A stretch of DNA of 64,000 nucleotides from Acidobacterium sp. (GTDB lineage: Bacteria; Acidobacteriota; Terriglobia; Terriglobales; Acidobacteriaceae): the NCBI GenBank assembly GCA_003166955.1, contig PMUI01000070.1, positions 62,001-126,000 of the forward strand, read 5' to 3'. Both the position numbers and the translations under genes were made by a program. Each line of letters begins with the position of its first letter. Within the stretch, counting starts at the first letter, position 1. Below, one piece after another: positions 1 to 64,000 of the stretch. The notes below the pieces were generated by a model that was not told where the DNA came from, ran no database searches, and worked only from the letters and a program-made list of their open reading frames with translations.

Positions 1-654
1 GCCATCGGAGCGCTGCTGGCGGAGCCGCGGGGGCGGCTCCGTGTCGGAGTGTCAGTCCCCCTTGCCCGGATGATCGCGGGGCCGCGGCTGGCCGAATTCC
101 TGGCAAAGTACCCGAAGGTCCAGGTGCAGCTGGACCTTGAGGGCGACGATGTCGCGGTGCGCGAAGGCCGGCTGGATCTGATGATTCGGGCCGGGGCGCT
201 GGGTGAATCAGGTCTGCTGGTCAAGCCGCTGATGCAGGTGCTGCCATGGGTGGTGGCGAGCCCGGCGTTTCTCGAGGGGAAGCAACGGCCGGAGACTCCG
301 GCGGAGCTGCGGCGCTTGACCTCGATTGCGACAACCTGCGATTCCGTCGCCGGTGAGGCTGGAGGGACGACAACCTGGCGGCTACTGCGGGGGCACGAAG
401 TGGCGGAAGTCCAGATGGAAGTGCGGGTTGCGGTGCCGGATCCAGAGATGAACCGGCAGCTGGCGTTGGCCGGGGTTGGCGTGGCCATGCTGTCGCGGGG
501 GATGGTCCGGGCGGATGTAGAGGCTGGGCGGCTGGTGCACTTGCTGCCCGAGTGGGAGCCGGAGCCGGTGGCGCTGCACGCTTTTTATCCGACGCGCCTG
601 GGGTCTTCGCCGAAGGTGCGGGCGTTTTTGGAGTGGTTGAAGAGCAGCCAGTAG
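1..654 (+). CDS. LysR-family transcriptional regulator, 3' part
   Basis: The frame is open from the first base of the window, so the N-terminal winged-helix DNA-binding domain lies outside. What remains is about 217 residues of the LysR co-inducer (periplasmic-binding-like) domain, beginning with the linker EPRGRLRVGVSVPL that usually follows the DNA-binding helix in this family. The segment DLMIRAGALGESGLLVKPL and the later GVGVAMLSRGMV match the usual family layout (known). It probably regulates an adjacent gene left of the window (inference). The ligand cannot be read from the sequence. The stop is followed directly by a short GTAGCC-type repeat. Confidence 0.88.
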   Translation, partial: AIGALLAEPRGRLRVGVSVPLARMIAGPRLAEFLAKYPKVQVQLDLEGDDVAVREGRLDLMIRAGALGESGLLVKPLMQVLPWVVASPAFLEGKQRPETPAELRRLTSIATTCDSVAGEAGGTTTWRLLRGHEVAEVQMEVRVAVPDPEMNRQLALAGVGVAMLSRGMVRADVEAGRLVHLLPEWEPEPVALHAFYPTRLGSSPKVRAFLEWLKSSQ

Positions 655-1152
655 GCAGTAGGCGGTAGCCTGTAGTTAAACGGCTGCTAACAGGTGGCTT
701 GTGTTCCACAGTGAAACCTTATCCTGCGCCCTGCGCCCCGCCAAAGTACTTCCGTACCGCCCCGCCCCACGATCCTCCTTGTATTGCTCCCGGCCCGACT
801 GCACCCTATACGTAGCGGGGATTCCCTGCCTTGGGCGGGAAGAATCCCCATCGGCGTTTTCGCAGCCAAATCGGCGCTCCTGAGCACTGGATCGAGAGCA
901 GCTCCGAGTCAGATCTCGAAGTCGCCTGTAATGAATGGGATCAGGTCTAAACCAAGTCGAATCAAACGGCGGGTGCCTCAAATCCCGAAAAGTGCGGCTA
1001 ACTCCTTGCATTTTCTGCTGCTTGAGATCTAAATAGCCCGTAATGAATGGATTACCGCAAGGCCGATTCGGCAAGTCCATTCAAATGAAACACTTACAGA
1101 AAAATCCCGACACCCCCCCTGAAAAAGGCCCGCTGCGATTCACCACCAGGAA

Positions 1153-1168
1153 TGTTCCACGTGAAACA
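1153..1168. promoter_or_regulatory. parS-like centromere site
   Basis: TGTTCCACGTGAAACA differs from the widely conserved bacterial parS consensus TGTTTCACGTGAAACA at one position. It lies about 1.8 kb upstream of parA. It is expected to be bound by the ParB encoded at 3912-4814 (inference from family knowledge). Confidence 0.85.
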
Positions 1169-1252
1169 CTGCCCCTGCTTTCCCGCTCCTGTCCCCTCTT
1201 CCCGGCTCACCGACTCCCTGCTTTTAGGAGGCCTGCGATCATCGTTGGAAAA

Positions 1253-1268
1253 TGTTCCACGTGGAACA
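1253..1268. promoter_or_regulatory. parS-like centromere site
   Basis: TGTTCCACGTGGAACA is a perfect 16-bp palindrome that differs from the parS consensus at two symmetrical positions. It starts exactly 100 bp after the previous site, close to helical phasing. Confidence 0.8.
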
Positions 1269-1362
1269 CCGCCCAGCTCCCAGCTCCCAGCTCCAAGCTC
1301 CTTGCTTCCCGCATCCCGCTTCCCGCTTCCTGCTCCCTGCTTCCTGCTTCCTGCTTCCTGCT

Positions 1363-2496
1363 TCAGGACGGATGCCCGCGGAACAGATAGAACAGCTCGA
1401 TCAGCAGGATCAGGACCACGACCACTTCGAGGAAAAAGGCTCGGCTTTGGTTGAATTGCTCGACCATGTAGTCGTAGAGCTCTTCGGCAGTGCGAAGTTT
1501 TTGGGTGACGAGGTTCTTGTAGTCGGGCACGCCGACTTTGCCTGCGGCGAGACGGTAGAGGCGGGCAGCATACATGTCACTGAGGAACTTGATAGCGTTG
1601 TCGGCGTGCTCGGTGAGCTCGGCCACTTCGAGCAGAACTGTGTGGAGGTTGTTGGCGGATCGCGCAAGACGCCAGCGGGCCAGCCGTCCGTGCTTTTGGT
1701 CGAGACTGTCATAAACGCCGTCGAGAACGCCGGTGAGCAGCTCGTCGTAGTGGCGGAATTCGAGGAGCTGGGAGTTGGCATATTCAAGGAGCTGGATAGC
1801 CGTTTCGGCGCCGGCGCTCGAGTCATAGAGGAGAGCGGCGTTCCAGCCGATGACGGCTACGTCGCTGGCGTAGTAGGAGATCTGGGAGTTGAGAATTTCG
1901 GCGCACTCGCCGGCTGATAGCGGGTTGCGGTCGCCGCGGACGACCTGGGCGATCTGGCTGCGGTAGTCGCGGGTCAGGTCGGCGGCCGGAGGCTGGCCGG
2001 TAACCTCGCGAACATGAAAGATGAAGTAGTCCTCACTGAGCCATGGGGAGTAGGGCTTGACGAGAGCGGAGGCGAAACGGTCCAGCTTCTGGCGGATGAT
2101 CGGCTCGGCGCGGGAGGCGAAGTCGAAATCCCAAACCCAGCGGCTGGCGAGGAGGACGAGCGAATCCCAGTCGCCGGCAAAGGGAAGATTGAAGAGGACG
2201 CTGACGACGCCGTAGTCGTAGTACTTGATTTCGCCGGAGAGGCGCTCGCCGGATTCGAGGACGAGGGGCTCGATGGGCTCGACGACGGGCGGGCGCTCGT
2301 AGCGGACGTAGGCGGGCGCGACGTGCTTGAGGTTGGGTTTCTGAACGGTGCGGGCGTTCACGGTCTGTTGAATCTGTTCGAGGCGGATTTCTTCGCAAAC
2401 GTCGAACTGGATGAGGACGAGGACCGAGCCGGTGAGGGAGACGGCTGGGGCGGGCCCAGCGGGGCCGGGGAGCGGGGTTGTGGAGAGCTGGCTCAT
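1363..2496 (-). CDS. RMD1/DUF155-family membrane-anchored protein
   Basis: The 377-residue product resembles the RMD1/DUF155 family: an N-terminal beta-rich part (SGEIKYYDYGVVSVLFNLPF), a long helical middle with YDYMVEQF, and a single C-terminal membrane segment (VVVVLILLIELFYLF) followed by a short tail. Relatives in fungi are mitochondrial inner-membrane proteins; the bacterial role is not established. A GTG three codons upstream is an alternative start; I chose the ATG. The gene is divergent from parA, with a parS-like palindrome in the shared gap. That suggests proximity to the segregation locus but proves no functional link. Confidence 0.8.
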   Translation of the reverse strand: MSQLSTTPLPGPAGPAPAVSLTGSVLVLIQFDVCEEIRLEQIQQTVNARTVQKPNLKHVAPAYVRYERPPVVEPIEPLVLESGERLSGEIKYYDYGVVSVLFNLPFAGDWDSLVLLASRWVWDFDFASRAEPIIRQKLDRFASALVKPYSPWLSEDYFIFHVREVTGQPPAADLTRDYRSQIAQVVRGDRNPLSAGECAEILNSQISYYASDVAVIGWNAALLYDSSAGAETAIQLLEYANSQLLEFRHYDELLTGVLDGVYDSLDQKHGRLARWRLARSANNLHTVLLEVAELTEHADNAIKFLSDMYAARLYRLAAGKVGVPDYKNLVTQKLRTAEELYDYMVEQFNQSRAFFLEVVVVLILLIELFYLFRGHPS

Positions 2497-2934
2497 GGTG
2501 CGCACTGGAGCTTAGAGCTAAGAGTTCAGTCCGAAGATGCGTGGCGTGTTGTGCTCCACGTGGAACATCAGCGGGTGTGACCGACGTGCTGAATGGCACA
2601 GAAAAGAGAGGCGGCCCACTCAAGCCAACAGCATTCTTGAATGAGCGACCCCAGGTTTTGGGCCATCCGAGGTTTGTTCCACGCGAACATCCGGGTTGGA
2701 ACCGCAGTTCGGATCTCGTGATTTTGCGAGTGAAAATGGTCCGGGATTTCCACGCGGGGTCTCTTTTCGGTAACACTCCTGTTGCAATTGGGCGGGACGC
2801 GTATCCCCCGGACGGGATGGGGGTTAGACATGATGGACGAAAGGTGAGCGGGAATCCTTCCACAAATGCAGCCCTGTTTCGCACAAGCGAATCGCGTTGC
2901 GGTGGGAGCGCCGGACCAGTAGGCTTTTCTAGTC
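2497..2934. other. Divergent gap between RMD1-like gene and parA
   Basis: This 438-bp gap has no supportable gene. It contains one parS-like palindrome and, around 2676-2690, a degenerate TGTTC/GAACA inverted repeat that is too weak to call. Promoters for both flanking genes must lie here, but no clear -35/-10 pair was recognised. Confidence 0.5.
2552..2567. promoter_or_regulatory. parS-like site in the parA upstream gap
   Basis: TGCTCCACGTGGAACA keeps the core CACGTG and most flanking bases of parS, with three differences from the consensus. Its position about 370 bp ahead of parA fits both centromere function and autoregulation. Confidence 0.65.
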
Positions 2935-3780
2935 ATGGGGAAAGTGCTGGCGGTCGTCAATCAAAAAGGCGGGGTAGGCAAAACAACCACCGCCATCAAT
3001 CTCTCGGCAGCACTGGCTTTGGAGGGTTTGCAGATCCTTCTGGTGGATTGCGATCCTCAGGCGAACTCGAGCGGGGGATTTGGGATTACCCGGGACGCGG
3101 ATCGGCGCTCGTCGTACGACGTGCTGATGGGCGAGGCGACGATTCCCGAGGTCGCGTTGCGGACCGAGATCGACACGTTAAAGATCGTTCCCTCGAACAA
3201 GAATCTGACGGGGGCGAATGTGGAGCTGATCCAGATGGATCGGCGAGCGTACCGGCTGCGGGACGCGCTGGATAAGGTCAAGGACGACTATGCGTTTGTG
3301 ATTCTGGATTGCCCGCCGGCGCTGGATCTGCTGACTTTGAACGCGCTGGTGGCAGCGGACCGGCTGCTGGTTCCAATGCAGGCGGAGTATTTCGCGCTGG
3401 AGGGGATCAGCGAGCTGATGCACACGCTGGAGCGGGTGCGAGGGGCGTTCAACGCGGGGCTGGAGATTGAGGGCGTGCTGCTGACGATGTATGACGATCG
3501 CACGAACCTGGCGCAACAGGTAACCGATAATTTGCGGGAGTTTTTCAAGGACAAGCTGCTCAAGACAGTCATTCCGAGGAATATCCGGCTGGCGGAGGCG
3601 CCGAGCTATGGCAAGCCGGTGCTGCTGTACGATCCGCGGTCGCGTGGGTCGGAGAGCTATCGGGAACTGGCCGATGAGCTGCTGACGCGGAACGGGATTG
3701 AGAGTCCGGCGGCGAAGGAGCGGAAGACGGCGCGGGCTGCGCAGGGTGGGGTAAAAGTTCGGTTTTGGCCCTATGCGTGA
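2935..3780 (+). CDS. parA: ParA/Soj chromosome-partitioning ATPase
   Basis: The 281-residue protein is a deviant-Walker ATPase that drives chromosome or origin segregation with ParB. The deviant Walker A motif [14 protein letters not shown] lies near residues 11-24, Walker A' VDCDPQAN near 39-46, and Walker [12 protein letters not shown] near 120-130. It lacks the N-terminal helix-turn-helix of plasmid ParA proteins, as usual for chromosomal Soj types. About 25 residues beyond LADELL form a basic tail that many homologues lack. parB follows 131 bp downstream, separated by short GTAGCC/CTACTGG repeats. No strong ribosome binding site precedes the ATG, but the start fits the family's N terminus exactly. 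Confidence 0.95.
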
Positions 3781-3911
3781 GAAAGCAGCCTTTAGCCAGT
3801 GGCCTGTAGCCTGTAGTTGATACGGGCTACTGGCTACTGGCTACTGGCTGATTGAAGTTCTTTGCTTATTTTTCTGGCTTTGGTTTGGATTCGTGGTGAG
3901 GCGAGGGTGAG
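3781..3911. repeat. GTAGCC / CTACTGG short repeats between parA and parB
   Basis: The gap contains repeated heptamer-like words: CCTGTAG twice in tandem, then CTACTGG three times in a row. Related words occur after the LysR gene (about 648-690) and after parB (about 4830-4860). They look like a dispersed intergenic repeat and not a coding or regulatory element. Confidence 0.6.
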
Positions 3912-4814
3912 ATGCAGACAATGACAGAAGCTCCGAAGCGGAGAGCGTTGGGTAAGGGGTTGGAATCGTTGCTGCCGCGGGTGCATGCGGTGGCGGAACC
4001 GGGGTCGGCGGAGAGCGGCGAGGGCAGGCCCCGGGAAATCCCGATCGGGGAGATTGAGCGGAGTCCGTTTCAGACGCGGACGCGGTTCGACACCGTGCAG
4101 ATGGCGGAGCTGGCAGCGTCCATTGCGGCAACGGGGGTGGTGCAGCCCATCGTCGTGCGGCCGCTGCCGCATGGGCACTATCAGCTGATTGCCGGCGAGC
4201 GGCGGTGGATGGCGTCGCAGGCGGCGGGGAAAGAGACGATCCCGGCGATTGTGCGGCAGGTTTCGGATGAGCAGGCGATGGAGATGACCATCGTCGAGAA
4301 CCTGCAGCGGACGGACCTGAACGCGATGGAGCAGGCGCGGGCGTACGAGCTGCTGGCGCGGGAGTTTCAGTTAACGCAGGAGCAGATGGCGAAGCGGACG
4401 GGGAAGGACCGCGCGTCGGTGGGGAACTTCCTGCGGCTGCTGAAGCTGCCAACGGAGGTGCAGGGCAAAGTCGAGGAAGGGGTACTGAGCTTTGGACATG
4501 CGCGGGCGCTGCTGCCGCTCGAGGATCCTCAGACGATTTTGAAGGCGGCGCAGAAGGTGACGGCGCTGTCGATGAGCGTCCGGCAGACGGAAAGCTACGT
4601 GCAGAAGATCCTGAGCCCCGGACCGAAGAAGCAGGATGGCGAACAAAAGGAGAATGTGCTCGACCCGAATGTGCGGGAAGTACAGGAGTTGCTGCAGCGG
4701 GCGCTGGGCCTGAAAGTGCGGATCGAGGACAAAAAGGGGCGCGGGCGGGTGATTATCGAGTACGCGCAGCTGGAGGAGTTTGACCGGCTGCTGGAGAGGC
4801 TGAGCAGGGAGTAG
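3912..4814 (+). CDS. parB: ParB/Spo0J chromosome-partitioning CTPase
   Basis: The 300-residue protein binds parS and spreads as a CTP-dependent clamp; ParA uses it as its cargo. It starts with the basic RRALGKGLESLL segment that stimulates ParA in this family. The N-terminal CTP-binding domain carries the GERRW motif near residue 96 and ENLQRTDLN near 128-136. A helix-turn-helix follows (LTQEQMAKRTGKDRASVGNFLRLL, near 155-178), and the C-terminal dimerisation domain ends in EFDRLLERL. An SD-like GAGGGTGAG sits just before the ATG. Several parS-like sites lie within 3 kb. The 3' end overlaps the convergent glycosyltransferase gene by 62 bp. Confidence 0.95.
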   Translation: MQTMTEAPKRRALGKGLESLLPRVHAVAEPGSAESGEGRPREIPIGEIERSPFQTRTRFDTVQMAELAASIAATGVVQPIVVRPLPHGHYQLIAGERRWMASQAAGKETIPAIVRQVSDEQAMEMTIVENLQRTDLNAMEQARAYELLAREFQLTQEQMAKRTGKDRASVGNFLRLLKLPTEVQGKVEEGVLSFGHARALLPLEDPQTILKAAQKVTALSMSVRQTESYVQKILSPGPKKQDGEQKENVLDPNVREVQELLQRALGLKVRIEDKKGRGRVIIEYAQLEEFDRLLERLSRE

Positions 4815-5994
4815 CCGCGAGCTGGGAGTTGGGAGCCGGTAGCCCGTAGCCGGTAGCGAAGAGGTCGCGGATCGCGGCGGCTGCATTCTTCATTGAAAAA
4901 TGAGACGCGAAGCAAGGAAAGGCTTGGGCGGCCATCGCTTGCTGCTCAGCCGACGGCATCTGGAGCCAGCGGCGGAAGAGGCGCTCGGTGCCGTCGAGGG
5001 TGTCGTCTTCGACGAGGCCGGCGCCGTCCTGGTGAATTTCGGGCCAGATGTTCACCTTATTGGTAATGAGGACGGGGCGGCCTGCGGCGAGGGCCTCGGC
5101 GACAACGATGCCGAAATTCTCCGAGTGCGAGGGAAGAATGAAGGCGTCGGCGGCTCTGAGGGCTCCCCATTTGAGATCGCCGCGGATCATACCGGGCCAG
5201 TGGACGCGGTCCGCGATGCCGCTTTCGGCGCAGAGCTTTTGAAAGCCGGCCTGGGAGCCTTCCTGATCGGGGCCGGCGACGACGAGATCGATGTCGGGAA
5301 ACTCGGCAGCGATTTTGGCGAAGGCGGCGACGAGCAGATCGCAGCCTTTTTTGGCGTGAAGGCGGGACATAAAGAGGAGGTAGCGGCGGCTGCGGAGGCG
5401 GGGAATGTGGCTCAGGAAGGCTTCGACCTGAGCGGCGGGATCGCCGTCGGGCTCGGTGATGCCGTAGGGGACGGGGAGACTGTTCCAGCGATTGGGATGG
5501 AAGCTGGTGATGGCGAGGTCGCGCTCGATGGCGGTGGTGAAGAGAACGGCGCGGGCATCGCGGAGGACGCGATATTGCAGGGGCCAATAGAGGATCTTCT
5601 TGATGTGTTTGAGGGGGTATCGGGTGTTGAACCAGGGGTCGAGGGCGCCGTGGGTGAAGACGGCGTAAGGCACGCCGGAGCGGCGGGCGGCGGAGTGGAC
5701 GGCGATGTCGGGGAACACCCAGATGCCGTTCATCACAATGCCGTCGTAACGGGGGGCGTTGCGGTGCAGCCAGGTCCATAAGCGGGGGGAGAGGCTGAAG
5801 CGGCCCAGCCAGCGCTGGCCGAGGGCGTGGACGGGCACGCCAATACCGGAGAGAAAGGGAGCGGAGGGGGCATCTTCGCAGACGATTTCGGCGTCAACGC
5901 CAATTTGGGGATAGGCTCGGGCCAGGTGGCGTACGGCCTCTGGAGGACCGCCCAGGGTAGGCGAAAGGCTTGCGATGACATGGAGGATTCTCAT
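4753..5994 (-). CDS. Glycosyltransferase family 4
   Basis: The 413-residue protein has the GT-B layout of GT4 enzymes. It begins MRILHVIASLSPTLGGP, has a mid-protein nucleotide-sugar region (LLFMSRLHAKKGCDLLVAAF), and carries the E-x7-E-type motif PSHSENFGIVVAEALAAGRPVL near residues 300-320. It likely transfers a sugar to a lipid- or polysaccharide-linked acceptor at the cytoplasmic face of the membrane. The donor and acceptor are unknown. The last ~45 residues (from about ATGYGLPAPNSQLA) are translated from intergenic repeat and from the antisense of the parB end, so the ancestral protein probably ended near residue 368. An asparagine synthetase typical of surface-glycan clusters is divergent from it. 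Confidence 0.88.
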   Translation of the reverse strand: MRILHVIASLSPTLGGPPEAVRHLARAYPQIGVDAEIVCEDAPSAPFLSGIGVPVHALGQRWLGRFSLSPRLWTWLHRNAPRYDGIVMNGIWVFPDIAVHSAARRSGVPYAVFTHGALDPWFNTRYPLKHIKKILYWPLQYRVLRDARAVLFTTAIERDLAITSFHPNRWNSLPVPYGITEPDGDPAAQVEAFLSHIPRLRSRRYLLFMSRLHAKKGCDLLVAAFAKIAAEFPDIDLVVAGPDQEGSQAGFQKLCAESGIADRVHWPGMIRGDLKWGALRAADAFILPSHSENFGIVVAEALAAGRPVLITNKVNIWPEIHQDGAGLVEDDTLDGTERLFRRWLQMPSAEQQAMAAQAFPCFASHFSMKNAAAAIRDLFATGYGLPAPNSQLAATPCSASPAAGQTPPAARTR

Positions 5995-6306
5995 CGATCA
6001 GAACGAGCAGAACGATCGGAACGAGGCGGTGTCAGTCTAACTGAGAAGCCGGACAGAGAAAATGGGGCGGCGGGCACCCCTGGCGGTCCGGCTGGGGGAG
6101 GGGCCCCAGACTCCCGTTCACCGATTGTTCACTTCTATTGCAAAATCATTCTTTCAGAATGCGAAAAGCATTGCTACACTAACCAACACGCTACGGCCAG
6201 CACGCTGCTAAGACCTGATTGCTCGCAAGACGCAGAGCGGGGTTGGGTCTTGTGTTTCAGTAAATAAATCTCAAGAGAGTTCTCCCCTAAAGGTCTGGGT
6301 ATCTGG
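5995..6306. other. Divergent gap between glycosyltransferase and asnB
   Basis: The gap holds a GC-rich part near the glycosyltransferase and an AT-richer part (about 6120-6190) with a palindrome and a sigma-70-like promoter pointing to asnB. The transcribed leader would be about 120 nt long. It contains a possible 6-bp stem AAGACC (6210-6215) / GGTCTT (6246-6251). Confidence 0.5.
6147..6180 (+). promoter_or_regulatory. Candidate asnB promoter with overlapping palindrome
   Basis: A perfect inverted repeat CATTCT-TTC-AGAATG (6147-6161) overlaps a -35-like TTCAGA (6153-6158). A -10-like TACACT (6175-6180) follows at 16-bp spacing. The overlap suggests repressor control (inference). Confidence 0.45.
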
Positions 6307-8205
6307 ATGTGTGGTATCGCCGGAGTATTGGTCAAAGGAAAACCAGAGCGTCTGCATCTGCCTGATGTACTGACGCAGATGTCTTTCTCGCTTGCCACAC
6401 GGGGACCGGACGCTGAAGGCGTTTGGGTTGCGCCGACGAAGGAAATGGGATTCGCGCATCGGCGGCTGTCGATCATCGATGTGAATGCGCGGTCGGATCA
6501 GCCGATGCACTCCCCGGATGGACGATACACGATCGTTTTCAACGGCGAGATTTACAACTACCAGCTGCTGCGTGAGGAACTGAGGAAGAAGGGGCGGCGC
6601 TTCACGACGACGTCCGACACGGAAGTGCTGCTGGCGATGTACGCCGAACACGGGGCGGAGATGCTGACGAGGCTGCGCGGCATGTACGCCTTCGGCATCT
6701 GGGACCGGCAGAAGCGGGAGCTGTTTCTGGCGCGCGATCCGTTCGGCATCAAGCCGCTTTACTATGCCGATGCAGCGGAAGCCTTCTCTTTTGCATCGCA
6801 GGTACGATCCCTGATGTCGGCGCCGGACGTGGATTTGCGGGAAGAGGCGGCCGGTCACGTCGGATTCTTCGTGTGGGGCTCGGTTCCGGAGCCGTACACG
6901 CTGTATCGCGGGATTCGTTGTCTTCCCAGTGGAAGCTGGATGCGGGTGACGCAGGAGGGGGCTACGTCGCCGAAGGTGTTCGCGTCACCGGTGGAAGAGG
7001 CGGTAGGATTCGATCCCGGCTCGATGCCGCAGTCGCAGGGCGAGGCCGATGCCCGGCTGCACGATGCGTTGAAAGAGACACTGCGCATGCACGAGATCGC
7101 GGATGTGCCGGTGGCGATCTTTCTTTCGGCAGGCATCGACTCGGGGATGATCGCGGCGCTGGCCAAAGAAGCGGGGAACGAAGTTGAGACGCTGACGCTG
7201 GGGTTCGACCGGCTGCGGAATACCGAACATGATGAGACGGCAGCGGCGGCGCGGGTGGCCGATCACTATGGACTCAGCCACGAATCGCGCTACGTAGATC
7301 AATCGACGTTCCACGACCACCGCGAGCGTCTGCTGGAGCATATGGATCAGCCGACGGTCGACGGCGTGAACACGTACTTCATCAGCTGGCTGGCGCACGA
7401 GCGCGGATTCAAAGTAGCGCTGAGCGGGCTGGGCGGAGACGAGTTGTTCGGGGGGTATCCCAGTTTTCGTCAGATACCGCGGCTGGTGCACACTCTGCGG
7501 GCAACGGGCGTGGCACCGGTGGTGGGACGCGGACTGCGCAGGGTGACGCACGCGATGATTGCCAAGTTCACTTCACCGAAGTATGCGAGCCTGTTCGAGT
7601 ACGGAGGAACGTGGGGCGGAGCCTACCTTCTGCGACGCGGGTTGTTCATGCCGTGGGAACTGCCGGAGTTTCTGGATCCGGAGCTGGTTCGGGTGGGGTG
7701 GCGGGATCTCGAGGCGGTGGAGCAGATGAACGCGACGGTTCGCCCCTATGGAACGCTGGAGAACGTGGCGGGAAAACAGGCGGCCTTTCTGCGGGTCTCA
7801 GCGCTGGAGACGAGCTACTACATGCGGACGCAGCTGCTGCGGGATGCGGACTGGGCGGGGATGGCGCATTCGGTGGAGATTCGTGTGCCGCTGGTGGACA
7901 TGACGATGCTGCGGCAGATTTCGCCGTTGCGCGCGAGCCGCTATTCGCCGCGCAAGCCGGGTATGGTGCGCTGTCTGCGCTACCCCCTGCCTGCGGAAAT
8001 CCTGAACCGGCCCAAGAGCGGATTCAGCGTTCCGGTGCGGGAGTGGATGCAGGCGTCACCGGATCGCGGTCTGCGCCACTGGGCAACCTTCGTGCATGAA
8101 GCGCTGATCCGGAGGACTTCGTCGACACGGGTTCGGGCGAAAAGGACCGGCGATTCTTCTGAGCCGCCCCTGCTGGCAGCGAAAGCGCGTTCGCGCGCGG
8201 TCTGA
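6307..8205 (+). CDS. asnB: Glutamine-hydrolysing asparagine synthetase (AsnB type)
   Basis: The 632-residue protein has an N-terminal Ntn-type glutaminase domain with catalytic Cys2 (MCGIAGVL), RGPDAEG, FNGEIYNY and ARDPFGIKPLYY. The C-terminal synthetase domain has the PP-loop FLSAGIDSG near residue 276 and ALSGLGGDELFGGYPSFR near 371. The ammonia released is used to amidate aspartate or, in glycan clusters, a sugar acid. Its position next to a glycosyltransferase favours a surface-polysaccharide role, but plain asparagine synthesis is possible. The last ~30 residues are basic and Ser/Arg rich, unlike the usual C terminus. The ATG with MCGI is certain because the initiator Met is cleaved to expose Cys2. 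Confidence 0.93.
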   Translation: MCGIAGVLVKGKPERLHLPDVLTQMSFSLATRGPDAEGVWVAPTKEMGFAHRRLSIIDVNARSDQPMHSPDGRYTIVFNGEIYNYQLLREELRKKGRRFTTTSDTEVLLAMYAEHGAEMLTRLRGMYAFGIWDRQKRELFLARDPFGIKPLYYADAAEAFSFASQVRSLMSAPDVDLREEAAGHVGFFVWGSVPEPYTLYRGIRCLPSGSWMRVTQEGATSPKVFASPVEEAVGFDPGSMPQSQGEADARLHDALKETLRMHEIADVPVAIFLSAGIDSGMIAALAKEAGNEVETLTLGFDRLRNTEHDETAAAARVADHYGLSHESRYVDQSTFHDHRERLLEHMDQPTVDGVNTYFISWLAHERGFKVALSGLGGDELFGGYPSFRQIPRLVHTLRATGVAPVVGRGLRRVTHAMIAKFTSPKYASLFEYGGTWGGAYLLRRGLFMPWELPEFLDPELVRVGWRDLEAVEQMNATVRPYGTLENVAGKQAAFLRVSALETSYYMRTQLLRDADWAGMAHSVEIRVPLVDMTMLRQISPLRASRYSPRKPGMVRCLRYPLPAEILNRPKSGFSVPVREWMQASPDRGLRHWATFVHEALIRRTSSTRVRAKRTGDSSEPPLLAAKARSRAV

Positions 8206-8400
8206 TGCGGGATCGACGCTGTCCCGAACGGAATCTGTAACATCATCTGTGACAATTAGCAGCTGGGCGCCGGCTGGAGCCGCCGCCTTTGGAACGGGAC
8301 TGCGCTTCTCCGGCGCTGGGTAGTAGTATCAGGCCAACTGCAGACGCAGCTTGAATCTTCCCAGTCGCTCCGTCGGAGTCGATCGGGAGAGAAGCGAGGA

Positions 8401-11028
8401 TTGCGCTCCCTGGCGGCTCGCAATATACCGGACGGGCAACGCCCCCAGGATGAGAGCATCCGGCCGAGGGAGACGGCGGGACTTGCTCCGGAGGAAGTGG
8501 TTGCGGAGCGGTATGTTGTGAAACGGCGGCTGGGCGCGGGCGGGATGGGGGAAGCCTGGCTGGCCGAGGATCGGATCCTGCATCGGAAGCTGGTGCTGAA
8601 GCGGCTGACGGGGGCGGAGGCGGCGTCTTCGGATTCGCAAAATGCAATGCGCGCCGGGCATTTGCTGACTGAGGCGAAACGCGCAGCGGCCATCAGCAGT
8701 CCTCACATTTCACAGGTTTACGACGTGTGCAGCCACCGCGGCGAATGGCTGGTAGCGATGGAGTTCGTGGTGGGGCGCGATCTGCGAACGGTGCTGCGCG
8801 CGCCGCTGGAGGCTTCGACTTTCTTTTCGCTCGCGGTGCAGATTGCCGAGGCGATTGAGGCCGCGCACGCCAGCGGGATTCTGCACTGCGACATCAAGCC
8901 GGAAAACATCATGGTGACGGAGCAGGGCTTCGTCAAGGTGCTGGACTTTGGTTTGGCGCGGATGATGGCGAGTCAGGAGGGCACCAACGAGACGGTGAGC
9001 CTGACGGGAGCGGCGTTTGCAGGAACTCCGGGCTACATGGCGCCGGAGGTGCTGCGGGAGAACGAGCCGACGGAGCAGGCAGACATTTTTGCGCTGGGCG
9101 TGGTGCTGTATGAGATGGCGGGCGGGGCGGCTCCGTTCAAGGGCAAGAGCCTGGCGGACAGCGTGCAGATGACGCTGACGAATGAGCCTGCGGCGCTGGA
9201 TCTGAAGGCGCGGGGATTGCCGGCGGATTTGAATCGGGTGCTGAGGAAGGCGCTCGAGAAGCAGCCGGAGCGGCGGTACGCGACGGTCAGGGATTTGTCG
9301 ATCGACTTACGGAGTCTAACCCGGGATTCGGCGTCCGGCGGGGCACGGCAGCTGCCGTGGAATTATGGGGCGGTAGCCGGCGTGGCGGTGGTGGTGATTG
9401 CGGCGATTGCGGCGGGATGGATTTTGGTGCGGCGGGATGAGCGTCGAACACGACCGGCTCCGGCGGCTCCGAAGACGCGGCTGCTGGCGGTGCTTCCCTT
9501 CCACGTGATTCCCGAAGAGGCGCAACTGAGCGCGTACAGCGAGGGGCTGCGAGAGTCGATTACGTCGAGTCTGGCGCAAGAGGCGTCGTCGAATCGGATC
9601 GAAGTGCTGGCGGCGAGCGAGGTGCGGGCGCATGGGCTGAAGACTGCGGAGGAGGCGCACAAGGAGCTGGGCGCAGACCTCGCGATCGACGGGAGCTATC
9701 AGCAGTTCGGAAACCAGGTGCGGATTTCGTATGAGGTGAGCGACACGACGGGAAAGATCCTGCGTTCGGACACCGTGAACGGAACGCCCACGGATCCTTT
9801 CAAGCTCGAAGACGACGTGGTAAAGGGCGTACTCACGATGCTGAGCGTTTCAACCGCGGCGCCGGTTGGGGAAACCGCTGCGAGATTCGGGACGCGCGTG
9901 CCCGCGGCCTACGACGCGTACCTGAGAGGCGTGGGGTATCTGCGCGATTTTGATATCGCGGACAATTTGAAGAAGGCGGAGGAGAGCTTTACGGAGGCAA
10001 CGAAGGCCGATTCGGAATTTGCCGCAGCCTTTGCGGGCCTTGGAGAGACGCTGTGGGCGGAGTATCAGGCGAGCGCCGATGTAGGGAAGATTGAGCTGGC
10101 GCGGGCGAGCTGCGCGAAGGCTCTGCAACTGAATGCGCAAATCGCGGAGGCGCAGATTTGCCAGGGCACGATTGACGATGGGACGGGCCAGGCGAAGCAG
10201 GCGCAGCGGGAGTTTCAGGAGGCGCTGCGGCTGGATCCGCAGAGCGACAGCGCGCTGAACGGGCTGGCGCGGACCTACGAGGAGATGGAGCAGCCGGACC
10301 AGGCCGAGAAGGTGTACCAGCAGGCGATTGAGGCGCGGCCGTATTACTGGGCGAATTATTTTGCGCTGGCCAATTTTCTGCTGAGGCGCGCGGAATACGC
10401 GCAGGCGGCGACGGTGCTGCAGCAGGCGGTCGAGAAGTTTCCGGCGAACAGCGTTCTGGCGCGGCGGCTGGGAGTGGTGTATTTGCTCGAAGGGAAATTC
10501 GATGAGGCAGCGGCAAGCTTCGAGGACGCGATCCGCGGGAGCCCGCACGCCGAGGCGTATATGGATCTCGGGCAGGTGTATCTGCACCAGAAGAAATGGG
10601 GACCGGCGATAGCGGCGCTCGAGTCCGCGGAGCGGATGAAGCCGAATTCATTTGCGATCGAGGCCGATCTGGCGGATGCGTATGCGTGGGGCGGGCAGGC
10701 GGCGAAGGCGGAGGCTCGATACAAGGATGCGCTGGCGATGAGCAGCGACCGGTTGCGCGTGAATGCCCAGGACCTGGACGCGACGATGGTGGCGGCGTAC
10801 TGCTCGGCGGCCCTCGACCAGCGCGGGGATGCTCTGGGCTTTCTCAACGCCGCGTTGCAGCATGCGCCGGAGGATTCCGAGGTGAACTACTACGCGGCGC
10901 GGGTGTATGCGCGGCTGGGCGACGAGGGTGCGGCGCGAGCCTGGGCGGCGAAGGCGATCGCGCACGGGTATTCAAAGGCGGATATCGAGAGCGCGCCGGA
11001 TATGAAGGGCGTCGCCCCAGCGAAGTGA
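8401..11028 (+). CDS. Membrane Ser/Thr protein kinase with TPR tail
   Basis: The protein has about 875 residues. A Hanks-type kinase domain (about 38-300) contains the P-loop GAGGMGE, catalytic loop HCDIKPEN, DFG and an APE motif (GYMAPEVL). The catalytic-loop residue before Asp is Cys where RD kinases have Arg, so regulation by activation-loop phosphorylation may differ. A single membrane helix (VAGVAVVVIAAIAAGWILV, about 325-343) is followed by a TolB/FlgO-like segment (LLAVLPFHVIPEEAQL) and then roughly eight TPR-like repeats (about 500-860), presumably periplasmic. The start is uncertain: no ATG precedes the kinase domain, and TTG at 8401 has a weak GGGAGAG upstream. A PP2C-type phosphatase lies nearby on the other strand. 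Confidence 0.9.
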   Translation: MRSLAARNIPDGQRPQDESIRPRETAGLAPEEVVAERYVVKRRLGAGGMGEAWLAEDRILHRKLVLKRLTGAEAASSDSQNAMRAGHLLTEAKRAAAISSPHISQVYDVCSHRGEWLVAMEFVVGRDLRTVLRAPLEASTFFSLAVQIAEAIEAAHASGILHCDIKPENIMVTEQGFVKVLDFGLARMMASQEGTNETVSLTGAAFAGTPGYMAPEVLRENEPTEQADIFALGVVLYEMAGGAAPFKGKSLADSVQMTLTNEPAALDLKARGLPADLNRVLRKALEKQPERRYATVRDLSIDLRSLTRDSASGGARQLPWNYGAVAGVAVVVIAAIAAGWILVRRDERRTRPAPAAPKTRLLAVLPFHVIPEEAQLSAYSEGLRESITSSLAQEASSNRIEVLAASEVRAHGLKTAEEAHKELGADLAIDGSYQQFGNQVRISYEVSDTTGKILRSDTVNGTPTDPFKLEDDVVKGVLTMLSVSTAAPVGETAARFGTRVPAAYDAYLRGVGYLRDFDIADNLKKAEESFTEATKADSEFAAAFAGLGETLWAEYQASADVGKIELARASCAKALQLNAQIAEAQICQGTIDDGTGQAKQAQREFQEALRLDPQSDSALNGLARTYEEMEQPDQAEKVYQQAIEARPYYWANYFALANFLLRRAEYAQAATVLQQAVEKFPANSVLARRLGVVYLLEGKFDEAAASFEDAIRGSPHAEAYMDLGQVYLHQKKWGPAIAALESAERMKPNSFAIEADLADAYAWGGQAAKAEARYKDALAMSSDRLRVNAQDLDATMVAAYCSAALDQRGDALGFLNAALQHAPEDSEVNYYAARVYARLGDEGAARAWAAKAIAHGYSKADIESAPDMKGVAPAK

Positions 11029-11046
11029 GGGCCGACGCGACCTCTA

Positions 11047-11640
11047 TCAGTGACCGGTGATTCCGAGGTGCGGGTCGCGGCACTCGAGACGGCGGTGCTG
11101 CGGATCGAATTCAGCGACCGGCGCGTTGGGATCGACGGTGAGGAACTGGACCTCCAGCTTGTAGCGGCAGCCGATGGCTTCGGTTTTGGGCTCGGCGGTG
11201 TCGAAGTTGGGGGCGAAGTTGAAGTCCTCAGCGTGGAATTCGCGACTGAACGGATGAGCGGGGCAGGCCTGGCCGTTGGCGTTGGTCTTGTTGATGGGGA
11301 CGAGACGACGCACGCGGAAGGTGCGGCCGTTCCTGGATTCAAAGACGATGTGCTCGGCCATGGCTGCGGAGATGCACATGGGCTTATGGTCGGAGAACTC
11401 CTGGGCAGACACCTGCTCGTAGTGGCAAACCTCTTTGGGGTTGATGCGCTCGACATCGAGAACGCATTTGCGGCCTCGGGTTCCGGGAGGGGCGTCCCAT
11501 TTGCAGAGATTCTCAGCGTCTGTGTCGCCGGCGCAGATGTCGACGGCGCCGGAGGCGGCGGCCTTGGGCGCGGGACCGGATGCGTGCGCGGCGAGAGCGG
11601 TAACGATGAGAGTGGCGAGCGCAGCGATGGTGATTTTCAC
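11047..11640 (-). CDS. Secreted Cys-containing protein of unknown function
   Basis: The product has 197 residues from a GTG start that is preceded by GGAG seven bases upstream. The first ~22 residues form a signal peptide (VKITIAALATLIVTALAAHASG). The mature part has several Cys residues spread along its length (ICAG, LCKW, KCVL, VCHY, MCIS, ACPA, GCRY, ECRD), which suggests disulfide bonds outside the cytoplasm. No family was recognised. A much longer reading upstream exists but is proline/serine shadow sequence, and the signal peptide fixes this start. It lies between a kinase and a phosphatase gene, without clear functional connection. Confidence 0.72.
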   Translation of the reverse strand: MKITIAALATLIVTALAAHASGPAPKAAASGAVDICAGDTDAENLCKWDAPPGTRGRKCVLDVERINPKEVCHYEQVSAQEFSDHKPMCISAAMAEHIVFESRNGRTFRVRRLVPINKTNANGQACPAHPFSREFHAEDFNFAPNFDTAEPKTEAIGCRYKLEVQFLTVDPNAPVAEFDPQHRRLECRDPHLGITGH

Positions 11641-11749
11641 AGTGGTTCTCCTGGGAAGACGGATTAGGCCTCTGCGTGCGGGAGGCGGACGCGTGTCTAT
11701 GAAGGGGAGGGAGCAAGCATAGTGCTTTGAGGCGCGAGGTGCAAGGGGC

Positions 11750-13375
11750 CTAGCCCACGTAGCGGACGTCGAGGACGGTGCAGTCGTCGTCGGCGGCGAG
11801 GGTTCCAGCAAAGCGCTCGACCTGGAGGAAGATGTCGTCGAGGGTGGCTGCTTCGAATTCGGGGGCGGCGAGGCGGGCTTCGCCGTAGAATTCGCCGTCG
11901 GGGGCGGATGCTTCTGTAACACCGTCGGTGACAATCAGGACGCGGTCTCCGGGTTTGAGTTGCATCGAACCGGAGGAGAAGGGCGCGCCTTCGATGAGGC
12001 CGACGGGGAGATTCGATTCGGGGAGGCGCGAGCATCCGCTGGAATAGAGGAAGGGCGGGACGTGACCGCAGTTGATGTATTCCAGATGGCCTTCTGGGGA
12101 AATGCGGAGGATGGCCATGGTGGCGTACTTCTCGACATTCTTGCTGCAGATGTAGCGGTTGACGATGTCGGCGATGGTGGCGAGGGGCTGGCGGGCAATG
12201 AGCAGCGAATAGATGAGCCCCTGGAGGGTGGCGCCGAGGATGGCGGCGGAGATGCCTTTGCCGGAGATGTCGGCAACGATGACGGCGAGGGATTGTCCGT
12301 CTTCGATGATGTCGAAGAAGTCGCCGCCGCATTCGCGGCAGGGCACGGAGCGCGCGGCAACGGCCGCCCAGGTAAGAGTAGGCGGGCGGACAGTCATGAG
12401 GCCGCGCTGAATTTCGGCGGCGATGTTCATTTCCTGGCGGTAGACGCGCTCGCGCTCTTCGGAGACGGCGAGCTGAGCATTGTCGATGAGGGCGGCGGCG
12501 TCGGTGGCGATGGTGCGCAGGAGATCGTTGTCGATCTGAGTGAGCGAGCCGGGGCGAAGGCGGCTGTCGAGATAGAGGAGGCCGAGGAGGTCGGTGTCGC
12601 GCGCGGCGGCGCCGGGCCGGCGTTTGCGAAGGGGGATGCAGGTGACGGAGCGGATGCTGTGCGCGACCATGCTGGCGGAGCGGGTCTCGGGGTCGGCGCT
12701 GAGGGTGTCGGTGACGATGAATTCATTGGAGGTGCTGACGGCCTGGCGCATGGCGCCGTGGGAGAGGGTGGAGACGTCGGTAAGGCCCTCGCCTTTGTCG
12801 TTGCGGCCGAGGGCGAGGACCATTTCGCCGGCTTCGTTGCGGAGGAAGACGTAGCCGCGCTCGACCTGGGTGAGCTGGAGGGTGGTGTCGAGGAGGGCAG
12901 CGAGGATCTGGTCGACGGCGTCGGACGTATTGAGCTTGCGGGCGGACTCGAAGAACCAGCGGAGCTTGTCGAGGGCGTTGCCGGAGGCGCCGACTCCGGG
13001 AATCTGCTCGATGATTTCGCGGAGGGTCGAAGTGTCGTTGAGATCTTCGTCAGGGGCGTTTGCGGCGTGGATGCGGAGGCTGGGGCCATCGAGGGCGCCG
13101 AAGTGGATCGTGTCCTTTTCGCCGATGAGGTGGCGGGCGGCGGCGGGTTGGCCGTTGACGAAGGTGCCGTGACGGCTGCCCTGGTCCACCATGAAGACAC
13201 CACCGGCCTCAACGATCAGCTCGGCATGGCGTCGCGAGACGAAGGGGTGGGCGAGGACGAGGTCGTTCTCGGGGAGGCGGCCGATGGAGAAGGGCGAGTG
13301 GCTAATGGTGACGGTGCGGCGGTTCGAGCCGTCGATGAGGGTGAAGGAGACCGGGGCCGCATTCGTGGTGGACAT
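11750..13375 (-). CDS. FHA-GAF-PP2C (SpoIIE-type) phosphatase
   Basis: The protein has 541 residues. An N-terminal FHA domain (about 10-100) shows FSIGRLPENDLVLAHPFVSRRHAEL and GSRHGTFVNG and would bind phosphothreonine. A GAF domain follows (about 145-320). The C-terminal PP2C/SpoIIE phosphatase domain (about 345-541) has GGDFFDIIE and VADISGKGISAA with metal-binding Asp residues, and ends DDCTVLDVRYVG. Such proteins dephosphorylate anti-anti-sigma or kinase substrates in the cytoplasm (known for the family). The TPR-tailed kinase 700 bp away is a candidate partner (inference). The start ATG was chosen because the FHA domain begins right after it. Confidence 0.9.
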   Translation of the reverse strand: MSTTNAAPVSFTLIDGSNRRTVTISHSPFSIGRLPENDLVLAHPFVSRRHAELIVEAGGVFMVDQGSRHGTFVNGQPAAARHLIGEKDTIHFGALDGPSLRIHAANAPDEDLNDTSTLREIIEQIPGVGASGNALDKLRWFFESARKLNTSDAVDQILAALLDTTLQLTQVERGYVFLRNEAGEMVLALGRNDKGEGLTDVSTLSHGAMRQAVSTSNEFIVTDTLSADPETRSASMVAHSIRSVTCIPLRKRRPGAAARDTDLLGLLYLDSRLRPGSLTQIDNDLLRTIATDAAALIDNAQLAVSEERERVYRQEMNIAAEIQRGLMTVRPPTLTWAAVAARSVPCRECGGDFFDIIEDGQSLAVIVADISGKGISAAILGATLQGLIYSLLIARQPLATIADIVNRYICSKNVEKYATMAILRISPEGHLEYINCGHVPPFLYSSGCSRLPESNLPVGLIEGAPFSSGSMQLKPGDRVLIVTDGVTEASAPDGEFYGEARLAAPEFEAATLDDIFLQVERFAGTLAADDDCTVLDVRYVG

Positions 13376-13494
13376 TGTGGTGGGAATTATAGACGGCGTT
13401 CGGCGCTCGGCGGACGGCGTCCACAAAAACAGCGTTGGGCGGTTAGCGGCTGGTTAAAAAGCGGTCAGCTAAGAAGAGGTCGGCCGTAGAGCGG

Positions 13495-13905
13495 TTAGCG
13501 GGGGGAGGCCAGGCGGCGGCAGAAGAGCAGGCAGGCACCGGAGATGACGAGGGAGATGACCAGCCACGTTGCGCCGCTGGTCTGATGGGATAGGTGAGCG
13601 GCGAGGGTCTGCACGTTGATTTGCCAGTTCAGAGAGATAGCCGGCGCGCGGAGAGACGCTGGGGACTCGAGAACCGAAACGATGGTGGCGATGAGGAGCG
13701 CCAGGACAGCGACGGCGGCGACGAGGCCGGGGAGGGCGCGCTTCCAAGGAAACGGGAGCGGCGCGGGCGCGGAGGCTTGGCGGTAGACGGCGGTCATGAC
13801 GCTGTCGGCAAAACCGGAGGACGGCAGGATGCTGTCGCTGGCGCCGGTGAGCGCGCGGTCGAGGTCGGCTTCGGTGAGTTGCGGGTTGGTCGGTTTGGGA
13901 TTCAT
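13495..13905 (-). CDS. Small membrane protein, probable anti-sigma factor
   Basis: The 136-residue protein has a short cytoplasmic N terminus (LTEADLDRALTGA...FADSVMTAVYRQ), one membrane segment near 55-77 (ALPGLVAAVAVLALLIATIVSV) and a second near 110-127 (ATWLVISLVISGACLLFC). It overlaps the upstream ECF sigma gene by 4 bp (ATGA), which implies translational coupling. By position and topology it is probably the cognate anti-sigma factor, although no HxxxCxxC zinc motif is present and the sequence is not diagnostic. Confidence 0.75.
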   Translation of the reverse strand: MNPKPTNPQLTEADLDRALTGASDSILPSSGFADSVMTAVYRQASAPAPLPFPWKRALPGLVAAVAVLALLIATIVSVLESPASLRAPAISLNWQINVQTLAAHLSHQTSGATWLVISLVISGACLLFCRRLASPR

Positions 13906-14534
13906 GGAGTTCTGGCCTCCTTTGAGTGCTGCGGAGTGAGGCTTGCAAATTTCGATGCGCGGCCGGGCCGGGAGAATTTGGAGCGCAGGAGCTCGCGGCC
14001 GCGGAAGAGGCGCGCCTTGACGGTGCCTTCGGGGATGCGGAGGGTGCGGGCAGCGGCGGGGACATCCTGCTCGTGGAAATAGAAGAGGAGGACAGCGTCG
14101 CGGTATTTGGGGGGAAGGGCGAGGACGGCGCGGCGGAGTGATTCGTCGCGGGAGGCGTCTTCGAAGGCGGCTGCGGCCGAGAGGCGGGGATCGGGTGGCT
14201 CGGCGATTTCGTCGAGAGAGAGCGGGGTGGCGGGGAGGCGGCGGAGTTCGGTGCGGTACAGATTGGTGGCGAGCGAGAAGAGCCAGGTGGAGAAGGCTGA
14301 GTCGCCGCGAAACTGGGCGAGATTGCGGAAGGCGCGGAGGAAGGCTTCCTGGGCCATTTCTTCGGCGCGGCCGCGGTCGCGGCAGAAGCGCCAGGCGAGA
14401 TTGACGAGGGGCGATTGCCAGCGGCGGACGATGCCCTCGAAGACGCGGGTGTCGCCGGCAACGACGCGGGCGACCATAACTTCGTCGGGAGCTTCGTCGG
14501 TGAAGGACGGGTTGGGCACCTGGTCTGCTTTCAC
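13902..14534 (-). CDS. ECF-type RNA polymerase sigma factor
   Basis: The 210-residue protein has sigma region 2 at about 35-100 (FEGIVRRWQSPLVNLAWRF, EEMAQEAFLRAFRNLAQFRG, FSTWLFSLATNLYRTELRR). Region 4 lies at about 135-185 (LPPKYRDAVLLFYFHEQDVPAAARTLRIPEGTVKARLFRGRELL). There is no region 1 or 3, as in ECF sigma factors. It is co-translated with the small membrane protein downstream, the usual sigma/anti-sigma arrangement. The signal it responds to is unknown. Confidence 0.93.
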   Translation of the reverse strand: MKADQVPNPSFTDEAPDEVMVARVVAGDTRVFEGIVRRWQSPLVNLAWRFCRDRGRAEEMAQEAFLRAFRNLAQFRGDSAFSTWLFSLATNLYRTELRRLPATPLSLDEIAEPPDPRLSAAAAFEDASRDESLRRAVLALPPKYRDAVLLFYFHEQDVPAAARTLRIPEGTVKARLFRGRELLRSKFSRPGRASKFASLTPQHSKEARTP

Positions 14535-14700
14535 TTGCAGTCTTCCTGTGCGGTGAGACCAGGAATGATGGTGCGCGGTTTCATTATTTATGTCGAGGAT
14601 TCCCTGCGGAGAATTTGAAACCGGAAAAGCGAAGGGCTGGTCGTACGGGGTGAAGCGGCAGAAAGTAGCGCCGCACGAGTAGAGGAAGAGGAGAAGAGCT

Positions 14701-15111
14701 ATGACAAACGAATTCGCTGGACCGGAGTCCCTGCTTTTTGTGTTTCTGGCAGTTGGAGCGGTGGCGCTGTTTTCGATGATCTCAGTTGCGGTGTGGTCGG
14801 GCGCGCGGCGCCAGGAACGCGAGGCCTACTACAAGAACGACATGCTGAAGAAGGTGGCGGAGTCGCAGGGGCCTGGGGCGACATCGGCGCTGGAGATGAT
14901 GCGGGAGGAAGCGCGGCTCGCTGCGATCAGGACGAAGCAGGGTTTGCAGATCGGCGGGCTGGTCACGGCCGGGGCAGGCCTGGGAGTGGTCATCTTTCTG
15001 CGAGTGCTGCTGGGAGCGAACGAGGGCGTTTATCTTTGCGGGCTGATTCCGCTGTTTGTGGGCATGGCGCTGTATGCGAGCTCCTATGTGGTGAAGACGG
15101 CTACGGAGTGA
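14701..15111 (+). CDS. Small three-helix membrane protein of unknown function
   Basis: The 136-residue protein has three predicted membrane helices: about 10-33 (LLFVFLAVGAVALFSMISVAV), 82-103 (GGLVTAGAGLGVVIFLRVLL) and 108-128. Between the first two lies a charged cytoplasmic stretch (REAYYKNDMLKKVAESQG). An SD-like GAAGAGGAG precedes the ATG. It is divergent from the ECF sigma gene. Similar proteins are found beside ECF sigma factors in Acidobacteria (recalled, not checked), so it may be a regulon member. No enzymatic motif is present. Confidence 0.75.
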   Translation: MTNEFAGPESLLFVFLAVGAVALFSMISVAVWSGARRQEREAYYKNDMLKKVAESQGPGATSALEMMREEARLAAIRTKQGLQIGGLVTAGAGLGVVIFLRVLLGANEGVYLCGLIPLFVGMALYASSYVVKTATE

Positions 15112-15529
15112 TCAGAACAGGGAACAGGCAATAGGAACAGGGAATAGCGCTCGGCGTTCAGAGCACGGAGCACAGAGCACAGAGCACAGAGCACAGAAAA
15201 GCGAAATCGCAGCGACGCCACTTCGCAAGGCGTTCGGCTGATGCTGAACGCCGCGACTCAATTTCCAGGGAAAAAGCAGGGTTGGGCACGATTCTTCGCG
15301 CAAGAGCGGGGGCGAAGCTTCGCGAGGCATTGGCCGGCGTGAGTTGATGTTCCGGATTGGAACCGGGACGGGACGATCCACCGGGTTGCTGTGCGCGCCG
15401 CATCATCGCGCGCGGATTCCCGCCGATGAGGGAGGCATCCGGGAAGGAAATCGCGTGAGAACTGCGCATCCGCAGCGGGAGGAACGTGCGCTGGGTGTCG
15501 ATGAGCAACGACAGGGCGAGGGAGGCGCG
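15112..15529. other. Gap ahead of the chemosensory operon, with GAGCACA repeats
   Basis: The first ~90 bp are low-complexity: an A-GGGAACAG-type word is repeated, then GAGCACA or a close variant occurs about five times in tandem (15160-15196). The rest (15200-15529) holds no supportable gene and should contain the operon promoter, although I could not recognise it. An open frame extends upstream of the next gene's ATG to 15344 but reads as arginine-rich shadow. Confidence 0.55.
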
Positions 15530-17254
15530 ATGACAGCGGCAGCGGAGGAGGCAGGGGCGCCGCGCGTTCTCAGGGGTCTGGAAGACGACCTTGGAGCGGT
15601 ACTGGCTGAGTCGGAGAGGGAAATGGGGAAGCTGGGCAGCGACTTCGAAGGTCTGGCCCAGGAGACCAGCGCGATCCTCGAGACGGCGCGAACGATCGTC
15701 GGCTGCGCGGAGAGCGAGCGAATGGCGTCGGTGCTGCCGCGGGTCGCGAAGCTGGGAACGGTGGCCAGGGCGTTCATCGGGGAGCGGCTGGCAGCCACGG
15801 CGGGAATTCTGGACACGGTGATGGCGGAGGCGGCGCAACTGGAGCGGCTGGAGCAGCTGACGCGGGGACAGAAGGCCATCGTGAAGGAAACCGGGATGCT
15901 GCGGGTGCTGACCAACATCGAAGTGGCGCGGCTGGGCGAGGTGGGGACGGGGTTTCAGTATCTGGCGGTGGAGCTGGACGACTTTTCGCGTGCGGTAGCT
16001 CGCAGCACCAACGAACTGACCAGTCTCACGGAGGAGCGGCGCAAGACGATCGAGGAAACGCGGCGGACGCTGGCGCTGGAATTGCCGCAGATGCGGGAGG
16101 GCTTCGCGCGCATGGAGGGGAGCCTCGAGAACGCGCAGAGCCTGGTGGATGCCACCCTGGCCCAGATGTACCAGACACCGGCGCGGTTCAGGGGCTGCGT
16201 GGAAGAGGTGGCGGGCAAGATTGCGGGGGTGGTGGCGGCGATTCAGGCGCATGACATCACGCGCCAGCAGATCGAGCACGTGCAGGAGGCGCTGGGAACG
16301 ATTGCGGCCGGCCTCGACGGCGGAGATGGCGCGGCCGGCGGGGCGATGTGGGCGGGCCTGGCGATCCAGAGCTATCAGCTGCGCAACGTACAGCAGACGA
16401 TCGAGGGATGGATGACGCAGATCAGAACGTGCCTCGAGGGGATCGCACAGATCGCCGGCGCGGAGCTTTTGAACCTGAGCCCGATGATCATGAGCCAGGA
16501 GAGAGTCCTGACGGCGCAGCTGACGCGTATCGAGGGGCTGGAGGAGGAGTGCGAGGCGGAGGATGCGAAGGTGCAGGCGTCGTTTGCCGGCATCTCGGGG
16601 CTGATGCAGCTGGTGAGCGAGCATTTGGTGCGTTCGAAGGCAGTGCGGGACCGGCTGCAGCTGCTGATGTTCAACTCGATCGTGGAGGCGAGCCACCTGG
16701 GCACGCAGGCGGACGGGATCCTGGAGATTTCGAAGTCGATCAAGCGCATTTCGGCGGCCTGGGCGGAGATCACCACGCAATCGGAAGCGGCAACCCAGGA
16801 AATCGGGACGCTGGTGGAGCAGAGCGGTTCGACGCTGGAAGCATTTTCGGAGGGCAGCTACGCGGGCCTGCGGGAGGCGCGGAACGAAACCGAAGAAGGC
16901 CTCGCGATCCTGCGGGAGACAGCGCACGTCGCGGACACGCAGGGACGGGACATTGAGGCGACGGTGCGGGCGCTGCAGGCACGGATCGCGGAGGTTGGCC
17001 GGGCAGCGGACCGGCTGGAGTCGTGCTTTGGGCGGCTGGGCACGGCGCTCAGGAGCATCGAGGTGGCCCGGGAGGAACTGGAGAAGGACAACCCAGCGGG
17101 GAGCGGCGACTACGACCGAGCGGCGGTGGAGGAGCGGTTTTCCGCAAGCTACACCACGGAGATGGAGCGCGCCGTGCTGCGGGCGGCCCTCGAAGGAGGA
17201 CCCTTGCCGGAAGCGGAGCAGAGCTTTGCCGGCAACAGCGTGGAACTTTTCTGA
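15530..17254 (+). CDS. Soluble methyl-accepting chemotaxis-like protein
   Basis: The 574-residue, almost entirely helical protein has no membrane segment and no recognised sensor domain. It begins at an ATG preceded by GGAGG four bases upstream. Near residues 380-400 the segment LQLLMFNSIVEASHLGTQADG aligns by eye with the MCP signalling tip ([14 protein letters not shown]), and long flanking coiled coils resemble methylation helices. It is therefore a divergent cytoplasmic chemoreceptor or receptor-like scaffold at the head of the operon. The degenerate tip raises doubt over CheA/CheW binding. An alternative reading is a structural coiled-coil partner of the array. Confidence 0.75.
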   Translation: MTAAAEEAGAPRVLRGLEDDLGAVLAESEREMGKLGSDFEGLAQETSAILETARTIVGCAESERMASVLPRVAKLGTVARAFIGERLAATAGILDTVMAEAAQLERLEQLTRGQKAIVKETGMLRVLTNIEVARLGEVGTGFQYLAVELDDFSRAVARSTNELTSLTEERRKTIEETRRTLALELPQMREGFARMEGSLENAQSLVDATLAQMYQTPARFRGCVEEVAGKIAGVVAAIQAHDITRQQIEHVQEALGTIAAGLDGGDGAAGGAMWAGLAIQSYQLRNVQQTIEGWMTQIRTCLEGIAQIAGAELLNLSPMIMSQERVLTAQLTRIEGLEEECEAEDAKVQASFAGISGLMQLVSEHLVRSKAVRDRLQLLMFNSIVEASHLGTQADGILEISKSIKRISAAWAEITTQSEAATQEIGTLVEQSGSTLEAFSEGSYAGLREARNETEEGLAILRETAHVADTQGRDIEATVRALQARIAEVGRAADRLESCFGRLGTALRSIEVAREELEKDNPAGSGDYDRAAVEERFSASYTTEMERAVLRAALEGGPLPEAEQSFAGNSVELF

Positions 17255-17443
17255 GATGAGGCGGACCGCAGCAACGCGCGTTTCGATCAGGGACCTTCGC
17301 TGTTGTCTGTGGATTTCGTAACCGAGGTAAGGGGCGTGCCCGTTTGCGGAAGGCGGATGCCGCTTCGGGAAATGGCTGCACGGAGGACTTTTGAGTCCGG
17401 AGAAAAGCCTGGTTTTCACCGATGAAGGAGATATAGGGTCCAT

Positions 17444-17806
17444 ATGAAACAGGTGCTGACAGTGGACGATTCGGCGAGCGTGCGGCAGATGGTGAGCTTC
17501 ACGCTGCGCAAGGCCGGCTACGGGGTGATGGAGGCGGTCGACGGGAAGCAGGGACTGGAAAAGGCGGGAGGGCAGAAGTTTGACCTGGTAATCACCGATC
17601 TGAACATGCCGGTGATGGACGGGATCGAGATGACGGCGGGGATGCGGAAGCTGCCTGGGTATTCGTTTACGCCCATTTTGATGCTGACGACCGAGTCGCA
17701 GCCGGAAAAGAAGGATGCGGGGCGCAAGGCGGGAACGACGGGCTGGATCGTGAAGCCGTTCCAGGCCGAGCAGCTGATCGCGGTCGTGCAGAAGCTGGTC
17801 CGCTAA
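17444..17806 (+). CDS. cheY: CheY-type single-domain response regulator
   Basis: The 120-residue receiver domain has the acidic pair DD at residues 8-9, phospho-acceptor Asp in DLVITDLNMPVMDG (about residue 52), Thr in LMLTTESQ (about 82) and Lys in WIVKPF (about 104). It has no output domain, so it acts by binding a partner. It would accept phosphate from CheA of the same operon. A good ribosome binding site (AAGGAGA) precedes the ATG. Confidence 0.93.
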   Translation: MKQVLTVDDSASVRQMVSFTLRKAGYGVMEAVDGKQGLEKAGGQKFDLVITDLNMPVMDGIEMTAGMRKLPGYSFTPILMLTTESQPEKKDAGRKAGTTGWIVKPFQAEQLIAVVQKLVR

Positions 17807-17828
17807 CTGGATTGGAGGGGAGAGAACC

Positions 17829-18158
17829 GTGCCGGTTACGTTCGATCGAAGAGCAGAGCCAGGAACGATTCGGCTGGAGGGGGAGATCGATATCGCCCTC
17901 GCCGCCACGCTGAAGGAAGTTTTGCTGGAGGCGCTGGCGTCGATGGGTGAGGTTCGGATCTCGCTCGAGACAGCGACGGGCATGGATGCGACGGCGGTGC
18001 AGCTGCTGTGGGCGGCGGAACGGGAGGCGAAAGCCTCCGGCGTGGTCCTGGCGCTGGAAGGGCCGGTTCCGGAGAAACTGCGGACCACGCTGCGCGAGGC
18101 GGGATTCGAGCGATTCCCATTCGCAGACGAGCGAGCAGCGGGGAGCGAGGTGCGATAG
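17829..18158 (+). CDS. STAS-domain protein of the chemosensory operon
   Basis: The 109-residue protein from a GTG start is a single STAS domain: GTIRLEGEIDIALAATLKEVLLEAL, then VRISLETATGMDATAVQLLWAAEREAK, where anti-anti-sigma proteins normally carry the phosphorylatable Ser. Here the corresponding positions read GMDATAV, with Thr as the only candidate. STAS proteins are often found beside CheY/CheA in environmental chemosensory operons; their role there is unclear. Its stop overlaps the GTG of the next gene by one base, indicating translational coupling. Confidence 0.85.
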   Translation: MPVTFDRRAEPGTIRLEGEIDIALAATLKEVLLEALASMGEVRISLETATGMDATAVQLLWAAEREAKASGVVLALEGPVPEKLRTTLREAGFERFPFADERAAGSEVR

Positions 18159-18679
18159 TGGCAAAGGACGGCAGCATCGACCAGTTCCGGCGCGGATTCC
18201 AGGAAGAAGCCAGGGAGCTGCTGGTGGAGCTCGAGATGGTGCTGCTGCAGCTGAACGAGCGGCGCGAGGATGGCGAGCTGGTGGGGCGGGTGTTCCGGGC
18301 GCTGCACACGATCAAGGGCTCGGGCTCGATGTTCGGCTTCGATGAGCTGGCGGCGTTCGCGCACAAGCTGGAAAACGCATTTGACGAGGTGCGGAAGGGG
18401 CGTCTGGCGGTGACGCCGGAACTGGTGGACCTGACGCTGTCGGCGCTCGATCAGATTCGCGAGATGGTCGAAGAGGGCGAAGGGGAGACGGCGGAGGACG
18501 GGGGAGCCCGCGCGGAGATTCTCGCAAACTACGCGCGGTCACGGGAAGCGCTGAGGAAACGGACGCCGGCGCAGCCAGGAAAGCGGCAAAGCCGGAGCCG
18601 GAAAAGGGAGCCGGAGCGGTGCCAGAAAAGAGCGCGGAACGGGCGTGGTGGATCCGCTTTGCACCCGGCCCCGAGCTGA
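18158..18679 (+). CDS. cheA: CheA N-terminal phosphotransfer (Hpt/P1) part, frame-separated
   Basis: From GTG the frame encodes an Hpt domain with the phospho-accepting His at about residue 50 in FRALHTIKGSGSMFG, then helices through LANYARSREALRKR, and finally a basic stretch ending at 18679. The remaining CheA domains continue in the -1 frame, overlapping from 18619 or earlier. Between about 18541 and 18620 the other frame reads as a normal Ala/Pro/Glu linker (AEETDAGAARKAAKPEPEKG). This fits a one-base loss in a single cheA gene or a -1 frameshift. Two separately translated proteins, as in split CheA systems, are also possible. Confidence 0.85.
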   Translation: MAKDGSIDQFRRGFQEEARELLVELEMVLLQLNERREDGELVGRVFRALHTIKGSGSMFGFDELAAFAHKLENAFDEVRKGRLAVTPELVDLTLSALDQIREMVEEGEGETAEDGGARAEILANYARSREALRKRTPAQPGKRQSRSRKREPERCQKRARNGRGGSALHPAPS

Positions 18680-20367
18680 TGCGCCATGGTGCGGACCCCC
18701 TGCTCCTGATCCGGGAGCTGAGCGGAATGGGACGGTTGACGGCGCAGGCGTCGACGGCGGAGATACCGGCGCTGGCCAGCCTGGAACCGGAGCGGTGCTA
18801 CGTGCGCTGGGAGATGGTGCTGACGACCGCCGCGAGCGAGAACGCGATTCGGGACGTTTTCATCTTTGTCGAGGACACCTGCGAGCTGGAAATTGAGCCC
18901 GGGGAGGCAGAGGGATCGAGTGCGGCTTCGACCGGAGGGCGTGCGGACGAGAAGGAGGAACCCGCCACGCAGACGCCGGAGGTGGTGTGCGCCGGCGACC
19001 TGATTGCGAAGGGACTTGAGGAGAAGCGACGGGCCGCGGGACGGCGGGCCAGCGATCAGCCGGAGACGACGACGAGCCTGCGCGTTCCTGCGGCGCGGCT
19101 GGACCAGCTGGTGGATCTGGTGGGAGAGATGGTGACGGTGCAGGCGCGGCTGAGCGAGATTGCGGCACGGTCGGAAGAGAGTGAAGTGCTGGCGGTCTCG
19201 GAGGAGATCGAGCGGCTGACGTCGGCGCTGCGGGAGAACTCGATGACGCTGCGCATGCTGCCGATTCGAGCGACCTTCGAGCGCTTCCGGCGGCTGGTGC
19301 ACGATCTGGCGCGCGACCTCGGCAAGGATGTGGAACTGACGATCGAGGGCGCGGAAACCGAACTGGACAAGACGGTGATCGATCAGCTGGGCGACCCGCT
19401 GATGCACCTGATCCGCAACAGCATGGATCACGGGATCGAGGCGCCGGAGCGGCGTGCGGATCAGGGTAAACGGCCGACGGCAACGATTCATCTGGCGGCG
19501 CGGCATTCCGGCGCCAGCGTGCTGATCACGGTGTCGGATGACGGCGCCGGCATCGATGGGGAGGCGGTGCGCAGCCGCGCCATCGAACGCGGGCTGACCA
19601 CGGCGGATGCGCAACTGAGCGACACGGAAGTTTTCTCGTTCATCTTCGAGCCGGGATTCTCGACCGCGAAACAGGTGACGGATGTTTCGGGCCGCGGCGT
19701 GGGCATGGACGTGGTGCGGCAGCGGGTGGAGAGCCTGCGGGGAAGCATCGAGGTAACGAGCAGCCGCGGGGCGGGCACCACGGTGACCCTGCGCCTGCCG
19801 CTGACGCTGGCCATCATCGACGGGCTGCTGGTGACGGTGGGCGATGCGTTCTTCGTGCTGCCGCTGGCGTCGACGCTGGAGTGCATCGAGCTGACGCGCG
19901 GAGACGTCGAGCAGGCCAATGGAAAGCACATGGCGAATGTGCGGGGGGAGATCGTTCCGTACATTCGGCTGCGGCAGTACTTCGCAGTGGGCACAGTGCC
20001 ACCGGACCGCGAACAGATCATGGTCGTGGAGTGCGAAGAGGGGCGTTGCGGACTGGTGGTGGATCAGGTGCTGGGGGATTGTCAGACGGTAATCCGGAAC
20101 CTGGGACGGCTGTACCGGCACGTGCAGGTTGTCTCGGGGGCGACGATTCTCGGCAACGGGAAGGTGGCGCTGATTCTGGACCCGCAGCGGCTGGTGCAGG
20201 AGGCGATTCGGACAAAGATGCAGCGGGAGCGCGGGCGGGCTCAGGGCCTGAGTCAGAACGGGTCGCTCGAGCAGGAGAACGGCCGCCCGCGGGACGGCAC
20301 GTTCACGAAGGGAGCCGATACGATCGGCGCTGGAGCAATGGCCAGCGCGAGTCATTCACTCAACTAA
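18619..20367 (+). CDS. cheA: CheA histidine kinase core (dimerisation, ATPase, CheW-like domains)
   Basis: The frame encodes 582 residues starting with a domain commonly found between P1 and the kinase core (WWIRFAPGPELMRHGADPLLLIREL). Dimerisation helices follow (SLRVPAARLDQLVDLVGEMV, about 155-215). The ATPase domain has N box LIRNSMDHGIE, G1 DDGAGID and GRGVGMDVV (about 255-395), and a CheW-like regulatory domain spans about 400-535. The GTG at 18619 has GGGAG eight bases upstream, so independent translation is plausible. Without the preceding Hpt frame this product lacks its own phospho-acceptor His. Its C-terminal ~50 residues are an unstructured tail. Confidence 0.9.
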   Translation: MPEKSAERAWWIRFAPGPELMRHGADPLLLIRELSGMGRLTAQASTAEIPALASLEPERCYVRWEMVLTTAASENAIRDVFIFVEDTCELEIEPGEAEGSSAASTGGRADEKEEPATQTPEVVCAGDLIAKGLEEKRRAAGRRASDQPETTTSLRVPAARLDQLVDLVGEMVTVQARLSEIAARSEESEVLAVSEEIERLTSALRENSMTLRMLPIRATFERFRRLVHDLARDLGKDVELTIEGAETELDKTVIDQLGDPLMHLIRNSMDHGIEAPERRADQGKRPTATIHLAARHSGASVLITVSDDGAGIDGEAVRSRAIERGLTTADAQLSDTEVFSFIFEPGFSTAKQVTDVSGRGVGMDVVRQRVESLRGSIEVTSSRGAGTTVTLRLPLTLAIIDGLLVTVGDAFFVLPLASTLECIELTRGDVEQANGKHMANVRGEIVPYIRLRQYFAVGTVPPDREQIMVVECEEGRCGLVVDQVLGDCQTVIRNLGRLYRHVQVVSGATILGNGKVALILDPQRLVQEAIRTKMQRERGRAQGLSQNGSLEQENGRPRDGTFTKGADTIGAGAMASASHSLN

Positions 20368-20388
20368 GCAACAGGAGAGGGCAGAGCA

Positions 20389-22611
20389 ATGCCGGTTACA
20401 GGAATGCGGGAAAGTCAGAAGGCCAACGGCCACCACAAGGCGAACGGGCACGCGGTTCTCCAACCGGGGAATGACGCGAACGGGCATGCAAGCGATGAGG
20501 CACTGCTGGTGTCGCAGGAGATTCTGCGGCTGGTGGAAGCTTCGAAGGAGGGCCGGCTCGGGGAGCGCGGCCGGCCGGACCAGTTCACCGGGATGTATCG
20601 GGAGATGGTGGAAGGCATCAACGAGATGCTGGACGCAATCCTGCTGCCGATCGGCGAAGGGAATCGCATCCTGGCACAGATTTCCTCGGGCAAGATCGAC
20701 GAGCTGATCGTCGCCATCTACAAAGGTGATCACGAAAAGATGAAAATCGCCGTCAACAACGTTGCCGTGGTGACGCAGGCATTGCAGAAGGAGCTGGCGC
20801 GGCTGATCGAGGCTTCCAAAGAGGGCCAGCTATCGGATCGCGGCAAGCCGGAGCAGTTCCAGGGCGCCTACGCCGAGATCGTTCGGGGCGTGAATACGAT
20901 GCTGGACGCGATTCTGCTGCCCATCGGCGAGGGGAACAGGATTTTGGCGCAGATTTCGTCAGGCCGAATCGACGAGCTGATTGCGCAGACTTACAAAGGC
21001 GATCACGAAAAGATGAAGGTCGCCATCAACAACGTGGCCGGAGTGCTGCAGGGATTGCAGAAAGAGCTGGTGCGGCTGACGGATGCGTCGAAGGAAGGCC
21101 AGCTTTCGGATCGTGGCAAGCCGGAGCAGTTCCAGGGCGCCTACGCCGAGATCGTTCGGGGCGTCAACGCGATGCTCGACGCGATTCTGTTGCCCATCGG
21201 GGAAGGAAACCGCATCCTGGGGCAGATCTCGTCGGGCAAGATCGACGAGCTGATCGCGGCCACCTACAAGGGTGACCACGAAAAGATGAAGCAGGCGATC
21301 AACAACGTCGGCACCGTGGTCCAGGGTCTGCACAAGGAACTGGATCGGCTGATCGAAGCTTCGAAGGCGGGCCAGCTGTCGGAGCGGGGCAAGGCGGACA
21401 AATTCCATGGCGCGTACGCCGAGATCGTGCGGGGCGTCAACGCCATGCTCGATGCCGTGATCGGACCCCTCAACGTATCGGCACGATACGTGGATGACAT
21501 CAGCCGAGGCGATATTCCGGCGCGGATCACCGACAACTATAACGGGGACTTCAACACCATCAAGAACAACCTGAACACACTGATCGACGCGATGAGCGAG
21601 ATCACGTCGGCGGCCGAACAGATCGCCAACGGCAACCTGACGGTGGTGCTGAAGGAGCGCTCGGCTGAAGACAAGCTGATGCAGGCGCTGGCGGCGATGG
21701 TGGCGGGGCTGACCCGGACGGTGGGTGAGATTCGCACGATTGCGGGCGAAGTGGCATCGGCCAGCCAGTCGATCTCGACGGCGTCGGTGCAGGTGTCGAA
21801 GGGGGCAAGCGCGCAGGCGGCGGCGGCCGAGGAGGCCTCCTCGTCGATGGAGGAGATGGTTTCCAACATCAAGCAGAACGCCGATAACGCGCAACAGACG
21901 GACAAGATTGCGAACAAGTCCGCAAAAGACGCGCAGGAGAGCGGCAAGAGCGTGCTCGAAGCAGTAGCCGCGATGAAGGAGATCGCCAACAAGATCTCGA
22001 TCATCGAGGAGATAGCGCGGCAGACCAACCTGCTGGCGCTGAACGCCGCGATTGAAGCGGCGCGCGCTGGGGAACACGGCAAGGGGTTCGCGGTGGTGGC
22101 GGCCGAAGTGCGCAAGCTGGCGGAGCGGAGCCAGAAGGCGGCTGCGGAGATCAACCAGCTTTCGGGCACAACGCTGCGGGTCTCGGAGAAATCCGGAGAA
22201 CAGCTGGAGAAGCTGGTGCCGGACATCCAGAGGACGGCGGAACTGGTGCAGGAGATCACCGCGGCCAGCAAGGAGCAGGACACAGGCGCGGAGCAGATCA
22301 ACAAGGCGCTGCAGCAGCTGGAGCAAGTGATCCAGCAGAACGCATCGGCGGCGGAGGAGATGGCTTCGACGACCGAAGAGCTGACCGGGCAGTCCGAGCA
22401 GCTGGTGAGCGCGCTGGGATTCTTCCAGACCGGGGACGAGGGCGAAGCGCTGCGGCGGAGCGGGAAGCCTCCGCGGCCAGCGCACGCGGCGCCGGTACGG
22501 ACGGCGAAGCCAGCGGCGCAGGCGGCGGCGAAAGCCGGGGCCCGGGGCGGCGTGAAGCTGCGGCTGGCTGAGAAGCACGACGAACTGGACGGCGAGTTCG
22601 AGCGCTACTGA
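20389..22611 (+). CDS. Soluble poly-HAMP methyl-accepting chemotaxis protein
   Basis: The 740-residue protein lacks membrane segments. After a ~44-residue His/Asn/Gly-rich N terminus come four tandem ~91-residue units rich in HAMP-like heptads, each with versions of [41 protein letters not shown] and YKGDHEKMK. The fourth is divergent. The cytoplasmic MCP signalling domain follows, with the hairpin tip [40 protein letters not shown] (written here as two motifs joined by the usual turn) near residues 545-585. A tail ends [10 protein letters not shown], not a canonical CheR tether. It should form the receptor of a cytoplasmic array with CheA and CheW. The ligand is unknown. Confidence 0.93.
20521..21612 (+). 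repeat. Four in-frame 273-bp tandem repeats encoding HAMP-like units
   Basis: Units begin at 20521, 20794, 21067 and 21340, exactly 273 bp (91 codons) apart. Units 1 to 3 are very similar at the protein level and keep long stretches of DNA identity. Unit 4 diverges in its second half as it leads into the signalling domain. Recombination between units could change the number of HAMP-like modules in frame. Confidence 0.9.
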
Positions 22612-22683
22612 CCGGGACGGCGCGGGCTGTCGGCGGAGAAGTCCGCGCCGCGTCCAGCAAGGGAAGAGAGGAGATTGAGAGAG

Positions 22684-23196
22684 ATGAGCGTAAGCGAAAT
22701 TACAGAGACCCGGCAGTACCTGACCTTCAAACTTGGCAACGAAATCTTCGCGACGGATGTGGCAAAGGTGCGGGAGGTGCTGGACCTTACGACGATCACG
22801 GCAGTGCCGCGGACACCGGAATTCATGAGCGGGGTGATCAACCTGCGGGGCAGCGTAGTGCCGGTGGTGGATCTGCGGCTGTGTTTTGAGATGTCGAAGA
22901 CGGTGAGCACGCGGAACACCTGCATCGTGGTCGTGGAAGTGCTGCTGGAGAACGAGCCCACGGTGATCGGCGCACTGGCCGATTCGGTGGAGGAGGTGAT
23001 CGATCTGGAGCCGGATCAGATCCAGCCGGCGCCGCGGATCGGGACGCACATCCGGACCGATTTCATTCGGGGCATGGGCAAGCGGGATACGCAGTTCATC
23101 ATGATCCTGGACATCGATCGCGTGTTCTCGGCCGATGAACTGGCAGCGGTCCGCGGGCAGGATGCGGCCAGGCCGGCTGCGGAGGCGGCAACTTAG
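22684..23196 (+). CDS. cheW: CheW chemotaxis coupling protein
   Basis: The 170-residue protein is a single CheW domain: QYLTFKLGNEIFATDVAKVREV at the N terminus, TPEFMSGVINLRGSVVPVVDLR (about 40-61) and the C-terminal strand QFIMILDIDRVFS. It links the soluble receptors to CheA. The ATG at 22684 is preferred over a TTG nine bases upstream because AGGAG lies ~10 bases before it and the TTG would have no room for a ribosome binding site. A 20-residue Ala/Arg tail follows the domain. Confidence 0.93.
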   Translation: MSVSEITETRQYLTFKLGNEIFATDVAKVREVLDLTTITAVPRTPEFMSGVINLRGSVVPVVDLRLCFEMSKTVSTRNTCIVVVEVLLENEPTVIGALADSVEEVIDLEPDQIQPAPRIGTHIRTDFIRGMGKRDTQFIMILDIDRVFSADELAAVRGQDAARPAAEAAT

Positions 23197-23245
23197 CGGA
23201 GAGGGGGCGCGACCATGCGCCCCGTCATCGCTGGGAGGCGACGCC

Positions 23246-24094
23246 ATGAGCGCCCATGAGGAAACGCTTTCGAGCCGGGATTTCGCGCGGCTGTGTACGT
23301 TCGTCTATTCGGAGGCTGGCATTTGCCTTGGGCCCGAGAAGAAGACGATGCTCGAGGGCCGGCTGAAACGGCGGCTGCGGGAACTGAACATCAATTCCTA
23401 CAAGGTTTACTGCGAATACCTGTTCGGGCAGGAGGGGCTGAGAGAAGAAAAGGTCCGGTTCATCGATGTGGTGACGACGAACAAGACCGATTTTTTTCGC
23501 GAACCAAAGCACTTCGACTATCTGACGCAACAAGCGTTGCCGGAGATGACGGCTCGATCAGGCGGACAGCCGGTGCTGGTGTGGAGCGCGGGTTGTTCGT
23601 CGGGAGAGGAGCCGTACACGCTGGCGATGGTGCTGAGCGAATATGCGGAGGCCCATCCGGGATTCCGATTCCGGATTCTGGCGACGGATATCTCGACGAA
23701 GGTGCTGGCCAAAGCAGAGATGGGAATCTACACGGGCGATGTTGTGGAGCCGGTGCCTCCTCTGATGCGGCGGAAATATCTGATGCGCAGCCGCGAGCGC
23801 GATGGAGATCGGGTGCGCATGGTGCCGGAGCTGCGCAAGCTGTTGGAGTTCCGGCGGCTGAATTTTATGGACACCGATTACGGGGTGGAAGAAAAGGCGG
23901 ATGCGATCTTCTGCCGGAACGTGATCATCTATTTCGACCGGCCGACGCAGGAGCGGATTCTCGGGAAATTGTCGAGTTATCTGAAGCCGGGCGGATACCT
24001 GTTTGTGGGACATTCCGAGACGCTGCACGACATGAATCTTCCGCTGGAGGCGGTAGGACCGGCGTTGTACAGGAGGCTCCATGGGCGAACCTGA
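23246..24094 (+). CDS. cheR: CheR receptor methyltransferase
   Basis: The 282-residue protein methylates glutamates in MCPs using S-adenosylmethionine. The N-terminal all-helical domain spans about 1-75. The catalytic domain has VWSAGCSSGEEPYTLAM (SAM-binding), ILATDISTKVLAKA, FCRNVIIYFD and GYLFVGHSE. GGGAGG lies seven bases upstream of the ATG. A longer upstream reading is arginine-rich shadow. Its end overlaps cheD by 14 bp. Confidence 0.95.
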   Translation: MSAHEETLSSRDFARLCTFVYSEAGICLGPEKKTMLEGRLKRRLRELNINSYKVYCEYLFGQEGLREEKVRFIDVVTTNKTDFFREPKHFDYLTQQALPEMTARSGGQPVLVWSAGCSSGEEPYTLAMVLSEYAEAHPGFRFRILATDISTKVLAKAEMGIYTGDVVEPVPPLMRRKYLMRSRERDGDRVRMVPELRKLLEFRRLNFMDTDYGVEEKADAIFCRNVIIYFDRPTQERILGKLSSYLKPGGYLFVGHSETLHDMNLPLEAVGPALYRRLHGRT

Positions 24095-24572
24095 CGCGTG
24101 CCGCGAGGTCTATGTGCAGCCGGGGGAGTCGCACCTGGTGCATGGGCCGGCAGTTCTGCGCACGGTGCTGGGGTCGTGCGTCGGCGTGACGTTTTGGCAT
24201 CAGGGGCTGCAGGCTGGAGCGCTTTGCCATCCGATGCTTCCGCAACACCCGGCTGCGGCGCGGGGAAAGATCAGCCTTGAAGCGGCGCGGCGGTACGTGG
24301 ATTTCGCAATTCGCGATCTGGCGAAGCAATTCGACGCGCTGGGTGCGAGGCGGGGGGAGATTCAGGTGAAGCTGTTCGGAGGCGCAGATGTGCTGGCGGC
24401 ACAGGAGCGTCAATTGCGTCCGACGATTGGCAGGATGAACCGGGAAATGGCGCTGGAGATTCTGAGGGCCGAGGGATTCGATGTAGCGGCGTCGCGATTG
24501 GGAGGGCCGGTGGGATTCCACATCGACTTTTACACCACCACCGGGGAAGTTCTTTTACGGCGGCTGGGCTAG
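24081..24572 (+). CDS. cheD: CheD receptor glutamine deamidase
   Basis: The 163-residue protein carries the CheD catalytic Cys in VLGSCVGVTFW (near residue 33) and catalytic His in ALCHPMLP (near 50), followed by KLFGGADVL and HIDFYTTTGEV. CheD deamidates glutamines in chemoreceptors and can be controlled by CheY-like proteins (family knowledge). It overlaps the end of cheR, and cheB starts 21 bp downstream, so the three receptor-modification genes are co-transcribed. Confidence 0.93.
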   Translation: MGEPDACREVYVQPGESHLVHGPAVLRTVLGSCVGVTFWHQGLQAGALCHPMLPQHPAAARGKISLEAARRYVDFAIRDLAKQFDALGARRGEIQVKLFGGADVLAAQERQLRPTIGRMNREMALEILRAEGFDVAASRLGGPVGFHIDFYTTTGEVLLRRLG

Positions 24573-25658
<1,086 letters not shown>

Positions 25659-25746
25659 GGCCGGCCTCGCTCGGAGCGCAGCGATAGCGCGGGCTGATGT
25701 TCGGGGCGAGGCGCCAGCGCTCGTGTGGTAGGATGGCCGCGATTCC

Positions 25747-27111
25747 ATGAGACATTCACGTTTGCATCGTTTCTCAGTGCTGGGCTTGTTGTGTGTGGCG
25801 GCGGCGATTGGTTCCGCGCAGGGGACTGCGCCGGCCGGGACGAGCGCGGATCCGCAGCCGACGCGAGAAACCTATCTGCGTTTGGCAGGTGAAGTCGACA
25901 CGGCACTGCATCGCGATGTACTGGGGATGTGGTTTCCGCGGTCGGTGGATCGGGAGCACGGGGGATTTCACTCGCATTTTGCGCATGACTGGCAATGGCT
26001 GCCGAGCGATGGAAAGTTTTCGGTGTTCCAGGGGCGCATGACGTGGGTGACGTCGCAGGTGGTGATGCGCGAGCCGGCGATGCGGGAGGAATTTCTGCCG
26101 CTGGTGAAGCAGGGTGTGGATTTTCTGGCGGACACGATGTGGGACAAGCAGTACGGCGGGTTCTACTGGGGACTCGACGATGATGGGAAGGTGACGCCGC
26201 AGTTCACCGCGAACAAGGATTTGTACGGGGTGGGTTTTTGCATTTATGGATTGGCGGCGGCGTATCAGGCGACGGGCGACAAGGGTGCGCTGGAGCTGGC
26301 GAAGAAGGGATTTCTCTGGACGGACGCGCATGGGCACGATGCGGTTCACGGCGGGTATTTCGAGATGCTGACGCGGGAGGGTAAGCCGCTGGTTCCTGAT
26401 TCGGCGAGCGGGACGGTGACGATGCCGCCGATCCCGATTGGGCCGGAGAATTACAAGTCGATGAACACGCATATTCACTTGCTGGAGGCGTGGACGCAGC
26501 TGTATCAGGTGTGGCCTGATGCAACGCTGCGGGCACGGCTGGAGGAGATGCTGACGATTGTGCGGGATAAGATCAGCGTGGAGCCGGGTGTGATGAATTT
26601 GTTTTTCACGAATGCGTGGCAGCCGATTCCTGGGCACGATTCGTATGGGCACGATGTGGAGACGGCGTACCTGATGCTCGAAACCGACGAGCGGCTGCAC
26701 GGCAAGGCGAGCGCGAAGACGGAGCGGATGGCCAAGATGCTGGTGGATCACGCGCTGGCATACGGGTGGGACGCGCAGAATGGCGGGTTCTTCCAGTTCG
26801 GAACGACGTTCGACAAGCCGGAGGATACGCACAAGGAATGGTGGGTGCAGGTGGAGGGGTTGAATGCGCTGCTGATGATGCACGAGCGGTATGGGAAGGC
26901 GAATCCGATTTACTTTGAGAGGTTTTTAGAGGAGTGGGAGTTCATTCGCACGCGGACGATCGACGCGAAGGATCATGGGCTTTGGAATCTGACGACCGCG
27001 GATGGGACGCCGGTGATACTGGATAAGGGCTCGATCTGGAAGGCGGCGTACCACGATGGACGCGCGTTCTGGAATGTGAGTGGGCGGCTGCGGAAGCTGG
27101 CGGCGGAGTAA
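25747..27111 (+). CDS. Secreted AGE-family epimerase/isomerase
   Basis: The 454-residue protein starts with a signal peptide (about 1-24, LGLLCVAAAIGSAQG). The rest has the (alpha/alpha)6-barrel signature of N-acylglucosamine 2-epimerase / cellobiose 2-epimerase / mannose isomerase enzymes: a conserved start (WFPRSVDREHGGFHSHF), GGFYWGLDDDG, HIHLLEAWTQLYQ, and HDVETAYLM with catalytic-type His residues. The reaction is probably isomerisation or 2-epimerisation of a sugar or disaccharide in the periplasm. The substrate cannot be told. It seems monocistronic, 88 bp after cheB. Confidence 0.88.
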   Translation: MRHSRLHRFSVLGLLCVAAAIGSAQGTAPAGTSADPQPTRETYLRLAGEVDTALHRDVLGMWFPRSVDREHGGFHSHFAHDWQWLPSDGKFSVFQGRMTWVTSQVVMREPAMREEFLPLVKQGVDFLADTMWDKQYGGFYWGLDDDGKVTPQFTANKDLYGVGFCIYGLAAAYQATGDKGALELAKKGFLWTDAHGHDAVHGGYFEMLTREGKPLVPDSASGTVTMPPIPIGPENYKSMNTHIHLLEAWTQLYQVWPDATLRARLEEMLTIVRDKISVEPGVMNLFFTNAWQPIPGHDSYGHDVETAYLMLETDERLHGKASAKTERMAKMLVDHALAYGWDAQNGGFFQFGTTFDKPEDTHKEWWVQVEGLNALLMMHERYGKANPIYFERFLEEWEFIRTRTIDAKDHGLWNLTTADGTPVILDKGSIWKAAYHDGRAFWNVSGRLRKLAAE

Positions 27112-27211
27112 TTCGGCGGTTGCTGCGGCGGCCGACGGCGGCAGCTTTGGTTGGCGTGGGCTGCTGTTTTCACGGATAATCTGAGCGAATCCCTGTCGTT
27201 GCGCTGTTCCC
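27112..27211. other. Gap after the AGE-family gene
   Basis: Nothing coding is seen here. It begins the debris region that runs to about 29500. Confidence 0.4.
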
Positions 27212-27396
27212 AGACTCCGGCGTGTCCGACGGAAACCCGACAATGTATCCCGCGAACACCGTCACGCCCGTCCTCTTCCAGGCCAGCAGCATCTTCCGTA
27301 TTCGCTCACCTTGTTCTGCTTCTTGCGCGCCCCCATCAGCGCTTCAGGATTGATGCTCTCCATCCCGATAAACACGCGCGCCACGCCACGACCTGG
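27212..27396 (-). pseudogene. Radical-SAM fragment (internal part), inverted and frameshifted
   Basis: Reading the minus strand gives ARVFIGMESINPEAL and KKQNKVSEY, then, after loss of one base, RKMLLAWKR and VTVFAGYIVGFPSDTPES. These are the characteristic mid-domain motifs of B12-binding radical-SAM enzymes (VFIGxESINPE, NKxxEY, GYIxGFPxDTxES). Homology stops abruptly at about 27212. The corresponding C-terminal part lies next to it in the opposite orientation on the plus strand. No N-terminal B12 or CxxxCxxC segment was found, so the gene is dead. Confidence 0.75.
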
Positions 27397-27887
27397 AGCA
27401 CGTAACGCGCGAGCGCATGACGCAGGCAGAATGGCAGAAGCTCTACCACGATGCGTGGAGGAGCTTCTATTCCCCCAGCCACATGGAGACGGTGATGCGG
27501 CGGTCGGTGGCGACAAACGCAAATCCCGGGAACACGCCGTTTCTGCTGAAGTGGTTTTACTACTGCATCGTGCTGGAGGACGTGGACCCCCTGGAGGGCG
27601 GCTATCTGCGCAGGAAGTATCGGCGCGACCGTCGTCCGAACTTCCCGGTGGAAAGCCGCATCCGCTTCTATTCGCGCTACGCTGCGGATTTCCTGAAGAA
27701 ACACTGGCTGCTTGCGCAGCTGGTCTGGCACTACGGCAGGCTGCGGCGGCAACTGAAGCGCAATCCTGCAGCGCGGAACTATATGGATGTGGCGCTGACG
27801 CCGGTGGCTGACGAGGCGGGCGAAGTGCTCGGGACCGGGATGCGCGATCATCATGCTGCGCCCACACTGGTGACGATTAGCTCCTGA
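27387..27887 (+). pseudogene. Radical-SAM fragment (C-terminal part)
   Basis: The plus strand encodes HDLEHVTRERMTQAEWQ, then HDAWRSFYSPSHMETVMRRS and about 120 further residues, matching the C-terminal region of B12-binding radical-SAM proteins (moderate confidence by eye). An ATG at 27417 would allow a 156-residue product, but it lacks the iron-sulfur cluster motif and could not be an active enzyme. It abuts the inverted internal fragment of what is probably the same ancestral gene. Confidence 0.7.
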
Positions 27888-28326
27888 GAGGTTTTTCAAG
27901 GCATTTGGCTGAATTGCCGGGCTAAGCCGCGGTTCCGCACTCATAGCCGACACTCGACCCGCCTGTGTCCTGACAAGGAACACCCTCCCCAGAAAGTTGT
28001 AGTTTCGAGCGCCGGTTTGGTGACAGCGTTCACAGCTTTCTCGGCTATAAAAGCACCAGGTGCGGCTTGCTGCTGCGCGTGCTCCTGGTCGCTCAGCTTC
28101 AGCCGGAGATTTCCCCGTTTTGCTCGTAGTTTGCCCTCCCGGCCCCTGGATCCAGCGAATCGCCGGGGCGCGGTCCTGCTGGTATTTGAAGGAGTTGCCG
28201 GGTTTTGCGCGAGTACTCCCCTGCTGTCGACGGCCTGCCGAACCTTGCGCAAGCAGAGGCGGAGGTGGGTGTGGAGCGCGGGCGGCCGAAGCCGCGGATT
28301 CCGGCGGAAACGCTGACAGCGATCCG
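27888..28326. other. Debris with a recombinase-like scrap
   Basis: No intact gene is present. Frame 28250-28330 reads VGVERGRPKPRIPAETLTAIR then stop. It resembles the linker before the C-terminal helix-turn-helix of serine-recombinase or resolvase proteins (GRPxxxIPxETxxAIR), so it may be a remnant of a mobile element. The rest gave nothing recognisable on either strand. Confidence 0.35.
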
Positions 28327-29415
28327 GTGAAAGAACTTCTTTGGGGATTCAATTCACAGCCTGAGGGAGCAGAGCCCGGGCCACCGCCGTTCGCGGCGTA
28401 TGATCCGTTCGCGCCGCCCCAGCCTGCCGGATCGCTCGATCTGCGCGGCTTGATCAAGCTGCTCACCGACGCGGGACACCTGACGCGAGTGCGGGAACGG
28501 GTCGACTGGAAACTCGGGATCGGGCGCTGGACCCGATCGAGGCACAGGCCGCTGCTGTTCGAAAACGTCAAGGACTACCCGGGACAGCGGGTCTTCACCA
28601 ACGGGCTCATCGATCCGGTGTGCATCGCGCTGGCGCTGGGGCTGGATATCGCACTTCCACCGGCGCACATGGTCGCCCGGGCGCGCAGGCGGCTGCGCGA
28701 TCCCATGACGCCTAAGGTGGTGCGCAACGGGCCGGTGATGGAGAACGTGGTCCCGGCGAGCGTGCTGGACCTGCTCCAGTTCCCTGTTCCGCAATGGAGC
28801 GAGCAGGACGGCGGCCGGTATATCGGGACGTGGCACCTGAATATCACCAAGGATCCGGAGACGGGACGGCGCAGCGCGGGCATGTACCGGATGAAAGTGG
28901 TGGGCCCGAAACAGGCGACGGTGAACGCGCCGAGGCGCAGCGATCTGGCACGGCACATCGCGAAGGCGGAAGAGAAAAAAGCCGAGCTTCCGATGGCGCT
29001 GGCCATCGGCGTTCCGGAGGCAACGGCGATTGCAGCGCGGGCGGCGTGTCCGGAGGGGATGGACGTATTCGATCTGGCCGGAGCTTTACAGCAGAGACCG
29101 GTGGAGCTGATGGATTGCGGGCATCTCGAAGTGCCGGCGTACGCGGAGATCATCGTCGAGGGATTCATCCATCCCGGGAAGCGCGTCGAGGATGGGCCTT
29201 ACTTCGATTACCAGGGAAACCCGAAGACCAACTCAAGGGCTTTCCTGTTTGAGGCGACGCGGGTGATGCATCGCGATAACCCGATTTTTCGCGGCAGCAC
29301 GCTGGGAAGACCAGGCGGCGAGGACTATCAGGTGCAGGCTTTCCTGGGACAGTTAAAGCTGCTGGAGTCGCAGCGGTCGCGGATCCGCCAGCTCATGCAG
29401 CACATCTTCGGCTAG
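28327..29415 (+). pseudogene. UbiD-family decarboxylase, probably C-terminally truncated
   Basis: From GTG at 28327 the frame encodes 362 residues of the UbiD/3-octaprenyl-4-hydroxybenzoate carboxy-lyase family: LDLRGLIKLLTDAGHLTRV, RPLLFENVKDYPGQRVFTN, GTWHLNITKDPETGRRSAGMYRM and VPAYAEIIVEGFIHPGKRVEDGPYFDY. Family members are usually about 450-500 residues; this one stops after HRDNPIFRGSTLGRPGGEDYQ plus 27 residues, losing the C-terminal third. No SD sequence precedes the GTG, and the neighbourhood is gene debris. I therefore treat it as likely non-functional, although a shortened product cannot be excluded. Confidence 0.7.
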
Positions 29416-29534
29416 GCCGATCCATCCGTCATCATCCTGCACATCTCCGCGCCGATGAAACCTCTAGGGTCCATGCGGCTCGTGGCAGCTGCGCTGTGCT
29501 TTGGTTGAGGATCCCACTAACGGCGACAGACTCT

Positions 29535-30470
29535 CTATCGCTCCGGCTTCGTCTCCGGATAGGGCACGGAAAACACTTCCGGCGCGTTGTGAAACTTGCG
29601 GAAGAGCGCAAACACATAGCGCATGCGCTCTTCGATCCTGGTCCAGTTTTTCGCAGCTGTGGGTGTTGCACTGCCCGGCAGGTCTTCGCCGACGGTCAGG
29701 ACCCGGTTGCCAATCTCATACGTCATCAGGCGCTCGGTTGCGCAGCGCCGCACGATGAACGGCATCGCTCCGCGAATGTACGGCTCGAGACGGATGTGCT
29801 CGTGATAGACGATCTCGCAGTTCCCTGCGATGGTCGCCGCCGTCTTCGCGGCCAGGTCTTTGGCATCGTGCGCTGCGAGGTAGGAACGAAACGCGGTCGC
29901 CAGGCGATCTTGCCCTTCCTGTTCCGCAGGCCCGGGTCTCAGGCCCGCGAAGAACGCTTGTCTCCGTTCGCTCGTGGCGCCATTCTCCAGCATCTCCAGA
30001 AAGCGCGCCGTCTGCTTCCCGACGTCCTGAATCACAATTTGATTGCCTCGCAGGACCAGAGCTGCGGCTCTGCGCCGGCTCCAGATTGCCAGCCATCGGC
30101 CGGTTCCGCCGCCAGTGAGAGCGCCGATGATCGCACCCATCGCCCCTGTCAGGACGTGGGGTGACCAGCCCAGCAAGCGTCCGGCCACGACGCCGGTTGC
30201 GGCGCCGATTACAAGGCCCACCACACCCGCCGTTTTGGTGGCGTTGCCGATCGCGCTCTCGAGGTCCTCCTGCCGAATCGTCACGCCCGCCTTCTTCGAG
30301 CCCCACACCGCCCATGAGTGGAAATTGGGGCCGCCCTCGCGCCCCAGCGCATCGGCTAATGCTTCCGACAGCAGATAGTGCGCCTGCGTGATCCGTTGAT
30401 TGGAGCGAGCCGCATCCGGTTCGGCGCAGGCATCCTCGATCAAGCCGATCCATCGCTCCGCAGCCGTCAT
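29535..30470 (-). CDS. Membrane-associated protein of unknown function
   Basis: The 311-residue product begins MTAAERWIGLIEDACAEPDA. A helical N-terminal part is followed by a glycine-rich double hydrophobic segment (about 80-130: AGVVGLVIGAATGVVAGRLL, then TGAMGAIIGALTGGGTG). The soluble C-terminal domain (about 165-300) ends KFHNAPEVFSVPYPETK. The glycine pattern resembles glycine-zipper membrane proteins. No enzymatic motif was recognised. A TTG 13 codons upstream is a possible but less likely start. It stands alone between debris and dnaN. Confidence 0.65.
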   Translation of the reverse strand: MTAAERWIGLIEDACAEPDAARSNQRITQAHYLLSEALADALGREGGPNFHSWAVWGSKKAGVTIRQEDLESAIGNATKTAGVVGLVIGAATGVVAGRLLGWSPHVLTGAMGAIIGALTGGGTGRWLAIWSRRRAAALVLRGNQIVIQDVGKQTARFLEMLENGATSERRQAFFAGLRPGPAEQEGQDRLATAFRSYLAAHDAKDLAAKTAATIAGNCEIVYHEHIRLEPYIRGAMPFIVRRCATERLMTYEIGNRVLTVGEDLPGSATPTAAKNWTRIEERMRYVFALFRKFHNAPEVFSVPYPETKPER

Positions 30471-30603
30471 GCAACCAGTATGGGAGACGCCAGCACGGGG
30501 AGACAACAATCTTGTTGCCGGTCCCGCGCAGCGATGTTCAGATTACGCGCCTGGGTACACAGAGGATGGATGCAGGTTGTGATGCCGCCCTTGTCAGCCG
30601 GCG

Positions 30604-31725
30604 TCAGATCCGCATGGGCATGATGATGTAGCGGTACTTGTATTCGTCGGAGCCGTCTTCGGGGCGAACCTGGCCAGCGGATTGCGCGTCCTTGAATTCG
30701 AGACGGACTTCGCCCTCGTTGCCGATGGCTTTGAGGAAATCGATCAGGTAGGCGGAGTTGAAGCCCACGACGATGGGATCGAAGCTGTAGGGCGTCTCGA
30801 TGGTGTCTTCGGACTCACCGGCCTCGGTGGAGGAGGAGGAGACCTTCAGCTCGTTCTGCTCGATGCGCATCTTGATGGCGCCGGAGCGCTCGTCGGCGAA
30901 CTGCGCGACGCGCTGGATGGACGCGGCGAGATCTGTGCTGCGCACGATTACAAATTTGTTGTTGTCGCGCGGCATGACGGCTTCGTAGTTGGGGAACTGG
31001 CCGGTGAGCTTGCGGCTGGTGAGGACGCGATGGCCGACGCGGAAGAAGAGCGTCGAATCGTCCTCGGCAAACTCGATGACTTCAGCTTCGGTGTTGCTGA
31101 GGAGCGATTGCAGCTCCTGCAGAGCCTTGCGCGGAACGAGCGTTTTCTTTTCGGCGCTGATGCCGGGAAAGCTCTCGGCGGTTTTTTCGATATACGCGAG
31201 GCGATGGCCGTCAGTGGCGACCATGGCGATGGATTCGGCCTTGAGGATCAGCAGCGCACCGTTGAGAGTGTAGCGGGATTCCTCGTTGGAGATGGCGAAG
31301 ATCGTGCGCGCGATGAGTGTGCGCAGCGAAGCGACGGGGATCTTGATGGCGCCGCCGGTGGGGAACTCGGGAACTTGCGGGAAGTTCGCGCGGGCCATGC
31401 CGACCATGCGCGTGTTCGAGCGGCCGGCGCGAATCTGGACCCAGTGGTTCTCGAGCAGCTTGACAGACATATCGCCGTCGCCGAGAAGGCGGATGTAGTC
31501 GTAGAGCTTGCGCGCGGGGATGGTGCAGGAGCCAGGCTTTTTGATTTTGGCGGCGCAGGAGGTGCGAATGCTCTGATCCAGATCGGTGGCGGTGATGACG
31601 ATCTTGTCGCCGTCGGCTTCGAGCAGGAAGTTGGAGAGGATGGGAATGGTGGTTTTGCGCTCGACGACGCTTTGCGCGGCGGTGAGCTCACGCAGAAGAT
31701 CCTGGCGGCTGACGGTGATCTCCAT
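30604..31725 (-). CDS. dnaN: DNA polymerase III beta subunit (sliding clamp)
   Basis: The 373-residue protein forms the dimeric clamp that tethers DNA polymerase III. It shows the three repeated clamp domains: MEITVSRQDLLRELTAAQSV with TTIPILSNFLLEA (domain 1), VATDGHRLAYIEK (end of domain 2), and the C-terminal YKYRYIIMPMRI, matching the usual MPMRL-type end. The ATG has GGGAG five to six bases upstream; an in-frame ATG 14 codons earlier lacks this. In many bacteria dnaN follows dnaA directly, but here dnaA starts about 12 kb away, on the same strand. Confidence 0.96.
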   Translation of the reverse strand: MEITVSRQDLLRELTAAQSVVERKTTIPILSNFLLEADGDKIVITATDLDQSIRTSCAAKIKKPGSCTIPARKLYDYIRLLGDGDMSVKLLENHWVQIRAGRSNTRMVGMARANFPQVPEFPTGGAIKIPVASLRTLIARTIFAISNEESRYTLNGALLILKAESIAMVATDGHRLAYIEKTAESFPGISAEKKTLVPRKALQELQSLLSNTEAEVIEFAEDDSTLFFRVGHRVLTSRKLTGQFPNYEAVMPRDNNKFVIVRSTDLAASIQRVAQFADERSGAIKMRIEQNELKVSSSSTEAGESEDTIETPYSFDPIVVGFNSAYLIDFLKAIGNEGEVRLEFKDAQSAGQVRPEDGSDEYKYRYIIMPMRI

Positions 31726-32336
31726 AGTCGCTCCCTGAACGGCTTTTTCCTCTTCGACAGCCGGCATGATGGCTTCCCCCGATTCGATTGGACTTCACTG
31801 TACACCAGACGGGGCGGGAGTCCGCAAGGCACACAGGGACCGCGCATTCATTGTAGAGTCAAGCGGCTGAAATGCGCTCTCTGGAAAACGTGGGTGTTTT
31901 CTGGGTGCGGATGACTGCGGCCGCGGCGTGGGTGACGACTACGGTTACGGTTTTGAATTTAGTTCTTAAAGTAGTAGCCGTAGTCGTTCAGGTCGGAAAA
32001 GTGGAAAGGCGATGGAAAACCGCTATGGGCGCGGGCTTGGGAGGGCGGCGAGTTTTAGAAAACGTGGTTGTGGAAATGAGAACAACGAGGAAAGCTGGAG
32101 GAGAAGAGCGAGTTGAGGCACAGGATGTCCACGGATTCAACACAGGCGTGGGAAAGCGGTGTGGAAAGGCGGCGTGGTGAGTGGAAAGAGTGGATTGAGG
32201 CAGTAGAGGGGCGGGTCTGGGAGAGACCGTGGATGCACAGCTAGAGGTTTGTCCGGCTGTGCGAGCAGCAAAGCGGGGGAGGGCCAGGGGGAGGGAAAAC
32301 TGTTGAAATTCACCCAGCGTGACAAGCAACGCCTTC
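31726..32336. other. dnaN upstream region; candidate origin-associated sequence
   Basis: This 611-bp stretch has no supportable gene. The plus strand is strikingly purine-rich (32000-32310) and carries repeated TGGAAA/GTGGAAAG words. On the minus strand these read TTTCCAC, and two of them (CTTTCCACA and ATTTCCACA, near 32160 and 32070) match the DnaA-box consensus TTWTNCACA with one mismatch. An AT-rich loop inside a long inverted repeat lies at 31935-31987. Origin function is a hypothesis only. Confidence 0.45.
31935..31987. repeat. 14-bp inverted repeat around an AT-rich 25-bp loop
   Basis: Left arm ACGACTACGGTTAC (31935-31948) pairs with right arm GTAGCCGTAGTCGT (31974-31987), with 13 of 14 pairs Watson-Crick and one G-T. 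The loop contains TTTTGAATTTAGTTCTTAAA, by far the most AT-rich patch in the neighbourhood. It lies about 210-260 bp upstream of dnaN. It could be an unwinding element, a transcriptional attenuator or a protein-binding site. Confidence 0.75.
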
Positions 32337-33200
32337 TTAGTTTGTACTGGTCGAGTCGTTGTGGCTGATCGTGACGCCGCCGTTGACGGTCTGAACGTGC
32401 ACGGTAGGTCCACCGTTGCCCAGATCGGTGTTGAGGCGGTTCTTGATGGATCCCTGAACGGTGATGGGAAATTCAACGTTGATGCCGCCGTTGACGGTAC
32501 CGGTTTCCAGATGTGCCGAGTAGTGCTCGGGCACGCGAAGTTCGATGCCGCCGTTCGTGGTGTCGGCGTGGAGGCCTTCACCCTGCCAGCGATCGCCGGC
32601 GAGAGTGACGTCGAGCCCGCCGTTGACGGTATGACCCTGCGCATCGCCGGAAACATGATCCAGAGAGACGCCGCCATTCGTCGTATCAAAGCGGAGATTC
32701 CCGTCCACGCGGGTCAGGTCGATGCCACCGTTCATGGTGTGCAGTTCGGCAGCAAGGTGGCGCGGCACATGGAGGTGGTAGTCGACGCTGTAGCCGGTGT
32801 GATTGAAGAAATGTGCGTGCGGGCCGTGGTCACGGATGTCGCCGTTGTCCGTGTCGATCACGACCTCGTTGAGGAGGTCGTTGGCTTCGGATTCGGTCGG
32901 CGCCCAGGCTGTGACGCGCGCTTCGAGCGCGACATCGGAGCGGTCTTCGCCCATGACATCGATGCCGCCGTTGACGGTGTTCACGCCGATGCGGCCGGAG
33001 GGCAGAACCAAGGTGGTGCGGCGCATCTGGCAAACATGGGCTTCGCCCCAGTGGTGGCTGTTGTCGTCGCATTCGCCGTTGTGCCAGTTGCCGGTCTGGG
33101 CTGCAGACGCGGCGTGGACATGGCGGCGGGAATGCGGAAGCGAAACGCCCAGAAGGACGATGACTGTGAAGCAAAGGACAAAAACGGCGAAGCGGCGCAT
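32337..33200 (-). CDS. Secreted repeat protein, DUF4097-like putative adhesin
   Basis: The 287-residue protein starts with a signal peptide (MRRFAVFVLCFTVIVLLGVSL). The mature part contains eight or so repeats built around T-x-NGG (VNTVNGGIDV, HTMNGGIDL, DTTNGGVSL, HTVNGGLDV, DTTNGGIEL, GTVNGGINV, QTVNGGVTI), spaced about 18-30 residues. This is the pattern of right-handed beta-helix proteins of the DUF4097/DUF4098 type. It is likely exported and possibly surface-exposed; function unknown. An SD-like GAGGT precedes the ATG. On the DNA, the motif appears as recurring GCCGTTGACGG words on the plus strand. Confidence 0.82.
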   Translation of the reverse strand: MRRFAVFVLCFTVIVLLGVSLPHSRRHVHAASAAQTGNWHNGECDDNSHHWGEAHVCQMRRTTLVLPSGRIGVNTVNGGIDVMGEDRSDVALEARVTAWAPTESEANDLLNEVVIDTDNGDIRDHGPHAHFFNHTGYSVDYHLHVPRHLAAELHTMNGGIDLTRVDGNLRFDTTNGGVSLDHVSGDAQGHTVNGGLDVTLAGDRWQGEGLHADTTNGGIELRVPEHYSAHLETGTVNGGINVEFPITVQGSIKNRLNTDLGNGGPTVHVQTVNGGVTISHNDSTSTN

Positions 33201-33603
33201 GGCACGGACCTCGCTGGGTGGGTACGCGGATGGATGCATAGGAGTTCCCTTTGATTGGCGATTGGGGGGACCCGATCAGTGGATGAAATAGCACGCCGCA
33301 TGCCGTATTGCGCAGATGGTTGGGGTTGGGGAATCAGGGACTTACGGAGGGGTGGGGATGGAGGCGGTGTCCACGAGGGGGAAATGTGTTCGGGAGTGGA
33401 CAGGGAGAGGCAGGAGACGGGAAGCACGAGACAGCCGGACCCTGGCATACGCTTCATGACTCGGACGATGTAGGCGTATGGGACTGAAGACCGTGAGGAC
33501 CGTGCAACAGTATCGGGTCATTTACCCGTCACATATCTGAGTCATACCAGTCTCAGGTCGATGAAGTAACTCTGTCCCCCGTCGTTGAAAGGGCGAGCTT
33601 CCC
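33201..33603. other. Divergent gap between adhesin and diguanylate cyclase genes
   Basis: This 403-bp gap has no supportable gene. A small hairpin CGGGT-CATT-ACCCG lies near 33515-33530. No clear promoter pair was recognised. Confidence 0.4.
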
Positions 33604-34782
33604 TTGGACATTCACACACTGCATGTGGAGCATGTAGTTCTTCTGACGGTGTACACCCTGCTGGTCCTGGCCAACTCGTGGGCACACAGGGGGATGAAAG
33701 GGATTCGCTGGTTTTTCCTCTACAACCTTTTTGCGCTCCTGGGGGCAGGATCGGTTGCATTGCGGGGACGGATTCCGGACTTTCTGTCGATCGTGGGCGG
33801 GGACATGTTCGTCGTGGTCGGCTATTTCCTGCTCTTCCTTGCCCTTGCGGCGTTGTTCGGGCGTAAGAGCCGGCAAATCTATCTGCAGGTTTTTCTGGTA
33901 CTGGTTGCAGCGGTGGCGACGGTGGAGACCGGATATATCCATCCGGACACGAAGGTGCGCCTGATCGCCTACAGCACGATTCTGCTTTGCCAGCAGGCTC
34001 AGATTGCGTTCTTTCTGTTTCGCCGGGACATCGACGAGGTACACGTTGCGGGAAACTCGATGGGTCTGATCATGGTTGGTCTCGCGCTGAGCAATCTGAT
34101 ACGGGTAGTGGGGGTTGCATACAACGGAGCGCCTCAGAATTATTTGAAGTCCGGCGAGTTTCTGGCATGGATCGTGATCCTGAATTCATGCCTGCAATGC
34201 GGGGCAATGGTGGCGTACGTCTGGATGACGGCATCTCTGTTGCGCCGCGATCTGGAAGTCCAGGCATCGACAGACCCGCTGACAGGCCTGCTGAACCGGC
34301 GTGCCTTCGAACAGGCATCCGAAAGAGCGCTTGTCGCCTGCAGAGAAGCGAACGTTGCGTTCGCGGCGATCATTATCGATCTGGACGACTTCAAAGCGAT
34401 CAATGACACCAATGGACACCGCTACGGCGATGAAACATTGATCGCGGTTGCGCGGGCCCTGGGAGCGGGGATGCGGAAGAACGACTTACTGGCTCGCATT
34501 GGAGGCGATGAATTTGCGGTGGTGCTGCCGCAAACCACGGCGGTTGAGGCGGACCAGATCGCGGAGCGTCTGCGCCACGCCATCGAAGGGACAGAGAGAC
34601 CGCTGGAAGGAGCTCAATCCACGTTGACAGCTAGCTTTGGAGTTGCTGTCAAGCAAAACGCCACCGACAGTTGGGACCAGCTGATGATGCGTTGCGACCA
34701 GGCGCTTTATTCAGTCAAGAGGGTGGGGGGGAACCTGGTGCAGCGCGATTTGCACTGGTCCTCCGTTTTACCCTCGGCGTAG
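33604..34782 (+). CDS. Membrane diguanylate cyclase (GGDEF)
   Basis: The 392-residue protein has about six N-terminal membrane helices (residues ~8-210) and a C-terminal GGDEF domain (~225-385). The active site is intact (RIGGDEFAVVLP), with the substrate-binding segment DPLTGLLNRRAFEQA and metal-binding DLDDFKAINDTNGH. An inhibitory I-site RxxD (RKND) precedes GGDEF at the standard distance. It should make cyclic di-GMP from two GTP in response to a membrane-sensed signal. The start is a TTG with AGGG about ten bases upstream and is the least certain part. No phosphodiesterase is seen nearby. Confidence 0.92.
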   Translation: MDIHTLHVEHVVLLTVYTLLVLANSWAHRGMKGIRWFFLYNLFALLGAGSVALRGRIPDFLSIVGGDMFVVVGYFLLFLALAALFGRKSRQIYLQVFLVLVAAVATVETGYIHPDTKVRLIAYSTILLCQQAQIAFFLFRRDIDEVHVAGNSMGLIMVGLALSNLIRVVGVAYNGAPQNYLKSGEFLAWIVILNSCLQCGAMVAYVWMTASLLRRDLEVQASTDPLTGLLNRRAFEQASERALVACREANVAFAAIIIDLDDFKAINDTNGHRYGDETLIAVARALGAGMRKNDLLARIGGDEFAVVLPQTTAVEADQIAERLRHAIEGTERPLEGAQSTLTASFGVAVKQNATDSWDQLMMRCDQALYSVKRVGGNLVQRDLHWSSVLPSA

Positions 34783-34855
34783 GGCGGCGGAAACGTCGCG
34801 AAAGCGGATGCCGGTGAGCCGCCCGTCGGGGCCGCCTGCGGGCCAGATCCCATGT

Positions 34856-35308
34856 TCAATCTCGCTCTTTGATCGTTACTAGCTTGGCTCCGCCGTCGAA
34901 GGTGATTATCCAATTTCGCAGGATGTCTCTTCCTATCAGGCAAGAGTAGTAGCGCTCCTTTGCGAAAAGCGCAGAGATTATTCGGATTGAATCGAAACCC
35001 CGAAGACTAGTGTTGGGGAAGCCGATAGACCCTGCGTGCTCACCACAGCGGTGAATCGCGCCAATGGCGGAGATTTTGCTGCCCTCGTTGGTTTGACGCA
35101 GTTTGCAGTAATCCGCAAACTTTCTGCTGATCAAGGTCACAGATGCGCCGGTATCGAGCAGGGCCCGTAAAGGGCGCGGCCCAGGATATTCAAGGCCGAC
35201 GGAGCGCCCTGCTTCAATCACGTCCGGAGAGTTCATGATCAGAACGTCTATGCACGGGCCGGGATCGTTCTGATCAAACGGATCCCAAGGGATTTCAGCG
35301 CGGGCCAT
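34856..35308 (-). CDS. Retropepsin-like aspartic protease
   Basis: The 150-residue protein contains the clan AA active-site motif LRALLDTGASVTLIS (about residues 47-61) and the later hydrophobic GRDIL segment that packs against it in the family. It resembles single-domain bacterial retropepsins, which act as dimers. No signal peptide is evident, so it is probably cytoplasmic. It lies one base downstream of a 76-residue gene on the same strand and almost certainly forms an operon with it. The pair sits in a lower-GC patch between dnaN and dnaA. Confidence 0.82.
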   Translation of the reverse strand: MARAEIPWDPFDQNDPGPCIDVLIMNSPDVIEAGRSVGLEYPGPRPLRALLDTGASVTLISRKFADYCKLRQTNEGSKISAIGAIHRCGEHAGSIGFPNTSLRGFDSIRIISALFAKERYYSCLIGRDILRNWIITFDGGAKLVTIKERD

Positions 35309-35309
35309 A

Positions 35310-35540
35310 CTATGAGACGAGATAAACCTGTTCCGTCGTCCATACCTGCTTCACAAGAAAATCTCGCGCGACGTCGAACTTCTTCAGGCCAGCCTTCAGA
35401 GCTTCAGCATATGAACTGAAGAACCCCTCGATGGCATCATCCTGAATGGCGACAAATTTACCAGGATGGGAGAGCGACCACTCTTTGCGATGATGTTCGA
35501 ATACTTCGAGTTCGGCGGCGAAGGGTCCGGTGGCGGCCAT
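35310..35540 (-). CDS. Small partner protein of the retropepsin-like protease
   Basis: The 76-residue protein contains WSLSHPGKFVAIQDDAIEGFFSSYAEALKAG, resembling small DUF5678-like proteins that are often encoded directly upstream of clan AA proteases (recalled, not checked). It may be a substrate, inhibitor or recruiting subunit (inference). It has no signal peptide or membrane helix. The protease gene begins one base after its stop. Confidence 0.7.
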   Translation of the reverse strand: MAATGPFAAELEVFEHHRKEWSLSHPGKFVAIQDDAIEGFFSSYAEALKAGLKKFDVARDFLVKQVWTTEQVYLVS

Positions 35541-35603
35541 AAGGTCCCTCCCCTATCTGATTACGCGACTGGGATGACTGATGCCATCCAAAGGTGCGTT
35601 ACA

Positions 35604-35623
35604 ACGTTACTGCACTATAACGT
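35604..35623. promoter_or_regulatory. Inverted repeat in divergent promoter region
   Basis: ACGTTA (35604-35609) and TAACGT (35618-35623) form a 6-bp inverted repeat with 8-bp spacer, in an AT-rich stretch between the divergent protease pair and the 93-residue gene. The spacing suits a dimeric regulator (inference). Confidence 0.4.
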
Positions 35624-35670
35624 AATAATGCGGCAATTCTATAATGCAGTCAATAGAAAACTGAACCCTC

Positions 35671-35952
35671 ATGAGCCCCAAGGCAAAGCACATCCCGGAT
35701 GATGCGCGGCGCACCTCGATTTGTCTGACTGCCGAAGAGAACGCAGCGATCAACTGGATCAGCGAGGCACGCCGGATTAGGAAGGAAAGCCGGTGGACGA
35801 TGAACTGCATTCTCGTCGATGCGCTCTGGTATTTCCTTGAGAGGACAGAGGGCAAAACAAAGGACCATATGCGCGAAATGATCCCAACTAGGCCGCCTGA
35901 CGAACTGCAAAGCAAAGTAACCGAGATGCCAAAACCGAAGAACAATCGCTAG
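35671..35952 (+). CDS. Small hypothetical protein, possibly ribbon-helix-helix
   Basis: The 93-residue protein has a short N-terminal segment RRTSICLTAEENAAINWISEARRI reminiscent of a ribbon-helix-helix strand and helix. A hydrophobic helix (MNCILVDALWYFLERTEG) and a Pro/Lys-rich tail follow. It is divergent from the protease pair across an AT-rich gap with an inverted repeat, so it could regulate that pair (inference). No strong family match was recognised. Confidence 0.55.
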   Translation: MSPKAKHIPDDARRTSICLTAEENAAINWISEARRIRKESRWTMNCILVDALWYFLERTEGKTKDHMREMIPTRPPDELQSKVTEMPKPKNNR

Positions 35953-35990
35953 CGTTAAGGCATCCGGCAGTTGGTGCGATTGCCTGACGG

Positions 35991-37100
35991 CTAATGTTTG
36001 CGTTCCCAGAATTCTTCATGGCGGTCGTCGCGGAAGCGGATGCCGCTAACGCGGCCTTGGGGATCGTGCTCGAAGGTGACCCGGCGCGTGTCGCCCGTGG
36101 GAAAGAAGAAGGTATTTGAGTTTTCAGGCAGCAGCTCAGTGACTTCGCCGATGCGATTGCGCGAGAGAAGTTTGTCGCCCTGACGGTAGACGCTGGCGAT
36201 GACCTGGTTCTGGTCCTCGTAGTCGCCGATGTAGGCGTTGTAGAGGGAGGGGTCGACCTTCGCGGGCACGGGATGGATGGGGACAAGGATTTGTTCCGCG
36301 ACCGCGGTGAGTTTGGAAATGGCGCTGAGACGCTGAGCGAGCAGCCAGTGCGGGAGCTCGGGCTCGGCGTAGGCGCGGTCCCAGACGTTGTGCTTGATAC
36401 CGGCGTACTCCCAGAAGCGGACGTCGCCGCCATTCGCTTTGAGCGCCTGGAACATGAGCAGCGACTGGCGCGGGATGACGATGGGGTCGTCGGAGCCGTG
36501 GAAGAGCCAGGTGGGCGTGCGGCCGACGGCGTGGGCGTATTCGGCGGGGAGGGTATTGACGTCGCGCCAGCGGTCGGGCTGATAAGACCAGAAGACGCCG
36601 CCGGAGACGGGGACCAGCGCAGCGAAGCGGTGCGGGTAGGTCTTCGCGATTTCCCAGACGCCGTAGCCGCCGAGCGAGAGGCCGGTGAGGTAGACGCGGT
36701 CCGGATCGCCGCGGAATTCCTTCATCTCGGCGTCGAGCGCGGCGATGGCCATGGCCATCATGTCAGGATCGGTCCAGTGATGGTGGTTGAAGGGGACCTG
36801 AGGCATGACGACGACGAAGGGCCAGCGTTCGGGATGGAGGCGGATGGCCTGGGGCAGGCCGATCTGGGTTTGGTCCATGCCTTCGGAGCCGCGCTCGCCG
36901 GAGCCGTGGAGGAAGAGGATGAAGGGCCAGGTCTGCTGGCGGTTCCAGTTTTCAGGAAGGTAGACAACGTAGCGATGGAGGACGCCGTTGATCTCGATGG
37001 AGCGGTTGAGGAAGCCGGTATCCTGCGGGCGCGGGGCGGCGTGAGCATGCGGCAGGAGAAGAAAAGAAAATGAAAAAGCCAGGAAAATGCGGCGAATCAT
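35991..37100 (-). CDS. Secreted alpha/beta-hydrolase (esterase)
   Basis: The 369-residue protein begins with a signal peptide (MIRRIFLAFSFSFLLLPHAHA). The hydrolase core shows LFLHGSGERG (oxyanion region, about 55-64), the nucleophile elbow TGLSLGGYGVWE (Ser near residue 131), an Asp in HGSDDPIV and a His in GIKHNVWDRAY. This resembles prolyl-oligopeptidase/carboxylesterase types often seen with polysaccharide deacetylation. After the catalytic domain, ~90 residues resemble a small C-terminal beta domain (YIGDYEDQNQVIASVYRQGD). The substrate is unknown. Upstream in-frame sequence is repeat-derived and was excluded. Confidence 0.86.
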   Translation of the reverse strand: MIRRIFLAFSFSFLLLPHAHAAPRPQDTGFLNRSIEINGVLHRYVVYLPENWNRQQTWPFILFLHGSGERGSEGMDQTQIGLPQAIRLHPERWPFVVVMPQVPFNHHHWTDPDMMAMAIAALDAEMKEFRGDPDRVYLTGLSLGGYGVWEIAKTYPHRFAALVPVSGGVFWSYQPDRWRDVNTLPAEYAHAVGRTPTWLFHGSDDPIVIPRQSLLMFQALKANGGDVRFWEYAGIKHNVWDRAYAEPELPHWLLAQRLSAISKLTAVAEQILVPIHPVPAKVDPSLYNAYIGDYEDQNQVIASVYRQGDKLLSRNRIGEVTELLPENSNTFFFPTGDTRRVTFEHDPQGRVSGIRFRDDRHEEFWERKH

Positions 37101-37392
37101 CGTGGGATGAAGACAGGGTACAGGGTGGAGGGTACTGGGTGCAGGGAAAAAGCTGGAAGCGGGTAGCTGGTGGCGGAACAGGCGGTTGGTTTTCCAGAAC
37201 GCCCGCGTGGCGTTGTCCGGGAACGGACGGTGCGTTTGGTTTGTGGACAGGCGCGGTGCGGGGAGCTGATAAGGATCGTTGAGTAAGCCGCCTGTTTCGC
37301 GGACGATAGGCTGGCGCGGCGGGATGGCGCGGCGGGTGCAGCAGTGAGGCTGGGATTTTCCTGCCTGATCATCTCCTGGTTTGGGGGAAGCG
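37101..37392. repeat. Gap with GGGTAC / CAGGGT low-complexity repeats
   Basis: Positions about 37108-37190 contain ACAGGGTACAGGGTGGAGGGTACTGGGT-like words and AGCTGGAAGCGGGTAGCTGG, a variant of the low-complexity repeats also seen at 1270-1365, 4815-4860 and 15112-15200. The rest is the upstream region of the permease gene, with no recognised promoter. Confidence 0.5.
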
Positions 37393-39816
37393 ATGCACGA
37401 TATGTGGATCGATTTGCGGATTGCGATGCGGCGACTGCGGCATTCGCCTGGATTTGTGCTGGTGGCAGTCCTGTCGCTGACGATGGCGATCGCGGCGAAC
37501 CTCGTGGTGTTCGGCGTGCTGAATACGGCGATCCTGCGGCCGCTGAACGTGGCCAACGCCGACCGGCTGTGGATGATCGTGCAGAAGCCGGCCAGGTACA
37601 TCAGCCAGTCGTATCCGGACTATCTGGATTACCGCGCGCGCAACACGACCTTCAGCGACATCGCCGCCTACCGGTTCAGTGAGGTGGGGCTGAGCACACA
37701 GGGCGTGGCGCAGAAGAATTTCACCTATGAAGTCTCGGGGAACTACTTCGACATGCTGGGCGCGCAGCCGGAACTGGGGCGATTCTTTCACGCCAGCGAT
37801 GAGCATGGACCGAACTCGGCGCCGTATGTGGTGCTGAGCGACGGGTTCTGGCGCTCGCGGTTTGGCGCGGATCCGGCAGTCATCGGGACGAAGGTGGATC
37901 TGAACAAGCATCCCTTCACCGTGATCGGCGTGGCGCCGGCGGAATTCCACTGGACCGAGCTGATGCTGTGGCCGGACTTCTGGATCCCGATGGTGAACGA
38001 GGAACAGGTCGAAGGCTATCGCTATCTGGACAAGCGTTTCAATCATGGGCTGTGGGTGGTGGGATCGCTGAAGGCGGGCGTGACTCCGCGGCAGGGTACC
38101 GAAAATTTGAATGCGATTGCCGCGCAGCTGGCGAAGCAGTATCCGGACACCAACGATCAGATGGGCGCGCGGCTGGTGAAGCCGGGGCTGCTGGGCGATG
38201 TACTGGGAGACGCGACTAGGGAGTTTCTGGCGGGAGTGCTGCTGCTGGCGATGTTGGTGCTGGCGGCGGCCTGCGTGAATCTGGCGAGCATCTTTGCGGC
38301 ACGTGCGGCGGACCGGAGCCGCGAGATGGCGATTCGGATGGCGATTGGCTCGAGCCGGTGGCGGATGCTGCGCCAGGTGCTGGCGGAGGCGGCGCTGTTG
38401 TCGCTGGCGGGCGGGGCCGCGGGCTGGGCGGCGGCGAGCAAGCTGCTGCGCGTGCTAAGCCAGTGGCAGCCGATCTCGGCATACCCGATCCACGTAGCGG
38501 TTGCGGCCGACGCGCGCGTGTATGGAATTGCGGTTCTGCTGGCGATTGCCAGCGGCGTCCTGCCGGCTCTGCTGACGGCGCGGCAGATCTGGAAGACGAA
38601 CGCAATGCAGGCGATGAAACCGGGCGCGACGCAGGGGGTCTTCCGGAAGCTGTCCTTGCGCGATTTGCTGCTGGGCTTGCAGGTAGCGCTCTGTGCGCTG
38701 CTGGTGACGTGCGCGCTCGTGGGGCTGCGTGGGATGAGCCGCCAGTTGCATGCGCCGATCGGCTTTGAGCCGGAGGGGACAACGCTGGCGGAGACCGAGA
38801 TGAATATGGCGGGCTACTCCGATGCGGCGGCGCTGCCGGTTCAGAAGCGAATGCTCGAGGAGGCTGCACAGATTCCGGGCGTGACGGCGGTGGGGATGAT
38901 CGACGATCAGCCGCTGAATGGAGGGGGCAGCACTACGCCCGTCTACCGCGAGGGCACGACGGACTTCCGGAATTCAAACAGCGTGACGGTGGCGAAGTAC
39001 TTTTCTATTTCGCCGGGCTATCTGCGGGCGGCAGAGACGCGCCTGCTGGCGGGGCGGGACTTCACGTGGCATGACGACGAGCATGCGCCAAAGGTGGCGC
39101 TGGTCAATGAAACCTTCGCGCACATGATGTTCGGGAATGTTCCGGCGGTGGGACGGCGGTTCGCTCAGCCGGGACCGACGATCTACGAAATTGTAGGAGT
39201 TGTTGAAAACGGGAAATACGATTCGCTGACCGAAGATGCAACCGCGGCGATGTTATTCCCGGTGGCGCAGTCGAACGACAACGACACCACACTGGTGGTG
39301 CGGTCGCCGCGAACGACGGCCGAGATAGCCGGGGCACTGAGCACGATGATCGGAAAGATCGATCCGAGCTTGCCGGTGAAGATCGAGAGCTGGCCGGATG
39401 CGCTGGCGCTGGTGTTGTTCCCGACGCGTGTGGCGACGGTGGTGCTGGGTGTGCTGGGAGTGCTGGCAGGGATGCTGGCGGCGACGGGGATTTTCGGCAT
39501 GGCCAGCTACACGGTGGCGCGGCGGCTACGCGAGATGGGTATACGCGTGGCACTGGGCGCGCAGCGTTTGCAGGTGCTGAAGTCCGCGCTGGGAAGAACG
39601 GTGCTGCTGCTGGGCGTTGGTTCGTTAGCCGGACTGGCCCTGGGTGCGCTGGGCAGCCGTGTGCTGGCGAGCATCGTGTACCAGGCAACGGTCTACGATC
39701 CTGTGGTTCTGGGCGGGGCGATTGCGGCGATGATGCTGATCGGAGCGATGGCGGCGGCAGTTCCCGCGCGGAGAGCGGTGAGCGTGGAGCCGGCGGTGTT
39801 GCTGCGCGAAGAGTGA
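37393..39816 (+). CDS. Orphan MacB/FtsX-type permease (acidobacterial duplicated permease)
   Basis: The 807-residue protein has the duplicated MacB_PCD plus FtsX architecture: TM1 near residue 20-45, a large periplasmic domain (~55-245), three TM helices (~265-385), a second TM and periplasmic unit (~425-660), and three C-terminal helices (~670-800). There is no ABC ATPase domain in it or next to it, as is typical for the acidobacterial 'ADOP' family. The start MHDMWIDLRIAMRRLRHSPGF is characteristic. A TTG four codons earlier is possible. It may work with an ATPase encoded elsewhere in efflux or lipoprotein-related transport (inference). Confidence 0.9.
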   Translation: MHDMWIDLRIAMRRLRHSPGFVLVAVLSLTMAIAANLVVFGVLNTAILRPLNVANADRLWMIVQKPARYISQSYPDYLDYRARNTTFSDIAAYRFSEVGLSTQGVAQKNFTYEVSGNYFDMLGAQPELGRFFHASDEHGPNSAPYVVLSDGFWRSRFGADPAVIGTKVDLNKHPFTVIGVAPAEFHWTELMLWPDFWIPMVNEEQVEGYRYLDKRFNHGLWVVGSLKAGVTPRQGTENLNAIAAQLAKQYPDTNDQMGARLVKPGLLGDVLGDATREFLAGVLLLAMLVLAAACVNLASIFAARAADRSREMAIRMAIGSSRWRMLRQVLAEAALLSLAGGAAGWAAASKLLRVLSQWQPISAYPIHVAVAADARVYGIAVLLAIASGVLPALLTARQIWKTNAMQAMKPGATQGVFRKLSLRDLLLGLQVALCALLVTCALVGLRGMSRQLHAPIGFEPEGTTLAETEMNMAGYSDAAALPVQKRMLEEAAQIPGVTAVGMIDDQPLNGGGSTTPVYREGTTDFRNSNSVTVAKYFSISPGYLRAAETRLLAGRDFTWHDDEHAPKVALVNETFAHMMFGNVPAVGRRFAQPGPTIYEIVGVVENGKYDSLTEDATAAMLFPVAQSNDNDTTLVVRSPRTTAEIAGALSTMIGKIDPSLPVKIESWPDALALVLFPTRVATVVLGVLGVLAGMLAATGIFGMASYTVARRLREMGIRVALGAQRLQVLKSALGRTVLLLGVGSLAGLALGALGSRVLASIVYQATVYDPVVLGGAIAAMMLIGAMAAAVPARRAVSVEPAVLLREE

Positions 39817-39892
39817 CCACGACGAAAAGCTGAAGCCGCCAAACGTGCAACGGTCATCCTACAAAAGCGTGATGCGCGCGTAGGATGAACCG

Positions 39893-40525
39893 ATGAAGAT
39901 TGTCATCTTTGGAGCTTCGGGCGGGACCGGGCGGGAGCTGGTGCAGCAAGGACTGGCGCAGGGACACGACGTGACGGTGTTCATGCGGAATCCCGCGGCG
40001 TTCACTGGCGGCGATCACTTGCGCGTGGTGGTGGGCGATGCGCGCGATGAGAAGGCCGTGGCGCAGGCGATTCCAGGGCAGGAAGCGGTGTTGTCGGCTC
40101 TGGGAGGGGCTCTCGGGGACGACACGCTGTTGCCGGAGTCGATCGGCCATATCCTCGCGGCGATGAAGCAGGAGGGCGTGCGGAGACTGATCGTGCTCGG
40201 CGCGTCGGGCGTGTGGCCAGGGGCGGCGAAGAACCTGTCGGCCGGAACTAGACTTTTCCTGCGCGTTCTCGAGGCCGTAATTCTGAAGAAGCCATTTCAG
40301 GCGCAGCGGGCGATGCAGATGCGCATCCAGGCCAGCGATACGGATTGGACGGTGGTGCAACCGCCGCGGCTGCTGAACAAGCCAGGGACAGGAAAGATTC
40401 GCGTGGATGGCGAAGCGCTGCCGGCGGGCGGAACGATGATTGCGCGTGCCGATGTGGCCACGTTCATGCTGGTGCAGTTGAACAATGCGCTCTGGGTGCG
40501 GAAATCGCCCTTCGTCGCGTGGTGA
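39893..40525 (+). CDS. NAD(P)H-binding atypical SDR / NmrA-like protein
   Basis: The 210-residue protein has an N-terminal Rossmann motif MKIVIFGASGGTGRELVQQ, a second strand (VTVFMRNP), VVGDARD, and IVLGASGVWPGA near residue 105. It belongs to the atypical short-chain dehydrogenase/NmrA group that binds NAD(P)H. Many members reduce flavins or oxidised quinones, or act as redox sensors. No catalytic YxxxK is visible. The specific role is unknown. Confidence 0.85.
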   Translation: MKIVIFGASGGTGRELVQQGLAQGHDVTVFMRNPAAFTGGDHLRVVVGDARDEKAVAQAIPGQEAVLSALGGALGDDTLLPESIGHILAAMKQEGVRRLIVLGASGVWPGAAKNLSAGTRLFLRVLEAVILKKPFQAQRAMQMRIQASDTDWTVVQPPRLLNKPGTGKIRVDGEALPAGGTMIARADVATFMLVQLNNALWVRKSPFVAW

Positions 40526-40614
40526 AGGGGGCGTGGTGAGCTGATCTGCCGCGGGTGGCGGGATTGCCTCCGCGTGCACAGGAGGCCCTACAATGGGCGC
40601 GGAGGATCTCCAGG

Positions 40615-41721
40615 ATGAAGCTGACCCGCCGCGATTTTTCTCGTTTAAGCGCGATGACCGCGCTGGCAGGGGCGTTGCCGAAGATGGAAGCGCTGGAGAG
40701 TGGACTTGCAGCGCAGAAATTCTGTTGGGGCATCGTCGGGCTGGGGCGCATTTCGATGGGCCACTTCATGCCTGGGGTGGAGCTGTCGAAGACCGGCAAG
40801 ATTACGGCGCTGGTGAGCGGACATCGCGAGAAGGCCGAGAAGCAGGCGGCGCAGTACAACGTGCCGTCGCCTTCGATTTACAGCTACGAAAACTTCGATG
40901 AGATTCGGCAGAACCAGGAGATCGACGCGGTGTACATCGCGCTGCCGAACTCGATGCACGCGGAGTACACGATTCGCGCGGCGAAGGCGGGCAAGCATGT
41001 GCTGTGCGAAAAGCCGATGGCGACCAGTGTGGCCGAGTGCAAGGCGATGATCGAGGCGTGCCGCAAGGCGAAGGTGAAGCTGATGATCGCGTACCGGTGC
41101 CAGTACAATCCGGTGCACCTGAAGGCGATTGAGCTGATCCGGTCCGGGGCGATCGGGCAGGTGCAGACCATCGAGAGCGGGTTCGGGTTTCCGATTCAGG
41201 CGGGCGAGTGGCGACTGAACAAGAAGCTCGCCGGGGGCGGGCCGTTGATGGACGTCGGGATTTACTCGCTGAATGCTTGCAGGTATCTGACCGGCGAAGA
41301 GCCTGGGGAGATCAAGGCGAACGCGTCGACGATCGACCACGACGGGCGCTTCGACGAGGTGGAAGAGAACGACGGCTGGACGATGAAATTTCCGTCGGGG
41401 ATTCTGGCCAGCTGCGCGACAACCTATGGCGGGGACACCGGCGGCGGCGGATTCTTCCGCGTGCACGGATCGAAGGGCTGGCTGGGGATGGAGCCGGCGT
41501 TTCCGTATCAGGGCAAGCATCTGACTGGCCATTTGGCGGATGGACAGAAGCTGGATGAGATGGAGCCGGACAAGGATCCTGCGGACTTCGTGCGGCAGGC
41601 GGATCATCTGGCGGAGTGCGTGTGGGAAAATCATGAGCCGAAGACGGCGGGCGAAGAGGGGCTGCGGGATACAGAGGTGATGTCGCGAATTTACCAGGTC
41701 GCGGGGATGAAGGGGCTGTAG
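40615..41721 (+). CDS. Gfo/Idh/MocA oxidoreductase with Tat-type signal
   Basis: The 368-residue protein starts MKLTRRDFSRLSAMTALAGALP, a twin-arginine signal-like segment. The Rossmann domain has WGIVGLGRISMGHF (about 40-53), and the family motif CEKPMAT (about residue 130) provides the catalytic Lys. The C-terminal alpha/beta domain includes GGGPLMDVGIYSLNACRYL. It probably oxidises or reduces a sugar with tightly bound NADP, in the periplasm if the Tat signal is used, as for glucose-fructose oxidoreductase. GGAGG lies about ten bases upstream of the ATG. A longer upstream reading exists but would bury the Tat motif. Confidence 0.9.
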   Translation: MKLTRRDFSRLSAMTALAGALPKMEALESGLAAQKFCWGIVGLGRISMGHFMPGVELSKTGKITALVSGHREKAEKQAAQYNVPSPSIYSYENFDEIRQNQEIDAVYIALPNSMHAEYTIRAAKAGKHVLCEKPMATSVAECKAMIEACRKAKVKLMIAYRCQYNPVHLKAIELIRSGAIGQVQTIESGFGFPIQAGEWRLNKKLAGGGPLMDVGIYSLNACRYLTGEEPGEIKANASTIDHDGRFDEVEENDGWTMKFPSGILASCATTYGGDTGGGGFFRVHGSKGWLGMEPAFPYQGKHLTGHLADGQKLDEMEPDKDPADFVRQADHLAECVWENHEPKTAGEEGLRDTEVMSRIYQVAGMKGL

Positions 41722-41739
41722 GGGACCCCGGCGGGCACT

Positions 41740-41774
41740 GTTTGTATGACAGAAAAATACGTTAGAATACAGAC
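41740..41774 (+). promoter_or_regulatory. Toxin-antitoxin promoter with flanking inverted repeat
   Basis: TTTGTA (41741-41746), a 16-bp spacer and TAGAAT (41763-41768) form a sigma-70-like promoter. GTTTGTAT (41740-41747) and ATACAGAC (41767-41774) form an imperfect inverted repeat overlapping both elements, suiting antitoxin autorepression. Transcription would start at or next to the ATG at 41775, so the mRNA may be leaderless. Confidence 0.6.
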
Positions 41775-42026
41775 ATGCCCAGAACGCGTGCCAACACGAG
41801 CGTCAGCTTTCGAGCTCCACAGCACCAGGTCAAACGTCTCGATTTGTTGGCTAAACGCCAACGCCGCGATCGGACCCAGTTAATCGGTGAGGCGATCGAT
41901 CAGTATCTGGAACTGCAAGATGTGCATCTTGCTCGCATTGAGGAAGGGATTGCGGATGCGGACAACGGGAAGTTCGCTTCCGAAGAGGAAGTGAACACCG
42001 AGTTTGCACGATGGCGTAAACGGTGA
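41775..42026 (+). CDS. Ribbon-helix-helix antitoxin
   Basis: The 83-residue protein has an N-terminal ribbon-helix-helix: the strand NTSVSFRAP, then helices HQVKRLDLLAKRQ and DRTQLIGEAIDQYLELQD. The acidic C-terminal tail (IEEGIADADNGKFASEEEVNTEFARWRKR) would wrap the toxin. It is of CopG/ParD type. It overlaps the toxin gene by 4 bp. The antitoxin is expected to repress its own promoter through the inverted repeat just upstream. Confidence 0.88.
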   Translation: MPRTRANTSVSFRAPQHQVKRLDLLAKRQRRDRTQLIGEAIDQYLELQDVHLARIEEGIADADNGKFASEEEVNTEFARWRKR

Positions 42027-42313
42027 GGGTCCTTTGGACGCCCGCCGCTCTCAGGCAGCTCTCTGCGGCTCGCGAGTATGTAGAGATCGATAGCCCGGAG
42101 GCAGCAGAGCGACAAATTGAACGAGTCCAGCTCAGTGTCAACCGGCTGAGGGTTTTTCCAATGCTGGGCAGACGCGGAATGCGATCAGGAACGAGAGAAT
42201 TCCCTATTCCTCGTACGCCGTATATCCTCGTGTACCGAATCAGGGAGGAGACGCTTCAGATCCTCGCCGTTCTTCATGGCGCACGAAACTGGAAAAGCCG
42301 CGAGACCACATAG
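42023..42313 (+). CDS. RelE/ParE-family toxin
   Basis: The 96-residue protein from a GTG start overlaps the antitoxin stop by 4 bp. The sequence VLWTPAALRQLSAAREYVEIDSPEAAERQIERV and the end of the fold, FPIPRTPYILVYRIREETLQILAVLHGARNW, are typical of RelE/ParE. The final His-Gly-Ala-Arg segment is the usual conserved motif. ParE members inhibit gyrase while RelE members cut mRNA; the sequence alone does not separate these. It is convergent with dnaA, 30 bp away. Confidence 0.9.
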   Translation: MRVLWTPAALRQLSAAREYVEIDSPEAAERQIERVQLSVNRLRVFPMLGRRGMRSGTREFPIPRTPYILVYRIREETLQILAVLHGARNWKSRETT

Positions 42314-42343
42314 TCACATTCAGTGGACTCTCGCCCTGATTTT

Positions 42344-43768
42344 CTAGCCGTTCAGGGTTTCCTGCAGCTTGTTCAGCGTCGAGTTCAGGTTCTTATCGGC
42401 GCGGCGCTGCTCGTCGATTTTGCCGATGGAGTGCATCACGGTTGTGTGATGCTTGCCGCCGAACTGGCGCCCGATCTCCGGCAAGGATGCTTCAGTGAGC
42501 TGCTTGGCGAGATACATTGCGATCTGACGCGGCACGACGACGGCGCGCGAGTTGTTGCGCTGCTTGAGCTCGGCAACGCGCATGCCGAACTGCTCGGCGA
42601 CGGTGCGCTGGATCGACTCAATGGTGATCTTGCGCACCTGCGTATCGATGAACTGCTTGAGGCACTGTTGCGCGGTGGGCAGCGTCATCTCGAGGCCGTT
42701 GAGCCCGCACCATGCGATGAGGCGGACGAGCGCGCCTTCGAGTTCGCGGACGTTGGTGCGGACGTTCGAGGCGATGAAGAGCGCCACGTCCATGGGCAGC
42801 GGCGCTGGCAGGTGCTCGCTCTCGGCTTTCTTTTGCAGGATGGCGACTTTGGTCTCGAGGTCGGGCGGCTGAATGTCGGCGATCAGTCCCCATTCGAAAC
42901 GGCTGCGCAGGCGGTCCTCGATCTCGGCCAGCTCACGCGGCGGGCGGTCGGAGGCGATGACGATCTGCTTCATGTTGTCGTGCAGCGCGTTGAAGGTGTG
43001 GAAGAACTCTTCCTGGGTGCGCTCTTTTTGAGAGAGGAACTGGATGTCGTCGATGAGCAGCACGTCCACGGTGCGAAAGCGATCGCGGAAGCTGGTCATC
43101 TTGTCGAAGCGCACGGAGCTGATCATCTCGTTGGTAAATTTCTCGGCAGAGACGTAGGAGATGGCGGCGTTGGGCTGGCGCAGCTTCACTTCGTGACCAA
43201 TGGCGTGCATTAGGTGCGTTTTGCCCATGCCGACGCCGCCGTAGAGGAAAAGCGGATTGTAGGCCTTGGCGGGCGACTCGGCGACAGCCATGGCTGCGGC
43301 GCGCGCGAACTGATTGCCGGGGCCGCAGACGAAAGCGTCAAAAGTATAGCGGGCATTGAGCTGCGCGGCGGTTGACCAGTCGAAGCGTCCCTGCTGGGGC
43401 CCGCCTTGCGGAGGACGAGCGCCGCCGTTGGTGTGCGGAAGAACCGGGGTGGAGGAAGAAGGCGCAAATCCACCGTCTTCGCGGACGCGGGGCAGGGTGG
43501 GATCCTCATCGGCAGTGATGAAGGTGACGTCGTCGAATTCGAGATGGAGCTTCTCGATCGCTTCCTGAATGAGATCTCCGTAGCGATCGCCCACGTGGCG
43601 GAATTCGGGAGTCGGAACGCGCACGAAAAGCATGCGCTCGCGGGTATAGCTGTAGCGGGTGGGCTTGAGCCAGGTATCGAAGGACTGGCGGTTCACTTTC
43701 TTTTCGAGCGCGGCGAGGATTTGTACCCAGGGATTGAGAACGACAGGAGACGTGACGGCGAATGACAT
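42344..43768 (-). CDS. dnaA: Chromosomal replication initiator DnaA
   Basis: The 474-residue AAA+ protein opens the origin and recruits the helicase. It has an N-terminal domain I (WVQILAALEKKVNRQSFDTWLKP), a low-complexity domain II (PPQGGPQQGR), AAA+ domain III with Walker A GGVGMGKTHLMHA, Walker B VLLIDDIQFL and sensor II region, and domain IV ending with the DnaA-box-binding signature (PEIGRQFGGKHHTTVMHSI). AGAGGA lies seven bases before the ATG. An in-frame ATG eight codons upstream has no such site. dnaN is not adjacent but starts about 12 kb away. The rpmH-rnpA genes are divergent, as in many bacteria. Confidence 0.97.
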   Translation of the reverse strand: MSFAVTSPVVLNPWVQILAALEKKVNRQSFDTWLKPTRYSYTRERMLFVRVPTPEFRHVGDRYGDLIQEAIEKLHLEFDDVTFITADEDPTLPRVREDGGFAPSSSTPVLPHTNGGARPPQGGPQQGRFDWSTAAQLNARYTFDAFVCGPGNQFARAAAMAVAESPAKAYNPLFLYGGVGMGKTHLMHAIGHEVKLRQPNAAISYVSAEKFTNEMISSVRFDKMTSFRDRFRTVDVLLIDDIQFLSQKERTQEEFFHTFNALHDNMKQIVIASDRPPRELAEIEDRLRSRFEWGLIADIQPPDLETKVAILQKKAESEHLPAPLPMDVALFIASNVRTNVRELEGALVRLIAWCGLNGLEMTLPTAQQCLKQFIDTQVRKITIESIQRTVAEQFGMRVAELKQRNNSRAVVVPRQIAMYLAKQLTEASLPEIGRQFGGKHHTTVMHSIGKIDEQRRADKNLNSTLNKLQETLNG

Positions 43769-44024
43769 CGGCAATCCTCTTGTGACAAACACCCGGGAGC
43801 GGAAGTGACCGGCGTCGCCGTGAACCGAAATACGAAAATGCCCGAGGTGAACCCTGGTAGGTGGAAGAGGGCGAATTCAGGGACAAGTGCGTAGTGGCCG
43901 GGAATGGGCTCCGATCTGTCACGCATCGGAGCGTCGGTCTAAAGCTCTTCCGACAACCGCAGGGCGTCGAAAAGTCTTAAGTGAACGTTGCCGATAGTAG
44001 CACAGGAGGAGGCGAAGAGAAGCA

Positions 44025-44048
44025 GCTTGCAAGCAGAAAATTTTCTGC
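44025..44048. repeat. Two adjoining perfect palindromes
   Basis: GCTTGCAAGC (44025-44034) shares its last two bases with GCAGAAAATTTTCTGC (44033-44048). Both are perfect palindromes; the second has an eight-base A/T core. They lie between the dnaA start and the rpmH promoter and could bind a dimeric regulator or form part of an origin. Confidence 0.75.
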
Positions 44049-44098
44049 GCCCGAAAGTTGCACAAATGGTGGTGAAGAATGCGTGCGCGCAGCGATTT

Positions 44099-44127
44099 TT
44101 GCGGGCGCGGAAGCGATGCGATATACT
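44099..44127 (+). promoter_or_regulatory. Sigma-70-like promoter of the rpmH operon
   Basis: TTGCGG (44099-44104), exactly 17 bp of spacer, then TATACT (44122-44127). It would give a leader of about 140 nt before rpmH and drive the rpmH-rnpA-yidD-yidC series. Confidence 0.7.
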
Positions 44128-44273
44128 CAGAACTTGCCGCGAAGAGGCGAGGATTTTCCAGCAGTTGCGCGGCCGATGAGAGCCTTTGCGGGTCCGACAA
44201 TAACAGCAAACAGCAAAGTGACGCGACGCACAAGGCAGCTCAATCCGAGAAATTCAGGAGCCAGATTCTTTCC

Positions 44274-44429
44274 ATGCCGAAGCGCACATTTCAACCGAAT
44301 CGCCGCAGCCGTTCAAAGACGCACGGCTTCCGCAGCCGCATGAAGACGAAGAGCGGCGCTGCGGTGCTGTCGAGGAGGCGCGCGAAGGGCCGCAAGCGTG
44401 TCTCAGTCAGCGCGGGTTTTCGCGACTAG
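44274..44429 (+). CDS. rpmH: 50S ribosomal protein L34
   Basis: The 51-residue basic protein begins [19 protein letters not shown] and continues [25 protein letters not shown], the near-universal L34 sequence. The short C-terminal extension SVSAGFRD is slightly longer than in many bacteria. AGGAG lies about 12 bases before the ATG. It is the first gene of the rpmH-rnpA operon. Confidence 0.97.
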
Positions 44430-44515
44430 ACCTTCCCGTTCTCATTTGTTCCGCAAGGCGGCCGGATTGCAGGAATCGGTGGCTGCCACTCCCGAGAGTG
44501 CGACAGAATGGAGAT

Positions 44516-44896
44516 ATGCCGGAGGCAGGATTCGACTGGCGCAGCGCCCGTCTGCGAAAGCACTCAGACTACCAGCGCGTGTATCGGGATAGCCGGCGGT
44601 ATTCGTCTGCATCGATGAGCTACTTTTTCCGCGCACGATCGACTGAGGACCCAGCGGGCGCGCAGCCTCGCGTGGGCCTGACGGCGGGACGCGTGCTGGG
44701 TGGCGCAGTGGAACGGAATCGTATCCGGCGGCGTATGAGAGAAGCGGTGCGGCTGCATCTGAACGAATTGCCGCCATGCGTGGATGTGGTTCTGCACCCG
44801 CGGCGGTTGGTGCTGGAGATCGAGTTTGCGCGGCTGGAGCGCGAAGTGTCGCGTGTGTTCGCAAGCGTGGCCGGCGGTGCGGAGGGAAAGAAATGA
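44516..44896 (+). CDS. rnpA: Ribonuclease P protein component
   Basis: The 126-residue basic protein assists RNase P RNA in tRNA 5' maturation. It carries [18 protein letters not shown] at the N terminus and the signature [18 protein letters not shown] (about residues 65-82). The start is uncertain between ATG 44516 and an in-frame GTG at 44498. Its stop overlaps the ATG of yidD by 4 bp, so the two are translationally coupled. Confidence 0.95.
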
Positions 44897-45204
44897 GCGC
44901 GAACGCAACGCGGCGTTTCCGGAGCGTGAGAGCGGCGATGGCCGGCGGGGCGCTGAGCTTTCATAAGCGCGTGGTTTCGCCGGCGATGCATACGATTGCG
45001 GGCGCTCAGGGAGCATGCCGTTTTCAGCCAACGTGTTCAGAGTATGCGGCGATTGCGATTGCGGAGCACGGGACGATTCGCGGCGGGCTGATGGCTCTGG
45101 GACGATTGCTGCGCTGTCATCCGCTGCACCGGGGCGGCTTTGATCCGGTACCCGCGAAGCGCAGCGGGTCCGGCGCGGAGTGTTCGGGCCGGGCAATTTC
45201 CTGA
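44893..45204 (+). CDS. yidD: Membrane protein insertion efficiency factor YidD
   Basis: The 103-residue protein contains [14 protein letters not shown] and the family hallmark [19 protein letters not shown] with three conserved Cys (the third in [16 protein letters not shown]). It is a small amphipathic inner-membrane protein that helps YidC-dependent insertion. The ~18 residues after FDPVP are extra. It overlaps rnpA by 4 bp and is followed within 35 bp by yidC. Confidence 0.95.
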
Positions 45205-45238
45205 GTTTCGCACAGAGAGAAGACAGGTAACGGAAGTC

Positions 45239-47029
45239 TTGGCAGAGATACAAAATCCCAATCAGGGCGGTGGCGGCGGCGGTGGCTTGGGCGGCGATTC
45301 GAAGTCGCTGTTCGGCTTCATGATCGTATTTGTGCTGATGGTTGTTGCATTTCAGGTCTTCGGGCCGAAGAAGACGCAGCAGCCGCAACCTTCGCAACAG
45401 AAGGCGCAGACAACGCAAAGCGCCCCAGCTCTGGCGGCGGCGGCAGGCGAAGGAAGTGCCGCTGCACCTGCAACCCCAGCTGGAAATGTATCCACGGCTG
45501 CTACAAATGCGGTGCAGGCGGCGAGCGAGAGCGAAACGGTGGTCGAGAACGAGGTATACCGGATCACCTTCACGAACCGCGGCGGAGCCGTCAAGTCCTG
45601 GTTGCTGAACAACAAGCAATACAAAGATGACAGCCAGAAGAACCAGCTCGATCTGGTCAACCACGATGCGGCGGCGAAGTATGGACTGCCGTTATCGTTG
45701 TTTGCCTACGATGCGGCTCTGAAAGACAGGCTGAATTCCGCGCTGTACGTGCCGTCGGCAACGGGAACCATCGACGCAACGACACCGGCCACGCTCAGCT
45801 TCGAATATTCCTATGGCGGCCTGACCGTCCACAAGAGCTTCCACTTTGATAACACTTATGTGATCGGCGCGGATGTTTCGGTGACGCAGGGCGGCGCGCC
45901 GGTGACGGCGCTGCTCGCGTGGCCTTCGGGGCTCGGCGACCAGGCGAACCTGCAGGGCTACGCCGCTGCGACGATTGACACTTCGGAAAGTGGCAAGACG
46001 GATCAGATCGCTGCGAAGAAAGTCGTAGGCAGCGATACGCTGCGCGGCGCCTTCGATTACGTGGGCGTCAGCGATTTGTACTTTTCGGCAGTCTTCATGC
46101 CGGAGTCACCGGCCGACACCAGCGTGGTAACGCTGCACGAGACGGTGGGCGTGCCGCGGAACCGCGAACACCCGGATCAGAATGTCGATCAGGCTCCGTT
46201 GTTGGGCGCAGCGGTCGGCTCGATTGGTGACGGCGTGCACACCCGGTTGTTCGCGGGGCCCAAGGTGCTGGGGCTGCTGCAGACGATCCACTCGGCGAAC
46301 GGCGAGAACCTGGAGCATGTGGTGAGCTTCGGGTGGTGGAGCTGGATTGCGAAACCCATGCTGCTGGTGCTGCGCTTCTTTGTGAACCACGGCATACCCA
46401 ACTGGGGCTGGGCCATCCTGGTACTAACGCTGATTCTGAATCTGGCGATGCTGCCGACGCGCGTCATGATGATGAAGTCGTCGCTCAAGATGCAGCGCAT
46501 CCAGCCGCAGATCGAGGCCATCAAGGCGAAATACGCGAAGTACAAGACGACCGACCCGCGGCGGCAGGACATGAACAAAGAGATGTTCGACGTGCAGCGG
46601 GAGCATGGTGTGAACATGTTTGGCGGGTGCCTGCCGATGCTGCTGCAGTATCCGCTGCTGATTGGTTTTTACTCCATGTTGCGGTATGCGATCGAGCTGC
46701 GGCAGGCGCACTGGCTGTGGCTGCCGGATTTGTCGGCGCCCGATGCTTTGCACGTTTTGCCGATTTTTGTGATCGTTTCGATGTTTCTTTCGCAGTTTTT
46801 TACACCTTCACCCGGCATGGACCAGAGTCAGCAGCGCATGATGGCGTTCATGATGCCGGTGATCTTCGGATACATGATGTGGAACATCGGCTCCGGGGTG
46901 GCGTTGTACTGGGCGGGCAGCAACCTGCTTGGCGTCGCCACGCAGCTGGTGATGAACCGTACCAGCATGGGGCAGGAGATGCACGCGATCGCCGCCAGGC
47001 GGGCAGCCAGGCGCGGGCCGAAACGCTGA
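45239..47029 (+). CDS. yidC: Membrane protein insertase YidC
   Basis: The 596-residue protein has an N-terminal membrane helix (SLFGFMIVFVLMVVAFQVF, about 23-41). A large periplasmic beta domain (~100-350) includes NEVYRITFTNRGGAVKSWLL. The conserved C-terminal insertase domain (~385-580) shows NWGWAILVLTLILNLAMLP, GCLPMLLQYPLLIGFYSMLRYA and a last pair of helices near WNIGSGVALYWAGSNLLGV. It inserts membrane proteins alone or with Sec. The start is a TTG, giving LAEIQNPNQ, which fits relatives that begin M-x-EIxNPN. The longer upstream reading overlaps yidD and was rejected. Confidence 0.95.
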   Translation: MAEIQNPNQGGGGGGGLGGDSKSLFGFMIVFVLMVVAFQVFGPKKTQQPQPSQQKAQTTQSAPALAAAAGEGSAAAPATPAGNVSTAATNAVQAASESETVVENEVYRITFTNRGGAVKSWLLNNKQYKDDSQKNQLDLVNHDAAAKYGLPLSLFAYDAALKDRLNSALYVPSATGTIDATTPATLSFEYSYGGLTVHKSFHFDNTYVIGADVSVTQGGAPVTALLAWPSGLGDQANLQGYAAATIDTSESGKTDQIAAKKVVGSDTLRGAFDYVGVSDLYFSAVFMPESPADTSVVTLHETVGVPRNREHPDQNVDQAPLLGAAVGSIGDGVHTRLFAGPKVLGLLQTIHSANGENLEHVVSFGWWSWIAKPMLLVLRFFVNHGIPNWGWAILVLTLILNLAMLPTRVMMMKSSLKMQRIQPQIEAIKAKYAKYKTTDPRRQDMNKEMFDVQREHGVNMFGGCLPMLLQYPLLIGFYSMLRYAIELRQAHWLWLPDLSAPDALHVLPIFVIVSMFLSQFFTPSPGMDQSQQRMMAFMMPVIFGYMMWNIGSGVALYWAGSNLLGVATQLVMNRTSMGQEMHAIAARRAARRGPKR

Positions 47030-47123
47030 TCGCGCCGGGCTCATTTTTTCCAGGTAAGGAATTAGTGGTTCAGAACTTCGCCAACGTGATCTAATAACTC
47101 CGGACTGGCGGCTAATAGATTCG

Positions 47124-47675
47124 ATGCCGATCGACGATTACTCCTCCGCAGCGCAAAAGATCGCAGACTTCCTGAAAACGCTCATCCACTTGGGCGGACT
47201 CCGGTTGAAGTTCCGGATCACCGCGGGCCCTGGAGCCGCGGATCCCGCGGGCCTTGAAGCAAGAGAAATCTATGTGGAGTTAGCGGGGCCCGATGCGGGG
47301 TTGCTGACACAGCGCGGCGGCGAACTGCTGCGGGCGCTCGAGCATGTGGCGGCCAAGGTGCTGCGGCTCGAAAACGAAGAGCACGACAAAATTTCGTTCG
47401 ACGCGGAGAACTTCAAAGCGCTGCGCGCGCGCGAGCTGAAGCTGACGGCGGAGACGGCGGCGGAGCGAGTGCGGAGCACCGGGCAGCCATACAGCTTTGC
47501 ACCGATGAGCTCGCGCGAGAGAAGAATGCTGCACCTGGCGTTCCGCGCCTATCCTGATCTGGAAACGGCGTCTTCGGGGGAAGGCATGCGGCGCTTTGTC
47601 GTGGCCTATCCGAAGGGGTATGAGCATCGGGATGCAGGGCCGAGGCAGGACCGCTTCTCCGGACGGCGCCGTTAA
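47124..47675 (+). CDS. jag: KH-R3H RNA-binding protein (Jag/KhpB-like)
   Basis: The 183-residue protein lies in the usual yidC-jag-mnmE order. A type II KH-like domain covers about 10-95 (LLTQRGGELLRALEHVAAKVL). The R3H domain near 95-165 has SSRERRMLHLAFRAYPDLETASSG with the Arg-x3-His signature. The N-terminal Jag domain of longer homologues is absent. It binds RNA and in other bacteria influences cell-wall growth. Its tail (HRDAGPRQDRFSGRRR) is basic. mnmE follows 43 bp downstream. Confidence 0.92.
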   Translation: MPIDDYSSAAQKIADFLKTLIHLGGLRLKFRITAGPGAADPAGLEAREIYVELAGPDAGLLTQRGGELLRALEHVAAKVLRLENEEHDKISFDAENFKALRARELKLTAETAAERVRSTGQPYSFAPMSSRERRMLHLAFRAYPDLETASSGEGMRRFVVAYPKGYEHRDAGPRQDRFSGRRR

Positions 47676-47718
47676 GCCAGCCGAGACGCAAGCGGCGCGC
47701 AGCCAGGGAGCAGCCGGC

Positions 47719-49107
47719 ATGCAGCCTCATCCACAAACAAAGGAACGGGAAGCCATCGCGCAGGAGACGATTGTCGCCATCTCGACGCCGCCTGGACGGG
47801 GCGGGATCGGGATCGTGCGTCTTTCCGGGCCGCACGCGCTGGAGATCGCGCAGGGCCTGATCCGGATGAGCGGCACGCTCGAGCCCGCGCGGGCGCGACT
47901 GGCCCAAGTTGTGGATCCGGACTCCGGTCAGAAAATTGATGAGGCGGTTGCTACATATTTTGCAAAGCCTCATTCGTACACGGGCGAGGACCTGGTGGAG
48001 ATCGCGGCGCATGGGTCGCCGGTGATTCTGGAACTACTGGTGCGGCTGGCGCTGCGCGGCGGAGCTCGTTTGGCGCGACCGGGCGAGTTCACGGAACGGG
48101 CGTTTCTGTCGGGTCGGCTGGACCTGACCCAGGCGGAGGCGGTGCGGGATTTGATTGAGGCGCAGACGCTGTATCAGGCGCGTATTGCTGCCGAGCAGAT
48201 GGGGGGCGCGCTCTCACGCCGCGTGCAGCCGCCGAAACAGAAGCTGGTGGAGCTGATCGCGCTGCTGGAGGCGGGTATCGATTTTGCCGAGGACGACGTG
48301 GAGGTGACTCCGGATGAGGAAATTGTCACTCGCATCGATACAATTGCGGTCGAGCTTGCAGTGCTGGCGCGGTCCTTCGAACACGGGCGCATGGTACATG
48401 CGGGGCTGCGGCTGGCGATTGTCGGGCGGCCGAACGTCGGCAAGTCGTCGCTGTTCAACCGGCTGCTGGAGCGGGACCGCGCAATTGTGACGGCCAGCCC
48501 CGGAACGACGCGCGATCTGGTGACGGACCGCCTTTCGGTGGGCGGCATCCCTGTGGAGTTGGTGGACACGGCGGGTTTGCGCGAGGCGAAGACGGAGGCC
48601 GAAGCCATCGGCATTCGCAAATCGCGGGAGGCGCTGGCAGAAGCGGATGTGGTGATGGTGGTGCTCGATGCCTCGGTCCCGTTGCGGGAGGACGAGCGTC
48701 AGCTGATCGCATCCCTTGAAGGTCGGCGGGCGCTGGTAGTCCGGAACAAAGCGGACCTCGACCCCGGCGCGGATCTTCCGCCGGAGTTGCCGCTGCCGTG
48801 CGTGATGACTTCTGCGCTAAGCGGCGAAGGCGTGCGGGTTTTGCGCGATGCGCTGGCGGAGTTGGTGCGCAATCCAGCGGGAGAGAGCGAGTCGGGCATT
48901 CTGACGAACCTGCGTCACTTTGAAGCGGTGAGCGGGGCGATCGCAGCATTGGATACAGCGAAACAGGCTCTGCCGGAGAGGATTCCGCATGAGATGCTGC
49001 TGCTGGATCTGTACGCCGCGCTGCGCCAACTCGACAGCCTCACGGGCGAGACGACGGCAGAGGATATTCTGAACCGGATATTCTCGACGTTCTGCATCGG
49101 GAAATAA
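47719..49107 (+). CDS. mnmE: tRNA uridine-5-carboxymethylaminomethyl GTPase MnmE
   Basis: The 462-residue protein, with MnmG, modifies wobble uridine in tRNAs. The N-terminal formyl-THF domain begins ETIVAISTPPGRGGIGIVRLSG. Helical regions flank an inserted G domain with GRPNVGKSSLFN (near 237), the switch TTRDLV, DTAG and NKAD. The C terminus ends FCIGK with the conserved Cys. An ATG with GGGAG eight bases upstream was chosen; earlier in-frame starts lie inside jag. The last codons form the left repeat of a putative integrated island, so the very 3' end may have been supplied by the incoming element. Confidence 0.96.
   Translation: MQPHPQTKEREAIAQETIVAISTPPGRGGIGIVRLSGPHALEIAQGLIRMSGTLEPARARLAQVVDPDSGQKIDEAVATYFAKPHSYTGEDLVEIAAHGSPVILELLVRLALRGGARLARPGEFTERAFLSGRLDLTQAEAVRDLIEAQTLYQARIAAEQMGGALSRRVQPPKQKLVELIALLEAGIDFAEDDVEVTPDEEIVTRIDTIAVELAVLARSFEHGRMVHAGLRLAIVGRPNVGKSSLFNRLLERDRAIVTASPGTTRDLVTDRLSVGGIPVELVDTAGLREAKTEAEAIGIRKSREALAEADVVMVVLDASVPLREDERQLIASLEGRRALVVRNKADLDPGADLPPELPLPCVMTSALSGEGVRVLRDALAELVRNPAGESESGILTNLRHFEAVSGAIAALDTAKQALPERIPHEMLLLDLYAALRQLDSLTGETTAEDILNRIFSTFCIGK
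49080..49107 (+). repeat. attL-like repeat in the mnmE 3' end
   Basis: This segment encodes FSTFCIGK-stop of mnmE and contains TTCTGCATCGG (49091-49101... starting TTCTGC at 49090-49095). It is repeated at 56449-56473. Confidence 0.75.
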
Positions 49108-49119
49108 CTACCGGTTCTG

Positions 49120-49310
49120 CCGCGTCCGAAGACTGCGAACCCCGGAAAAGTACATTTATCCCTCTCTCGGCGACCCTCAGCTGAAGGACATCACCGCACT
49201 GGATATCCAGTCAGTTGTACATCCTGATCCAGGACGGCCATCCAGCTCAGGCGATGAAGGCTTGGAACACTGCCAGGAGGATGTACGGCTATGCAATCGA
49301 GCTGCATCTG
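49120..49310 (+). pseudogene. Tyrosine-recombinase (integrase) remnant
   Basis: In one frame the sequence reads RLRTPEKYIYPSLGDPQLKD then ITALDIQSVV, the pattern of the core-binding domain of phage-type integrases. After a +1 shift it continues ILIQDGHPAQAMKAWNTARR and MYGYAIEL, with a further frame change AERNWV resembling YAIExGLxxxNPV. No catalytic domain with R-H-x-x-R-Y is found. The position directly after mnmE is where the integrase of mnmE-inserted islands usually lies. Confidence 0.6.
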
Positions 49311-49555
49311 TCGCCGAGCGGAATTGGGTGTCATTCCCTGCGGAATCTTCCGCCGTCCGTCCCTGGCCCCTGGTGCTGGTCCTCGATGAGCGCATCGGCG
49401 ATAACGCACCTATTGATGCAGCGCAGCGCGCCCAATCCGCGTGTGCCGAGGAGAGGACCGATCGGCGATCGCGCGTCGCGACGCTACATGTGATCTCAAT
49501 CACTGCCGAATCCGATGCCGGAAGCCCATGCTGAAGCTGACACCGGGGTTAAACT
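49311..49555. other. Non-coding remnant between integrase scrap and efflux operon
   Basis: No gene or motif is recognised. It presumably holds decayed island sequence and the promoter of the efflux operon. Confidence 0.4.
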
Positions 49556-49912
49556 GTGGATGTGGGCAGAAAAGGCGCGCTCGTATTGCTGGCGGTCGTG
49601 GTTCTTTGGACTGCGATGCCGGCGCTCGCGTGTCTGACGCCCGCCACGCAGCACTCCTGCTGTCACGGAATGATGCAGGAATGCGCCTCGTCGCCGGCCA
49701 TGAGCGGCCATGCCTGCTGTCGTGTTCAGCCTCCCGCACCGGCGGTGCCTTCAGGTATCGCCAGTACAGCCGATCACGCGATCCAATGCGCGCAGCTTCC
49801 GGTTCACGTGGCAACAGTGGCTCCGCCCTCTTCGGGCTCCGTAAGCCGCGCTGTCACCGGCGCGCCTCCTCCGGAATCTTTACCGAGCCATAACTCCGTC
49901 CTCCGCATCTAG
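49556..49912 (+). CDS. Secreted Cys/His/Met-rich small protein of efflux operon
   Basis: The 118-residue protein starts at GTG (49556; a second GTG at 49562 is possible). It has a signal peptide (LVLLAVVVLWTAMPALA). Next comes a cluster of metal-ligand residues, ACLTPATQHSCCHGMMQECA then MSGHACCRV, followed by a Pro/Ser-rich tail. The clustering suggests a periplasmic copper- or silver-binding protein that serves the CusCBA-like pump downstream (inference from composition and position). No named family was recognised. Confidence 0.7.
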   Translation: MDVGRKGALVLLAVVVLWTAMPALACLTPATQHSCCHGMMQECASSPAMSGHACCRVQPPAPAVPSGIASTADHAIQCAQLPVHVATVAPPSSGSVSRAVTGAPPPESLPSHNSVLRI

Positions 49913-50001
49913 CTCTTCTTTCCTCGCTCACTCACGCGTCGGTGTGTCTGCTTTGCGGATGCATGATCGCGCCCTGAACTACCCATTCACGCGAGGGAAC
50001 G

Positions 50002-51372
50002 ATGAAAGCTCTCACTGTTGTGCTTTGCGTTTTTGCGCTCGGTTGGCCTGTGAGCAACGTCAGCGCGCAAAAGCCGGATCAGGCCGCTGGTCTGCCGGAT
50101 CTCGATGCGCCGATCGGGGATCGGCGTGCACCGGAGAATGCGGGACCGGCACTCACTCTCGACGAAGTCGAACGGATGGCGCTCGCCCGGAATCCGGAAA
50201 TCGCGGTCGCGGTGCGCCGCGTGGTCATGGCCGAGGCGAGCGTGCCCGCAGCCGGAGCGCTGGACGATCCGGAGTTCATGTATCGAGGCTGGGGCGTACC
50301 GCTGAGCCAGCCCTGGAACTACAACGCCGCGCAGAACATGTTCATGTTCACGCAGTCGCTGCCCGGTCCCGGAAAACGAAGCCTGCGCACCAGCGTCGCG
50401 AATTCCGATGTGACGGAAGCGAAGGACGAGCTGGCGGCAACCAGACTGCGTGTTCGTGTCGAGGTCCGCAAGGCGTTCTACAACCTGCTGGGTGCCCAGG
50501 ATGAGCTTCACGTCCACGACGAGCACGTGGCGATCGCGCGCCAGGCGATCGAAGCGGCGCGCATTCGTTACACCGTGGGCAAGGTGCCACAGCAGGACCT
50601 TCTAAAGGCGCAGCTCGAGTTGACGCGTCTGGCCGAGCACATGATCCGTTTCGACCGCGATGTGGAAGTAGCCCGCGCTCAGCTCAATACACTCGTCGGC
50701 CGCGATCCCGCCACTCCTCTTCAAGTGCACGGCGACTACGGCGTCGTTGCGCCGTTGCCTTCTGCGGCGAGCCTGGAGCAGTTGGCCCTGCAATCGCGGC
50801 CCGACCTGCTCGAAGCCGAAGCGGCGGTAGAGAAGAGCCGTCGCCAGCAGAGTCTCGCGAGGAAGGCGTACGTGCCCGACTTCACCGCATCGGCCGGTTA
50901 CATGCTCATGCCGTCGGGTACCTCGCCGCGCAATGACTACATGGTGGAGGGCTCCATGACGCTGCCCTGGCTGAACCATCGCAAGCACGATGCGGACATT
51001 GCCGAGGCCGATTCTGCGGTGACCGAGCAGGAGGCCGAACTTGCCGCGATGCGCACAGCGGCATTCGGCCAGATTCAGGAGTCACTGGCCGAAGCGCAGG
51101 CCGCGCAGAAGTTCGCGGCGCTTTATCAGAACTCGTTGCGGCCGCAGGCCGAAGCGACGCTGCACGCAGCCGTCATCGCCTACGAAAACAACGAGACGGA
51201 TTTCCTCAATCTGCTCGACAGCCAAATGGCGGTCGTCGACATCCAGCTGGCCGGCATTCAGGCCATGGCCGACTTCAGCACGCGCATGGCGGACCTGGAA
51301 CTCGCCGCTGGCACACCGATCGACCCAACGCAACCAGCGTCAGCAACATCCGCGCAGGAGGGACAGCAATGA
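50002..51372 (+). CDS. TolC-family outer membrane efflux protein (CusC-like)
   Basis: The 456-residue protein has a signal peptide (MKALTVVLCVFALGWPVSNVSA) and two outer-membrane-factor repeats. The first includes LTLDEVERMALARNPEI and long helices through VRKAFYNLLGAQDELHVHDEH. The second begins LEQLALQSRPDLLEAEAAVEKSRRQQSLARKAYVPDF. It would form the trimeric outer-membrane exit duct of the efflux system. It overlaps the adaptor gene by 4 bp (ATGA). Base use is C-rich at third positions, like the rest of this operon. Confidence 0.92.
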   Translation: MKALTVVLCVFALGWPVSNVSAQKPDQAAGLPDLDAPIGDRRAPENAGPALTLDEVERMALARNPEIAVAVRRVVMAEASVPAAGALDDPEFMYRGWGVPLSQPWNYNAAQNMFMFTQSLPGPGKRSLRTSVANSDVTEAKDELAATRLRVRVEVRKAFYNLLGAQDELHVHDEHVAIARQAIEAARIRYTVGKVPQQDLLKAQLELTRLAEHMIRFDRDVEVARAQLNTLVGRDPATPLQVHGDYGVVAPLPSAASLEQLALQSRPDLLEAEAAVEKSRRQQSLARKAYVPDFTASAGYMLMPSGTSPRNDYMVEGSMTLPWLNHRKHDADIAEADSAVTEQEAELAAMRTAAFGQIQESLAEAQAAQKFAALYQNSLRPQAEATLHAAVIAYENNETDFLNLLDSQMAVVDIQLAGIQAMADFSTRMADLELAAGTPIDPTQPASATSAQEGQQ

Positions 51373-52931
51373 ACGAGGTTACGTATCGCAAGCCATTTTT
51401 CGCAGCTCTCGGCGTCTGCGTTGTTCTCTCCGGCGCACTCGCGTTCGCGATCCTCCATCGCAATCGCCCCGCGCTCGCACCGATGCAGGACGATTCCGAC
51501 CCCGTGGTCGCGCAGGGGCCAGCAGCCGCATCACCGGCCGATCCGCCACAGGGCAGCGATCCGGCGCTCGCGCCTCTCCAGCTCTCGCCGCAGCGCCTGC
51601 AGCAGATTGGCGTGACCACCGCCGTCGCGCAGCTCAAAGACGTGAGCGACGAGTTGCAGGTTCCGGGCAACGTCGACATCGACGAGCAGCACATCTCCTA
51701 TGTGCAAACTCGTTTTCCCGGATGGATCCAAAACGTCTTTGCCAATGCCACCTGGCAATACGTCCACAAGGGGCAACGGCTCTTCACGATCTACAGCCCT
51801 GACCTCGTCAGCACCGAACAGGAGTATCTGCTCGCGAAGCAGAATCAGAAGTCCTTGGCGCCCGACATGCATGGCATGGCTGCGCAGGAAGGAGGCTGGC
51901 TGTTGCAGGCTGCAACGGAGCGCCTGCGTCAGTTCGATGTCCCGACGGCGGAGATTACGGCTCTTGAACAGAGCGGCAAGGTGCAGCGTGAGACCGCCGT
52001 CGAGTCGCCGGCCTCGGGTTACATCACCGAACGCAATGCATTGCCCAATGCATACGTGCAGCCGGATACGAAGCTCTACACCATCGCCGATCTTTCGACG
52101 GTGTGGGTCTACGCCAACGTCTTTCAAACCGACGTGGGGCGGCTGCGGCCTGGCGATCCAGCCCAGGTGAGCGTCGATGCGTACCCCGGTCGTGTCTTTC
52201 ACGGCCGCATCGACCAGATTCTTCCAGAGGTCGATCCAACAACGCGCACCGTGCGCGTTCGCCTCGTCTTCGGCAATCCGGGAGTCGTGCTCAAGCCCGG
52301 CATGTACGTCAGCGTGAACATCGCGGTCGCTCTCGGACGGCAGCTGGTGATTCCCTCCTCGGGCGTGCTCCAGGCAGGCACACGCGAAATCGCCTTCATC
52401 GATCACGGCCAGGGCAATCTTGAACCGCGCGAGATCCAGACAGGCCCGCGTCTCGACGATTCTGTCGTGGTCCTGAAAGGTCTGCAGGTGGGCGACCGCA
52501 TCGTCAGCTCGGCCAACTTCCTGGTGGATTCCGAAGCGCAACTCCAGTCAGCAATGGGCTCGTTTTCTCCGCCACCGGCGCCAGTCGGAACCGCATCAAG
52601 CACAGCCCAGTCGATGCAGATCGATCTAACGACCGATCCATCGCCCGCGCGCAAAGGAACTAACACCGTGCGGGCAAGAATCACCGGCGCCGACGGCAAA
52701 CCCGTAGCGGGCGCTCAGGTGACCGCGACCTTCTTCATGCCCGCGATGCCAGGCATGGGTATGCCCTCGATGCGCGCGGTCGCCACGCTCGCGGATAAGA
52801 GCCAGGGCCTGTACGAAGGACCGCTGCAACTGGGCACAGGTGGCACCTGGCAGGTCACCGTCGTCGTGATCCGCAACGGCCAGACCGCTGCTACAAGACA
52901 ACTCAGCGTCACCGCCGCGGGAGGCATGTGA
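51369..52931 (+). CDS. Efflux RND periplasmic adaptor (CusB-like) with extra C-terminal domain
   Basis: The 520-residue protein has an N-terminal membrane anchor (FFAALGVCVVLSGALAFAIL). A membrane-fusion-protein core (~75-400) shows VPGNVDIDEQHISYVQTRFPGWIQNVF, hairpin helices, a lipoyl-like segment TAVESPASGYI, and a barrel region (YTIADLSTVWVYANVFQTD). Beyond the core, residues ~415-515 form an extra beta domain (DPSPARKGTNTVRARITGADGKPVAGAQVTA, then MPAMPGMGMPSM, Met-rich) that resembles FixH/YtkA-like domains. The Met-rich strip could bind Cu(I) or Ag(I) (inference). It overlaps both neighbouring genes by a few bases. Confidence 0.92.
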   Translation: MNEVTYRKPFFAALGVCVVLSGALAFAILHRNRPALAPMQDDSDPVVAQGPAAASPADPPQGSDPALAPLQLSPQRLQQIGVTTAVAQLKDVSDELQVPGNVDIDEQHISYVQTRFPGWIQNVFANATWQYVHKGQRLFTIYSPDLVSTEQEYLLAKQNQKSLAPDMHGMAAQEGGWLLQAATERLRQFDVPTAEITALEQSGKVQRETAVESPASGYITERNALPNAYVQPDTKLYTIADLSTVWVYANVFQTDVGRLRPGDPAQVSVDAYPGRVFHGRIDQILPEVDPTTRTVRVRLVFGNPGVVLKPGMYVSVNIAVALGRQLVIPSSGVLQAGTREIAFIDHGQGNLEPREIQTGPRLDDSVVVLKGLQVGDRIVSSANFLVDSEAQLQSAMGSFSPPPAPVGTASSTAQSMQIDLTTDPSPARKGTNTVRARITGADGKPVAGAQVTATFFMPAMPGMGMPSMRAVATLADKSQGLYEGPLQLGTGGTWQVTVVVIRNGQTAATRQLSVTAAGGM

Positions 52932-55900
52932 TGATCGCGAAGACCATCGACTGGTGCTCGCGCAATCCCTTCATCGTATTCACGGCGGCCATTCTGCTCG
53001 TGGTCGCCGGCGCGTGGTCCATGCAGCGAGTGCCGCTGGACGCGCTGCCCGACATCAGCGACGTCCAGGTCATTATCCACACACCGTGGCCGGGCGAGCC
53101 GCCCAGCGTCATTGAAGACCAGGTGACCTACCCCATCGTCTCGGCGCTGCTTTCCGCGCCGCAGGTCAAGGGCGTCCGCGCTCAAACCATGTTCGGCGAC
53201 TCCTACGTCTTCGTCGTCTTCCAGGACAACACCGACCTCTACTGGGCGCGCTCCCGCGTCACCGAGTATCTCCAGCAGATTGCCGGCCGCCTGCCTGCGG
53301 ACGTGCACCCCGCCATCGGACCCGACGCCACCGGAGCAGGCTGGGTCTACGAATACGCGATCGTCGACCGTAGCCACACCAGGAACCTTGCCGACCTCCG
53401 CGCCCTCCAGGATTGGTACCTGCGCTATCAGCTGGAAACCGTCCCCGGCGTGTCAGACGTCGCCAGCATCGGCGGATTCGTGCGCCAGTACCAGGTGAAC
53501 CTCGACCCCAACAAACTCTTCTCGTTCGGCATTCCCGCCGCCACCGTGATCGACCGCGTGCGGCAAAGCACCAACGAAGTCGGAGGCGACGTGCTCGACA
53601 TAAGCGGCGCGGAATACATGATCCGCGGCCTCGGCTATCTGCATTCGCTGTCCGATCTCGAAAACGTCCCGGTCGCGACCAGGAACGGCACGCCGGTTCT
53701 GGTGCGCGATCTCGGCACGGTCTCCTTCGGCCCCGACGTGCGCCGCGGCGCCGCCGACTGGCAGGGTCAGGGCGAGACCGTCGGCGGCATCGTAGTCATG
53801 CGCTACGGCAGCAACGCGCTCAACGTCATCGACGGAGTCAAAGCCAAACTGCGCGAGATCGCCCCCGCCCTGCCGCCCGGCGTCGAAATCGTCACCGGCT
53901 ACGACCGCTCCTGGCTCATCAATCAGTCCATCCACACTCTCAAGCGCGATCTCATCGCTGAAGCCATCATCGTCAGCTTCGTCAGCATCGTGTTTCTGTT
54001 TCACTTCCGCTCCGCGCTCGTGCCCATCCTCACGCTGCCCATCGCCGTGCTGGCGGCGTTCATTCCCATGTATTACCTGCACGTCAGCTCCAACATCATG
54101 TCGCTGGGCGGACTGGCGCTGGCCATCGGGGTTCTCGTCGACGCCGCCATCGTGATGGTCGAAAACGGCTATCGTCATCTCGCCGAGCGCGAGATTCCGC
54201 CAACCGATTCGGAACGCCGCGGCATTCTGGTGCACGCCGCGCAGCAGGTGGGCCCGGCTCTCTTCTACTCGCTCCTCATCATCGTCGTCTCGTTTCTTCC
54301 TGTCTTCCTTCTGGAAGCGCAGGAAGGCCGCATGTTTCGCCCGCTCGCCTGGACCAAGACTCTGGCCCTCATCTTCTCTTCTCTGCTCTCCATCACACTG
54401 GTGCCCGCGCTTATGCCACTCTGTCTGCGCGGCAAGCTGCGCCCCGAGTCGCGGAACCCCGCAGCGCGCATCACGCAGGGGATTTATCTGCCCATCCTGC
54501 GTTGGTGCTTGCGCCACTGGAAGCTGGTGATTGCTCTCAATCTGGCATTCCTGGCCGCGACCATTCCGCTCTACTTCCGCATCGGCAGCCAGTTCATGCC
54601 CGCGCTCTATGAAGGCTCTGCGCTCTACATGCCGAGCGCGCTGCCGGGTATTTCCATCACCCAGGCCGTCTCACTCATGCAGGAGCAGGATCGCATCATC
54701 CGCTCCTTTCCTGAAGTGACGACGGTCTTCGGGACCGTCGGCCGCTCCGACTCCGCTACAGACAATGCGCCTCTCGATATGTACGACACCACCATCATGC
54801 TCAGGCCGCGCGAGCAGTGGCGTCCCGATATGACCTACACCAAACTCATCGCCGCGATGGATCAGCAACTACAGTTTCCCGGACTCACCAACACCTGGAC
54901 CATGCCCGTCGAGAATCGTCTCGATATGGAACTCACCGGCATCAAGACCCCCATCGGTATCAAGATTCAGGGCCCCGACCTCGCCCGCATTCAGGATATC
55001 GGATCGCAGATGCAGCAAATCCTCTCCGGAATGCCCGAAGCCACGTCGGTTTTCGCTGAGCGCGTCTCGCAGGGTTTCTATCTCAACGTGGACGTGAACC
55101 GTCCCATAGCTGCCCGCTATGGGCTCACCGTTGCCGATGTACAGCAGGCCATCACTTCTGAAATCGGAGGCGCCGATATTGCGGAGAACGTCGAAGGCCG
55201 CGAACGTTTCCCCATCGCCGTTCGCTACCAGCGCGACTTCCGCGACCATCCCGAAGCCATCTCGCAGGTTCTCATTCCAACGCCTGCCGGAGAGCAGATC
55301 CCCATCGGCGAAGTCGCGCGCGTCTACTTCTCGCGCGGCCCTGCCATGATCCGCGACGAAGACGGCGCTCTCACCGGGTACGTCTATCTGACCCTGAAGA
55401 CCAGTAACTACGGAGATTTCGTGAACCGGGCCAACGGCATTCTGAAACAGAAACTCGCGTTACCGGCGGGCTACACCTGGCGCTGGGCGGGTGAGTATGA
55501 GTTTGAGTTACGCGCGAAGCAGCGCCTCGCCATGATCCTGCCCATCGTCTTCTTCGTCATTTTCCTGCTGCTGTATCTCGTCTTCAAATCCGCCGCGGAA
55601 GCCGCCGTTCTGATTCTCCCCACGCTCTACGCCATGTCCGGAGGCCTGCTGCTGCAGTGGATCCTCGGTTACAACTTCAGCGTCGCGGTCTGGGTCGGCT
55701 ACATCGCACTCTTCGGCATTGCTGTCGAAACCGGCGTTGTCATGGTCGTCTACCTGCACGAAGCGCTGGAGCATCGACTCTCCCGAGATACGCCGCTCAC
55801 CGAATCCGACATCGAACAGGCCACCATCGACGGTGCAGTCCAGCGTCTGCGCCCCAAGCTCATGACCGTAACCGCCGTCGTCCTCAGTCTGGCGCCCATC

Positions 55901-56101
55901 CTCTGGGAGTCCGGCATCGGCTCGGATGTGATGAAGCCCATCGCCGCGCCCATCGTCGGCGGCATGATCACCTCAACCATTCACGTCCTGATCCTGGTTC
56001 CGGTCTTCTTCCTGCTGATGAAGCGAAGGCAGCTGCGCCGCGGTCTTCTCCACCGAGCTGCCCATCGGCCCACTGTCGAGGAAGGTCCGGTGAATTGTTG
56101 A
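52931..56101 (+). CDS. cusA: Heavy-metal RND efflux transporter (CusA/CzcA-like)
   Basis: The 1056-residue inner-membrane pump has 12 membrane helices: TM1 at the N terminus (FIVFTAAILLVVAGAWSM), TM2-6 around 340-530 and TM7-12 around 860-1030. It has two large periplasmic loops. The family segments LGGLALAIGVLVDAAIVMVEN and FGIAVETGVVMVVYLHEALE match heavy-metal-efflux (HME) RND proteins. It exports a metal ion using proton motive force with the adjacent adaptor and duct. Cu(I)/Ag(I) is favoured by the Met/Cys-rich partners; Zn/Co cannot be excluded. The ATG overlaps the cusB-like stop by one base; GTG three bases earlier is an alternative. Confidence 0.94.
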   Translation: MIAKTIDWCSRNPFIVFTAAILLVVAGAWSMQRVPLDALPDISDVQVIIHTPWPGEPPSVIEDQVTYPIVSALLSAPQVKGVRAQTMFGDSYVFVVFQDNTDLYWARSRVTEYLQQIAGRLPADVHPAIGPDATGAGWVYEYAIVDRSHTRNLADLRALQDWYLRYQLETVPGVSDVASIGGFVRQYQVNLDPNKLFSFGIPAATVIDRVRQSTNEVGGDVLDISGAEYMIRGLGYLHSLSDLENVPVATRNGTPVLVRDLGTVSFGPDVRRGAADWQGQGETVGGIVVMRYGSNALNVIDGVKAKLREIAPALPPGVEIVTGYDRSWLINQSIHTLKRDLIAEAIIVSFVSIVFLFHFRSALVPILTLPIAVLAAFIPMYYLHVSSNIMSLGGLALAIGVLVDAAIVMVENGYRHLAEREIPPTDSERRGILVHAAQQVGPALFYSLLIIVVSFLPVFLLEAQEGRMFRPLAWTKTLALIFSSLLSITLVPALMPLCLRGKLRPESRNPAARITQGIYLPILRWCLRHWKLVIALNLAFLAATIPLYFRIGSQFMPALYEGSALYMPSALPGISITQAVSLMQEQDRIIRSFPEVTTVFGTVGRSDSATDNAPLDMYDTTIMLRPREQWRPDMTYTKLIAAMDQQLQFPGLTNTWTMPVENRLDMELTGIKTPIGIKIQGPDLARIQDIGSQMQQILSGMPEATSVFAERVSQGFYLNVDVNRPIAARYGLTVADVQQAITSEIGGADIAENVEGRERFPIAVRYQRDFRDHPEAISQVLIPTPAGEQIPIGEVARVYFSRGPAMIRDEDGALTGYVYLTLKTSNYGDFVNRANGILKQKLALPAGYTWRWAGEYEFELRAKQRLAMILPIVFFVIFLLLYLVFKSAAEAAVLILPTLYAMSGGLLLQWILGYNFSVAVWVGYIALFGIAVETGVVMVVYLHEALEHRLSRDTPLTESDIEQATIDGAVQRLRPKLMTVTAVVLSLAPILWESGIGSDVMKPIAAPIVGGMITSTIHVLILVPVFFLLMKRRQLRRGLLHRAAHRPTVEEGPVNC

Positions 56102-56485
56102 ATCCGCACGCTTTCGAGCCGATCCGTCAGTTATTCCTATCAAGCCGACCCGCTCATCGACACCGATTTAGCGGTTCATTCGCAAAGAGCCGCTGCGCCG
56201 CACCCACGAATGCGTCTTCGGCGTGCTGGCGCTCGAAAGCGAGCCCGTTGATCCGCGCCTCTGGACAGAACGAAGCCAGCTTCCTGACCCGATATGGCCG
56301 TGTTGCTCCGGCAAGCGAGTGGTTCTCAATTGGCCGCGGAGCCTTACGAATCGTAATCTGGAAGGGGAGATCGTCGGTGAGCCTCCAGCGAGTCTCCAGC
56401 GGCGTGCGATCAGAACAGGAACCGCATAAACACGGGGAGTGTGGACGCATTCTCGACCTTCTGCATCGGAAATCAGGGATAGAAA
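56102..56485. other. Island right end and intergenic sequence
   Basis: No confident gene. A minus-strand frame (56154-56450) has some protein-like features (RWRLTDDLPFQITIRKAPRP, then AFVGAAQRLFANEPL) but no recognised family and may be a remnant. The attR-like repeat lies at 56449-56473, immediately before the nucleoside hydrolase gene. Confidence 0.45.
56449..56473 (+). repeat. attR-like repeat of the mnmE 3' end
   Basis: This segment matches the end of mnmE (49080 onward) with one substitution and one missing base, and includes the same TTCTGCATCGG core. Its frame no longer encodes the MnmE end in a usable gene, as expected for the displaced original 3' end. Confidence 0.7.
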
Positions 56486-57475
56486 ATGAAGAGAGTTCAT
56501 GCGGGAAGATGGCTCGTCCTGGCGGGTCTGGCGCTTATTTGCTGCGGGGGATGCTGGCGCGAGATGCTCGCGCAACCGCAGCCGCCGGTCGGCGAGAAGC
56601 AGAAGGTCATCTTCGATACGGATATCGGAGATGACATCGACGATGCGTTCGCGCTGGCTTTGGCGGTCGCCAGCCCGAAGCTCGAAGTGATTGGCGTGAC
56701 GACTGCGTGGGGCGACACCGACCTGCGCGCTCGGCTGGCGGAGCGGTTTCTGAAGACCACGGGGCATGGGGATATTCCGGTCGCAGCCGGACCGAAGACC
56801 CATGCGGCGGCGATTTTTTCGCAGGCGCGGTGGGCGCAGGCGGAGCCAGCGAAAGCCTGGACGGACGCGACGGACTTTACCCTGGATGCGATTCGGCATA
56901 ATCCGGGAGAGATCACGCTGATTGCGGTTGCGCCCTTCAGCAATGTCGGCGCACTGATCGACCGCGATGCGGCGACGTTCCGCAAGCTGAAGCACATTGT
57001 GCTGATGGGAGGCTCGATCCGGCGGCGCTACGGCGATCTCGGCTATTTTCCGGATCGTGGGCCGGAGCCCGAATACAACGTCATGATGGACGTCGCGTCG
57101 TCGCGCAAGTTGTTCGCGTCGGGAGTTCCCATCTATATGATGCCCCTCGATTCCACGCAGCTGAAGCTGGACGAGGTCATGCGGAGCACGGTTTTCAGCC
57201 AGAGCACGCCGGCGACCGATGCGCTGCTGTCGCTGTATGAGGAGTGGCGGGCATCGACGGGGAATCCGACGCCGACTCTGTTCGATGCGATGGCGGTGGC
57301 GGCGGCGATCGATCCGAGTCTCTGCCCGACCACGCCGATGCGCATCGAGATCGACGACAAGGGATTCACGCGGCCGGTCGCGGGCGAGCCGAACGCGAAT
57401 GTTTGTCTCGCATCGGACTCGGACCGATTCTTCCACTTCTATATTCCGGCGATCCTGAACGGGGCGGGACGATGA
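56486..57475 (+). CDS. Exported nucleoside hydrolase
   Basis: The 329-residue protein has an N-terminal export signal (WLVLAGLALICCGGC, possibly a lipoprotein box with Cys near residue 20 or 23). The hydrolase core begins VIFDTDIGDDIDDAFALALA, the calcium-binding Asp cluster of the inosine-uridine-preferring family. GPKTH, EITLIAVAPFSNVGALI, VLMGGSI and EYNVMMD follow, and NPTPTLFDAMAV provides the late Asp. It would cleave N-glycosidic bonds of nucleosides to ribose and base outside the cytoplasm. It overlaps the downstream SDR gene by 4 bp. Confidence 0.92.
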   Translation: MKRVHAGRWLVLAGLALICCGGCWREMLAQPQPPVGEKQKVIFDTDIGDDIDDAFALALAVASPKLEVIGVTTAWGDTDLRARLAERFLKTTGHGDIPVAAGPKTHAAAIFSQARWAQAEPAKAWTDATDFTLDAIRHNPGEITLIAVAPFSNVGALIDRDAATFRKLKHIVLMGGSIRRRYGDLGYFPDRGPEPEYNVMMDVASSRKLFASGVPIYMMPLDSTQLKLDEVMRSTVFSQSTPATDALLSLYEEWRASTGNPTPTLFDAMAVAAAIDPSLCPTTPMRIEIDDKGFTRPVAGEPNANVCLASDSDRFFHFYIPAILNGAGR

Positions 57476-58254
57476 CGGATTCGGTGGACCGATTCGATCT
57501 GAGCGGGCGCGTGGCGTTGGTGATTGGCGGAACGTCGGGCATTGGGCACGCCATTGCGCTGGGGTTGGCCGATGCTGGCGCCGACGTGGTGGCGAGTTCG
57601 CGGAGAATCCGCGAGGTGGCCGCGGTGGCGAAGCAGATTCGCGAGAAGGGAAGGCGATCGCTGGAAATCACCTCGGATGTTCTGGAGCGCGGGACGCTCG
57701 AGAACCTGCACGCGCAGACGATGGCTGCGCTGGGCAAGGTCGACATTCTGGTGAACGCGGCGGGCACGACGAAGCGGCTTCCTACGCTCGAGATGCCGGA
57801 GACGACCTGGCGCGCGATTATGCAGACGAATCTAACGGGGATGTTGCGCACCTGCCAGATTGTGGCGCCGGGGATGGTGCGGCAGGGATGGGGGCGGATC
57901 ATTAATGTAGCGTCGCTGGCGACGTTTGTGGCGTTTTTTGAAGTTGCGGCGTACGGCGTGAGCAAGGCGGGCGTAGGGGCTCTGACAAAGTCGCTGGCCG
58001 TGGAGCTGGCGCAGCACGGTGTGTGCGTGAATGCGATTGCGCCGGGATTCTTTCCGACCGAATTGAACGAGATGCTACTTGAAAATACTCCGCGAGGGCG
58101 CGAGGTTCTGATGCGCACGCCGATGCAGCGTTACGGTCACCTGGAGGAGCTGGTGGGTGCGGCGGTATTTCTGGCATCGGAGAGCGCATCCTTTATTACC
58201 GGCCAGATTCTGGCGGTGGACGGGGGTTACCTGGCGAGCGGCGTGAACCAATAG
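57472..58254 (+). CDS. Short-chain dehydrogenase/reductase
   Basis: The 260-residue classical SDR has the cofactor motif VALVIGGTSGIGHAIALGL (about 16-34), the NAAG motif near residue 92, catalytic Ser in INVASLATF and the YxxxK motif in AAYGVSKAGVGALTKS (Tyr near 161). The end FLASESASFITGQILAVDGG is typical. By similarity in style it may be a gluconate 5-dehydrogenase or 2-deoxygluconate dehydrogenase type, which would suit the sugar-acid context to the right. Substrate is inferred only. It is translationally coupled to the nucleoside hydrolase (ATGA overlap). Confidence 0.92.
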   Translation: MTDSVDRFDLSGRVALVIGGTSGIGHAIALGLADAGADVVASSRRIREVAAVAKQIREKGRRSLEITSDVLERGTLENLHAQTMAALGKVDILVNAAGTTKRLPTLEMPETTWRAIMQTNLTGMLRTCQIVAPGMVRQGWGRIINVASLATFVAFFEVAAYGVSKAGVGALTKSLAVELAQHGVCVNAIAPGFFPTELNEMLLENTPRGREVLMRTPMQRYGHLEELVGAAVFLASESASFITGQILAVDGGYLASGVNQ

Positions 58255-58458
58255 GGTGCGGGCTCTGGATTGATCGGCGACCGGACAGCGCCCCGAGCGG
58301 CCCGTCTCAAAATCGAATCCCCCAATTGCTTTTCTTCTGGCGTATCTTTGTGTATCCGAGTGTAGAGTTGTACGTTGTTCCGCGAAGGCAGCCGGGGAGC
58401 AGGAACGGACGCCGGAGAAAGTGACGGTGTGTCCCGGCCGGCAGGTGCGGGCAAACTG

Positions 58459-59724
58459 ATGCGTCGGAGCACCCACAGGAACGTGCGCGGCATTCGCCAT
58501 GTCGATCTAATGGATGTGCAGCTGGCGTCCAGCGAAACCGCGCGACGGATCAACCGCGACATCGTGCTGGAAATGATTCGGACGAGCCAGCCGATTTCGC
58601 GCGCCGATCTGGCGCGGCGCTCGGGGCTGCAGCGGAGCACGGTTTCGCAGATCGTGGAGCAGCTGATTCGGGAAAAGTGGGTACGGGAGGGCTCGATCGC
58701 GTCGGCGCCGCGCGGGCGCCGGCCAACGTTGCTGGGGCTCAATGAGGATCTGGTTGCGATCGCGGTGGACATCCACCCAAGGCAGGCGATTGTGGCCATC
58801 GTGGATCTGAACGGGCGGCTGCTGGCGCGATCGCTGGTGCCGATGACCTCGGATCCGGAGTCGTCCACGCGGCTGATTATCGACTGCATGCAGCGGATGC
58901 ATCGCACCGTGCCGCGCAAGTCAACGGAGGGGATCGGCATCAGTTTGCCCGGGAGGGTCGACCCGGGGACGCAGCGGATGACGTTTGCTCCGAACCTGCG
59001 CTGGCCGGAGTTCGACCTGAAGAAGGTGATCGAGACGAAGATGGGCCTGCCGGTGAAGATGGAAAACGCGGCAACGGCCTGCCTGCTGGCTGAGCTGACG
59101 TTCGCGCGGATGGACGGAGTGCGCGATGCCGTGCTGGTGACGGTGTCGGAGGGCGTGGGGACAGGCGTCTTCGCGAACGGACAACTGATTTCCGGAGCGC
59201 ACGGGCTGGCCGGCGAGTTCGGCCACATTCCGATCGATCCGGCGGGCCCGCGCTGTGGATGCGGGCAGAACGGATGCTGGGAAACCTTCGCGTCCTGCAA
59301 TGCGGCGCTGCGCTACTACCACGAGATGCAGCCGAAAGCGCACGCTATTACGTTCAACGAATTGCTGAATCTGGCCGAAGAGGGCAATGCGCAGGCGGCG
59401 CAGGCGCTGGCGAAGCAGGCGAAGTACATCGGGCGTGGATTGCGGATGATCATTGCGGCGCTTTCGCCGAGCGAGATTCTGATCGCGGGCGATATCACGT
59501 CGGCCTGGCACCGTTTTGGGCCGACGATTGAGAAGGAGGCGTCCGATCTCACGCTGGCGGGCGAGCCGCCGATCATCCGGCCCACCCATGAGAGCGAAAT
59601 TGCCCGTTTGCGGGGTGCCGCGGCCCTGGTCTTTCAGCGCCGGTCCCCGATGGAGCAGCCGGAGTCACCCGGTGTTGCTGTGCCGGACGGCGACCGAGGC
59701 GGGTTGCAGATCCAGACGGCCTGA
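58459..59724 (+). CDS. ROK-family transcriptional regulator
   Basis: The 421-residue protein has an N-terminal winged helix-turn-helix (INRDIVLEMIRTSQPISRADLARRSGLQRSTVSQIVEQL, written as family layout, about 30-70). The ROK domain (~95-400) has GIGISLPGRVDPGTQ, ENAATACLLAE, GTGVFANGQLISG, and the zinc-binding CGCGQNGCWETFAS (about residue 275). It most likely represses nearby sugar-use genes and releases DNA on binding a sugar or sugar acid. A palindrome and a strong promoter lie just downstream, in front of the TonB-dependent receptor. The start is uncertain: ATG 58459 chosen, with in-frame ATG 58510 as alternative. Confidence 0.92.
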   Translation: MRRSTHRNVRGIRHVDLMDVQLASSETARRINRDIVLEMIRTSQPISRADLARRSGLQRSTVSQIVEQLIREKWVREGSIASAPRGRRPTLLGLNEDLVAIAVDIHPRQAIVAIVDLNGRLLARSLVPMTSDPESSTRLIIDCMQRMHRTVPRKSTEGIGISLPGRVDPGTQRMTFAPNLRWPEFDLKKVIETKMGLPVKMENAATACLLAELTFARMDGVRDAVLVTVSEGVGTGVFANGQLISGAHGLAGEFGHIPIDPAGPRCGCGQNGCWETFASCNAALRYYHEMQPKAHAITFNELLNLAEEGNAQAAQALAKQAKYIGRGLRMIIAALSPSEILIAGDITSAWHRFGPTIEKEASDLTLAGEPPIIRPTHESEIARLRGAAALVFQRRSPMEQPESPGVAVPDGDRGGLQIQTA

Positions 59725-59827
59725 AACCCCAGCCAAAACCCACCAACCAGGCGAGGATTCCACAGGGGTTGAGTCTCCGGGAAATCGTTCGATCGATAAC
59801 CCGGGCCGGAGATAGCCCGCAGTACCT

Positions 59828-59841
59828 GGAAACCGGTTACC
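59828..59841. promoter_or_regulatory. Palindromic operator candidate
   Basis: GGAAACCGGTTACC is a near-perfect 14-bp palindrome (12 of 14 positions symmetrical, AACCGGTT core). It ends 38 bp upstream of the -35 element. It could be the site of the ROK regulator encoded just before it. Confidence 0.5.
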
Positions 59842-59879
59842 AAACAATATCTATCGTGCCTGCCAAGCCATCAAAACCC

Positions 59880-59909
59880 TTGACAAGCTTCTCGACAGGC
59901 TCCTATAGT
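59880..59909 (+). promoter_or_regulatory. Strong sigma-70-like promoter for the receptor gene
   Basis: TTGACA (59880-59885), an 18-bp spacer, and TATAGT (59904-59909). The -35 matches the consensus completely and the -10 at five of six positions. It points to the TonB-dependent receptor gene starting at 60076. Confidence 0.75.
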
Positions 59910-60075
59910 TCGGGTCGCATATTAAACCGATGAGAATGCCCTGCTTTGCGGAGGGATCGTTCCCAGGCCCGTATACACGAACCTGGCCGGCGAGCTTCAG
60001 GCAGACAACCGCTGCAAAGGCCAGGGGATTGATTTGAGGCGTGGACAATCGGTCGAAACGTAGGGAGGAACTCAA

Positions 60076-63000
60076 ATGGAGAGGCCAACAATGAAAACGA
60101 AAACAGAGTGGACGACAGCAAGAATGTGGCTGCTGGCGATACTGCTGGTGGCGACGATGCTGGGTTCGGTGGTGGCCAGTGGGCAGGTGCTCTATGGCAC
60201 GCTGACCGGGACGGTGACGGATAAGAGCGGCGCCGTGATACCCAAGCTCACGGTATCCCTTACGAACCAGGGCACGGGCGAAGCTCGGACGGTCGTCACA
60301 AGCAGCGTCGGCGAGTATCGCTTCGGCGACGTTCTGCCAGGCACCTACACGGTGTCGATAGCGCGTAACGGCAATTTCGCGGCATTTAGCGAGAACAGCG
60401 TTGTGGTAGACGTTAACCGCGAGGTGCGTATTGACATATCGCTGTCGCCGGCAAGCGTAAACCAGACCATCAGCGTCACGGACACGGCGCCGACCCTTCA
60501 GACCGAGACGGCCGATGTCAACCACCAGATCACGGAGACACAACTGGCCCAACTCCCGATTACGTCGAGTCAGGGGCGGAGTTTCCAGGCGCTGTATACC
60601 ATCATTCCCGGCGCAGCCGCGGTCCAGGAGAAGAACTCAACGGCCTCGAATCCGTCGCGCGCCATGTCGCTCAACGTGAACGGCATGAACTACAACGGCA
60701 ACACCACACGCATCGACGGCGCGATGAATTATTACGGCTGGCTGCCGTACATCATTGCCTATGTGCCGCCCGCGGATTCGATTCAGAACGTCAACATCGA
60801 GACCAACTCCTTCAATGCGGAGCAGGGTCTGGCCGGCGGCGCCGTCATCAATGTGACGACCAAGAGCGGCACGCACGATTTCCACGGCGGGGCATGGGAA
60901 TACTACCAGGATGGCGGCATCAACGCCCGTCCATATACCGCAACCAAGGCGAGCGGCGTGCTTACGATTCCCAAGAACGTCTTCAATCAGTGGGGCTTCA
61001 ACATCGGCGGTCCAGTCTACATTCCGGGGATTCTCACCGGCAAGAAAAAGCTCTTCTTCTTTGACAACTTCGAACGCACCACACGCCGCCAGCTGATCAC
61101 CGGCACTGTGACGGTTCCGGACTCGAAGATGATCACCGGCGACTTCTCCGAGGTTGCCACGATCACCCCCCTCTACGATCCGCAACCGGGAGGCACAGGT
61201 CCCTATTTGGCCCTCGGCGCTCGTCCCACTTTCCTGTCGGAGTACGGATGCAATTGCATCCCGGCTTCGCGCATTCACCCTGCAGCGGCGACGATGATCG
61301 CCAATCTGGCCCCCATCGCATCGGCAATCGGCACGCCCAGTGCGGCGTTGCTGGCGTCACAGATGGCGAATGACTATAACGGGACGGGGACGCTCGCCTA
61401 CAACCGCAATACCAACGACGCAAAGATCACTTACATCCCGACCGACACGACGCAGGTCTTCGGCAAGTACAGCATCGAGCCTTTTTCGGTCGATGACCCA
61501 CAGCAACTGCTCGCGGCCGGCGGGGGTACATTCGACGGCGGACAGCCTGGCGCGGCTGCTGGCCGCATTCAGAACGTCGGACTGGGGGCGAGCCATGTCT
61601 TCAGCCCCACGATCGTGATCGACGCAGACTTCGGCTACACCCGTCAGGTCACCGGAGCGCAGTCGACGGTCGATATTAAAGACGGCGCTTACGGCCTGGA
61701 CGTGCTGCACATTCCGGGCACGAATGGCCCGGGTACAAACTATGCGGGCCAGCCCATCTTCGCGTTCACCGGTTTCAATACCATCGGCAATGCGAACGGG
61801 GCCAACCCCTTCCTGTTCCGCGACAACCAGTTCACCGGCGACGTAAACCTGAGCTGGGTCAAAGGCAAACACGCCACCAAGTACGGCTTTGACTACTATC
61901 ACTTCGATCTGAACCACTTCCAGCCCACCAGCGGCAGCGGCATCAATAACCCGCGCGGCGGCTTTCAGTTCCAGGGTGGTTTGACGGTCGGACCCGGCGA
62001 CATCAGTTCAAAGGGCGCGGCCAACACGATTTTCGCCTACAACAGTCTCGCCGACTTCCTGCTGGGCCTTCCCAACAATGGCACCGGCGAAGCGGTCACC
62101 ACCGCGCACCAGATCGCCAATCCGAACGCTCTCCGCTGGACCGAGTTGGGCGCCTATGCCCAGGATCAGTGGACGGCGACGCCAAAACTGACCGTGAACC
62201 TGGGGGTTCGTTATGAGGTATTTCCTCCCGCGTACCGCGATCACACCGGCGTCTATATTCTCGATCCAAACCTGCCCCAGAGCGCTAACGTTGAAGTGGG
62301 CGGGGTCAACGGCGAGCCGAAGGATTCCGGTCTGAGCGCGGGCTGGGGCTTCTTCGCGCCGCGCCTCGGTCTTGCTTATCGCCTCGACTCAAAGACGGTC
62401 GTCCGCTCCGGCTTCGGCCTTACCTCCGACCCGGACAGCTTCCGGTTCATGCGCGACGCATTTCCGATGGATCTGAATCCGCAATACGGCGGCACCGCCG
62501 CGGATACCATTGCCATCGATCCGACCAACGGCAACACGCCGATGACCCTGACCTACGGCATTCCTGCTCTGACCATCCCGAACTACTCGACCGGTTTCGC
62601 TTCGCTGCCGGTCAGCGGTGGGACGACGACGGTCAAGAAGGACTTCCACCGTGGTTACATTGAGAGCTGGAACCTGTTTGTCCAGCGCGACCTCGGATGG
62701 AAAATGGTGGCCAATGTCGGCTATGTGGGAACGCACGATGTCCGGCAGCTCATCCAGACCGGCTACCTGAACTCGGCGCCACTGCCAAGCGGTACCACTC
62801 CCTGCATGGCCAACGGCCAGTACAATCCGTCCACCGGCCTGACCGGAAAGTGCAGCTTCAACGCCAACCAAATCCTCAACGAGCAATGGTGCACCGGAGG
62901 GACCAATCTCACCTGCTATAACACCGGCGGTATCGGCATGGTTGAGCCGCTCTTCAGCGCGGACTACAACGGACTGCAGTCCCAGTTGACTTACAACGGA

Positions 63001-63750
63001 GGCCGTCTGGCGCAGTTCGGCGTGGTCTACACCTACTCGAAGGCCATTGACCTCGAGGATAACGGCGCCGGTTCCGGCTCCGGCGGCCTGGCTTGGAATT
63101 ATCCCGCCTACTACTTCCACAACCGGGCCGAAGCGGGATATGACCAGACCAACAACCTGCAAATCTGGGGTATTTATAACCTGCCCTTCGGCCGCGGCCA
63201 CGCCTGGGCGAGCACCGGCGTTGCCAACGCGATTCTGGGTGGATGGCAGCTGAATGGCCAGTTCTCCCATATCAGCGGCTCTCCCTTCACCGTCAGCGCG
63301 AACAGCAACACGGTCAATGCACCGGGCGAGCCACTTTATGCGAACCTGACTGCACGCTACCAGCAACTCGGCGGCCACGCTCGCACCACCACCGGCAGCC
63401 CCGTGAACGGCGGAAAGCTGTGGTTCAATACCGCGTCGTTTGCGAATCCAACCGAGCCAACCTACACCGCCACCGAAGCGCCGTCTGCGATCACGCCGCC
63501 GGTGTTCGGTAACACGAACCGCAACGAATTCCGCGGACCGGGCGTCTCCTATGGGAACGCGAGTGTCTTCCGGGGATTCCACCTCTATCGCGAATCCGAG
63601 TTCCAGGTTCGCTTCGAGTCGTTCAATGTCACCAATCACCCGCAGCTGACCAGCAATCCAGGCGCCACGGTCGGCAGCTCAACCTTCGGAGAAATCACCA
63701 GCTTTGGCGGCACCCGCTCGCTGCAGTTCAGCGGCCGGTTTGTCTTTTAA
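60076..63750 (+). CDS. Oar-like TonB-dependent receptor with carboxypeptidase-regulatory-like domain
   Basis: The 1224-residue outer-membrane protein has a signal peptide (about residues 15-37, MWLLAILLVATMLGSVVASG). A carboxypeptidase-regulatory-like beta domain (~40-125) contains LTGTVTDKSGAVIPKLTVSL and GEYRFGDVLPGTYTVSI. A plug domain (~135-260) includes IETNSFNAEQGLAGGAVINV. The long beta-barrel ends LQFSGRFVF, a typical C-terminal outer-membrane signal with final Phe. Such receptors are abundant in Acidobacteria and take up large glycans or oligosaccharides. GGGAGGAACTCAA precedes the ATG. The gene ends 20 bp before a strong terminator and is complete. The cargo is likely linked to the glycoside hydrolase downstream. 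Confidence 0.94.
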   Translation: MERPTMKTKTEWTTARMWLLAILLVATMLGSVVASGQVLYGTLTGTVTDKSGAVIPKLTVSLTNQGTGEARTVVTSSVGEYRFGDVLPGTYTVSIARNGNFAAFSENSVVVDVNREVRIDISLSPASVNQTISVTDTAPTLQTETADVNHQITETQLAQLPITSSQGRSFQALYTIIPGAAAVQEKNSTASNPSRAMSLNVNGMNYNGNTTRIDGAMNYYGWLPYIIAYVPPADSIQNVNIETNSFNAEQGLAGGAVINVTTKSGTHDFHGGAWEYYQDGGINARPYTATKASGVLTIPKNVFNQWGFNIGGPVYIPGILTGKKKLFFFDNFERTTRRQLITGTVTVPDSKMITGDFSEVATITPLYDPQPGGTGPYLALGARPTFLSEYGCNCIPASRIHPAAATMIANLAPIASAIGTPSAALLASQMANDYNGTGTLAYNRNTNDAKITYIPTDTTQVFGKYSIEPFSVDDPQQLLAAGGGTFDGGQPGAAAGRIQNVGLGASHVFSPTIVIDADFGYTRQVTGAQSTVDIKDGAYGLDVLHIPGTNGPGTNYAGQPIFAFTGFNTIGNANGANPFLFRDNQFTGDVNLSWVKGKHATKYGFDYYHFDLNHFQPTSGSGINNPRGGFQFQGGLTVGPGDISSKGAANTIFAYNSLADFLLGLPNNGTGEAVTTAHQIANPNALRWTELGAYAQDQWTATPKLTVNLGVRYEVFPPAYRDHTGVYILDPNLPQSANVEVGGVNGEPKDSGLSAGWGFFAPRLGLAYRLDSKTVVRSGFGLTSDPDSFRFMRDAFPMDLNPQYGGTAADTIAIDPTNGNTPMTLTYGIPALTIPNYSTGFASLPVSGGTTTVKKDFHRGYIESWNLFVQRDLGWKMVANVGYVGTHDVRQLIQTGYLNSAPLPSGTTPCMANGQYNPSTGLTGKCSFNANQILNEQWCTGGTNLTCYNTGGIGMVEPLFSADYNGLQSQLTYNGGRLAQFGVVYTYSKAIDLEDNGAGSGSGGLAWNYPAYYFHNRAEAGYDQTNNLQIWGIYNLPFGRGHAWASTGVANAILGGWQLNGQFSHISGSPFTVSANSNTVNAPGEPLYANLTARYQQLGGHARTTTGSPVNGGKLWFNTASFANPTEPTYTATEAPSAITPPVFGNTNRNEFRGPGVSYGNASVFRGFHLYRESEFQVRFESFNVTNHPQLTSNPGATVGSSTFGEITSFGGTRSLQFSGRFVF

Positions 63751-63769
63751 CCTGTGACGTGCAACCCTG

Positions 63770-63805
63770 GGGCCGGGACCCTCGACGTCCCGGCCCTTCC
63801 TTTTG
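63770..63805 (+). terminator. Rho-independent terminator after the receptor gene
   Basis: GGGCCGGGAC (63770-63779) and GTCCCGGCCC (63787-63796) form a perfect 10-bp GC-rich stem with a 7-base loop, followed by TTCCTTTT. Confidence 0.88.
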
Positions 63806-63876
63806 GCGTCAGCTTACGCCGCCGCTCGGACGGCGTCGGCTTCTGCGAGAATGGCTGGTCAGCGGTTCACGGTCTC

Positions 63877-64000
63877 ATGACGGATCGATTCTTGCGGTTG
63901 CGGATTCTTCTTCCATGCCTCTTTTCCGCCGTGGTGCTTTCCGCCCCTATTTCCTTGAACGCTGAGGGCGGGGCGCAGGGTTGGCTGCGTTACGCGCCGA
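63877..64000 (+). CDS. Probable secreted alpha-glucuronidase (GH67), 5' end
   Basis: From ATG at 63877 the frame stays open to the window's last base (41 codons). It encodes a signal peptide (RFLRLRILLPCLFSAVVLSAPISLNA) followed by EGGAQGWLRYAP. A Trp-Leu-Arg-Tyr motif right after the signal is typical of the N terminus of GH67 alpha-glucuronidases (EDGYxxWLRY). These enzymes remove 4-O-methylglucuronic acid from xylan oligosaccharides. The identification rests on a short match and the carbohydrate context. The rest of the gene lies to the right of the window. Confidence 0.6.
   Translation, partial: MTDRFLRLRILLPCLFSAVVLSAPISLNAEGGAQGWLRYAP

Follow-up and report, generated by a model that had tools for sequence, protein, structure and literature searches.

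A cheA gene interrupted between its Hpt and kinase parts in an acidobacterial chemotaxis cluster

A chemotaxis cluster of an Acidobacterium sp. genome contains a cheA gene that is spread over two overlapping reading frames, one carrying the Hpt part and the other the kinase core. The locus lies in a 64,000-nucleotide stretch of contig PMUI01000070.1 (the window, to which all coordinates refer unless stated otherwise), and it raises the question of whether the two frames belong to two proteins, to one protein that is fused by ribosomal frameshifting, or to one gene that lacks a base, either in the cell or in the assembled sequence. The comparisons described below make it very probable that a single ancestral, one-frame cheA lost one base, and that the loss is private to this genome or to its assembled sequence.

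Frames and parts of the interrupted gene

The cluster is encoded on the + strand in the order CheY-STAS-CheA-MCP-CheW-CheR-CheD-CheB. Upstream of cheA are a CheY-like response regulator (17444-17806; Pfam Response_reg, E = 3.9e-26) and a STAS-domain protein (17829-18158; STAS_2, E = 2.8e-12), whose stop codon shares one base with the GTG of the Hpt ORF at 18158. Downstream, the cluster continues with a chemoreceptor that has HAMP repeats and an MCP signalling domain (20389-22611; HAMP_2 in four stretches and MCPsignal), followed by CheW (22675-23196; CheW, E = 3.8e-37), the CheR ORF (23135-24094; CheR, E = 2.3e-60), CheD (24081-24572; CheD, E = 1.2e-20) and CheB (24594-25658; CheB_methylest, E = 1.5e-67).

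The cheA gene itself consists of two overlapping frames, with the kinase frame at -1 relative to the Hpt frame. The Hpt ORF (18158-18679, + strand, 173 aa) begins with the GTG at 18158 and ends with a stop codon at 18677-18679, and its residues 11-102 match the Pfam Hpt domain (E = 2.1e-18); the mechanically called ORF begins earlier, at 18008. Its translation is homologous to CheA up to about 18526, and is then followed by an out-of-frame tail of about 50 residues. The kinase ORF (18619-20367, + strand, 582 aa) also starts with GTG and contains dimerisation, ATPase and CheW-like domains (H-kinase_dim, E = 8.3e-12; HATPase_c, E = 2.2e-19; CheW, E = 1.2e-27). It is part of a longer open stretch of the same frame, from 18385 to 20367, that has no further stop inside, and the Hpt and kinase frames overlap from 18385 to 18679, or almost 300 bases.

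Within this overlap, positions 18531-18618 form a linker in the kinase frame, upstream of the first start codon of that frame, and a GGGAG motif at 18606-18610, a possible ribosome-binding site, stands 8 bases before the GTG at 18619. The break leaves each of the four Pfam domains whole and falls between the Hpt and dimerisation domains, in an interval (18464-19071, by Pfam coordinates) that takes up about 27% of the gene. The frames and coordinates are exactly those of the initial annotation, which had described a cheA split between frames offset by -1, with GGGAG ahead of the GTG at 18619. As sequenced, translation from the GTG at 18158 would yield an Hpt protein that ends in a nonsense tail, and the GTG at 18619 could serve as the start of a separate kinase lacking the P1 domain.

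The site of the frame change and its absence from relatives

Homology places the frame change at about 18524-18530, both by the tblastn junction and by DNA alignment. In particular, the CheA protein of G006, a genome of the same genus, matches one frame up to 18526 and the other frame from 18526 onwards (tblastn; position 80526 of contig C61), and a six-sequence DNA alignment contains one single-base gap in the window at this junction, just after a well conserved stretch. Two adjacent ORFs on the same strand hence match consecutive parts of one protein in relatives; because both halves match one continuous G006 protein, joined at 18526, the split pattern is more than chance.

Codon usage is less exact than homology at this site. 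A codon-usage frame walk of the window switches near 18551, and the kinase frame is favoured from 18619 on; across 18531-18618 the two frames are not separated, with log-odds of 3.3 for the Hpt frame and 4.8 for the kinase frame. It had been proposed that the linker is sensible in the kinase frame well upstream of its GTG, over 18541-18618. Homology bears this out for the whole of that stretch and, by tblastn and alignment, puts the frame change itself slightly upstream of it, although codon usage leaves the frame of 18531-18618 undecided.

All 21 of the closest distinct relatives examined (kinase identity of 55% or more) carry Hpt and kinase in one frame, and in 19 of these 21 loci the 520 bases ahead of the kinase match are free of N. 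Because every one of these relatives has the gene in one frame, the locus is better read as one ancestral cheA with a private loss than as a conserved split. The initial annotation had named a comparison with relatives as a means of choosing between a one-base loss and a real split, and its first suggestion, one ancestral gene with a one-base loss, is the one favoured here, both by the 21 unbroken relatives (one of them with an N gap) and by the single-base gap in the alignment. According to this reading, the ancestral cheA would have encoded Hpt, linker, kinase and CheW-like parts in a single frame, and this genome, or its assembly, would have lost one base at about 18524-18530, as none of the 21 closest relatives has.

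The close orthologues come from a search of the same genus and family, which found some match in 55 of 61 genomes, the window's own counted, and from which 30 loci were taken. Orthologues with at least 59% identity are present in six of the 11 other same-genus genomes (G001, G002, G004, G005, G006 and G011) and in the family genome G016, and Hpt and kinase share one frame in all seven. The G005 gene has a 2-base N gap inside Hpt and an intact linker; in G011 a 2-base N gap lies in the Hpt-kinase linker itself, and its frame across the linker is therefore not independent evidence. Further, a search of a genome collection, of which the best 80 loci were considered, has acidobacterial titles for all of its top 14 loci (L058-L071), and each is in frame. 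A survey of the class found matches in 262 of 399 genomes at an E-value of 1e-60; 30 loci were fetched, including the window itself, and in the 29 others Hpt lies inside the kinase ORF. In a plasmid collection, 127 records have partial CheA-type matches, and none of them covers 80% of the query.

Overall, 138 loci (L009-L037, L058-L137 and L239-L267) were tallied, of which 133 are distinct; the tally omits the window's own locus and the rest of those from its genome (L001-L008 and L238). The Hpt match could start as much as 60 bases ahead of the ORF limit. Among the 133 distinct loci, a mixture of orthologues and more distant CheA, 127 have Hpt and kinase in one frame, one has a frame break (L072), one has an in-frame stop (L109), and four have no Hpt that was found, their kinase matches starting 0 to 342 bases from the locus end; the tally undercounts breaks elsewhere in the gene, because the loci were picked by their kinase half.

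The two interrupted loci of the tally are separate sporadic cases. In the cheA of L072 (Deltaproteobacteria UBA5756), the frame is broken between the Hpt and kinase parts, next to nine C in a row (816-824), a candidate for slippage or sequencing error. In the cheA of L109 (Rhodocyclaceae), an in-frame stop stands between Hpt and kinase, shortly before 6001, and both sides are in the same frame.

Sequence error or recent mutation

The evidence leaves a sequence error and a real mutation nearly even. The consequences of the two differ: if the sequence is in error, the cell makes an ordinary CheA, and a real absence of the base would mean that normal CheA is lost or functions in trans only. A real, recent mutation that involves no recoding has about an even chance of being the case and, within it, a split that keeps some function would account for a minor share.

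The degree of constraint on the two halves bears on the age of the break. Pairwise dN/dS ratios were obtained from Nei-Gojobori counts with our own script, at synonymous sites that are fairly saturated. Between the window and G006, dN/dS is 0.130 for Hpt (118 codons) and 0.225 for the kinase (579 codons); the corresponding values are 0.126 and 0.155 for the intact pair G006 and G002, and 0.120 and 0.202 for the intact pair G006 and G011, and against G006 both halves of the window's gene are within the range found between intact relatives. The kinase dN to G006 is also alike for the window (0.136) and for G011 (0.143). With PMPH (L059) as the outgroup, the kinase dN of the window is 0.215 and that of G006 is 0.201; the corresponding values for the shorter Hpt are 0.235 and 0.176. 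One of the eight window pairs for Hpt, the one with PMPH, has a dN/dS of 0.263, which is greater than the maximum of 0.223 among intact pairs. Taken together, these sequence comparisons suggest no clear decay, with a slight Hpt excess that 118 codons cannot establish. Because both halves look ordinarily constrained, the break would be either recent or an error.

An assembly or consensus error, with the real cheA intact and in one frame, is plausible at somewhat below an even chance. The genome is a draft of 142 contigs, and the records of the same-genus genomes G011 and G006 (L058 and L060) are metagenome-assembled genomes; the break is common to none of the 21 closest relatives, there is no clear sign of relaxed constraint, and a second cheA of this genome, on contig C76, is likewise broken by one base. 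Elsewhere, some interrupted genes have proved to be sequencing errors, the available part of one report giving 28 of 73 for the finished genome of M. smegmatis after resequencing (PMC1852416). Such an error would, however, have occurred outside any long homopolymer, as the run at the junction has 3 bases and the longest run in 18380-18679 has 5, and in a genome with no convincing frame break outside its cheA genes in the approximately 100 kb compared with G006.

The latter result comes from a comparison that set about 670 kb of this genome against about 1.14 Mb of sequence from G006 and 0.3 Mb from other relatives, in which a stricter coding filter covered 46,124 bases without cheA and the wider comparison includes cheA. 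Against G006, three candidate places were found in 103,055 bases, namely cheA, C61 at 89.3 kb and C77 at 78.1 kb. The C61 place, which has overlapping reverse-strand matches, was rejected as a broken gene as judged from the match listing; the C77 place was rejected after its frames were read. Against the other relatives, cheA, the C76 cheA and C88 at 14.35 kb were flagged in 40,701 bases, the last of which seems to come from a break in L052, the reference. In the reverse direction, there were four candidate places in 107,476 bases of G006 and one in 89,037 bases of the other relatives. With cheA as the sole convincing break in about 103 kb compared with G006, frameshifts are not a general feature of the assembly.

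A genuine, recent loss-of-function mutation, which would make this cheA copy a young pseudogene and leave its role to the cell's other CheA proteins, is possible, though doubtful. Two further cheA genes have no stop in their match (an open frame of 1251 aa on C85 and one of 792 aa on C88), and a gene of the FHIPEP (FlhA) family is unbroken in this genome. Moreover, the frame is broken in two of the four large cheA genes, which, as a post hoc remark, is above the expectation from the low rate elsewhere and amounts to a small oddity of this lineage's chemotaxis or of the assembly. Against this reading, there are no additional lesions, dN/dS is ordinary, and the break sits between domains.

The second cheA is a different gene (G000 contig C76, about 4305-4341; L051), with a one-base frame change in its ATPase domain, whereas the frame of its G002 relative (L053) is unbroken. 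C76 is no unbiased sample, because it was fetched for holding a broken cheA that a CheA search had found. On contig C73 of G005 (L052; about 4500-5660 and 8224-8962), a cheA changes frame within the kinase, and a gene that reads as CheR-like in translation seems broken too.

Frameshifting and two-protein readings

Ribosomal frameshifting by -1 in the overlap, whether as an accidental rescue or as a programmed event, could restore a fused CheA from the sequence as it stands; we consider it highly improbable. The overlap contains eight in-phase Z_ZZN tetramers, including A_AAC exactly at the junction (18526-18529), where a -1 slip would join the homologous parts seamlessly, but no X_XXY_YYZ heptamer in phase with the Hpt frame occurs there. 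The tetramers reported to shift in E. coli are A_AAG, U_UUY, C_CCY and A_AAA, with U_UUA, U_UUG, C_CCA and C_CCG being weaker, according to the available part of PMC4066793; A_AAC is outside the shift-prone set given there, and the RNA that follows it folds no better than shuffled sequences (z-scores of -0.69 for 70 nt and 0.83 for 40 nt).

A possible weak -1 slip site is present 54 bases downstream of the junction, where A_AAG (18580-18583, + strand) is in phase with the Hpt frame and is of the type that the same source describes as the most shift-prone in E. coli. A slip at this position would join the two halves through a linker of which 18 codons are altered. The 70 bases after A_AAG fold somewhat better than shuffles (z-score of -1.92; 8 of 200 as good), but the nearest 40 nt do not (z-score of -0.19). 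These fold tests covered structures without pseudoknots, and tetramers without a pseudoknot are, on average, only marginally above background in the part of PMC4066793 available.

The relatives also argue against recoding. The frame change is shared by none of the 21 closest, and their unbroken frame leaves nothing to rescue, which excludes a conserved recoding signal; an accidental frameshift rescue is weakly possible. The initial annotation's mention of frameshifting accordingly found little support, despite the A_AAG in phase downstream. As far as it was searched, the literature on programmed frameshifting in CheA and on split CheA contains no report of the present case, and CheA is absent from the main text of PMC3711429.

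A genuine split that keeps some function, with a free Hpt protein phosphorylated in trans by a P1-less kinase made from the GTG at 18619, is an unlikely reading. The GGGAG 8 bases ahead of this GTG and the four intact Pfam domains are compatible with it, and the break between the Hpt and dimerisation domains is where a tolerated split would lie. Related arrangements are known to occur, as bipartite CheA and as CheA3/CheA4 (available parts of PMC10782961 and PMC3591291). On the other side, the kinase start is 58 bases upstream of the Hpt stop, which would require initiation inside a translated region, about 50 residues of arbitrary sequence would trail the Hpt protein, and a split is seen in none of the 21 closest relatives. 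The suggestion of a truly split CheA hence finds no support in conservation; because the break falls between Pfam domains, it keeps some room as a private, recent and tolerated event.

A stronger form of this reading, in which a very recent and real fission of cheA has already given an established, efficient pair of Hpt and kinase proteins, is quite unlikely. In it, a linker deletion close beside a GTG that has a ribosome-binding-like GGGAG would have split a one-piece CheA, and the birth of a bipartite CheA would have been caught in a single mutational step. More generally, should the base prove to be absent and both proteins be produced, the locus would be a natural example of a one-step origin of a bipartite CheA.

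Hpt was present in 98.3% of sequences in the available part of a survey of CheA architectures. The canonical one-piece CheA has the same four Pfam domains in the same order, all of which the G006 orthologue (L009) carries in one protein, whereas the present gene is interrupted between the Hpt and dimerisation domains. In the bipartite CheA of PMC10782961, as far as its available text describes it, Hpt is a separate gene of the same operon and the liberated Hpt is described as functional; the Hpt and kinase ORFs are likewise adjacent and on the same strand. Here, in contrast, the ORFs overlap out of frame, a one-base change having made them out of a single gene, and they are unsplit in all 21 of the closest relatives.

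CheA3 and CheA4 of Rhodobacter (Cereibacter) sphaeroides, which work as a split kinase according to the available part of PMC3591291, similarly combine a P1-less kinase with a P1-bearing partner (PMC3591291 and PMC10782961, each in part). CheA3 also binds the array through its P5 (CheW-like) domain in the former account, and the Hpt piece here is without one; the available text of the latter reports CheA3/CheA4 in twenty other genomes of the family, whereas the present split is private. Because bipartite CheA and CheA3/CheA4 have already been described, a real split at this locus would add one more case of a known arrangement, of interest mainly for its apparent youth.

The locus also resembles the interrupted coding sequences of PMC1852416. 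In both cases one gene appears as two adjacent ORFs, each matching part of an intact orthologue, and no difference was found from the description in the available part of that report. For annotation, the locus is best recorded as one frame-interrupted cheA, rather than as a pair of genes or a novel split architecture.

Two other features of the cluster were observed. At its head, positions 15344-17254 encode a receptor-like protein whose MCPsignal match stays below threshold (E = 4.1e-07; 30.4 bits, with the cut-off at 34.6). Between 22675 and 24094, the CheW and CheR ORFs overlap in different frames, and the true CheR start is probably downstream of 23135; the two are in the same frame in G006 and G011, with a single ORF of 431 aa spanning CheW and CheR in G006, and the frame relation of CheW and CheR differs among the relatives that were looked at.
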